IMG/VR virus record: IMGVR_UViG_3300044843_000284
Coordinates: 1 to 34,859 of that record
From: a virus
DNA length: 34,859 bases
Strand: one strand, 5' to 3'
Position 1 is the first letter of the stretch, and every line of letters starts with the position of its first letter. The position numbers and the translations under genes were made by a program. Under the pieces are notes generated by a model. The model searched no databases, was not told the DNA's origin, and was given only the letters and a program-made list of their open reading frames with translations. Below are positions 1-34,859 of this stretch, piece after piece.

Positions 1-84
<84 letters not shown>

Positions 85-120
85 ACGCGTCAAGGCCGGT
101 TCGCATGATTGCCGCGCTCA

Positions 121-456
121 TCATTTCTGACTCCGAGTGAAGGTTGGAATTTCAAGTGCGTCTACGACAGCACCGCGACCGACGATAACGCGCCCGTTTG
201 GGAAAGGCTCGACCTCGTTGAACTCTGCTTTCTTGATTGCGTCCGAAAAACGACCGGTGTCGGCGATCCAGGCTGCATCCTCGATAACCAGTTCGTGGTC
301 TGTAATCGCAACCAGACGCCCAGTGTCGATCATCGTAACGGTGCGGATCAGATAATGTTTTCCGATTTCCCATGCGGAAGTGTTATCCTGCTTTCCTCCC
401 CCGAAGGGGGTAGAGAGTTCACGCGCCTGCCTGATGGTAATATCGTCAATGTTCAT
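121..456 (-). CDS. Conserved phage protein of unknown function (111 aa)
   Basis: A 111-residue soluble protein with no signal peptide or membrane segment. It starts with MNIDDITIRQARELS and has a compact central block (EIGKHYLIRTVTMIDTGRL, then EDAAWIADTGRF) followed by EVEPFPNGRVIVGRGAVVDA. I recognise this pattern from small proteins common in phages and prophages of Proteobacteria, whose function is unknown to me. The start is supported by a strong ribosome-binding site (AAGGAGA) just upstream of the ATG. It is the last complete gene of the leftward operon before the repeat at the window edge. Not recognised as an enzyme; no catalytic motif is visible. Confidence 0.85.
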   Translation of the reverse strand: MNIDDITIRQARELSTPFGGGKQDNTSAWEIGKHYLIRTVTMIDTGRLVAITDHELVIEDAAWIADTGRFSDAIKKAEFNEVEPFPNGRVIVGRGAVVDALEIPTFTRSQK

Positions 457-583
457 TGTCTTTCTCCTTTTGTGGTTTTCGTAAAGTTGCCGCGCCCATC
501 CGTTCTTTAGGCGTTACCGGCTTTCGTTCATGCGGTTCTTGAAGGACACCAACAAGACAGCTTCCAGTCCGAAAACACGTCAT
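446..583 (-). CDS. Possible small basic protein (45 aa), doubtful
   Basis: A 45-codon frame starting ATG-ACG-TGT and ending in a TGA that overlaps the start of the 121-456 gene by 11 bases. The product is basic in its C-terminal half (ERKPVTPKERM, then LRKPQKEKDNEH) and shows no domain I know. No convincing ribosome-binding site precedes it. It is the only frame that fills the gap between the genes at 121-456 and 619-936, and its overlap fits the coupling seen elsewhere in this operon, but it could be chance. A shorter version could start at the internal Met29. Confidence 0.25.
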   Translation of the reverse strand: MTCFRTGSCLVGVLQEPHERKPVTPKERMGAATLRKPQKEKDNEH

Positions 584-618
584 GTCTTAGTTCCGCCGCA
601 TGGAACGGACGATCCACA

Positions 619-936
619 TCACCAGCCCCCGCCTCTAGCTACCCAATTCTCACGCGCCCGCTTGGCGCTGTACTTGGCGACAACGACGCCCTCGTTGCGG
701 ATTAGCTGTGCCACACGCTGCGGGTTCGTGTCAAATAAATGTGCCAAGAACTGGCAGGAATTGCCCTGCTTATACAGCCTCGCAAGTGTCTGCGACTTGG
801 TTTCACCCGCCTCGAAGATCGGCTTTATCTCGATCTTGTCTGATGCTAGCTGCCGAGACGCAGCTACAAACATCGTCGGGCATCGCGTGACGCCCCGTGT
901 CGCAATGTATTCTTCAATCATCTGCGCTTCAGTCAT
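619..936 (-). CDS. Hypothetical phage protein, possible DNA-binding (105 aa)
   Basis: A 105-residue protein beginning MTEAQMIEEYIATRG. I prefer this start over the upstream in-frame one because GAGGAGG lies just before the ATG at 936. The N-terminal part (EEYIATRGVTRCPTMFV) and the C-terminal helices (LAHLFDTNPQRVAQLIRNEG) could form a small helix-turn-helix-like fold, which is only an impression. The C-terminus is basic and ends RGGGW. The start overlaps the end of the 37-aa membrane peptide gene by 8 bases, so the two are probably translationally coupled. Function unknown. Confidence 0.75.
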   Translation of the reverse strand: MTEAQMIEEYIATRGVTRCPTMFVAASRQLASDKIEIKPIFEAGETKSQTLARLYKQGNSCQFLAHLFDTNPQRVAQLIRNEGVVVAKYSAKRARENWVARGGGW

Positions 937-1042
937 TGCCGTCCTCCTCACTGGGAAACAGGCACATAATCACCATGATCGATAACCCTCCCAGCATGAC
1001 CAGCGTACCTATGGCCAACAGGCCCAAGATGATGGCGTTCAT
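929..1042 (-). CDS. Single-pass membrane micro-protein (37 aa)
   Basis: A 37-codon gene whose first 29 residues are almost entirely hydrophobic (MNAIILGLLAIGTLVMLGG, then LSIMVIMCLF), followed by a short acidic tail PSEEDGND. This is what a one-helix inner-membrane peptide looks like. The ATG overlaps the TGA of the 1039-1332 gene as ATGA and is preceded by GGGAGA; its end overlaps the start of the 619-936 gene. Small phage membrane peptides of this shape can be holin-like, superinfection-exclusion or host-modulating proteins, but nothing here distinguishes these. The tight coupling on both sides makes chance unlikely. Confidence 0.7.
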   Translation of the reverse strand: MNAIILGLLAIGTLVMLGGLSIMVIMCLFPSEEDGND

Positions 1043-1332
1043 TTCGCGTCTCCCGTTGCCTTGGCGATGGCTGCGATAGCAACAGCTTGCGCGTCACACC
1101 GCGTGTTCGCGATTAATTCCAGCGCCTCAAGCATGGATGGCGCTGCGGAAAACAGCGTAGCGTTTGCCAATGCTTCCTCGGGGCTAATCCGGTGCGTCCC
1201 GTCCTTCCCGTAGACGTCTGACGTTCCGAACCACGCTACCGGAACGCCATAAATTCCCTCAACGGAAGCCCCGTTAGACCCGCGATCCTGCGTGCCCTTG
1301 ACGACAAGAGGCCCCGGCGTGTGCTTAATCAT
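1039..1332 (-). CDS. HTPGP-type small phage protein, paralogue 1 (97 aa)
   Basis: A 97-residue member of the widespread small phage proteins that begin M-x-x-HTPGP and contain an Asn-Ala...AAP-x-x-LEAL block. Here the N-terminus is MIKHTPGPLVV, the middle carries NATLFSAAPSMLEALELI, and the C-terminus is NTRCDAQAVAIAAIAKA. The molecular function of the group is unknown to me. The start at 1332 overlaps the upstream stop as ATGA. Two further paralogues lie at 1911-2225 and 2222-2488. The C-terminal third of this copy nearly matches that of the 2222-2488 copy in protein and DNA, while the N-terminal two thirds differ, suggesting recombination between copies. Confidence 0.85.
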   Translation of the reverse strand: MIKHTPGPLVVKGTQDRGSNGASVEGIYGVPVAWFGTSDVYGKDGTHRISPEEALANATLFSAAPSMLEALELIANTRCDAQAVAIAAIAKATGDAK

Positions 1333-1637
1333 TTCACTTCTCCCGCGTCTCGGGCTGCATCGTCCAAGAAATCCTTGATCGCCCGCATGGCCGATGCTGT
1401 GTCCCCGTTTTCCAACTTCTGGTACACCCAACGCAGCGATCCCGCAATGCGCAGCGGCTCCCAGGCTGCCGCCCTCGCCGCATTTTCAGCGTAGGCCACC
1501 ATCGGCGCAAAATATTCGGAGTTCTCCGCGCTGTTCGGAAACTTGCTGTGATAATTCGTTGCCTGTACCTCGGCATGAAGTAGCGCGGCGATCTTGATTT
1601 GCAGAGCATACAGTTGATCGATCCGTTCTTCGCTCAT
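1329..1637 (-). CDS. Hypothetical helical phage protein (102 aa)
   Basis: A 102-residue, Ala-rich, mostly helical protein beginning MSEERIDQLYALQIKIAALL. It has no membrane segment, cysteine cluster or catalytic motif. A strong ribosome-binding site (GGGAGGGTGA) precedes the ATG, and the stop overlaps the start of the first HTPGP gene as ATGA, so it belongs to the same coupled operon. I do not recognise a family. A structural or regulatory accessory role is possible but not shown. Confidence 0.75.
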   Translation of the reverse strand: MSEERIDQLYALQIKIAALLHAEVQATNYHSKFPNSAENSEYFAPMVAYAENAARAAAWEPLRIAGSLRWVYQKLENGDTASAMRAIKDFLDDAARDAGEVK

Positions 1638-1692
1638 AGCTCACCCTCCCTTAATTAGTGCTTCTAGGAATCTCAAAACAAACTCGAAAAAT

Positions 1693-1914
1693 TCACCCGA
1701 CATGAACGGCATCTTGCCCCCTAGTCTTCCAGACCTTCGCGTAAATTCCGCAGTGGGGGTTGATAGAAAACCCGTTGAAGGCCAGCTCCTTGGCGATGAC
1801 ATTCAGCTTACCTCGCGGAATCGAAAGCAAGGCGCACTCGTTCATGCTCATCACGACCTTTGCGCCGTTTGTCCTGGCGACATTCATGATGGTGTCCAGG
1901 TCACTGTTTTTCAT
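1693..1914 (-). CDS. Hypothetical phage protein (73 aa)
   Basis: A 73-residue soluble protein (MKNSDLDTIMNVARTNGAKVV at the N-terminus, GFSINPHCGIYAKVW near the end). It is preceded by GGGGGA and its ATG overlaps the stop of the 1911-2225 gene. No domain is recognised. A gap of 55 bases separates its stop from the ribosome-binding site of the next gene, one of the few short spacers in this arm; I see no terminator in it. Confidence 0.75.
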   Translation of the reverse strand: MKNSDLDTIMNVARTNGAKVVMSMNECALLSIPRGKLNVIAKELAFNGFSINPHCGIYAKVWKTRGQDAVHVG

Positions 1915-2225
1915 TCCGTCCCCCTGGCCTTGGCGATGGCGGCGTTCGCCACGCGAACAGCGCGTTGAGGATCAAGTGCAGCATCAACAGGGTCGGTTTC
2001 GGCAATCAATTCCAGCGCCTCGAGCAGTTCCGGCGCGGCGGCGATCAGGCGGGCGTTGGCGGATTGGTTTTCTTTTTCAGAAACACCGAACTTTTCTTGA
2101 GCGCACATATACCCATGAACAGAGCCGCACACATTCATATGGTGCCACGGGCTAAAGATATGTCGGACAACGGGATAGTAACCTTCCTGCGCGACTACCC
2201 AAGGCCCTGGCGTGTGCTTGTTCAT
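1911..2225 (-). CDS. HTPGP-type small phage protein, paralogue 2 (104 aa)
   Basis: A 104-residue protein starting MNKHTPGPWVV with the typical NARLIAAAPELLEALELIAE block and a helical Ala-rich tail (AVRVANAAIAKA). The middle region (residues about 15-55: His, Trp and Cys in PWHHMNVCGSVHGYMCAQ) is specific to this copy. The start overlaps the stop of paralogue 3 at 2222-2488 as ATGA, and its own stop overlaps the next start. Function unknown; the same family as its neighbours at 1039-1332 and 2222-2488. Confidence 0.85.
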   Translation of the reverse strand: MNKHTPGPWVVAQEGYYPVVRHIFSPWHHMNVCGSVHGYMCAQEKFGVSEKENQSANARLIAAAPELLEALELIAETDPVDAALDPQRAVRVANAAIAKARGTE

Positions 2226-2488
2226 TTCACTTCTCCCCCTGCCTTGGCGATGGCGGCGATAGCGACGGCTTGCGCGTCACACCGCGTGTTTGCGATCATT
2301 TCCAGCGCCGCAAGAAGTTCCGGAGCTGCGGCCAATAATGCAGCCGTTGCTCTGGCTTCTTTCATCGTCTTGTCGCCGTTCTTTGACATGTGCGCAATGT
2401 ACGATCCCTCGCCCATGATGTCGCACGTATCAGGGCAATCTTTGTTAAACCCGTGGATCGTGTATGGCCCAGGCGTGTGATTTGTCAT
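2222..2488 (-). CDS. HTPGP-type small phage protein, paralogue 3 (88 aa)
   Basis: An 88-residue protein starting MTNHTPGPYTIHG, with ATAALLAAAPELLAALEMI followed by NTRCDAQAVAIAAIAKA. The last 29 residues are almost the same as in paralogue 1 (1039-1332), and the DNA of that stretch is also close, with many differences at synonymous sites. The N-terminal part (CPDTCDIMGEGSYIAHM) is unlike the other copies. The start overlaps the stop of the very short membrane peptide upstream as TGATG. Function unknown. Confidence 0.85.
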   Translation of the reverse strand: MTNHTPGPYTIHGFNKDCPDTCDIMGEGSYIAHMSKNGDKTMKEARATAALLAAAPELLAALEMIANTRCDAQAVAIAAIAKAGGEVK

Positions 2489-2547
2489 CAGCCCGCTCCC
2501 AGAAGGCCAGCCAGAAAGGCTGCGATTGCCGCGATAATGTTGTCCAT
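2488..2547 (-). CDS. Very short hydrophobic peptide (19 aa, or 27 aa from an upstream start)
   Basis: A 19-codon frame encoding MDNIIAAIAAFLAGLLGAG, a single hydrophobic helix with one acidic residue. It has one of the best ribosome-binding sites in the arm (GGGAGGA, five bases before the ATG) and its TGA overlaps the next ATG as TGATG. An in-frame upstream ATG at 2571, itself preceded by AAGGTGA, would add MWAKGRKI and give a basic leader before the helix. It could be a real membrane micro-protein, or a leader peptide whose translation couples ribosomes into the HTPGP gene. Confidence 0.5.
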   Translation of the reverse strand: MDNIIAAIAAFLAGLLGAG

Positions 2548-2651
2548 GATCTTCCTCCCTTTAGCCCACATAAGAGTCACCTTGTTTCCGTCCCCACAAC
2601 AATGCGCCTATTGCGTTTGCAAGGTCAAGAGGAAAAATGAGGGAATGCGCA

Positions 2652-2873
2652 TTATTTTTTGGGCCTGGGACGGAAGCGGTTAAACACCCGCCTAACCACG
2701 TATGAACGGATGATGGCGATGACGGTGAAGATTGCCCCGATTTCAAGGTTCTGCCCCAGATCGACGTTCATCCCGTAAAGCGGGAAAACAACGATCTGGG
2801 TCAAAAGCGCCACCCAAAAACCGATGGCGACGTTCAAAAACGCCTCGACCAGGGAGCCTAGACGCGATTGCAT
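2652..2873 (-). CDS. DUF7220-like small membrane protein (73 aa)
   Basis: A 73-residue protein starting MQSRLGSLVEAFLNVAIGF. Two hydrophobic helices are clear: roughly residues 10-32 and 42-58 (LEIGAIFTVIAIIRSYVVRR). The C-terminus is strongly basic (RRVFNRFRPRPKK). This is the pattern of phage membrane proteins I know as DUF7220 (MQSRLGS opening, IFT-x-x-x-x-RSY-x-x-RR-x-FN). The start is chosen from that pattern and from an AGAGAGG upstream; a much longer in-frame extension exists but overlaps the 2878-3123 gene and is composed of unlikely sequence. Function unknown; it probably sits in the inner membrane. Confidence 0.8.
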   Translation of the reverse strand: MQSRLGSLVEAFLNVAIGFWVALLTQIVVFPLYGMNVDLGQNLEIGAIFTVIAIIRSYVVRRVFNRFRPRPKK

Positions 2874-2877
2874 AGTG

Positions 2878-3123
2878 CTAGCCTCTCTTTGCGGCGGACA
2901 CAAGTTCCTGCTCGGTGACCGCCAGCCCGTCCAGCAGCCAACAAGTGAGAATGTCGCCGCCTTCACTGGCGCGATGCCGGGACAAGGAGGTGTTCCATCG
3001 GACCCTCCCCGCCCCCAGCACAAGCACCGCCCGCGCCTGGGCGGGGAGTACCACATCATTTGCCAGATAATTGGCGACACTTTCTGGGCAGCCGTAGGCC
3101 GTTCGAATTCCTTGTGGAGTCAT
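2878..3123 (-). CDS. Hypothetical phage protein (81 aa)
   Basis: An 81-residue protein beginning MTPQGIRTAYGCPESVANYL and ending EQELVSAAKRG. Its ATG overlaps the stop of the HTH gene at 3120-3323 as ATGA. The N-terminal part (GIRTAYGCPESVANYLANDVVLPAQ) reads like a short helix-turn-helix, which would fit a partner of the upstream regulator, but this is a guess. No family recognised. Confidence 0.65.
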   Translation of the reverse strand: MTPQGIRTAYGCPESVANYLANDVVLPAQARAVLVLGAGRVRWNTSLSRHRASEGGDILTCWLLDGLAVTEQELVSAAKRG

Positions 3124-3323
3124 TTCGTCTTCCTCTTGATTGACGTTTTCTGCATTTTGTTAAGCTCCGCCATGACAGCGAAGAGCGCCCTGCGGGAGGG
3201 GGAGGTGCCCCCCTGCTTCCACCGCCACCACGTCGAATAGGCGATGTCGGCTCCCCGCAGAACTTCGGTCATAGTCACCCCGAGACGAAGCGCATCGGCT
3301 TCGATCTTCTCAGGCTCAGTCAT
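3120..3323 (-). CDS. Small helix-turn-helix DNA-binding protein (67 aa)
   Basis: A 67-residue protein with a probable Cro/XRE-like helix-turn-helix: LGVTMTEVLRGADIAYSTWW places a recognition helix around residues 27-36, followed by RWKQGGTSPSRRALFAV and a basic tail (KTSIKRKTK). Such proteins are phage transcription regulators or helper DNA-binding proteins acting in the cytoplasm. It overlaps the end of the GapR-like gene (3316-3594) and the start of the next gene, so it is made together with the replication genes. Its operator cannot be told from the sequence. Confidence 0.7.
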   Translation of the reverse strand: MTEPEKIEADALRLGVTMTEVLRGADIAYSTWWRWKQGGTSPSRRALFAVMAELNKMQKTSIKRKTK

Positions 3324-3594
3324 CGCGGATCATCCCATACTTCGACTTGCTCAAGCGGCCAAACAAATCAACGAGCGCCCGCTCGGCTTCATCCTTCGCC
3401 GCCCGCTGCTCCGGGGTGCGCAGAACCTCCTTGACAACCGCCTTCATCGCCTTGATGTCGGCGGGGGCGTAGCCGTGTTCCTTGGCGTCGGCAAAGGTGT
3501 CGCGCAGGGATTCCTTCAACGTGGCGATCTCACGTTCAAGCTCGACAGCAGCGTCGATGTAGCTTTCTTCCGTCGGTCTGTTCTCACCAGTCAT
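3316..3594 (-). CDS. GapR/DUF2312-like nucleoid-associated protein (92 aa)
   Basis: A 92-residue helical, charged protein. The segment ELEREIATLKESLRDTFADA-KEHGYAP-ADIKAMKAVVKEVLR has the coiled-coil and 'DAK-x-x-G-x-D-x-KA' pattern of DUF2312, the family of Caulobacter GapR, which binds overtwisted AT-rich DNA and helps chromosome replication in Alphaproteobacteria. Here it follows the DNA polymerase gene by 11 bases, consistent with a role on replicating phage DNA or in displacing host GapR. I chose the ATG at 3594, preceded by TAGGAGAG, over the upstream start that would overlap the polymerase. Similarity is from pattern recognition only. Confidence 0.65.
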   Translation of the reverse strand: MTGENRPTEESYIDAAVELEREIATLKESLRDTFADAKEHGYAPADIKAMKAVVKEVLRTPEQRAAKDEAERALVDLFGRLSKSKYGMIRDD

Positions 3595-3605
3595 GTTCTG
3601 CTCTC

Positions 3606-5396
3606 CTATTCGAGTGTTCCCCATGAGGGGCCGATACCGCCTTCAACAAGGCGATCAGTTGGGGCACCTGGAAACAAGTCCAGATAGCCGAAGGTCATAT
3701 CGCGCTCGAGCATCGCGAGGCACCCTTGCGCGTCGTCAGGGTGCGTTTCGTCGATCACGGCATCGTGAATGGTGGCGATGATCAAGGTCTGGCGCTGCTG
3801 CTTATTGGCGCGAGCGCTATCCAATTCCCGCTTGTGTTTGATAAGCGCCGACGCCATCACAGACAAGGCGGCGCGTTGCACCGGATAATTGGCAGCCTTG
3901 GGCATCTCGCACTTGCGCCCCACCCAAATGGTGCCGCCGTCGTGCATGGGAAGGAATCCGCTGTCTTGCGCGTGCGCCATCATCTTGTTCCGATAGTCGA
4001 ACGCATTCGCGTAGCGATCCGCCCAGAAGTCGATATATTCCTGCGCTTTGCCTTGCGGGCATTTCATCGTGTGTGATAGCCCGCCCGCGCCGCTCCCGTA
4101 GATGATACCGAACGACACGCCCTTTGCCTTGCTCCGGGCTTCCTTGCCTTCAGGCGTCTTCTTGTCGATCTTCTTGCCAGCGATCACGCTGGCGACCTCG
4201 GAGTGAACGTCACCAAACACCACGTCCTCAAGCAACTGCTTATCGCCAGAGAGCAGCGCCAGGACGCGCAGTTCGATGCCGCTGTAATCCAGCGACACAA
4301 GCGTCAACCCCGGACCAGCAACAAACGACTTCCTGACGTCATACCCTCGCGGCACGTTCTGCAAGTTAGGCCCGCTTGACGAAAAGCGACACGTCTTGGC
4401 GGCGGCAACGTTGAACCGCGCATGGATGCGGCTATCGTGCGCCCGCTCTGATGCGGCGATCAGATTCTCGCCAAACGAAGACAGGTATTTCATCACCCAC
4501 TTATATTTTGCCATCGCCTCAAAGAACTCTTCAAGCGGCGTTCCGGCAAACGCCCCGGCCAGCATGCGCATGACTTCGCTGGTCATGGCGAGGCGGCCTG
4601 TCTTCTCTGTGCGCGGCCAGCCTTGCAACACCTTGTCGGGCATGCGCTGACTGAAGTAATCGCTCCACTGCGTATCACTGTTGATGTTCGCCACCTCATC
4701 CTCGCCGACCAAACCACGGATCGTAGCAATCAGGGTGTCGCGCTCTCGCGCCCACTGTTCAATGAGCGGGCGGTGGGCTTCGGGATCAAAGGCCATCCCA
4801 GCGTCTTCCATCTCGATCACTGCGGGCCACATGCCGTTGAGTAGATGGAAGGCCCGCATATGCTCGGGCGTGCCGCGCCCCATCCAATACATCCACAGGC
4901 GATGCGTATAGTCGGCATCAAGGAATGAGTAGTCGAGTTGCTCTTGGCTGAGTTCGGGTGCGGACCAATCGCTGGCCTGCTGCTCCTTGCTCATTTCAAT
5001 TTCTAGGTCCCATTCGACAAGGTTCTTGAGCTTGTATTTGCCGCCGCCGACGACGGCGCAGCGCAGATAGGCAACGTCCCACAATTCGAAATCTTGATAG
5101 GTAACTTTGGCGTCAAGGAACCACCGCCCCTCGAAGCCTGCATTGAATACGATCCAGATGCCGCCCTTGAAGGCGCTGGCGAAGCACCGGAACCCACCAG
5201 GAAGGTGGTCGAAATCAATGACGCATGCCTCGTGGCCGTTGAACAAGGAAACGAGCCTCACCCTCCCTTCCTTGGGGGAGAGTGAGGTCGTCTCGAAGTC
5301 AAGGGCGCACGGCTCCCCGCGCTCAATAATCTTGGCTACGATATCACGCGCCGCAGCCAGGGAGGTGATGTATTGGTACGGGGAGCCGGTTGTCAT
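3606..5396 (-). CDS. Family A DNA polymerase with 3'-5' exonuclease domain
   Basis: A 596-residue replicative polymerase of the Pol I type without a 5' nuclease domain. Exonuclease motifs: Exo I LDFET (D33, E35), Exo II FNAGFEGRWF (about 84-93), Exo III around YSFLDADYTH (Y156, D160, D162). Polymerase motifs: A SLDYSGIELR with D370, B R421-K425-F429-Y433 in RSKAKGVSFGIIYG, and C TIHDAVIDE with H544-D545. The Exo II position usually held by Asp is Glu89, which could lower proofreading. All polymerase catalytic residues are present. The start overlaps the stop of the 5396-6073 gene as TAATG. It is the phage's own replicase, working with the prim-pol helicase at 10701 and the SSB-like protein upstream. 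Confidence 0.97.
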   Translation of the reverse strand: MTTGSPYQYITSLAAARDIVAKIIERGEPCALDFETTSLSPKEGRVRLVSLFNGHEACVIDFDHLPGGFRCFASAFKGGIWIVFNAGFEGRWFLDAKVTYQDFELWDVAYLRCAVVGGGKYKLKNLVEWDLEIEMSKEQQASDWSAPELSQEQLDYSFLDADYTHRLWMYWMGRGTPEHMRAFHLLNGMWPAVIEMEDAGMAFDPEAHRPLIEQWARERDTLIATIRGLVGEDEVANINSDTQWSDYFSQRMPDKVLQGWPRTEKTGRLAMTSEVMRMLAGAFAGTPLEEFFEAMAKYKWVMKYLSSFGENLIAASERAHDSRIHARFNVAAAKTCRFSSSGPNLQNVPRGYDVRKSFVAGPGLTLVSLDYSGIELRVLALLSGDKQLLEDVVFGDVHSEVASVIAGKKIDKKTPEGKEARSKAKGVSFGIIYGSGAGGLSHTMKCPQGKAQEYIDFWADRYANAFDYRNKMMAHAQDSGFLPMHDGGTIWVGRKCEMPKAANYPVQRAALSVMASALIKHKRELDSARANKQQRQTLIIATIHDAVIDETHPDDAQGCLAMLERDMTFGYLDLFPGAPTDRLVEGGIGPSWGTLE

Positions 5397-6073
5397 TACT
5401 TCTTACCCTTCTTGTCTTCGACCTGCTTCGGCGCAGCGGCACCCATCATCTCTTCAGCGGAGATGTCGCCGTTGAAGAAAGCCTGGGAAGCCGTGGCGTT
5501 TGTCCACCCCAGAACCGTGAAGACGGGCTTGTAGTTGGTCTGGTCCTGCGCAACGAACTTCTCGGAAGTGAAGGCGATCACGGGGTAAGCAGGCTCACCG
5601 AGCTTAAGCCGTGCAGCCACCTCATTCCAAAGCTGAACGACCGAGTTATTACCGCTCTTGCTGCTGGTCGAGAAGATGACCTGAGCGCCGCCGTCCATCT
5701 CACGGCAGGCAAAAGCCCGCTCTTCGCTCCACCCGTCGCCCGGCTTGTAGGGGCCGAGGTCTTCCAGGTTTTCGGCAGCGATGGCCGCACCATGCGAATA
5801 GATGGACCAATCGTGCCGCTTGGCGACTTTGCTGTTCTTCCAGCAAATCCACCCACGACGGTTGAAGGCCGGATCAACCACGAACTTGCTCGCGGGGTCG
5901 ACCTCAACGCGGTCCTTGCCCATCGAGTAGCGCCCGGTTTTGCCGGAGAAGTTCAGGAAGTTGGCGGAAACAGAACCGCCCCCGGTATCCGTCTCAATGG
6001 CATCAGCCATCGCGGCGGCGTCAAGCGCCGGAAGGTTTGCAGTTTCCATAAAGCGAGTCAGTGCATTCGACAT
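5396..6073 (-). CDS. Probable single-stranded DNA-binding protein (225 aa)
   Basis: A 225-residue protein between the polymerase and the Cas4-like nuclease genes, a place often used for phage SSB or recombination-mediator proteins. The core (residues about 35-200) is rich in beta-type segments and aromatic residues (RRGWICWKNSKVAK, HDWSIYSHG, KPVFTVLGW), followed by an acidic/basic linker and a charged tail (KQVEDKKGKK). I do not see a classical OB-fold signature, and the tail is basic, not the acidic DDDIPF type. The call rests on position and composition. A single-strand annealing or other DNA-processing role is the main alternative. Confidence 0.5.
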   Translation of the reverse strand: MSNALTRFMETANLPALDAAAMADAIETDTGGGSVSANFLNFSGKTGRYSMGKDRVEVDPASKFVVDPAFNRRGWICWKNSKVAKRHDWSIYSHGAAIAAENLEDLGPYKPGDGWSEERAFACREMDGGAQVIFSTSSKSGNNSVVQLWNEVAARLKLGEPAYPVIAFTSEKFVAQDQTNYKPVFTVLGWTNATASQAFFNGDISAEEMMGAAAPKQVEDKKGKK

Positions 6074-6077
6074 TTTG

Positions 6078-7058
6078 TCACCCTTTCAAGGTCACGGTAA
6101 GGCGCTCGGACGCTGCGCCGATCGTTTCGAACGGCGAGAGGTCGATTCCGGCCTTCGCCACCGCCTTCCTGTCCAGGGAAGCGCGGCCCTTCACCGTCTG
6201 CAATTCAACAACGTAATCACCTACGGTAAGCTCATTCGTATTGCGCTGCTTAAGCTGGCGCGTGATTTCTTCCTTGTTCTGGCGCTGCTGCGCCTCAAGG
6301 TCTTCGATCTGCCGCTTGGCCGTGGTGTAGGCCAGCACGGCTGCGTCCATGCCAGACCCCCGGTTAGCCCGGCGCACGCGATCAGGATCATCAACCACCA
6401 CGCCGCAGACTGCGGTGAAGGGGCAATACTTGCAGTCCAGCCCGGTCATCCGGCCTTCACGATCGATGTGATCAACGACCTTTGTGGTGAGCAGCTTGTG
6501 GGCGCGGGGGGCCAGCTTGGTCAGGATATCCGGGTCGCGCTCGATATAGAACTCGTGAATGTCATTCAGGTTGCTGGCATTGACGTACACCAGCCACACG
6601 CCCTGCAGCGGAAGCTGGCGCTGCTTGATCATCAACTCGGCGGCGATCTGCGCCTGAACCGTGTGCGCCTTCTTCGGCAGCTTATTGGTGTTGGTGCGAG
6701 GATCGAAGCTCTTAATCTCCAATCCGTACCAATCGCCATCGATTTCAAGCGCCCCGTCTGGCGTCGCCGACATGCGGGTGTCGTCATCCGCAAGCGATTC
6801 CTGATCTTCGCCCGCAAAGGCCAGAGAGATACCAGGGGCCGCTCGCAGCGCCCGCACAACATATTCCTCGACCATCTTGCCACGCCTTGCAAAGCCCCAG
6901 TCCTGCGGGGCCGCGTCGTCGGGCTGATTGCGCTCATACCAAAGTTTGCGCAGGCAATCGAGCGCCTGGGAAGAGGGAAGGTACTTCATACGGTCGATGC
7001 TGAAGACCGCTTCTCCAATCTTGTCGGCTCCCGCCAGCAGGGCCTGCTTGACGCTCAT
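6078..7058 (-). CDS. Cas4/RecB-like PD-(D/E)XK nuclease with probable Fe-S cluster
   Basis: A 326-residue exonuclease. The nuclease core is visible: GKMVEEYV helix (61-68), ATPDGALEI with D101, GLEIKSF with E114 and K116, and a following QAQIAAELM helix (Q135/Q137). Four cysteines, C35 (ALDCLRKLWYE) and C209, C212, C218 (LDCKYCPFTAVCG), match the arrangement that holds a 4Fe-4S cluster in Cas4 and AddB-type nucleases. A coiled coil (about 255-285) and a beta-rich tail follow. No CRISPR or other cas gene is present, so the role is likely DNA end resection in phage recombination or replication. It overlaps the methyltransferase gene end by 4 bases. Confidence 0.88.
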   Translation of the reverse strand: MSVKQALLAGADKIGEAVFSIDRMKYLPSSQALDCLRKLWYERNQPDDAAPQDWGFARRGKMVEEYVVRALRAAPGISLAFAGEDQESLADDDTRMSATPDGALEIDGDWYGLEIKSFDPRTNTNKLPKKAHTVQAQIAAELMIKQRQLPLQGVWLVYVNASNLNDIHEFYIERDPDILTKLAPRAHKLLTTKVVDHIDREGRMTGLDCKYCPFTAVCGVVVDDPDRVRRANRGSGMDAAVLAYTTAKRQIEDLEAQQRQNKEEITRQLKQRNTNELTVGDYVVELQTVKGRASLDRKAVAKAGIDLSPFETIGAASERLTVTLKG

Positions 7059-7966
7059 TTCGTTATCTCCATGTAGGCGGATATCACTTCTGCCGCAACT
7101 TGCGGGACAATGGCGTTACCATAACCGCGCAGTCGTCCCACTCGGTTGGGTACCCCATGAGCCAGCGGGAATGTGCCGGGTTCAACTGCCCGCCACTTTC
7201 CATCCAGGCAGAAAAGCCAGTCAGCAGATCGCCAGTGACCGTTAGGCGGACCTGGGACAGGAGCGCAACTTGCTGTGACAGCGGAATCCCCGTATCCTGG
7301 GGGCGAGGCGGCGCTACTCCCCGACTGTGGTCCTGCGCCATCGGGGTGCACCAACCCGACAACTGCGTGAACACTTCCTCTGACAGGGACTTGCCCCTCG
7401 CTTGGCTTTCCCTGGACGCCAGATAGCCCTTCGATGCAGTCGCGCTCTTGTAATCCAGGGTGGGGGGGGCGGGCCACCCAATAAAGGCGCTGTCTGATGT
7501 GCGGCGCACCGATGCCCGCAGCGCAGAGATCGACCGCCGCGCTGGCGTAGCCCGTTCCTTCCAGATCATCTTGAACAAGGTCGAGCCAACCGAGGCCGTC
7601 CTTGCTTGCAACCTGCTCACCAAAGACGACGCTAGGGCGGCACTGGCTAATGAGGTGGTGGAAGTGGGGCCAAAGGTGCCGCTCGTCAGAAAACCCGCCT
7701 CCTTGGCCTGCCGCGCTGAAAGGTTGGCAGGGGCAGCTTCCAGTCCAGACAGGTTTGTCGTCCGGCCACCCAGCGAGACGCAGGGCGTAGGACCATCCAC
7801 CAATTCCGGCGAAGAAATGGCATTGGGTGTAGGGTTTGAGGTCATCTGGATGCACATCCTCTATCGATCTGGTATCAACGTCGCCGGGCGCAATGTGCCC
7901 CGCAGCAATCAGGTTACGCAGCCACTGTGCGGCAAATGGGTCTATCTCGTTGTAATAGGCGGTCAT
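7055..7966 (-). CDS. DNA cytosine-C5 methyltransferase
   Basis: A 303-residue C5-cytosine methyltransferase. Motif I is FFAGIGGWSYALRLAG (SAM binding, 51-66). Motif IV is GSCPCQPFSAAGQ with catalytic C80. Motif VI is GEQV with E117, where most family members have ENV. Motif VIII is IRQRLYWVA, and motif X is GYGNAIVPQVAAEV near the C-terminus. The stretch before motif X would be the target-recognition region. No restriction endonuclease gene is adjacent, so it looks like an orphan enzyme that marks phage DNA against host restriction. The coding sequence also contains a long second frame (7084-7845), described separately. It overlaps the neighbouring genes by 4 bases at both ends. Confidence 0.95.
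   Translation of the reverse strand: MTAYYNEIDPFAAQWLRNLIAAGHIAPGDVDTRSIEDVHPDDLKPYTQCHFFAGIGGWSYALRLAGWPDDKPVWTGSCPCQPFSAAGQGGGFSDERHLWPHFHHLISQCRPSVVFGEQVASKDGLGWLDLVQDDLEGTGYASAAVDLCAAGIGAPHIRQRLYWVARPPHPGLQERDCIEGLSGVQGKPSEGQVPVRGSVHAVVGLVHPDGAGPQSGSSAASPPGYGDSAVTASCAPVPGPPNGHWRSADWLFCLDGKWRAVEPGTFPLAHGVPNRVGRLRGYGNAIVPQVAAEVISAYMEITK
7084..7845 (-). CDS. Overprinted protein nested in the methyltransferase gene (+1 frame, 253 aa)
   Basis: A 253-codon open frame on the same strand as, and wholly inside, the methyltransferase gene, shifted by +1. The product is Ser/Thr/Leu-rich and carries blocks I recall from separately encoded phage hypothetical proteins: ARQAKEAGFLTSGTFGP, SLVSRLQARTASVGSTLFKM, and the C-terminal GGQLNPAHSRWLMGYPTEWD ending in LSRKLRQK. 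Because such proteins are known outside this overlap, the frame may be truly translated. A start at the ATG at 7845 (MTSNPTPNAISSPEL) has a weak AGAGG about 12 bases upstream; an ATG at 7857 is also possible. Function unknown. The alternative is an open frame maintained only by the GC-rich codon pattern of the methyltransferase. Confidence 0.5.
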   Translation of the reverse strand: MTSNPTPNAISSPELVDGPTPCVSLGGRTTNLSGLEAAPANLSARQAKEAGFLTSGTFGPTSTTSLASAALASSLVSRLQARTASVGSTLFKMIWKERATPARRSISALRASVRRTSDSAFIGWPAPPTLDYKSATASKGYLASRESQARGKSLSEEVFTQLSGWCTPMAQDHSRGVAPPRPQDTGIPLSQQVALLSQVRLTVTGDLLTGFSAWMESGGQLNPAHSRWLMGYPTEWDDCAVMVTPLSRKLRQK

Positions 7967-8289
7967 GCGCCCCCCTGTTCACGTTGCCGATCAAGGATCA
8001 TCACCGCCGTCCTAGCGTATCCGCCGATGTCAATCCAAGAATCCAGATGCCCAGGGCTGGTACACAGGCGGGCCATCTTCACCGAGATCATTTCCAGAGC
8101 GTGCCTGATGAGCGGATCAGGGCACGCCCGCAGCGCGTCCTTGATCTGGTGGGCAATCGCGAAGTCGTCAGCCGGGTGCCCGTAATCCTTCCCGCGCTCT
8201 TGGGTGATGCTCCGCATCCGCGTGTCGAACTGCGCGACCAGCGTAAGCGGGCCGAAGGTTGCTGTGATGATTTCGTCTTCGATGTTCAT
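7963..8289 (-). CDS. DUF6378-like phage protein (108 aa)
   Basis: A 108-residue protein with the pattern SITQERGKDYGHPADDFAIA, then MISVKMARL and SWIDIGGYARTA, characteristic of the phage proteins grouped as DUF6378. Their biochemical role is not established to my knowledge; helical folds of this kind resemble all-alpha nucleotide-processing enzymes, and metal-binding His/Asp residues (DYGHPADD) would suit that, but this is inference. The gene overlaps the helicase stop and the methyltransferase start by 1 and 4 bases. Confidence 0.8.
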   Translation of the reverse strand: MNIEDEIITATFGPLTLVAQFDTRMRSITQERGKDYGHPADDFAIAHQIKDALRACPDPLIRHALEMISVKMARLCTSPGHLDSWIDIGGYARTAVMILDRQREQGGA

Positions 8290-9620
8290 TATTTATCTCC
8301 CATGATTGTCTTGTGAGTGGTCATCTTCTTGGCGAGCAGCGCCCGGACGGCAGCGTCTAGCGGCGTGTCGGCATCGTAGTAATCGACATGCACATGCTTA
8401 TCCTGGCCCATGCGCCACAGCCGGGCTATGGCCTGATCCATAATCGCGGGACTCCAGTCGCGCTCGACAAAGATGCACCGGCTTCCCCCTTTCTGCAGGT
8501 TCAGGCTGACACCCATCGCTCTTGTCTGGCCGATCAAGACATCAAGGCGCTGCGCGTTGAAGTCCTCCACGATGGCGTCACGCCGCTTAGGCGAAGTCGA
8601 TCCATCTAGAGTCGCTACGTTTCCCACTTTGAAGGCCCTCAAGGCATCCGCTAAGTGGGAAATGACATCAGTGTGCCAAGCGAACACCAGCAAGGGCCGC
8701 TCCCCGGCATCCACGCGCTCGGCTATGGCCTGGGCGGCGGCGGGCACCTTCGCCATGCCTATATGGCGGCGAACAGTCGCCAGGGCTGGATCGTCCGTTT
8801 CCACCAGCGCCTCTAGGCCCCGCTTGCTGCCTACTTTGTCGAGGTCGTCAAGCATTTTCTTGAGTTCTGCGTTCATTGCCATATCAACCGTGAGGGTTGT
8901 CTGGGTGACCGGTGGCATATTTGCGACCACATCAGCAAGCAGGCGACGGGTGGCTAGCCTGCCTTCGCCCTCGAACAGCAGGGTCCGCAGCGCCTCTTCA
9001 TTGCGCGATCCGACCGTCACCTGCTTGGGGCGGCGCATGCCGGGGTACGTTTTCATCTGGGTGATGCAGTATTTCAGGCGGAACCTCTCGATGCTCAGGC
9101 CCCCAACATCCGCCCTCAGCCGCTCCGGCCCCGCCCGCAGGATGAAAGGGTAAAGGTCGTCTGACCAGCGGGTTGTCGGGGTTCCGGTCAGGAAGAACGT
9201 CTGATCGACGGATTCGCATAATCCACCGTTGCCGATGATTGCCTTGGTCCTAGCCGATTCGAGAGACTTAAGCGCGTGGCTTTCATCCAGCACCATGGCG
9301 TCAAAGCCATATTCCGCTAACGCCTTCGCGCCAGACGTCGCCAGTGAATAGGTCGTCACATGGATGCCAGCCATGCTGTCAAAGCGATCCGATCCCTTGC
9401 GCAGAATCTTGACGGGCATGCCCAGGTGGTCCGCTGCTTCTTGCGCCCACATCGTTAGGGCAATCGGGGGCGCAACTACCAGAATTTTTGCCGAGTTGCG
9501 TGCTTTACATGCCTCCAAGGCGGTGCGGGTCTTTCCCGTGCCCATGCCATTAAAGCACCCAGAAACGCGCATAGACGCCAGAAACGCCGCGTCCTCGATT
9601 TGATGCTGCATTAAGCCCAC
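8289..9620 (-). CDS. SNF2/DEAD-type superfamily 2 DNA helicase
   Basis: A 443-residue ATPase with all main superfamily 2 motifs: Q-like region LMQHQIEDAAFL, motif I GMGTGKT (25-31), Ia VVAPPIALTMW, II DESH (112-115), III LTGTP (144-148), V region QTRAMGVSLNLQ, and VI QAIARLWRMGQ, the SNF2-type arginine motif. It is a small, domain-poor version with no extra DNA-targeting domain. Phage proteins of this type sit with family A polymerases and probably remodel forks, recombination intermediates or bound proteins. It is the first gene of the leftward operon. I favour the GTG at 9620, because GAGGGG lies nine bases before it; an ATG at 9611 is the alternative. Confidence 0.93.
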   Translation of the reverse strand: MGLMQHQIEDAAFLASMRVSGCFNGMGTGKTRTALEACKARNSAKILVVAPPIALTMWAQEAADHLGMPVKILRKGSDRFDSMAGIHVTTYSLATSGAKALAEYGFDAMVLDESHALKSLESARTKAIIGNGGLCESVDQTFFLTGTPTTRWSDDLYPFILRAGPERLRADVGGLSIERFRLKYCITQMKTYPGMRRPKQVTVGSRNEEALRTLLFEGEGRLATRRLLADVVANMPPVTQTTLTVDMAMNAELKKMLDDLDKVGSKRGLEALVETDDPALATVRRHIGMAKVPAAAQAIAERVDAGERPLLVFAWHTDVISHLADALRAFKVGNVATLDGSTSPKRRDAIVEDFNAQRLDVLIGQTRAMGVSLNLQKGGSRCIFVERDWSPAIMDQAIARLWRMGQDKHVHVDYYDADTPLDAAVRALLAKKMTTHKTIMGDK

Positions 9621-9652
9621 TGCTGCTATCCCCTCACCGTCGAAATCCAGAG

Positions 9653-9682
9653 AATAAAACCACAGCTTAATTGCGATTGCAA
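9653..9682 (-). promoter_or_regulatory. Candidate leftward promoter for the replication operon
   Basis: On the minus strand TTGCAA (9682-9677) is followed after 18 bases by TTTATT (9658-9653), 33 bases before the helicase start. The -35 box is part of the inverted repeat TTGC-gatt-GCAA (9671-9682), which could be an operator. The -10 box is a weak match, so this is a candidate only. Confidence 0.35.
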
Positions 9683-9687
9683 GGCTT

Positions 9688-9706
9688 ATTTTTTGGCATT
9701 TTTTGG
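9688..9706. repeat. AT-rich direct repeat in the divergent control region
   Basis: Two copies of ATTTTTTGG lie one base apart (9688-9696 and 9698-9706) between the divergent gene sets. Such AT-rich direct repeats occur in DNA-unwinding elements of origins and also in UP-like promoter elements. Either use is possible here. Confidence 0.6.
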
Positions 9707-9735
9707 TTTACAATGTAATGCACTTACACTAGGAT
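9707..9735 (+). promoter_or_regulatory. Rightward promoter with overlapping palindrome
   Basis: TTTACA (9707-9712) and TAGGAT (9730-9735) are separated by 17 bases, a good sigma-70-type arrangement, 26 bases before the clamp-like gene. The palindrome TTACA-a-TGTAA (9708-9718) covers the -35 box, and a further TTACAC half-site lies at 9725-9729. A repressor bound there would block this promoter. Confidence 0.55.
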
Positions 9736-9761
9736 GCTGGGCATACACAACGGAGGACGAC

Positions 9762-10424
9762 ATGATTATCATTCAAGCGCAGTATCTTATCGACGCGGTA
9801 CCCTTTGCAGGCACAGCGGGGACCCACTACTATCTGAAAGGCCCCGCGATCTATGCCTGCAAGGAAGGCGGTGCCTTGATCGTCGCCACGGACGGCCACC
9901 GCCTGGGGGTGTTTCGGGATGCGGAGGCCTTGGTTGAGGGCTTCCCCGGAACTCAAGATCACGTCATTGTCGCCACGGTCGGCAACAAGGCGCTGCTTGC
10001 GGCGTGTAAGGCGGCCAGGGGCGACTCGTCGCTTAAGCGGTGGGCGGTTATTGATACGGTCAAAAACAGGGTCGCCGTCGTGCTGGCTGGGGATGCTGTC
10101 GATGCCGGGCAGGTTTACACGAATGAGGGAAGCACGCTTTTGAGCCTGACCCCTGCCGCGCTGATCGACGGTTGCTTCCCCGATTGGCGACGGGTTATGC
10201 CCCGCATGGGATACCCGGACACCATCCACGCAGTCCCGGCCAGCTACAACCCCGCTTATCTCGGGGCGTTCTCCAAGCTGGGCACCAAGATCACGGTTTA
10301 CAGCGAAGACCGCGAGAATCCGTCGCTGGTGCGCGTCGGGGACCGCGGTGATTTCATCGGTTTCCTTATGCCGATGCGGAACAACGATGGCGTCGTGACG
10401 GTGCCGTCATGGGTGGAGGAATGA
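9762..10424 (+). CDS. Short beta-sliding-clamp-like protein (220 aa)
   Basis: A 220-residue protein with three signatures of DnaN-type clamps: GGALIVATDGHRLGVFRD (about 35-52), FPDWRRVMPR (about 137-146, like FPDYRRVIP in bacterial clamps), and FIGFLMPMR at the C-terminus (like YLIMPMR). Bacterial clamps are about 370 residues with three domains; this protein has room for only two. It would need to assemble differently to close a ring, or it may be a non-ring relative. It is the first rightward gene, with ribosome-binding site CGGAGGA seven bases upstream of the ATG; a longer in-frame start at 9693 lacks support. It may tether the family A polymerase or compete with the host clamp. No clamp loader is seen. 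Confidence 0.75.
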   Translation: MIIIQAQYLIDAVPFAGTAGTHYYLKGPAIYACKEGGALIVATDGHRLGVFRDAEALVEGFPGTQDHVIVATVGNKALLAACKAARGDSSLKRWAVIDTVKNRVAVVLAGDAVDAGQVYTNEGSTLLSLTPAALIDGCFPDWRRVMPRMGYPDTIHAVPASYNPAYLGAFSKLGTKITVYSEDRENPSLVRVGDRGDFIGFLMPMRNNDGVVTVPSWVEE

Positions 10425-10663
10425 TGGACACGCCGCTTCCCCTGTCTGGGGTACACCCTGCATGCCGCGCCAAGCGGCAGCAGGGTGAGTTGGCGCTGGA
10501 AGGAAAACACAAGGACAGCACAAGCAGGCAAACGCGGTATGAAGCCACCCGGAGAGCATCCGGGTGGAAACGCTGTAGTTTGTGGGTTCCACCGGAGCAT
10601 ATACAACATGTTGAGGCTGTCTTGAGCGGCCTCAAGATATTGTGGACTAAGCCTGTGGAGTGA
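10424..10663 (+). CDS. Small possible ribbon-helix-helix protein (79 aa)
   Basis: A 79-residue protein starting MDTPLPLSGVHPACRAKRQQ. The first half is basic and poorly ordered (KHKDSTSRQTRYEATRR). The second half, ASGWKRCSLWVPPEHIQHVE, reads like a ribbon-helix-helix DNA-binding unit (beta strand CSLWVP followed by two helices). The ATG overlaps the clamp stop (TGA/ATG sharing one base) and GGAGG lies seven bases before it. An adjacent in-frame ATG at 10421 is too close to the ribosome-binding site. It is probably a small regulator made with the clamp; the fold is inferred from pattern only. Confidence 0.6.
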   Translation: MDTPLPLSGVHPACRAKRQQGELALEGKHKDSTSRQTRYEATRRASGWKRCSLWVPPEHIQHVEAVLSGLKILWTKPVE

Positions 10664-10672
10664 GGCTAGACT
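10663..10672 (+). promoter_or_regulatory. AGGCTAGACT element upstream of the primase-helicase gene
   Basis: AGGCTAGACT lies 29 bases before the prim-pol start. The same ten bases occur at 19168-19177, where TAGACT sits as a -10 box behind a good -35. Here no good -35 is found 16-18 bases upstream, so it may be a phage-specific promoter or regulator site. Confidence 0.3.
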
Positions 10673-10700
10673 TAGTACCCCTTTTTCGCGGGAGCAATGC

Positions 10701-12863
10701 ATGCCATCAAAACTTATAGAGGCCGCGCTTGATGTCGCGGCTTCTGGCTATCCGGTTTTTCCCCTAGCGGGGAAGATGCCGTGCTGGTCTAATGCCGACC
10801 TTGGGGTCGGCCAGGGCCAAGGGGGCTACAAGATAGCGACCACTGATCCCGATCGGATCAAGGAGCTATTCGCCCATTCCCGCGCAGACGGGATCGGCGT
10901 ACCGATGGGCGAGATGTCTGGTCTGATGTGCGTCGATTTCGACGAATACAAAAGTAAGGCGGTCGGGGAATGGATGGCCGACCACATCGACGCGCTCAAG
11001 GTTGTGACGCGCATCCACAAGACAGGGCGCGGAGGCTGGCATTTCTTCTATCAGCACCAGCCGGGAACCCGGTGGCCGTCGTCCGTCATTGACGGAATCG
11101 ACATTAAGGCGAGCGGCACCGGCTACGTCCGGTGGGTCGGCAGCCCAGGCTACGAGTTAGCCCAGGACGCGCCAATCGCCGCACTCCCTGCAGGCTTGAA
11201 GACTGCCCTTTTGGCAGCCGCTCCGGGGAAAGGGACGGTAGATAGCGGCAATTGGCAGCCGAATGACGCAAGTGATGATGAGTTAGTCAGGCGGATCGAA
11301 ACGGCGTCTGATTTCCATGCGTCCATTAGAGGCCTAGCCATGCGCCTTGCTTCCAGGGGCCATAAGGAAGCCGAGTGCGTGAAAATTTTACAGGGTGTAA
11401 TGAAAGCGTCCGTCGCTGCCTCTGCTTCGCACCCCCGGCATGACGACTGGCAGCAGCGGTTCGATGACATAGAGCGCATGGTGGGGAGTGCGCAGGGGAA
11501 GGCCAAGGATGGGCTGACTTCCAGCCTGGAAGCCCCCGAGATGGCCGAGCTTATTAAGGTTTCCGCGCCCCCAGACGGTGCCGGGATCATTTCCGCCAAG
11601 ACGATCGAGAGGCTGGTGGAGGCAGCCTTGCCGCCAAAAAAACAGGTGCCCGTCCCTAAGGCCGCTGATGAGGTGATCCACGACTGGGACATGGGTGAGG
11701 TGGATATACCAGAAAGAAAGTGGGTGGTGGGGACAAGGGCAGTCAGAAAGAACATGTCGCTGCTGGCCGGTATGGGTGGCACGGGCAAGTCTTCGCTCGA
11801 GCTTCTGACGGCGTATTCAGTTGCCAGTGGTGGAACATACACAGGGGAGAAGGTTCACGTCAGTGGTAACGTGCTGATCATTAACAATGAAGACCCGCGA
11901 TCTGAAATCCAGCGCCGCCTTGTCGCTATGCGCAAGCATTTAGGCATCCCCCGCCCACAGCATAAGCTGCACATTTTTGGGGCACCAGAGAAGGAAGGGG
12001 ATGTGCCGCTGATCTTCGCACACAAGGATGAGCACGGAAACATGGAGTTGAATTCCGACGCGTTCGCTTTCTTGGAGCAGTATGTCATTGAGCACGACAT
12101 CCTTTACGTGTCGATAGACCCGTTCATATCGTGCATCAGAGGGGCGGTATCCAATGACAATGATGCCATTGCAGCAGTTGCTGAGAGGGTGAGGCGGGTA
12201 TCGTTTAGGACCGGCTGCGCGATCAATATCGTGGCGCACACTAAGAAGAGTGAAGGCAAGAATGTGGAGGCCATGGCGGGGGATCAGAGCGCGGTCAGAG
12301 GTGCTGGCGCGCTGGTGGATTTTGCCCGCATAGTCTATACTGTTGTCCCGATGGGCGAAGCCCGAGCCAGGGCTATCCTTGGGGGAAAGACGGCCAAGCA
12401 ACACGAGGTCGAGGCCTTGAGGGCGCCCTATTTCCGCCTGGACGCTGCTAAGGGCAACCTTAGCCGGAAGTCCGGTCAAGAGTGGTATGCGATGGAATCA
12501 GTCAGGCTGGACAATGGAGATGAAGTAGGCGTCCCGGTCTATCTGGGCGACTATGACGCCATGCTCCGCCACACCGGGCAGGTGAAGGAGGACGTACTGG
12601 TTTCGGTGTCCTGCGCCGCCGCCATCGTCGAGGTCATGGGCATAGGCGAGCACAGGGGCTTGCGATCGGTATTCGAGAAGATGGTCAAGCACCCAGCATG
12701 GAGATATGGCCCACGGAACGGGAGAATGTCGCAGGACTTCGAGCGCGATTTCGCGCAGCCCGTTAGAGTTGGTGACGTTGAGGTTATGGTGACTGCAAGT
12801 GGGGATAATAGGGGGTCACGTACCCTCATTATACGTGAGTGTGTGGAGGGCGAGGATGAGTGA
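10701..12863 (+). CDS. Bifunctional primase-polymerase / RecA-type replicative helicase
   Basis: A 720-residue fusion. Residues about 1-170 form a prim-pol domain: the DxD motif is in MCVDFDEY (D79, D81), GGWHFFY supplies H114, and IDIKASGTGYV carries D134, as in AEP-type primases. A helical linker (about 190-330) follows. The ATPase part has Walker A GMGGTGKS (357-364), IINNEDPRSEIQRRL, and Walker B ILYVSIDPF, then VAHTKKSEG and SAVRGAGALVDFAR, typical of RepA/AAA_25 hexameric helicases. The product would prime and unwind DNA for the family A polymerase. Start: ATG at 10701 after GGGAGC. It overlaps the next start at 12856. Confidence 0.93.
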   Translation: MPSKLIEAALDVAASGYPVFPLAGKMPCWSNADLGVGQGQGGYKIATTDPDRIKELFAHSRADGIGVPMGEMSGLMCVDFDEYKSKAVGEWMADHIDALKVVTRIHKTGRGGWHFFYQHQPGTRWPSSVIDGIDIKASGTGYVRWVGSPGYELAQDAPIAALPAGLKTALLAAAPGKGTVDSGNWQPNDASDDELVRRIETASDFHASIRGLAMRLASRGHKEAECVKILQGVMKASVAASASHPRHDDWQQRFDDIERMVGSAQGKAKDGLTSSLEAPEMAELIKVSAPPDGAGIISAKTIERLVEAALPPKKQVPVPKAADEVIHDWDMGEVDIPERKWVVGTRAVRKNMSLLAGMGGTGKSSLELLTAYSVASGGTYTGEKVHVSGNVLIINNEDPRSEIQRRLVAMRKHLGIPRPQHKLHIFGAPEKEGDVPLIFAHKDEHGNMELNSDAFAFLEQYVIEHDILYVSIDPFISCIRGAVSNDNDAIAAVAERVRRVSFRTGCAINIVAHTKKSEGKNVEAMAGDQSAVRGAGALVDFARIVYTVVPMGEARARAILGGKTAKQHEVEALRAPYFRLDAAKGNLSRKSGQEWYAMESVRLDNGDEVGVPVYLGDYDAMLRHTGQVKEDVLVSVSCAAAIVEVMGIGEHRGLRSVFEKMVKHPAWRYGPRNGRMSQDFERDFAQPVRVGDVEVMVTASGDNRGSRTLIIRECVEGEDE

Positions 12864-13191
12864 CCGAAGGGGGAAACGGATGTTTTTAGACTTACTAACG
12901 GGTGTATTGTGCAATGCGGTAGATTGGGACAAGTGTGGTGTCCCGGTCATGAGAACAAACGAGCATTGGAACCAAAAAGATCTAATGATTTCAATTGGTT
13001 CCAATTGGGACACCCGACTGGGACAAATGCAAGGTGTCCCAGTCTGTAAGCCCTTGAAAAGACTAGAAAGGCGAACCGGGACACCGGGCCAACCCTTTCA
13101 GGGTGAGCCTTTCGGCCCCCGAAAGGGCTTTTTACGCTGCGTAAGCTCGGCGGCGGACGGCTCGCCGAAAGGCGGCGAAGCATGGGCCTGA
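12856..13191 (+). CDS. Possible hypothetical protein over a repeat-rich region (111 aa)
   Basis: An open frame of 111 codons starting inside the end of the prim-pol gene, with GGAGGG before the ATG. Only the first 25 residues (MSDRRGKRMFLDLLTGVLCN) look like ordinary protein. The rest is read across the inverted repeats at 12926-13040 and straight through a terminator hairpin at 13108-13133, so it has little family-like character. It may be a short real gene, a translated leader that controls the hairpins, or a chance frame. Confidence 0.35.
   Translation: MSDRRGKRMFLDLLTGVLCNAVDWDKCGVPVMRTNEHWNQKDLMISIGSNWDTRLGQMQGVPVCKPLKRLERRTGTPGQPFQGEPFGPRKGFLRCVSSAADGSPKGGEAWA
12926..13043. repeat. Cluster of inverted repeats (possible origin, operator array or attenuator)
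   Basis: Three inverted repeats lie close together. First, GGGACA (12926-12931) with TGTCCC (12939-12944). Second, ATTGGAACCAA (12965-12975) with TTGGTTCCAAT (12995-13005). Third, ACTGGGACA (13017-13025) with TGTCCCAGT (13035-13043), a perfect 9-bp stem with a 9-base loop. Extra GGGACACC copies occur at 13007 and 13078. The cluster sits between the primase-helicase and resolvase genes, just before a terminator. Repeated half-sites suggest a DNA-binding protein; position suggests an origin or an attenuator. Confidence 0.75.
13092..13133 (+). terminator. Rho-independent terminator with a possible alternative hairpin
   Basis: CCTTTCGG (13108-13115) pairs with CCGAAAGG (13119-13126) across a 3-base loop, followed by GC and five T (13129-13133). 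Just upstream, ACCCT-ttc-AGGGT (13092-13104) forms its own small hairpin, and CCCTTTC (13093-13099) could instead pair with GAAAGGG (13121-13127). Competing pairings of this kind are a feature of attenuators. It would limit transcription into the ruvC-like gene. Confidence 0.6.
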
Positions 13192-13646
13192 TCCTCGGCA
13201 TCGACCCCGGAGCGGGCGGAGGCTTGGCGCTCATCGAGGGCGGCACCCTGGTCGGTCATACCCGGATGCCGACCTGGAAGGTGGGCAGCAAGACGGTGGT
13301 CGATGCCCGCCGTCTAGACGGGTGGCTGGGTGGCGACCAGCCCCAGGTCGCCGTGATCGAGGCGGTGGGTGCGATGCCCGGCCAGGGTGTCACCTCGATG
13401 TTCAGCTTTGGCCGGGCGCTGGGCGGTGTGGAAGCCTGGGCGGCGATGCGATGCCCGAGGATCGAATACGTGGCCCCACAAGCCTGGAAGTCTGGTGTCG
13501 GGCTGTCCAAGGACAAGAGGGCTTCAATGGCCCTTGCGCGGCGGAAGTTTGGCGACAGCCCGCTTTGGGACGTCCTGGCGAATGACGGGATCGCCGAGGC
13601 CGCTCTAATGGCCCTGTGGTGGATGGAGAAGCACGGTCATGGCTGA
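13182..13646 (+). CDS. RuvC-like Holliday-junction resolvase
   Basis: A 154-residue RNase H-fold endonuclease that resolves four-way DNA junctions. The catalytic acids are visible: Asp in LGIDPGAGGGLAL near the N-terminus, Glu in VAVIEAV (about 60), and Asp/Glu in NDGIAEAALMAL near the C-terminus. PQAWKSGVGLSKDKR corresponds to the region between the last motifs. Length is close to that of RuvC. Phages use such enzymes to remove branches from replicated DNA before packaging. The next gene overlaps its end by 8 bases. The ribosome-binding site is weak (GGCGGCGAAG). Confidence 0.92.
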   Translation: MGLILGIDPGAGGGLALIEGGTLVGHTRMPTWKVGSKTVVDARRLDGWLGGDQPQVAVIEAVGAMPGQGVTSMFSFGRALGGVEAWAAMRCPRIEYVAPQAWKSGVGLSKDKRASMALARRKFGDSPLWDVLANDGIAEAALMALWWMEKHGHG

Positions 13647-14130
13647 CCCGATCTATCACCGGCTGCCAGAGCGCAAGCCTAGGCCCCTCGACAAGGCCAA
13701 ACCGCAGGCGGGCGGCTTCAAGTGGCGGCAAGGGGTTCTCTTCTGCGTCGTTCCGACCCTAGCTCGCGAAGATGTGGCGGTCACCGGAAAGCCCTACACC
13801 CGTGTCACGGTTGCCTACCTCTGCCCAGCGTGTGGGGCGTTTCGGAACCGAGAGCTTCCCCTATTCCAGATGTTCGGGCGTTACCGCGTCGTTCCGCTCT
13901 GTCCCTGCGGCAAACCGCACCCAAAGCCCCCCAAGCAAAGGCCTGGGCGTTACGACCGCCTATCCAGGCAATTGTGGGCGGAAATCAGGGAGTATTACCG
14001 CCTGTGGTCTCCCCATGCCCGCATGGCACGGCTCAAGGCCGAGGCGGAACGCACGGTCTTTATCGAGGATGGGGTGATTTATATGAGCGCCTCTGAATAT
14101 GAGGATGAGGAAATAGTCGGCTACCTCTGA
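13639..14130 (+). CDS. Zinc-finger-containing hypothetical protein (163 aa)
   Basis: A 163-residue basic protein with two cysteine pairs, LCPACG (about 56-61) and LCPCGKPH (about 91-98), that together could bind one zinc ion. The N-terminus is rich in Pro, Lys and Arg (HRLPERKPRPLDKAKPQ). A helical region (RLSRQLWAEIREYYRLW) follows, and the C-terminus is acidic (ASEYEDEEIVGYL). It overlaps the ruvC-like gene and is the last gene before the terminator at 14233, so a DNA-processing or late-regulator role is plausible. No family recognised. Confidence 0.75.
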   Translation: MADPIYHRLPERKPRPLDKAKPQAGGFKWRQGVLFCVVPTLAREDVAVTGKPYTRVTVAYLCPACGAFRNRELPLFQMFGRYRVVPLCPCGKPHPKPPKQRPGRYDRLSRQLWAEIREYYRLWSPHARMARLKAEAERTVFIEDGVIYMSASEYEDEEIVGYL

Positions 14131-14232
14131 TCTTGACGCCAGGGAATGCTGCGGCTAGGATTGCCGTGTCACATGATCCACCTCCCTTGTGTGACGCCCT
14201 GGGCGGCATCTTACCCCTTTGCCGCCCCTACT

Positions 14233-14271
14233 TACCCGCTGGTCGAGCTAGTCTCCCAGCGGGTATTTTTT
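14233..14271 (+). terminator. Strong rho-independent terminator
   Basis: TACCCGCTGG (14233-14242) pairs perfectly with CCAGCGGGTA (14256-14265) and is followed directly by six T. It ends the rightward replication block. The 14131-14389 stretch around it holds no convincing gene; it contains this terminator and the recombinase promoter. Confidence 0.9.
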
Positions 14272-14329
14272 ATTGCGCGGCGGAATCGCACTACCTACCC
14301 GCATCAAGTCGGTTCTGTGTTATGGCGCA

Positions 14330-14379
14330 TTGACAGTAGCCCAAAACGGTGTATTGTGGTGTCTACACGGTTACACAAT
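14330..14379 (+). promoter_or_regulatory. Recombinase promoter with nested inverted repeats
   Basis: TTGACA (14330-14335), a consensus -35, is followed after 16 bases by TATTGT (14352-14357). Starting at the -10 are nested inverted repeats: ATTGTG (14353-14358) with CACAAT (14374-14379), and GTGT-ct-ACAC (14359-14368). A bound dimer would cover the start of transcription, so this promoter is probably repressed under some conditions. Confidence 0.65.
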
Positions 14380-14389
14380 GGAGGGCCAT

Positions 14390-15055
14390 ATGACTGTTTA
14401 CGGATATTGCAGGGTGTCCACTGATCGACAGGCGGATGAGGGCCAGAGCTTGGGGGCGCAGCAGCGGGCTATCGAGGGTTATGCCATGATGTTAGGGCTT
14501 TCGCTCGGGGAGGTCTTCATCGAGCGCGGGGTGTCTGGGGCGAAGCCCCTGACAGACCGACCTGAGGGGGCCAGATTGCTGGATGCCTTGCAGCCGGGTG
14601 ATTCCGTTATCGCCGCCAAACTCGACAGGATGTTCCGTAGTGCTGCGGACGCATTGGCTGTATGCGCACAGATCAAGGAGCGCGGGGTTAGCCTGCACTT
14701 GATCGACCTCGGGGGGGACGTTACGGGGAACGGCATCAGTAAGCTGGTGTTCACGATCCTGGCCGCCGTGGCCGAAGCTGAACGCGAGCGCATCCGTGAG
14801 CGCGTGGTGGACATGAAAGCCGACCAGAGAGCGCGGGGGCGGTACCTGGGCGGCAAGGTGCCCTTTGGGTACATGGTACAGGATGGGGAGTTGAGGCCCG
14901 TTCCCGCCGAACAGCGGGTGATCCAAGGCATTCTCGATATGCACCAGCAGAACCATAGCTTGCGCAGGATTGCGGCATGGTGCGAAACCATGACCTACCC
15001 CCTCACCCACATGGGCGTCAGCAAGATTATAGCCCGCCACTTGCCAAAAACTTAG
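14390..15055 (+). CDS. Small serine recombinase (resolvase/invertase family)
   Basis: A 221-residue site-specific recombinase. The catalytic domain shows YGYCRVSTDRQ with the nucleophile Ser, IAAKLDRMFRSAADAL with the conserved Asp/Arg pair, and AVAEAERERIRERV of the long helix E. The C-terminal part (GKVPFGYM, VIQGILDMHQQNHSLRRIA, MGVSKIIARHL) is a helix-turn-helix. It is shorter than large serine integrases and is the only recombinase in the window; it may integrate the phage, resolve multimers or invert DNA. Start: ATG at 14390 after GGAGGG. It has its own promoter and lies between a terminator and a perfect inverted repeat. Confidence 0.92.
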   Translation: MTVYGYCRVSTDRQADEGQSLGAQQRAIEGYAMMLGLSLGEVFIERGVSGAKPLTDRPEGARLLDALQPGDSVIAAKLDRMFRSAADALAVCAQIKERGVSLHLIDLGGDVTGNGISKLVFTILAAVAEAERERIRERVVDMKADQRARGRYLGGKVPFGYMVQDGELRPVPAEQRVIQGILDMHQQNHSLRRIAAWCETMTYPLTHMGVSKIIARHLPKT

Positions 15056-15064
15056 CCTGCCCAT

Positions 15065-15098
15065 ATATTGTCCCCAGACCACAATCTGGGGACAATAT
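15065..15098. repeat. Perfect 14-bp inverted repeat containing the ribosome-binding site of the XRE gene
   Basis: ATATTGTCCCCAGA (15065-15078) is repeated exactly in inverse at 15085-15098 with a 6-base loop, ccacaa. No T-run follows, so it is not a typical terminator. The right arm contains GGGGA (15088-15092), seven bases before the TTG start of the XRE gene. As DNA it could be an operator; as RNA the stem would hide the ribosome-binding site. Its TGTCCCC core resembles the TGTCCC half-sites at 12926-13043. Confidence 0.85.
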
Positions 15099-15099
15099 C

Positions 15100-15276
15100 T
15101 TGACCGGAACAGAGCTAAAGGCTTGGAGGCTACAAGAAAGCCTATCGCAAAAACGGGCAGCCGAGCGCATCGGTTGTAGCCGCATGTCGATCCAGAACTG
15201 GGAAGCGGGGCGCAAGCGCGTCCCCAAGTGGCTGGTCAACCTGATTGCGGCGTGGGCAGATGCTAACACGCCGTAA
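15100..15276 (+). CDS. XRE/Cro-type transcription regulator, TTG start (58 aa)
   Basis: A 58-residue protein that is almost entirely one helix-turn-helix: TELKAWRLQESLSQKRAAER, then IGCSRMSIQNWEAGRKRVPK. This is the size of a Cro-like repressor. No ATG fits; I chose the TTG at 15100 because the protein then begins exactly at the domain and GGGGA lies seven bases upstream. That site is inside the 14-bp inverted repeat, which suggests autoregulation. The next protein begins with a related domain (AELKAWRKAQGLTVQGLAKR), so the two are likely products of a duplication. Confidence 0.75.
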   Translation: MTGTELKAWRLQESLSQKRAAERIGCSRMSIQNWEAGRKRVPKWLVNLIAAWADANTP

Positions 15277-15319
15277 ACAAACAACAAATAATCACCGCAC
15301 CCCCCCTAAGCCGGGTGCA

Positions 15320-16084
15320 ATGATTAGGGCCGAGCTTAAGGCTTGGCGCAAGGCGCAAGGCTTGACGGTGCAGGGCTTGGCGAAGCGCCTGCGCACCACC
15401 GCCAAGAAGGTGGACTCGTGGGAGTCGGGCAGCGCCCGCATCCCAGACTGGGTGCCTGCCATGCTGGCAGACGAAACCCTAACCAGAGACAAATGGCGCA
15501 TCGAGGCGGCGGAAAGGCGGGCAGAGGGGAAGCTGCGCGACCCGGAAGCGACGGAGCTACAGCGCCGCCAAGCCATGCGGTCGGTGGCGGCTGTGAAGGC
15601 CGAAGAGGCCCACAAGGCCGTCCAGGTAATCGAGGAGGCTCAGGAGGCGCTTGTGGCGGCGGGGATGGACCCTAATTCGGTATTCCCAGACGGCCCGCCT
15701 GCCCATGTCATCGCCCCCATCACCGAGGCGCAGCGCCGCACCGTCAGCGCGATGATCGCCTATGGCATCCCACTAGGTGAGGTGGCTGCCTGCCTGGATA
15801 TGAGCGTCGCACGGCTTAAGGACCACTTTGAGGGCGAGATTGCCAAGGCCAAGGCGCAAGCCAACGCCAGGGTGGCGGAAAACCTATTCAAGAAGGCGAC
15901 GGGGGATGGCTCCCAGGCTGTCCAGGCGGCGACTTTCTGGCTTAAAAGCAGGGCTGGGTGGGCCGATCCGGTGCAGCGCGTAGCCGTTGGCGGCGACGCC
16001 GAAGCGCCCCCCGTCAAGTTTGAGCAGGCGAGCGAGTCCATCCTGGCCGCCATTGAGCATGTTGTCAGAAACAAGGAGGATTGA
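15320..16084 (+). CDS. Terminase small-subunit-like protein with N-terminal XRE domain (254 aa)
   Basis: Residues about 1-55 are an XRE-type helix-turn-helix (RAELKAWRKAQGLTVQGLA ... VDSWESGSARIPDW). A charged coiled coil follows (about 60-125). The C-terminal part has a second helix-turn-helix (YGIPLGEVAACLDMSVARLK) and ANARVAENLFKKATGDG, FWLKSRAGW, a pattern I know from genes directly upstream of large terminases. It probably recognises the packaging site and recruits TerL. Its TGA overlaps the terL ATG as TGATG. The start is uncertain: ATG at 15320 matches the domain edge, but ATG at 15260 and TTG at 15245 are in frame. Confidence 0.75.
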   Translation: MIRAELKAWRKAQGLTVQGLAKRLRTTAKKVDSWESGSARIPDWVPAMLADETLTRDKWRIEAAERRAEGKLRDPEATELQRRQAMRSVAAVKAEEAHKAVQVIEEAQEALVAAGMDPNSVFPDGPPAHVIAPITEAQRRTVSAMIAYGIPLGEVAACLDMSVARLKDHFEGEIAKAKAQANARVAENLFKKATGDGSQAVQAATFWLKSRAGWADPVQRVAVGGDAEAPPVKFEQASESILAAIEHVVRNKED

Positions 16085-18639
16085 TGCCCCTCGTCCTCCC
16101 GCCTGGAACGAAGCTAAACGTCACCCCAGAGCAGGCTGAGCAAATCAAAGCCATCCAGCTAAGCGCCGATCCCGTTGCAAGGGCGGCGTTTAACTGGAAA
16201 TTTGTCTGGTTGCACCTAGCCAGAAAGAAGCAATTACCACCAACAGGCGACTGGAACATATGGCTTGCAATGGCCGGACGCGGATTTGGCAAAGATTTGT
16301 GCCTAAAAACCCCCATTCCAACGCCAGAAGGCTGGACCACGATGGGCGACATCCGGGTCGGAGACACGGTGTTTGATGAAGCGGGGACGCCCTGCAAGGT
16401 GGTGGGGAAGTTCTTCCCTCCTCCCAGCCAGATTTACCGGGTAACGTTCTCTGACGGGTCAAGCATCGTCGCCGGGGCCGACCACCAATGGGTGACATGG
16501 ACCCACCGCGATAGGAAGCAATATCTGCGCTGGAACCAGGGGGCGACGGAGTTCCCCGAGCGGTGGCCGACGTATCGGCAGCCCTTGCGGAATAGCTGGG
16601 GGCATCTTGTTGGCGAGTGCGGACCCAGCATAAAGACGACCGAAGAAGTCCGCGCCACCCTATGCCAGGACACCGCCAGGCGTGACCTGAACCACTGCAT
16701 CCCTCTAGCCGACCCCCTGGACACCCCTGCGGCCAGCCTGCCCATCGACCCGTGGGTGCTGGGCTATTGGTTGGCGAACGGTGCCCCACGAGCGGGGGTT
16801 GTCTGCGCTGGTAGTTACAAGGGGACGTTCGACGATACCCACGTAGAGGCTGCTATCCGGCAGGCGGGCATGGAGGTAGGCCAGAATAGGCGGCGGGTAG
16901 ACAGAGGGCACACGTCCATAGGGGTAATGGGGCTGAGCGCCCGCCTGGAGGCCGTGGGTGTTCTGGGGAACAAACACATCCCACCCGCCTACCTTCGGGC
17001 CTCGATCCAGCAGCGCCTTGCCCTCCTGCGGGGGCTGTGCGACGGCGACGGGTACGGTGCGAAAAGTTCCGCTGAATATGGCACCACTGCCCCCTCCTTG
17101 CGCGACGGGGTGGTCGAGTTGCTGCGTAGCCTGGGGGAGCGTCCGGTCGTTTGCACCACAAGGGCCAGGCTGAACGGCGTGGATTACGGAGAGGTCTACC
17201 GCGTGAATTGGCGGTGGCGCAAGTACAACCCATTCTCGCTTCCCAGGAAAGCGGAGCTATGCCCGCCCCCCGGATCGCAGGGCTTGAGGGTTGCTCATCG
17301 CATGATAACCGCCATCGATCCGGTGCCTTACACGCCTACCGCCTGCATTATGGTGGATAGCCCCACGTCGATGTATCTGGCGGGAGAGGCGATGATTCCG
17401 ACCCACAACACCCTCCTGGGGGCCAACTGGTTAGGCCTTCAGATGCAGGAGAACCCAGGCTGGATCGGGCACGTCGTGGCCCCTACCCATTCGGATTTGC
17501 GCGGCGTCTGTTTCGAAGGGGCCAGCGGGCTTCTGGGCGTCATCCCAGAAGAGTTGATTGCAAGCTGGAACAAGAGCATCAGCGAATTGAAGCTGAAAAA
17601 CGGCAGCATCATCAGGGGATTCAGTGCCGACGTGCCTAACCGCCTTCGAGGCCCACAATGTGGGGCGATGTGGGCGGATGAAGTGGCGGCGTGGCAGAAC
17701 GCGCAGGAAGCGTTCGACATGGCAATGTTCGGCTTGCGCCTGGGGCAGCACCCGAGGGCGGTGCTGACCACCACCCCGAGGCCCATTCCCCTGATAAAAT
17801 CCTTGATGGAGCGCCAGGATTGCGAAATCACGACCGGCAGCACCTATGAAAACCGCGCCAACCTAGCCCCATCCTTCTTCGGCCAGATTGCCCAGTATGA
17901 GGGCACAACCCTAGGAAGGCAGGAGCTTTACGCCGAAATCATCGACAGCGAGGAATTCGGCGTCCTGAAGCGGGAATGGTTCGACCTGTGGCCGACAAAA
18001 TCGCCCCTCCCGCCCTTCGAATATGTCATACAGTCGTATGACACGGCGTATAGCATGCGGGACGGCAACGACCCCACCGCCTGCATAACTTTGGGCGTCT
18101 ATTTCGACGAAAAGAAGCGCCATAACCGCATTATGCTGCTGGATGCCTGGGATGAAATGATTCCCTATCCTGATCTGCGGGCCAGGGCGCAGACGGAGTA
18201 CAATGCCCGCTACGGAGACCCAGATGGCGACGGCGGGCGCAAGTGCGACCTCGTGCTGATCGAGGACAAGGCTGTGGGCACGCCCTTAGCTACCGAGCTA
18301 CAACGCGCCGGAATCCCCGTTCGCGCCTACAATCCAGGCCGCGCCGACAAATTGCAGCGCCTGCATGCCATCAGCCATCTGGTGATGAACCGCATGGTGG
18401 TCATCCCAGAGAGCGTCCAGAAGGCGGGTTCTCCGGCTAAGTGGGCGGATAAGTTCCTGTATCAGGTCTGCGCGTTCAACGGCGAGGGCAGCGTCGATCA
18501 CGATGACTATGTGGACTGCCTGTCGCAAGCCCTGACGATGCTGCGGGATATGACCTGGATCACCTTGAAGGATGACCCGGAGGATGACGACGAGGATCAA
18601 GCACCGCCTGAGCCTCGCGTCAACCCCTACGCCTGCTAG
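16084..18639 (+). CDS. terL: Large terminase subunit precursor with intein
   Basis: An 851-residue precursor; removal of the 370-residue intein (residues 73-442) would leave about 481 residues, a normal TerL length. N-extein: WNIWLAMAGRGFGK, the start of Walker A. C-extein: LLGANWLGLQM, GAMWADEVAAW (Walker B with DE), and TTTPRPIPLIKSL. The nuclease domain shows VIQSYDTAYSMRD (Asp), VLIEDKAVGTPLATEL (Glu/Asp) and HDDYVDCLSQAL (Asp). The protein powers DNA packaging at the portal and cuts DNA. The ATG at 16084 is preceded by AAGGAGGA; a TTG at 16081 is too close. Spliced in the usual way, the P-loop would read GRGFGK-DL-T, two residues longer than GRGFGKT. Confidence 0.95.
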   Translation: MPLVLPPGTKLNVTPEQAEQIKAIQLSADPVARAAFNWKFVWLHLARKKQLPPTGDWNIWLAMAGRGFGKDLCLKTPIPTPEGWTTMGDIRVGDTVFDEAGTPCKVVGKFFPPPSQIYRVTFSDGSSIVAGADHQWVTWTHRDRKQYLRWNQGATEFPERWPTYRQPLRNSWGHLVGECGPSIKTTEEVRATLCQDTARRDLNHCIPLADPLDTPAASLPIDPWVLGYWLANGAPRAGVVCAGSYKGTFDDTHVEAAIRQAGMEVGQNRRRVDRGHTSIGVMGLSARLEAVGVLGNKHIPPAYLRASIQQRLALLRGLCDGDGYGAKSSAEYGTTAPSLRDGVVELLRSLGERPVVCTTRARLNGVDYGEVYRVNWRWRKYNPFSLPRKAELCPPPGSQGLRVAHRMITAIDPVPYTPTACIMVDSPTSMYLAGEAMIPTHNTLLGANWLGLQMQENPGWIGHVVAPTHSDLRGVCFEGASGLLGVIPEELIASWNKSISELKLKNGSIIRGFSADVPNRLRGPQCGAMWADEVAAWQNAQEAFDMAMFGLRLGQHPRAVLTTTPRPIPLIKSLMERQDCEITTGSTYENRANLAPSFFGQIAQYEGTTLGRQELYAEIIDSEEFGVLKREWFDLWPTKSPLPPFEYVIQSYDTAYSMRDGNDPTACITLGVYFDEKKRHNRIMLLDAWDEMIPYPDLRARAQTEYNARYGDPDGDGGRKCDLVLIEDKAVGTPLATELQRAGIPVRAYNPGRADKLQRLHAISHLVMNRMVVIPESVQKAGSPAKWADKFLYQVCAFNGEGSVDHDDYVDCLSQALTMLRDMTWITLKDDPEDDDEDQAPPEPRVNPYAC
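16300..17409 (+). mobile_element. Intein with LAGLIDADG homing endonuclease inside terL
   Basis: A 370-codon in-frame insertion. N-terminal splicing block: Cys1 in CLKTPIPTPEGWTTMGDIRV, then VGDTVFDE; block B contains ADHQWVTW. The C-terminal end is MYLAGEAMIPTHN with His-Asn, followed by Thr as +1 residue, so all splicing residues are present. A two-motif LAGLIDADG endonuclease lies between: LGYWLANG (Asn codon at 16777) and LLRGLCDGDGYG (17020-17055). The first motif has Asn where the catalytic Asp is expected; the second is intact. It sits in the most conserved part of the ATPase, a favoured place for inteins. Confidence 0.93.
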
Positions 18640-19037
18640 CGACTGCGTGCCTCCTTCTGCATGCGCCGCTTAGTGATGGCCTCGAAACTAAGGGGGCTGT
18701 TGTCGAACATATGATCGAGGAGGCGCGTGGTCTTTTCCGAGGCCTTGACGATGTACATCTCCCCGACATAGGGCGCGGTCATGGCCGAGGTGCGCTTCGA
18801 AAACAGCAGCGCCCCGGCGTTTTCGTGCAGCCACAGCGCCATGCGCATGGTTTGCCCAAGAGGGGTAATCTGGTAGGCATAAATCGGGTTCCCAGCGGCA
18901 TCCTTTCCCGTTTGAGTTTTGGTGGAGCGGTTGAACTGCAAGTCTTGGTCCGATCCAGCGTAGTAGACGATGGGCTTGTCCCCCGGCTGCATGTTGCCAT
19001 ACGCGGTTTCCAGGTCGGTGGGCGTCAAATAGATCAT
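18636..19037 (-). CDS. Minus-strand moron-like hypothetical protein (133 aa)
   Basis: A 133-residue gene on the strand opposite to all neighbouring late genes. It starts MIYLTPTDLETAYGNMQPGD after a good ribosome-binding site (AGGGGAT) and ends convergently with terL: the two stop codons overlap in the bases CTAG at 18636-18639. The protein is soluble, mixed alpha/beta (QFNRSTKTQTGK, LGQTMRMALWLHENAGALLF), without a recognised domain. Its independent orientation, own ribosome-binding site and position between packaging genes are typical of a moron expressed in the lysogen or early. A host-interaction or anti-defence role is possible but not shown. No clear promoter is seen; TATAAC at 19042-19047 could be a -10. 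Confidence 0.75.
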   Translation of the reverse strand: MIYLTPTDLETAYGNMQPGDKPIVYYAGSDQDLQFNRSTKTQTGKDAAGNPIYAYQITPLGQTMRMALWLHENAGALLFSKRTSAMTAPYVGEMYIVKASEKTTRLLDHMFDNSPLSFEAITKRRMQKEARSR

Positions 19038-19148
19038 TGCTATCCCCTGTGGTTATACCTACTCCTGGCAACTATATGTGGCCCAAGCGGCGTTAGTAGC
19101 GGTATTTTTGCATGACAGCTATGCGCAATGAGCATTAGTAAAGGGCGC

Positions 19149-19177
19149 TTGCCCAGATCAATGATGTAGGCTAGACT
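19149..19177 (+). promoter_or_regulatory. Promoter for the polyvalent protein and portal genes
   Basis: TTGCCC (19149-19154) and TAGACT (19172-19177) are 17 bases apart and lie 34 bases before the gene at 19211. The -10 region includes AGGCTAGACT, also found at 10663-10672. The 173-base gap between the minus-strand gene and 19211 holds this promoter and nothing else I can name. Confidence 0.5.
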
Positions 19178-19210
19178 AGCCCTTTCTCACCTCTCACGGC
19201 AGGGGCGTTG

Positions 19211-21034
19211 ATGGCTGATCCCTCTAAACTCGTTCCTCTGGGCAAGAAGGCTATTGCGGCACTGCGTAAAGCAGTGACCGACTCCTTGCCGATGGATGAG
19301 GCTTCGCGCATGGCGAGAGCGCGAGCGCTGGGGTTCGACGTTGACAACCCATTATATCACGGCACAACTCACACCTTTTCGGCGTTTGGGCGCGGGAAGA
19401 CCGCAAATCCAGAAGGTCACTTCGGGGCGGGGCATTACTTCACCTCCAGCCCGCAGGACGCCAGCGCGAACTACGCAGGCGTAGGCCCCGATTTAACTGG
19501 GCGCATCGAAAACCGTGCCGAGAGGTTGGCGGATGAGGTTCTGGACTCTAGAGACGTCCCGGAGAGCGTCGCAAAGCGTTACGCCCAGTGGAGAGCGCGT
19601 AAGGAGCTAAAGGGAGACCACGAGGGGGCGGTGATCCCTGTTTATCTCCGAGGAACGACCGTTGATGTCAGGGGCCACACCAGAGGAAAGCCTACTACCC
19701 TCTCTATCGACTATGACATCGACACCGAGGCGCTTCGCGCCCAGGCTCGGAAGGAGCTAGGTGAGTCGGCGGACGAGTGGGATGTAGCTGACCGCTATCA
19801 CGCGCTATACGACGACGCCATGGCGGATGCGCAGCCCAGCGGCCCGCTGTGGAAGTTTATAGAGAGCATTCGTAATCAGGCCGACGAGTATGGGTTCGAC
19901 CAGAATAGGGCGCTTGCGCCCCTTGATGACTATATGGCGGACGGAGCCATATCTGCGGACAGGCTGGATAGCCTGCTGCGTAAGTCGGAAGGGCTTATGT
20001 ATGCGGAAGACCCAGAAACGGGTGCCCTTATAGGCAATGACGTCCTGCGCAGGGCGTTCCACGACGCGGGCTTTGAGAACATCCTGATGGATGCGAGCGC
20101 CGCCTTTCCGAATATGAAGAACATACCCCCAGGGACGATTCACGTCATCACTAGTAACCCCGCCAATATCCGGTCTCACTTCGCCAAGTTCGACCCAGCG
20201 AAGAAAGACAGCGCCGATCTGCTGGCTTCCACTGCGGGCGCTACCGCGCTCTCCCCGGCTGCGGTGGAATATCTACGCGATTCATATGACACCGTCCCCG
20301 ATCAGGCGACGGAAGTCCCTCAATTCGCTGATGGCGGGAGCGTCGCCGAGCGCATAGCCAAGGCGCAGCGGGCGGAAAATGCCGACCAGATGACGCACCG
20401 AACAAGCCATTCCGCTATGCCGGACCCTGATCCTTGGACCTGGGGCGACACCGCAGAGTTCCTTGAGCCTTTTTCTGTCGGAAGGTATCGGGAAGCGGTA
20501 TCGAATGCTAAGGAAGGAAACTACCCGGCTATGATTCTCAACTCCGCAGCGACAATCCCGGCTGTGGCGGTTGATTTAGCGACGGTCGGCGCGGCTGCCC
20601 CCATCGTAAAGGGCGCTACCAAGATGACCGGAGCATTGGCGAAGATGGCATCTAAGGCTGCCCCTGCGGCCATTGTGGCGTCTCCTAGCGATGCCGAAGC
20701 CGCCAAGCTGCACTGGATTTCGAGCATGCCAGGGAAGGACTTAGTTGACAAGTTTCTGTCTCGATTTGCTCCAGATCATCGCAACAATAAGGCAGTTCAG
20801 GACGCGTTTAGGTTCGCTGACAGCGAAGTCCCCGAGAAGGCAGGCCGCACCCTCATGGTGACTACCGACGACGGCACACCCATTGGCGTCTATGGCTTCG
20901 AGAATGCCGACAATGGCGGCTATAAGCTGCGCCATAGTTGGAGCCACCAGTTCGGCAGTGAGGTTCCTGACGCCATCGTTGCCCGATATTTGGCTGGAAA
21001 GCCTTATGACATGAATCGAACCCGTGGAAGGTAA
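19211..21034 (+). CDS. Polyvalent virion protein with ADP-ribosyltransferase-like domain (607 aa)
   Basis: A 607-residue protein. The N-terminal part looks like the ART fold of phage polyvalent proteins: NPLYHGTTHTFSAFGRG with H50, then GHFGAGHYFTSSPQDASANY with Y76, and, after an insert, AGFENILMDASAAFP and PGTIHVITSNPANIRSHFAKFDP (about 286-329), the usual closing block. Residues about 424-495 are Ala-rich and hydrophobic and could interact with membranes; the end (about 500-607) is a separate unrecognised domain. Proteins of this class are thought to be injected with phage DNA and to modify host proteins. It lies just before the portal gene. The acidic catalytic residue cannot be assigned by eye. 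ATG at 19211 follows GCAGGGGCG. Confidence 0.72.
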   Translation: MADPSKLVPLGKKAIAALRKAVTDSLPMDEASRMARARALGFDVDNPLYHGTTHTFSAFGRGKTANPEGHFGAGHYFTSSPQDASANYAGVGPDLTGRIENRAERLADEVLDSRDVPESVAKRYAQWRARKELKGDHEGAVIPVYLRGTTVDVRGHTRGKPTTLSIDYDIDTEALRAQARKELGESADEWDVADRYHALYDDAMADAQPSGPLWKFIESIRNQADEYGFDQNRALAPLDDYMADGAISADRLDSLLRKSEGLMYAEDPETGALIGNDVLRRAFHDAGFENILMDASAAFPNMKNIPPGTIHVITSNPANIRSHFAKFDPAKKDSADLLASTAGATALSPAAVEYLRDSYDTVPDQATEVPQFADGGSVAERIAKAQRAENADQMTHRTSHSAMPDPDPWTWGDTAEFLEPFSVGRYREAVSNAKEGNYPAMILNSAATIPAVAVDLATVGAAAPIVKGATKMTGALAKMASKAAPAAIVASPSDAEAAKLHWISSMPGKDLVDKFLSRFAPDHRNNKAVQDAFRFADSEVPEKAGRTLMVTTDDGTPIGVYGFENADNGGYKLRHSWSHQFGSEVPDAIVARYLAGKPYDMNRTRGR

Positions 21035-21040
21035 TGCCAG

Positions 21041-23677
21041 ATGGCAAAGAGTTTTCTTCCCCCTGAATGGAATAACGCTAAGCAGGCTTCTGAGCCTTCG
21101 GAGCCTGCCGACGTTGAAATTGAAGTTACCGAAGACGCGACGGTTGAAGATACCGAAGACGGCGGTGCGCTGATCACCCTGGACGACGATTCGGAGCGTC
21201 AAGGCTCTGATGAGTTCATGTCGAACCTTGCGGAAGACCTGAGTGACAACGAGCGCATGATCATCGCTTCCGATCTTCTCGAATTGATCGAGAAGGACAA
21301 GAAATCCAGGGAAAAGCGCGACCAGCAATATGAAGAGGGCTTGCGCCGCACTGGCCTTGGCGAAGATGCCCCCGGTGGTGCGCAGTTCGAGGGTGCCAGT
21401 AAGGTTGTTCACCCGATCCTTGCCGAGTCCTGCGTTGACTTTTCTGCCCGCATCATGAAGGAAATGTTTCCGCCGAATGGCCCTGTGCGGGAAAAGATCA
21501 TCGGCAAGCCGACCAGCAAGAAGATTCAACGCGCCAATCGCAAGCGCGATCACATGAATTGGCAGTTGACCGAGCAAATCACCGAATACCGCCGCGAGAT
21601 GGAACAGGCGATGACGCAAGTTCCGCTTGGCGGAAGTCAGTACCTAAAATGGTACTGGGACGAAGGCAAGCTGCGTCCGGCTGTCGAGTTCGTTCCGATT
21701 GATAACCTGTATCTGCCCTTTGCTTGTACTGGCTTGCAGACTGCCAGCCGCATCACGCAGAAAATGGACCTCGATGCGCACGAATACGAAAGCCGCATTG
21801 AACAAGGGCTGTACATTGACCTTGAGGCTGCCGCCCCTGCGGATGAGCCAGAAGAGTCAAAGAGCCAGCGGGCCAACGACAAGATCGAAGGCAAGCAGTC
21901 TCAGGGTTACAACGAAGACGGCGTGCGCACCGTGTACGAGGTGCACTGCTGGTGGAAGCTGGACGGCGACGAAAAGAAACTGCCATACATCATCACGATT
22001 GACGAGGCCGAGAGCGATGTTCTTTCGATCTATCGCAATTGGGACGAAGCTGACGAAACACAGCAGCGGCTTGAGTGGTTTGTGGAACTTCCGTTTATTC
22101 CTTGGCGCGGTGCTTATTGCATCGGTTTGCCGCATCTGATCGGCGGCATCTCGGCTGCGCTTACCGGGGCGTTGCGTGCGCTGCTGGACAGCGCCCACAT
22201 CGCCAATTTCCCCGGTGCCCTTAAATTGAAGGGTGCCCGCATATCGGGCGGCAACAACAATATCGACCCGACGCAGGTGCTTGAAGTCGAGGCTCCCCCA
22301 GGCACGACCGACATTCGTCAAATCATGATGCCGCTGACCCTGGCAAACCCCAGCCCTGTCCTCTTGCAGCTTCTAGGCTGGTTGAGCGATGCCGCGAAGG
22401 GCGTTGTTAGCACGGCTGAGGAAAAGCTGGCGGATGCCACAAACAATGGTCCTGTCGGAACGACCCAGGCCCTTATCGAGCAGGGCAGCGTCGTGTTCAG
22501 CAGCATTCATGCCAGAATGCACAATGCCCAGAAGCAATCGCTGGCGATCCTGCACCGCCTGAACGCCACCTATTTGACCGAGGAAATCCGCTTCGGTGAC
22601 GACGATGAAGACGAAGACGTTTTCGTAAAGCCGGAAGACTATCAAGGCCCGATGGACGTCATTCCCGTCAGTGACCCCAATATCTTCAGCGAAACGCAAC
22701 GCTTCAGCCAGATTCAAGCGGTCAGCCAACGCGCTACGGCCATGCCGCAGCTATACAATCTGCGCAAGGTTGAGGAGCGCATCCTCGACACCCTGAAAAT
22801 TCCGAACGCGGAATCGCTGCTGATTGAAGTCCCCGAGCCTAAGCCGATGAACGCGGTCAACGAGAACATGGCTATGGTGATGGGTAAGCCTGTTTTGGCC
22901 TTCCCGATGCAGGACCACGAGGCGCATTTGATGACCCACCTCGATTTCCTGAAATCCCCAGCCTTTGGGTCTTCCCTCTTGGCCGCACCTGTGTTCATTC
23001 CGGCTTGCCTTGAGCATGTCAAGCAGCACATCACATTCTGGTACGCTCACGGCGTTTACAATATGACGCAGGCATCTACAGGTGTCGCGCCCGAAAGCCT
23101 TATGAGTGCAGACCCTGAGGTCTCCGCGCAGCTTGATCGCCTGCTTGCTATGGCATCGAGTGAGGTTGTGGCGGCTGGCGAGATGCGGTCTCAGGAGTTG
23201 ACACCGCTTATCATGCAGGCCATCCAGACCTTGCAGCAGTTGCAGCCGCAGAACCCGACCGACCCCAATCAGACAATGGCCGAAGCGGCTGTTGCTGATG
23301 TCAAGCGCAAATCGATGCAAGATCAGGCGATGGCTGCGGCCAAGATCGAGGAGCTTCGCCAGAAGCGCGACAACGACGTCGCCAAGCTGCAAATGCAGAT
23401 GGCAAGCGACAAGCTCGCCGCCGAGCAAAAGAGCGGCGAAGAGCAGCTTGTCGCCATGCAGAAGCTATTGGAAATGGCCCAGCAGGTTCAAGACTTGCAG
23501 ACCAAGTACGAATCCGACATGCGCGAGGCCGAATTGCAGGCCCGCACCCAGCTTGCGATCAACAGCCAGGACAATGAAACTGCGCTGCGGATTGCCAGAA
23601 TGCGCACTGAGGCCGGAGGCCCTGGGCGTATGATCAACGGAAACACCATCACAAACCCAACCCCAGGAGCAATGTGA
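21041..23677 (+). CDS. Portal protein (878 aa)
   Basis: The dodecameric head-tail connector through which DNA is packaged. At 878 residues it is at the long end for portals. The N-terminus is acidic and disordered (about 15-60). Portal-like blocks follow: EGLRRTGLGEDAPGGAQFEG, HPILAESCVDFSARIMKEMF, VEFVPIDNLYLPFACTG, and the hydrophobic stem/channel region around GLPHLIGGISAALTGALRAL. The C-terminal 200 residues are helical and Gln/Met-rich with a long coiled coil (KIEELRQKRDNDVAKLQMQM), probably a barrel or scaffold-like extension. Position after terL and before scaffold and capsid genes supports the call. The same layout occurs in podovirus-like phages with long portals. Confidence 0.88.
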   Translation: MAKSFLPPEWNNAKQASEPSEPADVEIEVTEDATVEDTEDGGALITLDDDSERQGSDEFMSNLAEDLSDNERMIIASDLLELIEKDKKSREKRDQQYEEGLRRTGLGEDAPGGAQFEGASKVVHPILAESCVDFSARIMKEMFPPNGPVREKIIGKPTSKKIQRANRKRDHMNWQLTEQITEYRREMEQAMTQVPLGGSQYLKWYWDEGKLRPAVEFVPIDNLYLPFACTGLQTASRITQKMDLDAHEYESRIEQGLYIDLEAAAPADEPEESKSQRANDKIEGKQSQGYNEDGVRTVYEVHCWWKLDGDEKKLPYIITIDEAESDVLSIYRNWDEADETQQRLEWFVELPFIPWRGAYCIGLPHLIGGISAALTGALRALLDSAHIANFPGALKLKGARISGGNNNIDPTQVLEVEAPPGTTDIRQIMMPLTLANPSPVLLQLLGWLSDAAKGVVSTAEEKLADATNNGPVGTTQALIEQGSVVFSSIHARMHNAQKQSLAILHRLNATYLTEEIRFGDDDEDEDVFVKPEDYQGPMDVIPVSDPNIFSETQRFSQIQAVSQRATAMPQLYNLRKVEERILDTLKIPNAESLLIEVPEPKPMNAVNENMAMVMGKPVLAFPMQDHEAHLMTHLDFLKSPAFGSSLLAAPVFIPACLEHVKQHITFWYAHGVYNMTQASTGVAPESLMSADPEVSAQLDRLLAMASSEVVAAGEMRSQELTPLIMQAIQTLQQLQPQNPTDPNQTMAEAAVADVKRKSMQDQAMAAAKIEELRQKRDNDVAKLQMQMASDKLAAEQKSGEEQLVAMQKLLEMAQQVQDLQTKYESDMREAELQARTQLAINSQDNETALRIARMRTEAGGPGRMINGNTITNPTPGAM

Positions 23678-23678
23678 C

Positions 23679-23804
23679 ATGGCTAAGAAGCCCGTTATGC
23701 CTGCCAAGGCCGCCAAGGCGTGCCCTAAGTCGCCTTCCGAGGCCAAGGAAGCCAAGATGATGCCCTTCAAGAAGGGCGGCAAGGCCAAGAAGGCCTGCAA
23801 ATGA
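23679..23804 (+). CDS. Lys/Ala-rich small basic protein (41 aa)
   Basis: A 41-residue protein made of Lys, Ala, Pro and Gly with three Cys (MAKKPVMPAKAAKACPKSPS, then MMPFKKGGKAKKACK). It starts one base after the portal stop, with AGGAGC upstream, and ends in an ATGA overlap with the next gene. Tiny basic proteins ending in KKGGKAK-type tails are frequent next to phage head genes; they may bind DNA or the acidic portal/scaffold proteins. Function unknown. Confidence 0.65.
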   Translation: MAKKPVMPAKAAKACPKSPSEAKEAKMMPFKKGGKAKKACK

Positions 23805-23989
23805 GTGAACGCCTGATCAGGCAACTTGCGCAGTTCTTGGGGGATGAGGGCAACCGAGTCTCCCAAGCACTGGCGAGCGGAATCCCCAGGGATTATGCGG
23901 AATACCGCTATCTGGTTGGGTGTGCCAACACCTTAGTCATCGTCCAACAATTCCTCAAAGCAAAGGAGCAAGAACAATCCAATGACTAA
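23801..23989 (+). CDS. Hypothetical small helical protein in the head module (62 aa)
   Basis: A 62-residue helical protein (MSERLIRQLAQFLGDEGNRV, then RYLVGCANTLVIVQQFLKAK) whose start overlaps the previous stop as ATGA and whose stop lies within the start of the GroES-like gene. It resembles the short proteins found between portal and scaffold genes in related podovirus-like phages. No motif indicates an activity. Confidence 0.7.
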   Translation: MSERLIRQLAQFLGDEGNRVSQALASGIPRDYAEYRYLVGCANTLVIVQQFLKAKEQEQSND

Positions 23990-24425
23990 TCCACAGTTGG
24001 CTGCTGGCTGGCAGCCGTCGTCTGATGCAGAGCGGACTGCTTTGCTGGATGCGTTTCCCGAAGTAGACCCAGGCCATTGGCCCACCGGCGAGCTAGTTCT
24101 CGTGCAGGTCCGGTCTCCGAAGAAGAAAACCAAGGGCGGCATCATCATGGTGGATGATTCCCGCGACACCGAGAAGTGGAACACCCAGACCGCAAAGGTC
24201 TTGGCTCTCGGTCCCCTTGCCTATCACAACAAAGCAAACCTCGACCCCTGGCCCGAAGGCCCCTGGTGTAAGCCGGGCGACTTTGTGCGCGTGCGCATGC
24301 ACGGAACGGATCGGTTTGTCGTTCATTATGGTGATGGTGAGGAAGCCCTGTTTATGCTGGTCAAGGATTTTGAAGTCCTGGCACACGTCACCAGCAACCC
24401 CCTCGAAGTCAAAGCCTACATCTAA
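23982..24425 (+). CDS. GroES-like co-chaperonin (147 aa)
   Basis: A 147-residue protein with a Cpn10-like plan: GELVLVQVRSPKKKTKGGII as the first strands and the start of a mobile-loop-like region, NTQTAKVLALGPLAY, CKPGDFVRVRM, and a final LVKDFEVLAHV strand. Phage co-chaperonins such as T4 gp31 pair with the host GroEL to fold a large capsid protein. Its place among head genes, two genes before the scaffold and five before the capsid gene, fits that role. It has a 30-residue N-terminal extension and an inserted loop (NLDPWPEGPW) not found in GroES. A lid protein without GroEL binding cannot be ruled out. Confidence 0.72.
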   Translation: MTNPQLAAGWQPSSDAERTALLDAFPEVDPGHWPTGELVLVQVRSPKKKTKGGIIMVDDSRDTEKWNTQTAKVLALGPLAYHNKANLDPWPEGPWCKPGDFVRVRMHGTDRFVVHYGDGEEALFMLVKDFEVLAHVTSNPLEVKAYI

Positions 24426-24437
24426 GGAGACAAACCC

Positions 24438-25436
24438 ATGGCTGATGTGGCCGAATTGCCTGCTGAGCAGGAAGCTGAAGAGCATGAGGAAATCGAGGTT
24501 GTCGTAGACGAAGAGGTTAGCGCCTCTAAGGAAGCCAGCCCGGAAAAGTCCTCCAAGGACGAAGACCCGCCTGCAGACGGGGACGATCTGGACCCCAACT
24601 CCCCAGGCTATTACAAGAAGCTGCGGGAACGCGAGACCCCAGAAGAAACCGAGGCCCGCCGCAAGGCCGACCGTCAGCGGCGCAAGACGCGCCGGGAAGA
24701 GTTTCAACGCCGCTTGCAGGAAGAGAACATCGCTCTAAAGCGCAACCTCGCTGAGGTGCAGGAGCGCGTTACCCGTGTTGAAAGCCGCTCCGTCAATGCC
24801 GACTTTGCGCGGATTGATGCCGCCATCAACAATGCTTCGGCAGAGATTGCCGCTGCCCAGAGGGCGATGGAAGAGGCGGTGGCGGTTGGTGACGGCAAGA
24901 CTGTAACCGCTGCCGTGACCAATATGTACCAAGCACAGAAGGCGGTGGAGGAGCTAACCGCATTCAAGAAGCAGGCGCAACAGCAGCAACAGCGCCCGCC
25001 CCAGGCAGCCCAGCTTGACCCCGTAGTCAAGAATTACGGGGAAGCCTGGATGCGCGAGCATCCTTGGTACAACCCCCAAGGGGCGGACGAAGATTCGGCA
25101 ATCGTGCTGGCTATCGATGCTCGCCTCACTCAGGAGGGGCTTGACCCGCGCAAGAAGGACTATTGGGACGAGCTTACCCGCCGCGTGAAGCGCCGCGTTC
25201 CTGACAAGCACATGGACGATTCGGACTTTGACGATGATCCAGAGCCTGCTCCGCGCAAGAAAAGCCCGGTGGCGGGTTCCGGTCGGGATTCCGGTGGCAC
25301 CACAAAGAACGTCATCAGGATCAGCCCTGAACGCAAAGCCGAGCTTGTCAAACTCGGCGTGTGGGACGACCCCAAACAGCGCCTTGAATATGTGAAGTAC
25401 TTCCAGAAGTACGACGCAGACCATGGTCGCAAATAA
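24438..25436 (+). CDS. Head scaffolding protein candidate (332 aa)
   Basis: A 332-residue, highly charged protein. The first 60 residues are strongly acidic (EQEAEEHEEIEVVVDEEV). The middle (about 75-180) is a long coiled coil (RRKADRQRRKTRREEFQRR, then RLQEENIALKRNLAEVQERV) followed by a Gln run. The C-terminal part is mixed charge with SPERKAELVKLGVWDDP. This composition and position between portal and capsid genes are typical of internal scaffolds that guide procapsid assembly and then leave. Ribosome-binding site AAGGAGA precedes the ATG. No protease domain is visible. Confidence 0.75.
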   Translation: MADVAELPAEQEAEEHEEIEVVVDEEVSASKEASPEKSSKDEDPPADGDDLDPNSPGYYKKLRERETPEETEARRKADRQRRKTRREEFQRRLQEENIALKRNLAEVQERVTRVESRSVNADFARIDAAINNASAEIAAAQRAMEEAVAVGDGKTVTAAVTNMYQAQKAVEELTAFKKQAQQQQQRPPQAAQLDPVVKNYGEAWMREHPWYNPQGADEDSAIVLAIDARLTQEGLDPRKKDYWDELTRRVKRRVPDKHMDDSDFDDDPEPAPRKKSPVAGSGRDSGGTTKNVIRISPERKAELVKLGVWDDPKQRLEYVKYFQKYDADHGRK

Positions 25437-25440
25437 CCTA

Positions 25441-25478
25441 TTGAAAACCCCCTCAAGGCAAGATATAATTATCTTGCC
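25441..25478 (+). promoter_or_regulatory. Consensus-like promoter with palindrome over the -10 box
   Basis: TTGAAA (25441-25446) and a perfect TATAAT (25464-25469) are 17 bases apart, starting four bases after the scaffold stop codon. GGCAAGATA (25457-25465) and TATCTTGCC (25470-25478) form a perfect inverted repeat around the -10. It would add strong, possibly repressible transcription for the capsid genes. Confidence 0.75.
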
Positions 25479-25498
25479 GAAGCGTGAAAGGCAGCATC

Positions 25499-26044
25499 AT
25501 GACTAGTGACGCGCTATCAAAAGTTTCTTCGGCTCGTTCCTCACGTGCGACTGACACTGGTCGCTCGATTATTCAGGAGCGCATCTTGAATGACCCGGCA
25601 CGCCGCTCGGCGTTGCGAGAGCAACTAAACTCCGACCTTCTGCCGAACCTACCGGAAATTCCGGGGTTTCATGCGTGCTGGCTAAGTACGACGAATAAGA
25701 GTGACACGATCCGCCACCGGACCAGATTGGGCTATGTCCCTATTGACCCGGAGACCGATATCCCTGCGGGGGAAAAGGAAATGTGGCGTGATCTGACTCT
25801 GACGTCGGGAGAGCATGTGGGGCTGATTTCGGTTAACGAGATGGTGGCCTACAAGGTGCCGCTGGAAATCTACAACGAGATCATGACGATCAATCATCAT
25901 GAGCGCCCGTTGGAGGATGAAGAGGCCCTTATTCGGAACCAGGAAGCGTTAGCTGAAGACCTCGAAGCTCGTGGCTCACGTCTCGAAGCTGGTGACGGCA
26001 TGAAGGTTGACCGCCCGATTAAGCGCCCGTCGTTCGCCGCGTAA
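25499..26044 (+). CDS. Head-module protein of unknown function (181 aa)
   Basis: A 181-residue protein between scaffold and decoration genes. The N-terminal part is Ser/Arg-rich, then TTNKSDTIRHRTRLGYVPID and TLTSGEHVGLISVNEMVAYK form a compact core, and the C-terminus is acidic-helical then basic (MKVDRPIKRPSFAA). Proteins of this kind occur in the same place in podovirus-like phages, so a virion or assembly role is likely. It is the first gene after the promoter at 25441. The start at 25499 fits ribosome-binding site AAAGGCAG better than an in-frame GTG at 25484. Confidence 0.75.
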   Translation: MTSDALSKVSSARSSRATDTGRSIIQERILNDPARRSALREQLNSDLLPNLPEIPGFHACWLSTTNKSDTIRHRTRLGYVPIDPETDIPAGEKEMWRDLTLTSGEHVGLISVNEMVAYKVPLEIYNEIMTINHHERPLEDEEALIRNQEALAEDLEARGSRLEAGDGMKVDRPIKRPSFAA

Positions 26045-26096
26045 AGGCTTGCGTTGGTGCTTGGTCGTATCGTAACCTTTGTGTGAGGACTAGGCT

Positions 26097-26663
26097 ATGC
26101 CCAGCACCAGCGCTCCTTTCGGCTTCAAGCCGATTTTCCATCCCACGGGCAATTCCCGTGCTACTGCGTACCCCGGCGTCATTTCCAGCGCCTACAACAC
26201 CTCCCTGTATCGCGGCCAGCCCGTTAAGCTCGCCACCGACGGCACGCTCGCCGTTGCTGGTGCCACGGGTGCCATCATCGGCGTCTTCGACGGCGTTGAG
26301 TACACCGACTCGACCGGCAAGCGCAATGTCAGCACCTACTGGCCTGCCAACACCGTTGCGACGGATACGGTTGCCTATGTTTGGGATGACGCTTCGACCG
26401 TGTTTGAAGTTCAGGCTGACGGCGTCGTCGCTCAGACCGCGCTTGGCGATCAGGCCAACAACAGCAACCTGTCGAACGGCTCGACCTATTCGGGTCAGTC
26501 GCACGCCACCCTGTCGGCCTCGCTGGTCGGCGCGGGCAGCAACGGCCAGTTCCGCGTGATTGGCAAGTCGCTGCGTTCGGACAACGACTGGGGCGACGCG
26601 TACACCATTGTGCAGGTGCAGATTGCTCAGCACCAGTACGTTTCCGCCGCTGCTGCGATCTAA
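26097..26663 (+). CDS. Capsid decoration/stabilisation protein candidate (188 aa)
   Basis: A 188-residue protein starting MPSTSAPFGFKPIFHPTGNS, with YRGQPVKLATDGTLAVAG, GAIIGVFDGVEYTDSTGKR and VAYVWDDASTVFEVQADG. This beta-rich pattern (APFGF opening, GVF-x-GVEYTD, DDP/DDA-x-x-x-FEVQ) is one I know from proteins encoded directly before phage major capsid genes. They probably coat or stabilise the shell. A GAGGACT ribosome-binding site precedes the ATG and the capsid gene follows 14 bases after its end. Confidence 0.8.
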   Translation: MPSTSAPFGFKPIFHPTGNSRATAYPGVISSAYNTSLYRGQPVKLATDGTLAVAGATGAIIGVFDGVEYTDSTGKRNVSTYWPANTVATDTVAYVWDDASTVFEVQADGVVAQTALGDQANNSNLSNGSTYSGQSHATLSASLVGAGSNGQFRVIGKSLRSDNDWGDAYTIVQVQIAQHQYVSAAAAI

Positions 26664-26676
26664 GGAGACCTGAACC

Positions 26677-27597
26677 ATGGCTACCAACTATATGAAGTCA
26701 ACTGACTTCCGTAGCATCGTTGAACCGATCCTGAACAAGGAGTTCGACGGCGTGTATGACATCCGCTCTGACGAGTGGAAGGGCTTTATGAAGGAAGTTC
26801 AGGGCATCGCCCGCAACTACCATGAAGAGCCTGTTTTGTTCGGTATGGGCGCTGCCCCGGAAATGCCGGAAGGCATGCCCGTTTCCTATGACAACGGCGG
26901 CGTGATGTACAACGCTCGCTACGTCTTCAAGGTGTTCGGTCAGGCCTACGCCTTGACCAAGGTCTTGGTGGAAGACGGCGATCATATCCGCATCGGCCAG
27001 ATTTACTCGCAGCACTTGGCTCAGTCGCTGATTGAGACCAAGGAGACCCGCTGCGCCAATCTGCTGAACCGCGCTTTCAACACCTCCTACCTGGGTGGCG
27101 ATGGCAAGGCTCTGTGCGTTGCTGACCATCCTTCGATCGTCGGCAACCAGTCGAACGTGCTTTCGACGGCGGCTGTGCTGTCCGACACCTCGCTCAAGCA
27201 GATGATGATCCAGATGAGCAAGGCCAAGGACTTCAATGGCAAGGCCATCCGCGTTATCCCTGACAAGCTGATCGTCTCTCCTGACAATCAGTTCAACGCC
27301 GAAGTCATCACCAAGTCGGTGCTGCAGAGCGGTACGGCCAACAACGACCTGAACGCCATCAAGTCGATGGGTCTGCTCAAGGGCGGTGTCGTGGTCGTTA
27401 CCCGCGCCACTAGCTCGACTGCTTGGTTCGTCAAGTCGGGCAACATCCCGCGTGGCCTGCAGTTGGTTACGCGCCGCAAGCTCGACCGTTCGATGGAAGG
27501 CGACTTCGAGACCGATTCCGTGCGCTACAAGGCCACCGAGCGTTATCGCGAAGGTTGGACCGACTGGAAGGACATCTATGGCACGAGTGGTTATTGA
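26677..27597 (+). CDS. Major capsid protein (306 aa)
   Basis: A 306-residue shell protein of the HK97-fold type, closest in appearance to Mu-like/podovirus capsids: STDFRSIVEPILNKEFDGVY at the N-terminus, VFGQAYALTKVLVEDGDHI, GGDGKALCVADHPSIVGNQS, IPDKLIVSPDNQFNAEVITK and RGLQLVTRRKLDRSMEGDFE. No cleaved N-terminal domain is obvious. Codons are notably regular (many C- or G-ending) as expected for the most expressed gene. Ribosome-binding site AAGGAGA precedes the ATG, and a strong terminator follows the gene. Confidence 0.92.
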   Translation: MATNYMKSTDFRSIVEPILNKEFDGVYDIRSDEWKGFMKEVQGIARNYHEEPVLFGMGAAPEMPEGMPVSYDNGGVMYNARYVFKVFGQAYALTKVLVEDGDHIRIGQIYSQHLAQSLIETKETRCANLLNRAFNTSYLGGDGKALCVADHPSIVGNQSNVLSTAAVLSDTSLKQMMIQMSKAKDFNGKAIRVIPDKLIVSPDNQFNAEVITKSVLQSGTANNDLNAIKSMGLLKGGVVVVTRATSSTAWFVKSGNIPRGLQLVTRRKLDRSMEGDFETDSVRYKATERYREGWTDWKDIYGTSGY

Positions 27598-27634
27598 CAT
27601 AGGAGTCTCGTAAACTTCCTTCCAGCTTGACCAG

Positions 27635-27683
27635 CCCCCCGCTCTACAGTACATTATATGTACTCATAGAGCGGGGGGTTTTT
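27635..27683 (+). terminator. Very strong terminator overlapping the next gene's ribosome-binding site
   Basis: CCCCCCGCTCTA (27635-27646) pairs perfectly with TAGAGCGGGGGG (27667-27678), followed by five T. The loop contains a second palindrome, AGTACAT-ta-ATGTACT-like. The six G of the 3' arm are the only ribosome-binding-site candidate for the ATG at 27685, so a folded hairpin would both stop transcription and block that start. Confidence 0.93.
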
Positions 27684-27684
27684 C

Positions 27685-28404
27685 ATGTCTAGATACTGTG
27701 TTGAGCCTGGGTGTCACAGAGAGCATGTAGCGCGGGGTTTGTGTGGGATGCACTATGCCCGCCTAGCTCGACATGGCGATACCCTTCACGGTCGCCCCGC
27801 GGATCACGGGCTAAGAACGTCTCACCCATTATATAAGGTCTGGAACTGGATAGCCCGCCGCAATGGGTATCACGTTCTGAGCGAAGAGTGGCAGGACTTC
27901 TGGGTGTTTGTTAAAGACATGGACCCCCGGCCATCGAAGGCGCATTATATTCGGCGCGTAGACCCCGGTCTCCCCTTCTCCAAAGATAACTGCGTATGGG
28001 TGATACCAAAGACGTCAGGAAAGAAGACCGAGGAGGCTCTAGCGCGGAATAGGGCCTACCAGAAAGCGTACCGGGAGGCTGACCTAGATCGCGCATACTC
28101 TAAGGGTTTGATGCGCTTTTATGGAATAGATATTACAGAGTTCAGGCGGATGCACGCCGAGCAGGGTGGGGTGTGTGCTGTGTGTGGTGGGGAGGAGCAC
28201 GCGGTCGATTACAGGACGGGTAAACACCGGAGGCTGGCGGTTGACCACTGCCATAAAACGGGGGAGGTACGCGCCCTACTGTGCAGCAAGTGCAATAGCG
28301 CGCTCGGTAATCTGCGCGACGACCCCGCGCTGCTGCGAAAAGCGGCAGACTATCTCGACGCGCATGCGGCGCGCATCGCAGCCAAGAAAGCCCTAGACAC
28401 ATAA
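27685..28404 (+). CDS. Homing-type endonuclease with Endonuclease VII-like C-terminal domain (239 aa)
   Basis: The N-terminal part has a small Cys-rich unit (YCVEPGCHREHVARGLCGMH) and a SHPLYKVWNWIARR ... WVFVKDMDPRPSK ... PFSKDNCVW block seen in phage free-standing homing endonucleases. The C-terminal 100 residues match the recombination endonuclease VII type: GGVCAVCGG, LAVDHCHKTGEVRALLC, CNSALGNLRDDPALL, with a zinc site from two Cys pairs and a catalytic DHCH. It lies between capsid and later head genes, is AT-richer in places than its neighbours, and appears to be an inserted selfish gene. It could also have been recruited for junction cleavage. Confidence 0.85.
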   Translation: MSRYCVEPGCHREHVARGLCGMHYARLARHGDTLHGRPADHGLRTSHPLYKVWNWIARRNGYHVLSEEWQDFWVFVKDMDPRPSKAHYIRRVDPGLPFSKDNCVWVIPKTSGKKTEEALARNRAYQKAYREADLDRAYSKGLMRFYGIDITEFRRMHAEQGGVCAVCGGEEHAVDYRTGKHRRLAVDHCHKTGEVRALLCSKCNSALGNLRDDPALLRKAADYLDAHAARIAAKKALDT

Positions 28405-28507
28405 CCCCCCAGAGCGTATTATCCTCCTTGGTCAAGCAGGAAGGAGCGGATGTCACTAAAGAGGCACACGCTCTTTTGTCGTGTCCATCCTATAAGGAGC
28501 ACATAGC

Positions 28508-29188
28508 ATGACTCATTTTTCTGATGGCGTCCGTACTGGCGCTACCTACTACGGCAAGGCCGATAGTGGGCAGCTTGGTACGCCTATGCCTTCGCTGTTT
28601 GTCAAAGAGTTCGGGGCGATTACCACCCTGGACGCCGATGGCATCTGCGTTGCGGCTACGGCAACCGCTGCGGCTACTCTTTCGGCCACCGGGGCTTTGG
28701 TTTCCGATGGAGTTGCCACTTTCGACGTTGCCCGCGCTGTCTCGTTGACGGCCACTGGCAATAACTCGACTGTCACCTTCACGATCACTGGCACCGACGA
28801 ATACGGCGCTGCGGTGACGGAGGCTATTGTCGGCCCGAATGCCACGACCGTCACCGGCATCAAGGCGTTCAAAACCGTGTCCTCGGTTGCCTGCTCGGCG
28901 GCTACGGTCAGCGCGATCAGCGCGGGCAGTGCCGACAAGTTCGGCTTCCCGGTGCGCGTTGGCGACAAGGGCAAGGTTATCGCGGTGTCGGTTGACGGCA
29001 TCACTGAGACGACCCTGACGCTGGTTGCTGGCTTCTCGGCTACGGGCACATCGACGGCTACCACGGCTGATGTTCGCGGCACGTTTGTTCCTGGCACTGC
29101 CGCCAATGGCGCGAAGCGGTTTACCGCTCTCCTGCTTGTTGGCGACAACTCGACCAAGACAGGCACGTATGGCGCAGACCAAGCCTAA
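28508..29188 (+). CDS. Structural protein of the head/tail module (226 aa)
   Basis: A 226-residue Ala/Thr/Val/Gly-rich, beta-type protein starting MTHFSDGVRTGATYYGK. Regularly alternating segments (ATATAAATLSATGALV, TVTFTITGTDEYGAAVTEAI) suggest Ig-like or sandwich folds used in virion surface or tail proteins. A good ribosome-binding site (AAGGAG) lies before the ATG. The next start at 29169 overlaps its end by 20 bases. I do not know its exact position in the particle. Confidence 0.75.
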   Translation: MTHFSDGVRTGATYYGKADSGQLGTPMPSLFVKEFGAITTLDADGICVAATATAAATLSATGALVSDGVATFDVARAVSLTATGNNSTVTFTITGTDEYGAAVTEAIVGPNATTVTGIKAFKTVSSVACSAATVSAISAGSADKFGFPVRVGDKGKVIAVSVDGITETTLTLVAGFSATGTSTATTADVRGTFVPGTAANGAKRFTALLLVGDNSTKTGTYGADQA

Positions 29189-29882
29189 CGGCGATACGGG
29201 GCAGGTTGGGGAAACCTCGCCTGCCCCCAATTCCGTTGCCATCGTGGCGATGGGATTGAGCAATGTTGATTACCTGCTTACGGCAGCCCAGAATGGGAAC
29301 CGTAAGTTCTTCGATGAGGTCTGGGGCATCAATGTGATGACCGACATCATCCAGTGCGACCGGGGCTTTTTGATGGACCCGTTATCGTTTTTTCTGAACG
29401 ACCCGCGCACTGAAAAGCATCTGTATGGGAATTATAAAGACTGGCTTTCGCGCTGCACGGTTCCGGTTTACAGCAGCATTGCCGATCCAGAGTTCCCTTG
29501 TATTGTTGAGTACCCGCTGGAAGACGTTATCAACACGCTCCAATCGTCGTATTTCAGCAACACTGTCGCCTATGCAGTCGCGTTGGCGATCCACATCGGG
29601 GTTAAGGAACTGTATATGTTCGGCTGCGACTATAATTACGGCGGCAACAACAGGGCCTTTGAAGATGGACGCGGATGCGTCGAGTTCTACCTGCGTGCGG
29701 CGCAGGAGCGCGGAATCACAGTGAACATTGCGGCCAATTCGTCGCTGCTGGATACCAACAAGAAGCCCGCGCATAAAATGTACGGCTACCCCTTCGAAGT
29801 GGAAGTGGCCGAAGATCAGGACAACCCAGGCAAGGTTAAGGTGATCCGTCACCTCGACAAGCCGATGGCTTGGAAGCCGTAG
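29169..29882 (+). CDS. MptE/DUF115-like protein in the structural module (237 aa)
   Basis: A 237-residue, probably enzymatic alpha/beta protein. AIVAMGLSNVDYLLTAAQNG starts a Rossmann-like domain; DEVWGINVMTDIIQCD, YFSNTVAYAVALAIHIGVKE, LYMFGCDYNYG and CVEFYLRAAQERGITVNI follow. The NT-x-AYA-x-ALA ... L-x-GCDY arrangement resembles MptE-like/DUF115 proteins, which include sugar and pterin phosphotransferases. In a virion gene cluster it might modify a tail protein or a host surface glycan. The start at ATG 29169 avoids a long, Arg-rich, improbable extension. Confidence 0.65.
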   Translation: MAQTKPNGDTGQVGETSPAPNSVAIVAMGLSNVDYLLTAAQNGNRKFFDEVWGINVMTDIIQCDRGFLMDPLSFFLNDPRTEKHLYGNYKDWLSRCTVPVYSSIADPEFPCIVEYPLEDVINTLQSSYFSNTVAYAVALAIHIGVKELYMFGCDYNYGGNNRAFEDGRGCVEFYLRAAQERGITVNIAANSSLLDTNKKPAHKMYGYPFEVEVAEDQDNPGKVKVIRHLDKPMAWKP

Positions 29883-29893
29883 GAGACAAGACG

Positions 29894-30289
29894 ATGGCTG
29901 ACGCAGTTGCTACTCAAATCCTTGCTGATGCTGATGGCTACGCCATCCTGAAGTTCACGAACATTTCTGATGGCACCGGAGAAAGTGCCGCGCTCAAGGT
30001 GGATGTGTCCGCCCTGGCCGAGAGCAGCAACGGGAAAGCCTGCAGCGCCGTGACGATTGATGAAATCTATGCGGCCACTGACGGCATGGGCGTAGATATC
30101 TTGTGGGACGCAACGACCGATGTTCTGGCCTTCCACATCCCGCAAAATGTCATGTACGAAATGAACATGTGCGGCCCCCTAGTCAACAACGGGGGGTCTG
30201 GTAAAACCGGCGACGTGCTGTTTACCACCACGGGGCACACGTCCGGCGACCGCTACACCGTCATCTTGAAGATGCGGAAGATTTACTAA
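29894..30289 (+). CDS. Head/tail structural protein of unknown function (131 aa)
   Basis: A 131-residue beta-rich protein (MADAVATQILADADGYAILK, FTNISDGTGESAALKVDVSAL, TGDVLFTTTGHTSGDRYTVI) with ribosome-binding site GGAGACA before the ATG. Small beta proteins in this place are often head-completion or decoration proteins. Its stop TAA shares one base with the next ATG. No specific family recognised. Confidence 0.7.
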   Translation: MADAVATQILADADGYAILKFTNISDGTGESAALKVDVSALAESSNGKACSAVTIDEIYAATDGMGVDILWDATTDVLAFHIPQNVMYEMNMCGPLVNNGGSGKTGDVLFTTTGHTSGDRYTVILKMRKIY

Positions 30290-30516
30290 TGCCGAGCGCC
30301 TCGTCCAAGCAGCACCGCTTTATGCAAGCCGTCGCGCATAGCCCGGCTTTTGCTAAGAAGGTCGGCGTTCCCGTTGCTGTCGGCAAGGAGTTCACCGCAG
30401 AGGATAAGAAGCTGCGCAAGGCGTTCGCCAAGGGCGGCCATGTGGCTGCGCTCGTGAAGCGGGGCTTCCCGACGAACCAAGCGCGGTGCATGCACGCATA
30501 CGGAAAGAAGGGCTAG
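30289..30516 (+). CDS. Small basic phage protein (75 aa)
   Basis: A 75-residue, Lys-rich protein: MPSASSKQHRFMQAVAHSPA, then KKVGVPVAVGKEFTAEDKK, and GGHVAALVKRGFPTNQARCM. The SSKQHRFM-x-AVAH-x-PAFAKKVG opening is a pattern common in short proteins of unknown function in podovirus-like phages. It starts in a TAATG overlap. It may bind DNA or an acidic virion protein. Confidence 0.75.
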   Translation: MPSASSKQHRFMQAVAHSPAFAKKVGVPVAVGKEFTAEDKKLRKAFAKGGHVAALVKRGFPTNQARCMHAYGKKG

Positions 30517-30519
30517 AAA

Positions 30520-31572
30520 ATGGCGACTTCCGGGACAGTAGGCCAGACAGCGTTCAACGTCCAGGCGATGATTGAAGCCGCTATCCGCCGTTCTGGGATG
30601 AAGGCCGACTCTATTGGCGCGGAAACCGCCATGATCGCCCGCACCAACCTTTACCTATACCTCTCGCACTTGGCAAATCAGGGCGTGAACCTCTGGTGCT
30701 TGGATAAGCAAATCCTTGCCGTGTACCCTCAACAATACGTCTACGATCTGCCTGTCGGGACCATCGACGTCCTGAACTGCAATTATCGCTCGCTGACGCG
30801 CATAAGCGGGGGAACCCCGGCTAGCGCTGCGGGTGGCACCGCTGCGAACGCCTTTGATGGCGACACGACCACTGCCTGCACCCAGACCTCCACTCTCGGA
30901 AACATCAGCTATGATGCCGGGATCGCTACGCAGGTCACAACGGTTGGGTATCTGCCTCATGCGTCGGCTACGCTGACGTTGGTCTTCGAATATTCGACCG
31001 ACAACAGCACCTGGACGACCGCAAAGACGGTTGCGTCGCAGGCCTACGCTGCGGGGCAGTGGTATTGGGCCGATTTGACCTTGAACACCGAGGCCCGGTA
31101 TTGGCGCGTCCGCGCCGCTGCTGGGACGCTGGATGCTGCGGAAGTGTTCTTTGGCAATACCCCTGCCGAGATTGTGATGTCCAGGCTGAACCGCGATGAT
31201 TACGTGGCGCTGCCTAACAAGGCCACCACAGGTCGGGCGCTTCAGTTTTGGTTTGACCGCCAACGCACACAACCTAGAATGTGGGTGTGGCCTGTCCCGA
31301 CCGATACGTTCGAACAGATCATCGCTTGGCGGCATCGCCACATCGAAGACGTCGGTGCGCTAACGAATGACGTTGAAATTCCGCAGCGGTGGTTGGAAGC
31401 AGTCACCATGCACCTTGCCTGGAAGCTGGCGCTGGAAACCCCAGGTGCTGACATGCAGCGCCTATCCTACCTTAAGCAGTTGGCTGAGGAGGAGGAATTT
31501 GAAGCGTCGAATGAAGAGCGAGACAACAGCCCGATTTACTACAACCCTGCAATTATAGCGTACACAAAATGA
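30520..31572 (+). CDS. Head-tail adaptor / tail tubular protein A-like, with discoidin-like insert (350 aa)
   Basis: The helical first part (NVQAMIEAAIRRSGMKADSI, AETAMIARTNLYLYLSHLAN) and the last part (YVALPNKATTGRALQFWFDR, WRHRHIEDVGALTNDVEIPQ, MHLAWKLALETPGADMQRL) match the general plan of podovirus adaptors such as tail tubular protein A. Between them (about 100-215) is a separate beta domain: GTPASAAGGTAANAFDGDTT, YSTDNSTWTTAKTVASQ, WADLTLNTEARYWRVRAAA, which has the order of discoidin/F5-8-type carbohydrate-binding modules. The insert could bind host sugars from the tail surface. ATG at 30520 follows AAGAAGGGC. Confidence 0.78.
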   Translation: MATSGTVGQTAFNVQAMIEAAIRRSGMKADSIGAETAMIARTNLYLYLSHLANQGVNLWCLDKQILAVYPQQYVYDLPVGTIDVLNCNYRSLTRISGGTPASAAGGTAANAFDGDTTTACTQTSTLGNISYDAGIATQVTTVGYLPHASATLTLVFEYSTDNSTWTTAKTVASQAYAAGQWYWADLTLNTEARYWRVRAAAGTLDAAEVFFGNTPAEIVMSRLNRDDYVALPNKATTGRALQFWFDRQRTQPRMWVWPVPTDTFEQIIAWRHRHIEDVGALTNDVEIPQRWLEAVTMHLAWKLALETPGADMQRLSYLKQLAEEEEFEASNEERDNSPIYYNPAIIAYTK

Positions 31573-31847
31573 GCGCCACCGGGGAAAAGAGCATTGCCAT
31601 TTGTGATCGGTGTCACGTTAAGATGCCGTACACAAAGCTGCGCTCGGATGGTAACTCCCCAGGCTTGAAGGTGTGCCCAGACTGCTGGGACACGAAAGAC
31701 CCCTACAGGTTGACCGCCCGTAAGACGGAACAAATGTCTCTGCAACATGCGCGACCAGATCGTCCTATAAGCGCGGACTCCGCGTACTTGCTGGACAACT
31801 ACGATGCCATCATTAACTTCGGCGAAGATAGGTTAGTCAATGGCTGA
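31569..31847 (+). CDS. Small zinc-ribbon protein in the tail module (92 aa)
   Basis: A 92-residue protein with two CxxC pairs, ICDRCHVKM and VCPDCWD, that would bind one zinc ion, followed by [18 protein letters not shown]. It overlaps the adaptor stop as ATGA and the fibre start by 8 bases. Such short ribbons occur next to tail adaptor genes in related phages; the role is unknown, possibly a tail assembly factor. Confidence 0.75.
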
Positions 31848-33342
31848 TATTCAGGTTTCACAACTCCCTATCGTCGCATCGGTTGATCCGACCGACACCA
31901 CTATCGTTGTTCACAACGGGGTGATCGGTCAGGCTAGCGTAACCGCGTTTGCCGCGTCACCGCTCAATCAGTCTATCTTGACCGCCAATTCGGAGACCCT
32001 CGCCGGTGCGCGTAGGTTTTCCGTCGGGACCGGATTAGCCACTGCTGACGGCGGAGCAGGGGGTACGTTTACCGTATCGCTGGATAATAGTGGGGTTACG
32101 GCAACGTCCTATGGCTCGGCCACCGCTGTCGGAACCTTCACTGTGAATGCCAAGGGGCAGGTTACTGCCGCCTCGGACGTAACCATCACACCAGACTGGT
32201 CATCGATTTCTGGAACCCCTACGACCCTTGCTGGATACGGGATCACGAACGCGCAGCCGCTTGACCCTACATTGACCGCGCTTTCTGGGCTTGATGCCAC
32301 TGCTGGCTTGGTTGTTGAGACTGCTGCGGATACGTTTACGAAAAGAACGCTGACCGGCACGGCAAACCAGATAGCGGTAGCTAACGGTGATGGCGCGGCG
32401 GGTGCTCCCACGTTCTCGATTGCTGACAATGTGGTGCTGCCTGGGACGGGGGGCGTTCAGGTGCCAAGTGGCACGACTTCCCAGCAGGCAGGAGCAAGCG
32501 GAACCTTTAGGTACAACACAGACACCAGCCTGTTTGAAGGGAAGTCTGGCGGTTCATGGGTGCCCTTCTCGCCAAGCACTGGAACGGTTTCTTCTGTTGG
32601 TCTGGCGCTCCCCGTTGAGTTCACGATAAGCGGCTCGCCTGTCACAACGTCCGGCACTCTAACCGGGGCGTGGGCCGACCAAGCCGTAAACCTCGTTTTT
32701 GCCTCGCCCAATGGCGCAACGGGTGCCCCGGCATTCCGGTCGCTTGTTGCTGCTGATATCCCAGCGCTGTCTTACTTGACCGCTACCGGCGACGGTTCAG
32801 GGCTGACGGGCATTACAGCTTCCCAGGTGGGCGCTCTGACCGCCACTGGCAATGGTTCCGGCTTGACAGGCATCACTGCGTCACAAGTTGGGGCAATCAC
32901 GACGACGCTGACGGCTGGCGCTATCCTGGTTGGTAGCGGCTCGAACGTGGCGACCTCCGTTGCCATGTCTGGGGACGCTGGTATCACCGCCACCGGATAC
33001 GTGACTGTCTCTGCGTTCAGCGGCGGCACGGCGTTCGGCTCGATGGCCGCGCAAACTGCTAGCGGTGTCTCGATCACTGGTGGCTCGATCACGGCAACGT
33101 CGATCACGCTTGGGGGCGCTTCTGTCCAGACCGCCACGGGTTCGGGTAGCGGCCTAACCGGGATCACGGCGACTCAGGTAGGTGCTTTGGGCACGACACT
33201 CAACAGCGCCAAGATTTTTGTTGGCAACGGCTCCAATGTGGCAACGGCTGTTTCTGTGTCTGGTGACGCCACGATTGACAACACTGGGGCGATGACGACT
33301 GACAAAACCCAAGTGCAGCTATCTGGCTACTGGTTCGCGTAA
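31840..33342 (+). CDS. Tail fibre / receptor-binding protein with internal repeats (500 aa)
   Basis: A 500-residue Ala/Gly/Thr/Ser-rich fibre protein. The N-terminus ([19 protein letters not shown]) is typical of the tail-attachment end. The shaft has repeated motifs: [20 protein letters not shown], then three copies of ATG[D/N/S]GSGLTGITA[S/T]QVGA, and a pair of longer repeats ([20 protein letters not shown] and [20 protein letters not shown]). It ends abruptly in LSGYWFA with no chaperone domain. It probably forms trimeric fibres, with later genes encoding further fibre parts. Confidence 0.88.
32782..33186 (+). repeat. Three 18-residue repeats inside the tail fibre gene
   Basis: Repeat copies encoded at 32782-32835, 32842-32895 and 33133-33186 read [13 protein letters not shown](S/T)QVGA. 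The first two are almost adjacent; the third is about 240 bases on. The DNA copies differ mainly at third codon positions, so the repeat is kept at protein level and is probably a structural shaft unit. Confidence 0.85.
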
Positions 33343-33395
33343 CAACTATTGATCAGCGCAAATGCGCGGGTTAAAATGGGTCAAGGAGAATATCA

Positions 33396-33749
33396 ATGGC
33401 ACTCACTAAAATCCCCTTTTCGGGTTCTACTCATGGCCGCCCCGTTCTTGTCGCCTCGACGGCCACTGGCGCGGGCACCACGATTCACACTGCGCAAGCC
33501 ACCACAACGGATGGTCTGGGCGATGAAGTCGTGATGTATGCCTACAATAGTAACAGCACCGCCGAAACGGTGACGGTGGGCTTTGGCGGCACGACCGATC
33601 CCGACGACCTGATCAAGGTGAGCGTGCCCGCCAATACCTACGTGACCGTCCTGAGCGGCCTGTTGCTGCGTAATGCGCTTGTCGTCAAGGCGTTCAGCAC
33701 GACGGCCAGCAAGGTCAACATCAGCGGCTATGTGATCAGGAGCAGCTAA
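33396..33749 (+). CDS. Small tail/fibre-associated protein (117 aa)
   Basis: A 117-residue beta-rich protein starting MALTKIPFSGSTHGRPVLVA with VPANTYVTVLSGLLLRNALV and NISGYVIRSS. Good ribosome-binding site (AAGGAGA). The pattern (repeated strand-turn-strand, no charged clusters) fits a tail tip or fibre-cap protein. A promoter-like TTGATC/TTAAAA pair 16 bases apart lies in the gap before it (33350-33377), which is weak. Family not recognised. Confidence 0.7.
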   Translation: MALTKIPFSGSTHGRPVLVASTATGAGTTIHTAQATTTDGLGDEVVMYAYNSNSTAETVTVGFGGTTDPDDLIKVSVPANTYVTVLSGLLLRNALVVKAFSTTASKVNISGYVIRSS

Positions 33750-33750
33750 G

Positions 33751-34413
33751 ATGGACTTGGCAACCCGCACACCCCCTGGGACGAAAGTTGGACGCCCAGC
33801 CGATAATTTTGGCACAGCCGCGTATCTGGATGTCGGCACCGCCGCTAGCAAAGTCGTTCAGCTTGACGGGGCGGCGAAACTCCCTGCGGTCGATGGGTCG
33901 CAGTTGACGAATCTTCCAACGTCAAGCAAATATGCGCAATATCGTGTTACAGATAGCACAGACGTGACCGTATCCACCGCATGTTCTGCTGGCGGTGTAA
34001 ATGTCGGATCGGGCCAGTCGATTACGCTGGCTGCTGGTGACATGCTGCGAGTGACGCTCGTGCAGGCGGATTACACGTCAACGGTGAACAATGGGGCGCG
34101 GCTTGGCATTCTTCTCGACGTTGCCGGAACTGTCTATGCTGTTCTTGCCAACAGCCGCTACGCCCCCATTGCTACCGCCAATAACAACACCGTTATAAGC
34201 GGCGGAAACGATATGGTGACATACGCATTGGACACCGGGGGAAAGTTCGAAGTCCTATTTGACGTGACGCAGCTTGGAATGGCTACCGGCGCACAAACCG
34301 TGCAAATCAAGGTTGGAAAAACGGCAGCGGCGGCCAATGACGACACGTTTGTGCTGAAGGGAACGACTGCCAGCCGACCGACAACTTTTCTCCTCGAACA
34401 TCTGAAGGCGTAA
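33751..34413 (+). CDS. Tail fibre protein (220 aa)
   Basis: A 220-residue fibre-like protein. The N-terminal part carries GTAAYLDVGTAASKVVQLDG and AAKLPAVDGSQLTNLP, elements very common in phage tail fibres between the attachment end and the shaft. The rest is a beta-sandwich-like domain (VGSGQSITLAAGDMLRVTLV, GKFEVLFDVTQLGMATGAQT) that may bind the receptor. It starts one base after the preceding stop. Confidence 0.8.
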   Translation: MDLATRTPPGTKVGRPADNFGTAAYLDVGTAASKVVQLDGAAKLPAVDGSQLTNLPTSSKYAQYRVTDSTDVTVSTACSAGGVNVGSGQSITLAAGDMLRVTLVQADYTSTVNNGARLGILLDVAGTVYAVLANSRYAPIATANNNTVISGGNDMVTYALDTGGKFEVLFDVTQLGMATGAQTVQIKVGKTAAAANDDTFVLKGTTASRPTTFLLEHLKA

Positions 34414-34417
34414 GACC

Positions 34418-34762
34418 ATGGCCGATATAAATAACGTGCTTCTGTGGAAATTCCCAGATAGCGTTTTGCGTCGATCACTGACTGAGTTCGACGGATCGAC
34501 GGGATATCGTGGTGAGTTTTTCCAGTTCGCGGAGGGTTTCGTCCCGCCTAACTCGGACGAATTCATCGCAATCGAGGACGCCTATAAAGCGTTTATCGAC
34601 GCAGCTAATGCGAACGCCAGCATTAAAGCTCAGATCGCCACGCTCGAAGCATCTTGCACTGAGCGCCGCTGGCGTGAAGCCATTGAGACTGAGGCTGGCA
34701 AAGCGTGGCTGCTGGACGTCAACGTCAAGATCGCCGCGCTTCGTGCGCAGCTTGTGTCATGA
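34418..34762 (+). CDS. Hypothetical tail-module protein (114 aa)
   Basis: A 114-residue protein starting MADINNVLLWKFPDSVLRRS. The first half contains aromatic residues and FQFAEGFVPPNSDEFIA; the second half is helical (DAYKAFIDAANANASIKAQI, then REAIETEAGKAWLLDVNVKI). It may be a fibre-assembly or tail-associated protein. It overlaps the next start as ATGA. No family recognised. Confidence 0.7.
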   Translation: MADINNVLLWKFPDSVLRRSLTEFDGSTGYRGEFFQFAEGFVPPNSDEFIAIEDAYKAFIDAANANASIKAQIATLEASCTERRWREAIETEAGKAWLLDVNVKIAALRAQLVS

Positions 34763-34859
34763 CGGAGGACGAACTCCGCGCTGATTTGAAAACGATCCTC
34801 TCGATGTTGGCCGAGGGGAATAAGAAGTTCATAGAGGCGGATCGTATTCGCAAGGAGAT
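34759..34859 (+). CDS. Partial gene running off the window, helical charged product
   Basis: The frame starts at ATG 34759 in an ATGA overlap and is open to the window end; about 33 residues are seen: MTEDELRADLKTILSMLAEG, then NKKFIEADRIRKE. These are amphipathic, charged helices. A lysis-cassette or tail accessory protein is possible; too little is seen to say. Confidence 0.6.
   Translation, partial: MTEDELRADLKTILSMLAEGNKKFIEADRIRKE

Follow-up and report, generated by a model that had tools for sequence, protein, structure and literature searches.

Overlapping reading frames in a phage methyltransferase gene

Does the DNA of one phage methyltransferase gene encode a second protein, and if so, what does this protein do? 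The question is raised by an IMG/VR virus record, 34,859 bases long, which is referred to here in its entirety as the window. It contains a gene for a cytosine-C5 methyltransferase chain, which we call alpha. Wholly within this gene, in the frame one base ahead of that of alpha, lies an open reading frame whose product we call beta (Table 1). Beta is 257 amino acids long from its first ATG (7857) and 253 from its second (7845), with the stop at 7084. No Pfam family was found for beta. The two PHROGs that it matched, phrog_1008 and phrog_31772, are both labelled 'DNA methyltransferase'; these families hold the nested beta protein, and the label was probably taken from the overlapping gene. Annotation pipelines choose either the alpha frame or the beta frame.

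The gene pair is surrounded by a replication module with a DNA polymerase, a RecE/Cas4-type exonuclease, a helicase and a primase, and no restriction endonuclease was found among the neighbouring proteins that were scanned. Next to alpha, a 108-amino acid ORF (7963-8289, minus strand) matches PHROGs labelled 'phosphofructokinase' (6e-15), a doubtful label for so short a protein. Further along, a serine recombinase-like protein (14273-15055, plus strand; integrase and invertase PHROGs, 1e-47) adjoins a terminase small subunit-like ORF.

Table 1. Features of the alpha/beta locus, with positions in the window.
Feature	Position	Strand	Basis
Alpha: C5 cytosine methyltransferase catalytic subunit, 303 aa, motifs I-VIII and X, without IX	7055..7966	-	PF00145 1.6e-12, phrog_363 1.8e-91, AlphaFold model
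Beta: nested +1-frame ORF, proposed small subunit (target-recognition region and motif IX)	7084..7857	-	phrog_1008 5.9e-26, phrog_31772 9.5e-24, stop depletion, amino acid conservation
Candidate ribosome-binding site AGAGG, adjoining first beta ATG, 12 nt before second ATG	7858..7862	-	sequence
Alpha motif I (HFFAGIGG)	7796..7819	-	conserved columns in relatives' alignment
Alpha motif IV, catalytic Cys (PCQPFS)	7715..7732	-	invariant in relatives' alignment
Alpha motif VI, FGEQVAS replacing ENV, catalytic Glu kept	7604..7624	-	G-E-Q-V invariant in relatives' alignment
Alpha motif VIII (GAPHIRQRLYW)	7478..7510	-	relatives' alignment
Alpha residues 176-241: no structure predicted, little conservation, DNA evolves as beta frame	7244..7441	-	pLDDT, codon-position profile
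Alpha motif X (RLRGYGNAIVPQVAAEVI)	7082..7135	-	relatives' alignment; model helix 288-302
Beta residues 70-117: helix and beta-hairpin (includes SRLQARTASVGSTLFKMIWKERATP), over alpha motifs VI-VIII	7507..7650	-	confident part of beta model; beta identity
Beta residues 127-222: variable, W-x-T-P-like modules (GWPAPPTLD, GWCTPMAQD), proposed target-recognition region	7192..7479	-	mostly more conserved than alpha in same DNA
Beta residues 223-244: motif IX (GQLNPAHSRWLMGYPTEWDDCA)	7126..7191	-	hhalign to ShiLan gp70 single-chain group and canonical IX-X regions

Selection on both frames

Synonymous codon shuffles of the window's alpha gene gave an expectation of 4.4 stops in the +1 frame, and none was observed (P about 0.003). 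An unbiased set of homologues was obtained by pulling 80 IMG/VR loci (a lower bound) with the alpha protein only, a query that avoids selecting loci for an open +1 frame, and 55 genes remained after dereplication. Their +1 frames contained 17 stops versus 210 expected from synonymous shuffling within each gene, whereas the +2 control frame contained 772 versus 644 expected. The 253-codon frame over the methyltransferase gene that was described in an earlier note on this DNA is thus real and better supported than was claimed, and frequent +1 stops in relatives were not seen. In a wider sample, the stretch between alpha codon 95 and motif IX was scored, and both frames were open throughout in 205 of the 211 scorable single-frame loci, whereas four had a stop in beta and two in alpha; three further scored loci had alpha split over more than one frame.

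Amino acid conservation in beta is higher than alpha forces it to be, because beta-frame identity was 0.466 in pairs with less than 62% alpha identity, versus 0.265 (SD 0.002) after shuffling. The third bases of alpha codons tell the same story from the other frame. At four-fold sites, in pairs with 55-60% alpha identity, third-base identity was 0.296 in alpha codons 1-28, which precede the overlap. Inside the overlap, it rose to 0.593 at codons 60-165, 0.733 over the variable region and 0.726 towards the end. The flanking genes, taken from these loci as well, gave 0.389 at equal protein divergence; these ORFs were used after the helicase gene had been dropped as external control for having too few homologues. 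With codons 1-28 and the flanking genes as controls, the conservation of synonymous sites cannot be put down to phylogenetic inertia. Third codon positions of alpha are conserved only within the overlap, and the check on third-position constraint that the earlier note had suggested therefore comes out in favour of dual coding.

Conservation is unevenly distributed along beta. Within the variable region, the alpha codon position that is conserved best is position 3, which serves as position 2 in beta, and the one conserved least is position 1, which is position 3 in beta; the DNA there therefore evolves as a beta-frame gene. Beta was more conserved than alpha in 15-codon windows from about alpha codons 173, 188, 203, 233 and 263. 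Windows over beta residues 70-117 had beta identities of 0.50-0.68 versus about 0.3 expected, and conservation of beta codons 1-45 was hardly above expectation. Taken over the gene, it is near certain that this DNA is dual coding, with both frames under selection.

The start of beta

Start signals for beta are strongly enriched. All 55 genes have, 55-145 nt downstream of the alpha start, an ATG from which beta is open (55/55, versus 53% expected), and this ATG is accompanied by a Shine-Dalgarno match (at least 4, at a usable spacing) in 91% of the 55 relatives, versus 25% after shuffling. In many relatives, an Arg-Ser pair in alpha is coded AGG AGC or AGG AGT, which places AGGAG 8-9 nt before the beta ATG. 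In the window, the first and the second ATG are both candidates for the start. The start seems to be movable, as the first 45 codons show little excess conservation and beta opens only later in N15 and a few others; judging from these sequences, the true start may lie further in. A start inside the gene at about alpha codon 95, where PMG1 has AAGGAG-ATG and N15 has something similar, was rejected as a general start, not being conserved in the 55-sequence set.

Division of the methyltransferase motifs between alpha and beta

Alpha belongs to the C5 methyltransferases, with motifs I, IV (PC), VI (E) and VIII in order (FAGIG, PCQPFS, GEQV and PHxRxR conserved). Motif VI, usually ENV, is GEQV in 48 aligned relatives, and the catalytic Glu is retained. 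A recognition domain was not found in the alpha chain, and no motif IX was seen in frame 0. The PF00145 match stops at alpha residue 165. In the AlphaFold model of alpha (48 sequences), the catalytic domain and the motif X helix are confident, and pLDDT is below 50 at residues 176-221, 223-241 and 265-283, with almost no secondary structure there. Foldseek searches with this model matched M.HhaI, M.HaeIII and DNMT2 over about 165-175 residues only. Alpha is thus predicted by the model to be disordered where the recognition domain should sit.

The motif that alpha lacks is matched in beta, whose C-terminal block, GGQLNPAHSRWLMGYPTEWD, resembles motif IX of C5 methyltransferases. The beta C-terminus, GGQLNPAHSRWLMGYPTEWDDCA, has the shape of this motif as seen in RRLTPRECARLMGF from a full-length PF00145 protein (L233) and in RRLTPLECERLQGYPDGY from Yeet gp114. 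An hhalign comparison of the beta profile with a limited number of IX-X regions, canonical and from phages, gave the motif IX block as its best match (22 columns, E 8.8e-6, a pairwise E-value for a short match, uncorrected for database size, as are the other hhalign values given here). Against the group formed by ShiLan gp70, Upyo 53 and Beemo 84, the pairwise E-value was 1.4e-9, and the alignment to this group ends at RLAPAFSEWMMGWPAGWVT, immediately upstream of motif X. From these alignments, beta appears to be equivalent to that part of an ordinary C5 methyltransferase which comprises the recognition region and motif IX. The W.TP...D modules, of which betas in relatives have 0-6 copies, may by their sequence be modular target-recognition units; the alpha frame reads them as LADxD-like repeats. 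The AlphaFold model of beta alone is weak (pLDDT 61, pTM 0.27) and confident mainly in the helix and beta-hairpin. Foldseek with this model gave no structural match, and neither did a sequence search of solved structures with the beta profile. An isolated half-domain such as beta may not fold by itself.

As alpha is without motif IX and predicted to be disordered where the recognition region is expected, and beta matches motif IX, we consider it very likely, from sequence and models, that alpha and beta are the two halves of one split cytosine-C5 DNA methyltransferase, with beta as the small subunit. Alpha would contribute motifs I-VIII, which form the domain for AdoMet binding and catalysis, and motif X, the closing helix. 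Beta is probably translated by internal initiation, from an ATG and a Shine-Dalgarno sequence of its own, and would supply the N-terminal helix and hairpin, the variable region for target recognition and motif IX. Both chains would then assemble into one methyltransferase that needs both of them and takes its specificity from beta. This enzyme would most likely mark the phage's own DNA against host restriction, a role that we infer from the absence of a restriction enzyme among the neighbours scanned and from what is generally known of phage methyltransferases.

Relatives of beta in phages and bacteria

A tblastn search of beta against 50,697 phage records matched at least 200 records, at least 138 of them over at least 80% of beta. 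Among the matches listed, the features under beta were nearly all methyltransferases or hypothetical proteins. The nesting seen in the window was also found in Paenibacillus phage Shelly, Lactobacillus phage Lc-Nu, marine phage KM23 (GC 0.39), Stenotrophomonas phage SOVA965, Tunturiibacter phage Tunturi_1, N15 and K1ind3. These seven distant phages have 0 stops versus 3.9-7.4 expected, in counts that cover the annotated or observed open stretch, which for Lc-Nu and N15 was picked after reading the frame and so favours zero. As a group, five distant betas aligned to the window family with a pairwise hhalign E-value of 1e-19. The nesting is conserved in hundreds of phages, where it is usually annotated as a single gene. 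In KM23 (L143), the annotated features are beta and an N-terminal fragment in the wrong frame, and the real alpha frame (1340-2161) is unannotated.

Scanning GTDB genomes with the beta profile yielded at least 254 relatives. The best 80 of these derive from Gamma-, Beta- and Alphaproteobacteria, relatives of Desulfovibrio and a Phycisphaerales MAG, and in all 80 beta overlaps alpha in the same relative frame. A free-standing beta, without an overlapping alpha, was found at none of these 80 bacterial loci fetched by the beta profile. The free-standing family and the homologues outside methyltransferase genes that the earlier note had envisaged thus did not appear in this set. The two sequence blocks quoted there are present in the +1 product, and the separately encoded phage proteins to which they were attributed turned out to overlap a methyltransferase as well: the records of Pseudomonas phage PMG1, Tunturi_1 and SOVA965 annotate the beta frame only, and the methyltransferase is still present in the overlapping frame, interrupted in PMG1. 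Rare loci have a broken alpha and a beta that is still open (PMG1, or L001; L134; L179), and both frames have decayed in an Arsenophonus endosymbiont (L166); L166 and L179 are among the best 80 loci. A match in Streptococcus phage Javan407 was discarded as a beta relative: the motif match was weak (E=4), lay on the strand opposite the annotated genes and looked like chance.

The families PHROG 1008 and 31772, the 'Mte8-like protein' of E. coli K1 phages and the 'g55 internal gene' (the annotation of Shelly gp56, its beta) are the same +1-frame protein or clear relatives of it, and none of these labels indicates that the protein is a second subunit whose coding sequence lies inside the catalytic gene. 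Among the papers searched, none relevant to nested methyltransferase genes of phages was found, and 'Mte8' had one passing mention, which gives no explanation. What is new here is the breadth (phages of Proteobacteria and Firmicutes, and a marine phage), the evidence for a recognition region in beta, and databases filing beta as "DNA methyltransferase".

Comparison with split and single-chain enzymes

The closest precedent is M.EcoHK31I (YGGCCR), a C5 methyltransferase whose small-subunit gene reportedly lies in another frame inside the large-subunit gene. The proposed small subunit in the window is likewise encoded in another frame of the same DNA. Overall, the likeness is one of motif division and gene layout. 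M.EcoHK31I (Lee et al. 1995, cited in PMC3404938) consists of two polypeptides, of which the larger has motifs I-VIII and X, and only motif IX is in the smaller (PMC3404938); the same division is found between alpha and beta. However, the recognition domain of M.EcoHK31I is predicted to be in the large subunit (PMC3404938), whereas here none was found in the large chain, and the variable region is conserved in the beta frame and unstructured in alpha. The window pair also differs in being phage- or prophage-borne, without a restriction gene among the neighbours scanned.

M.AquI (CYCGRG) is a split C5 methyltransferase of two chains, as proposed for the window pair. Its motif X is in the small subunit (PMC3404938), whereas in the window motif X is in the large chain and beta is nested within alpha. 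An apparently AquI-like split, into motifs I-VIII and recognition region, IX and X, occurs in Gordonia phage Upyo (54/53) and Mycobacterium phage Beemo (85/84): frame 0 ends after motif VIII, and the +1 frame has the recognition region, IX and X. In Mycobacterium phage ShiLan, gp70 (L145, 1321-2490) is a single-chain enzyme (PF00145 4e-42) in which motif VIII is followed, in one frame, by LLPTPxxxDG modules, RLAPAFSEWMMGWPAGWVTE and motif X (IIGNGVVPQQAA). It shares the LLPTPxxxD modules and motif IX with beta and motif X with alpha, but has all parts in one frame. Upstream, gp70 still has a long open +1 stretch (SSWKMW...FSETWPPSGMTRSGAAFELPMSA...LLPTP) that resembles a leftover of the N-terminal part of beta.

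Alternative explanations

The earlier note proposed, as one possibility, two unrelated proteins in the same DNA, and named a modifier of the methyltransferase or an anti-restriction factor as a logical role. Two proteins there are, as both frames are selected, and beta very probably acts with the methyltransferase. The data do not support an unrelated protein, however: the beta profile aligns to the recognition region and motif IX of single-chain C5 methyltransferases, and the most plausible reading of beta is therefore as the part that the enzyme otherwise lacks rather than as a separate anti-restriction factor. A distinct accessory protein that overprints a complete methyltransferase, for example as a regulator or an anti-restriction factor, would fit the dual coding, the lack of a Pfam family for beta and the helix and hairpin over motifs VI-VIII, for which no counterpart was identified in classical enzymes. 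Yet alpha is not complete, lacking motif IX and a folded recognition region; beta aligns to exactly the parts of single-chain enzymes that are missing from alpha and was never found apart from it (0/80 loci); and in Upyo and Beemo the +1 frame carries even motif X. We regard an accessory protein as unlikely.

Programmed ribosomal frameshifting from alpha into beta, yielding one fused protein instead of two chains, seems more unlikely still. Beta is always +1 relative to alpha and single-chain relatives such as ShiLan gp70 occur, but the fusion would lose motif X, beta is conserved over motifs VI-VIII, well upstream of any useful switch point, and an in-frame ATG with a Shine-Dalgarno sequence is strongly enriched upstream of beta. 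The least probable explanation, with hardly any chance of being right, is that composition and codon bias of alpha keep the +1 frame open without a product. Blocks such as APHIRQR do impose similar +1 residues, and early beta windows are close to expectation. However, stop depletion, beta identity, and third-base and codon-position data exceed the shuffles, codons 1-28 and the flanking genes, and the codon-position profile already contradicts this explanation.

Possible origin and implications of the proposed nested split

How a split methyltransferase came to be nested can be proposed only tentatively, with the chances slightly against the following scenario. In a large, old class of phage C5 methyltransferases, dual-coded through the recognition half, two compensating frame changes may have put the recognition domain and motif IX in the +1 frame, while motif X stayed in frame 0. 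Specificity would then be encoded in the +1 frame, and frame 0 would encode an unstructured passenger linker across that DNA; the actinophage forms in Upyo and Beemo and the single-chain form in ShiLan would be intermediate or re-fused states. The natural series of single chain, AquI-like split and nested split would then illustrate how an overlapping gene can arise without the invention of a new protein.

If alpha and beta indeed form one enzyme, few same-strand gene overlaps in bacteria and phages would match theirs in length and breadth of conservation, and the second frame would be one with a nameable job. Half an enzyme would then be what has been annotated, and cloned, for hundreds of 'orphan' methyltransferases of phages, and negative results on activity or specificity would consequently mislead.

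A similar arrangement was observed in a different, shorter methyltransferase (251 aa) of Brucella daejeonensis (L236, minus strand, 85-837). Here, the +1 frame has a motif IX-like block, TPEQFEFLMGYPIGFTEL, and frame 0 ends with motif X. The sequence suggests that the nesting extends beyond the family studied.
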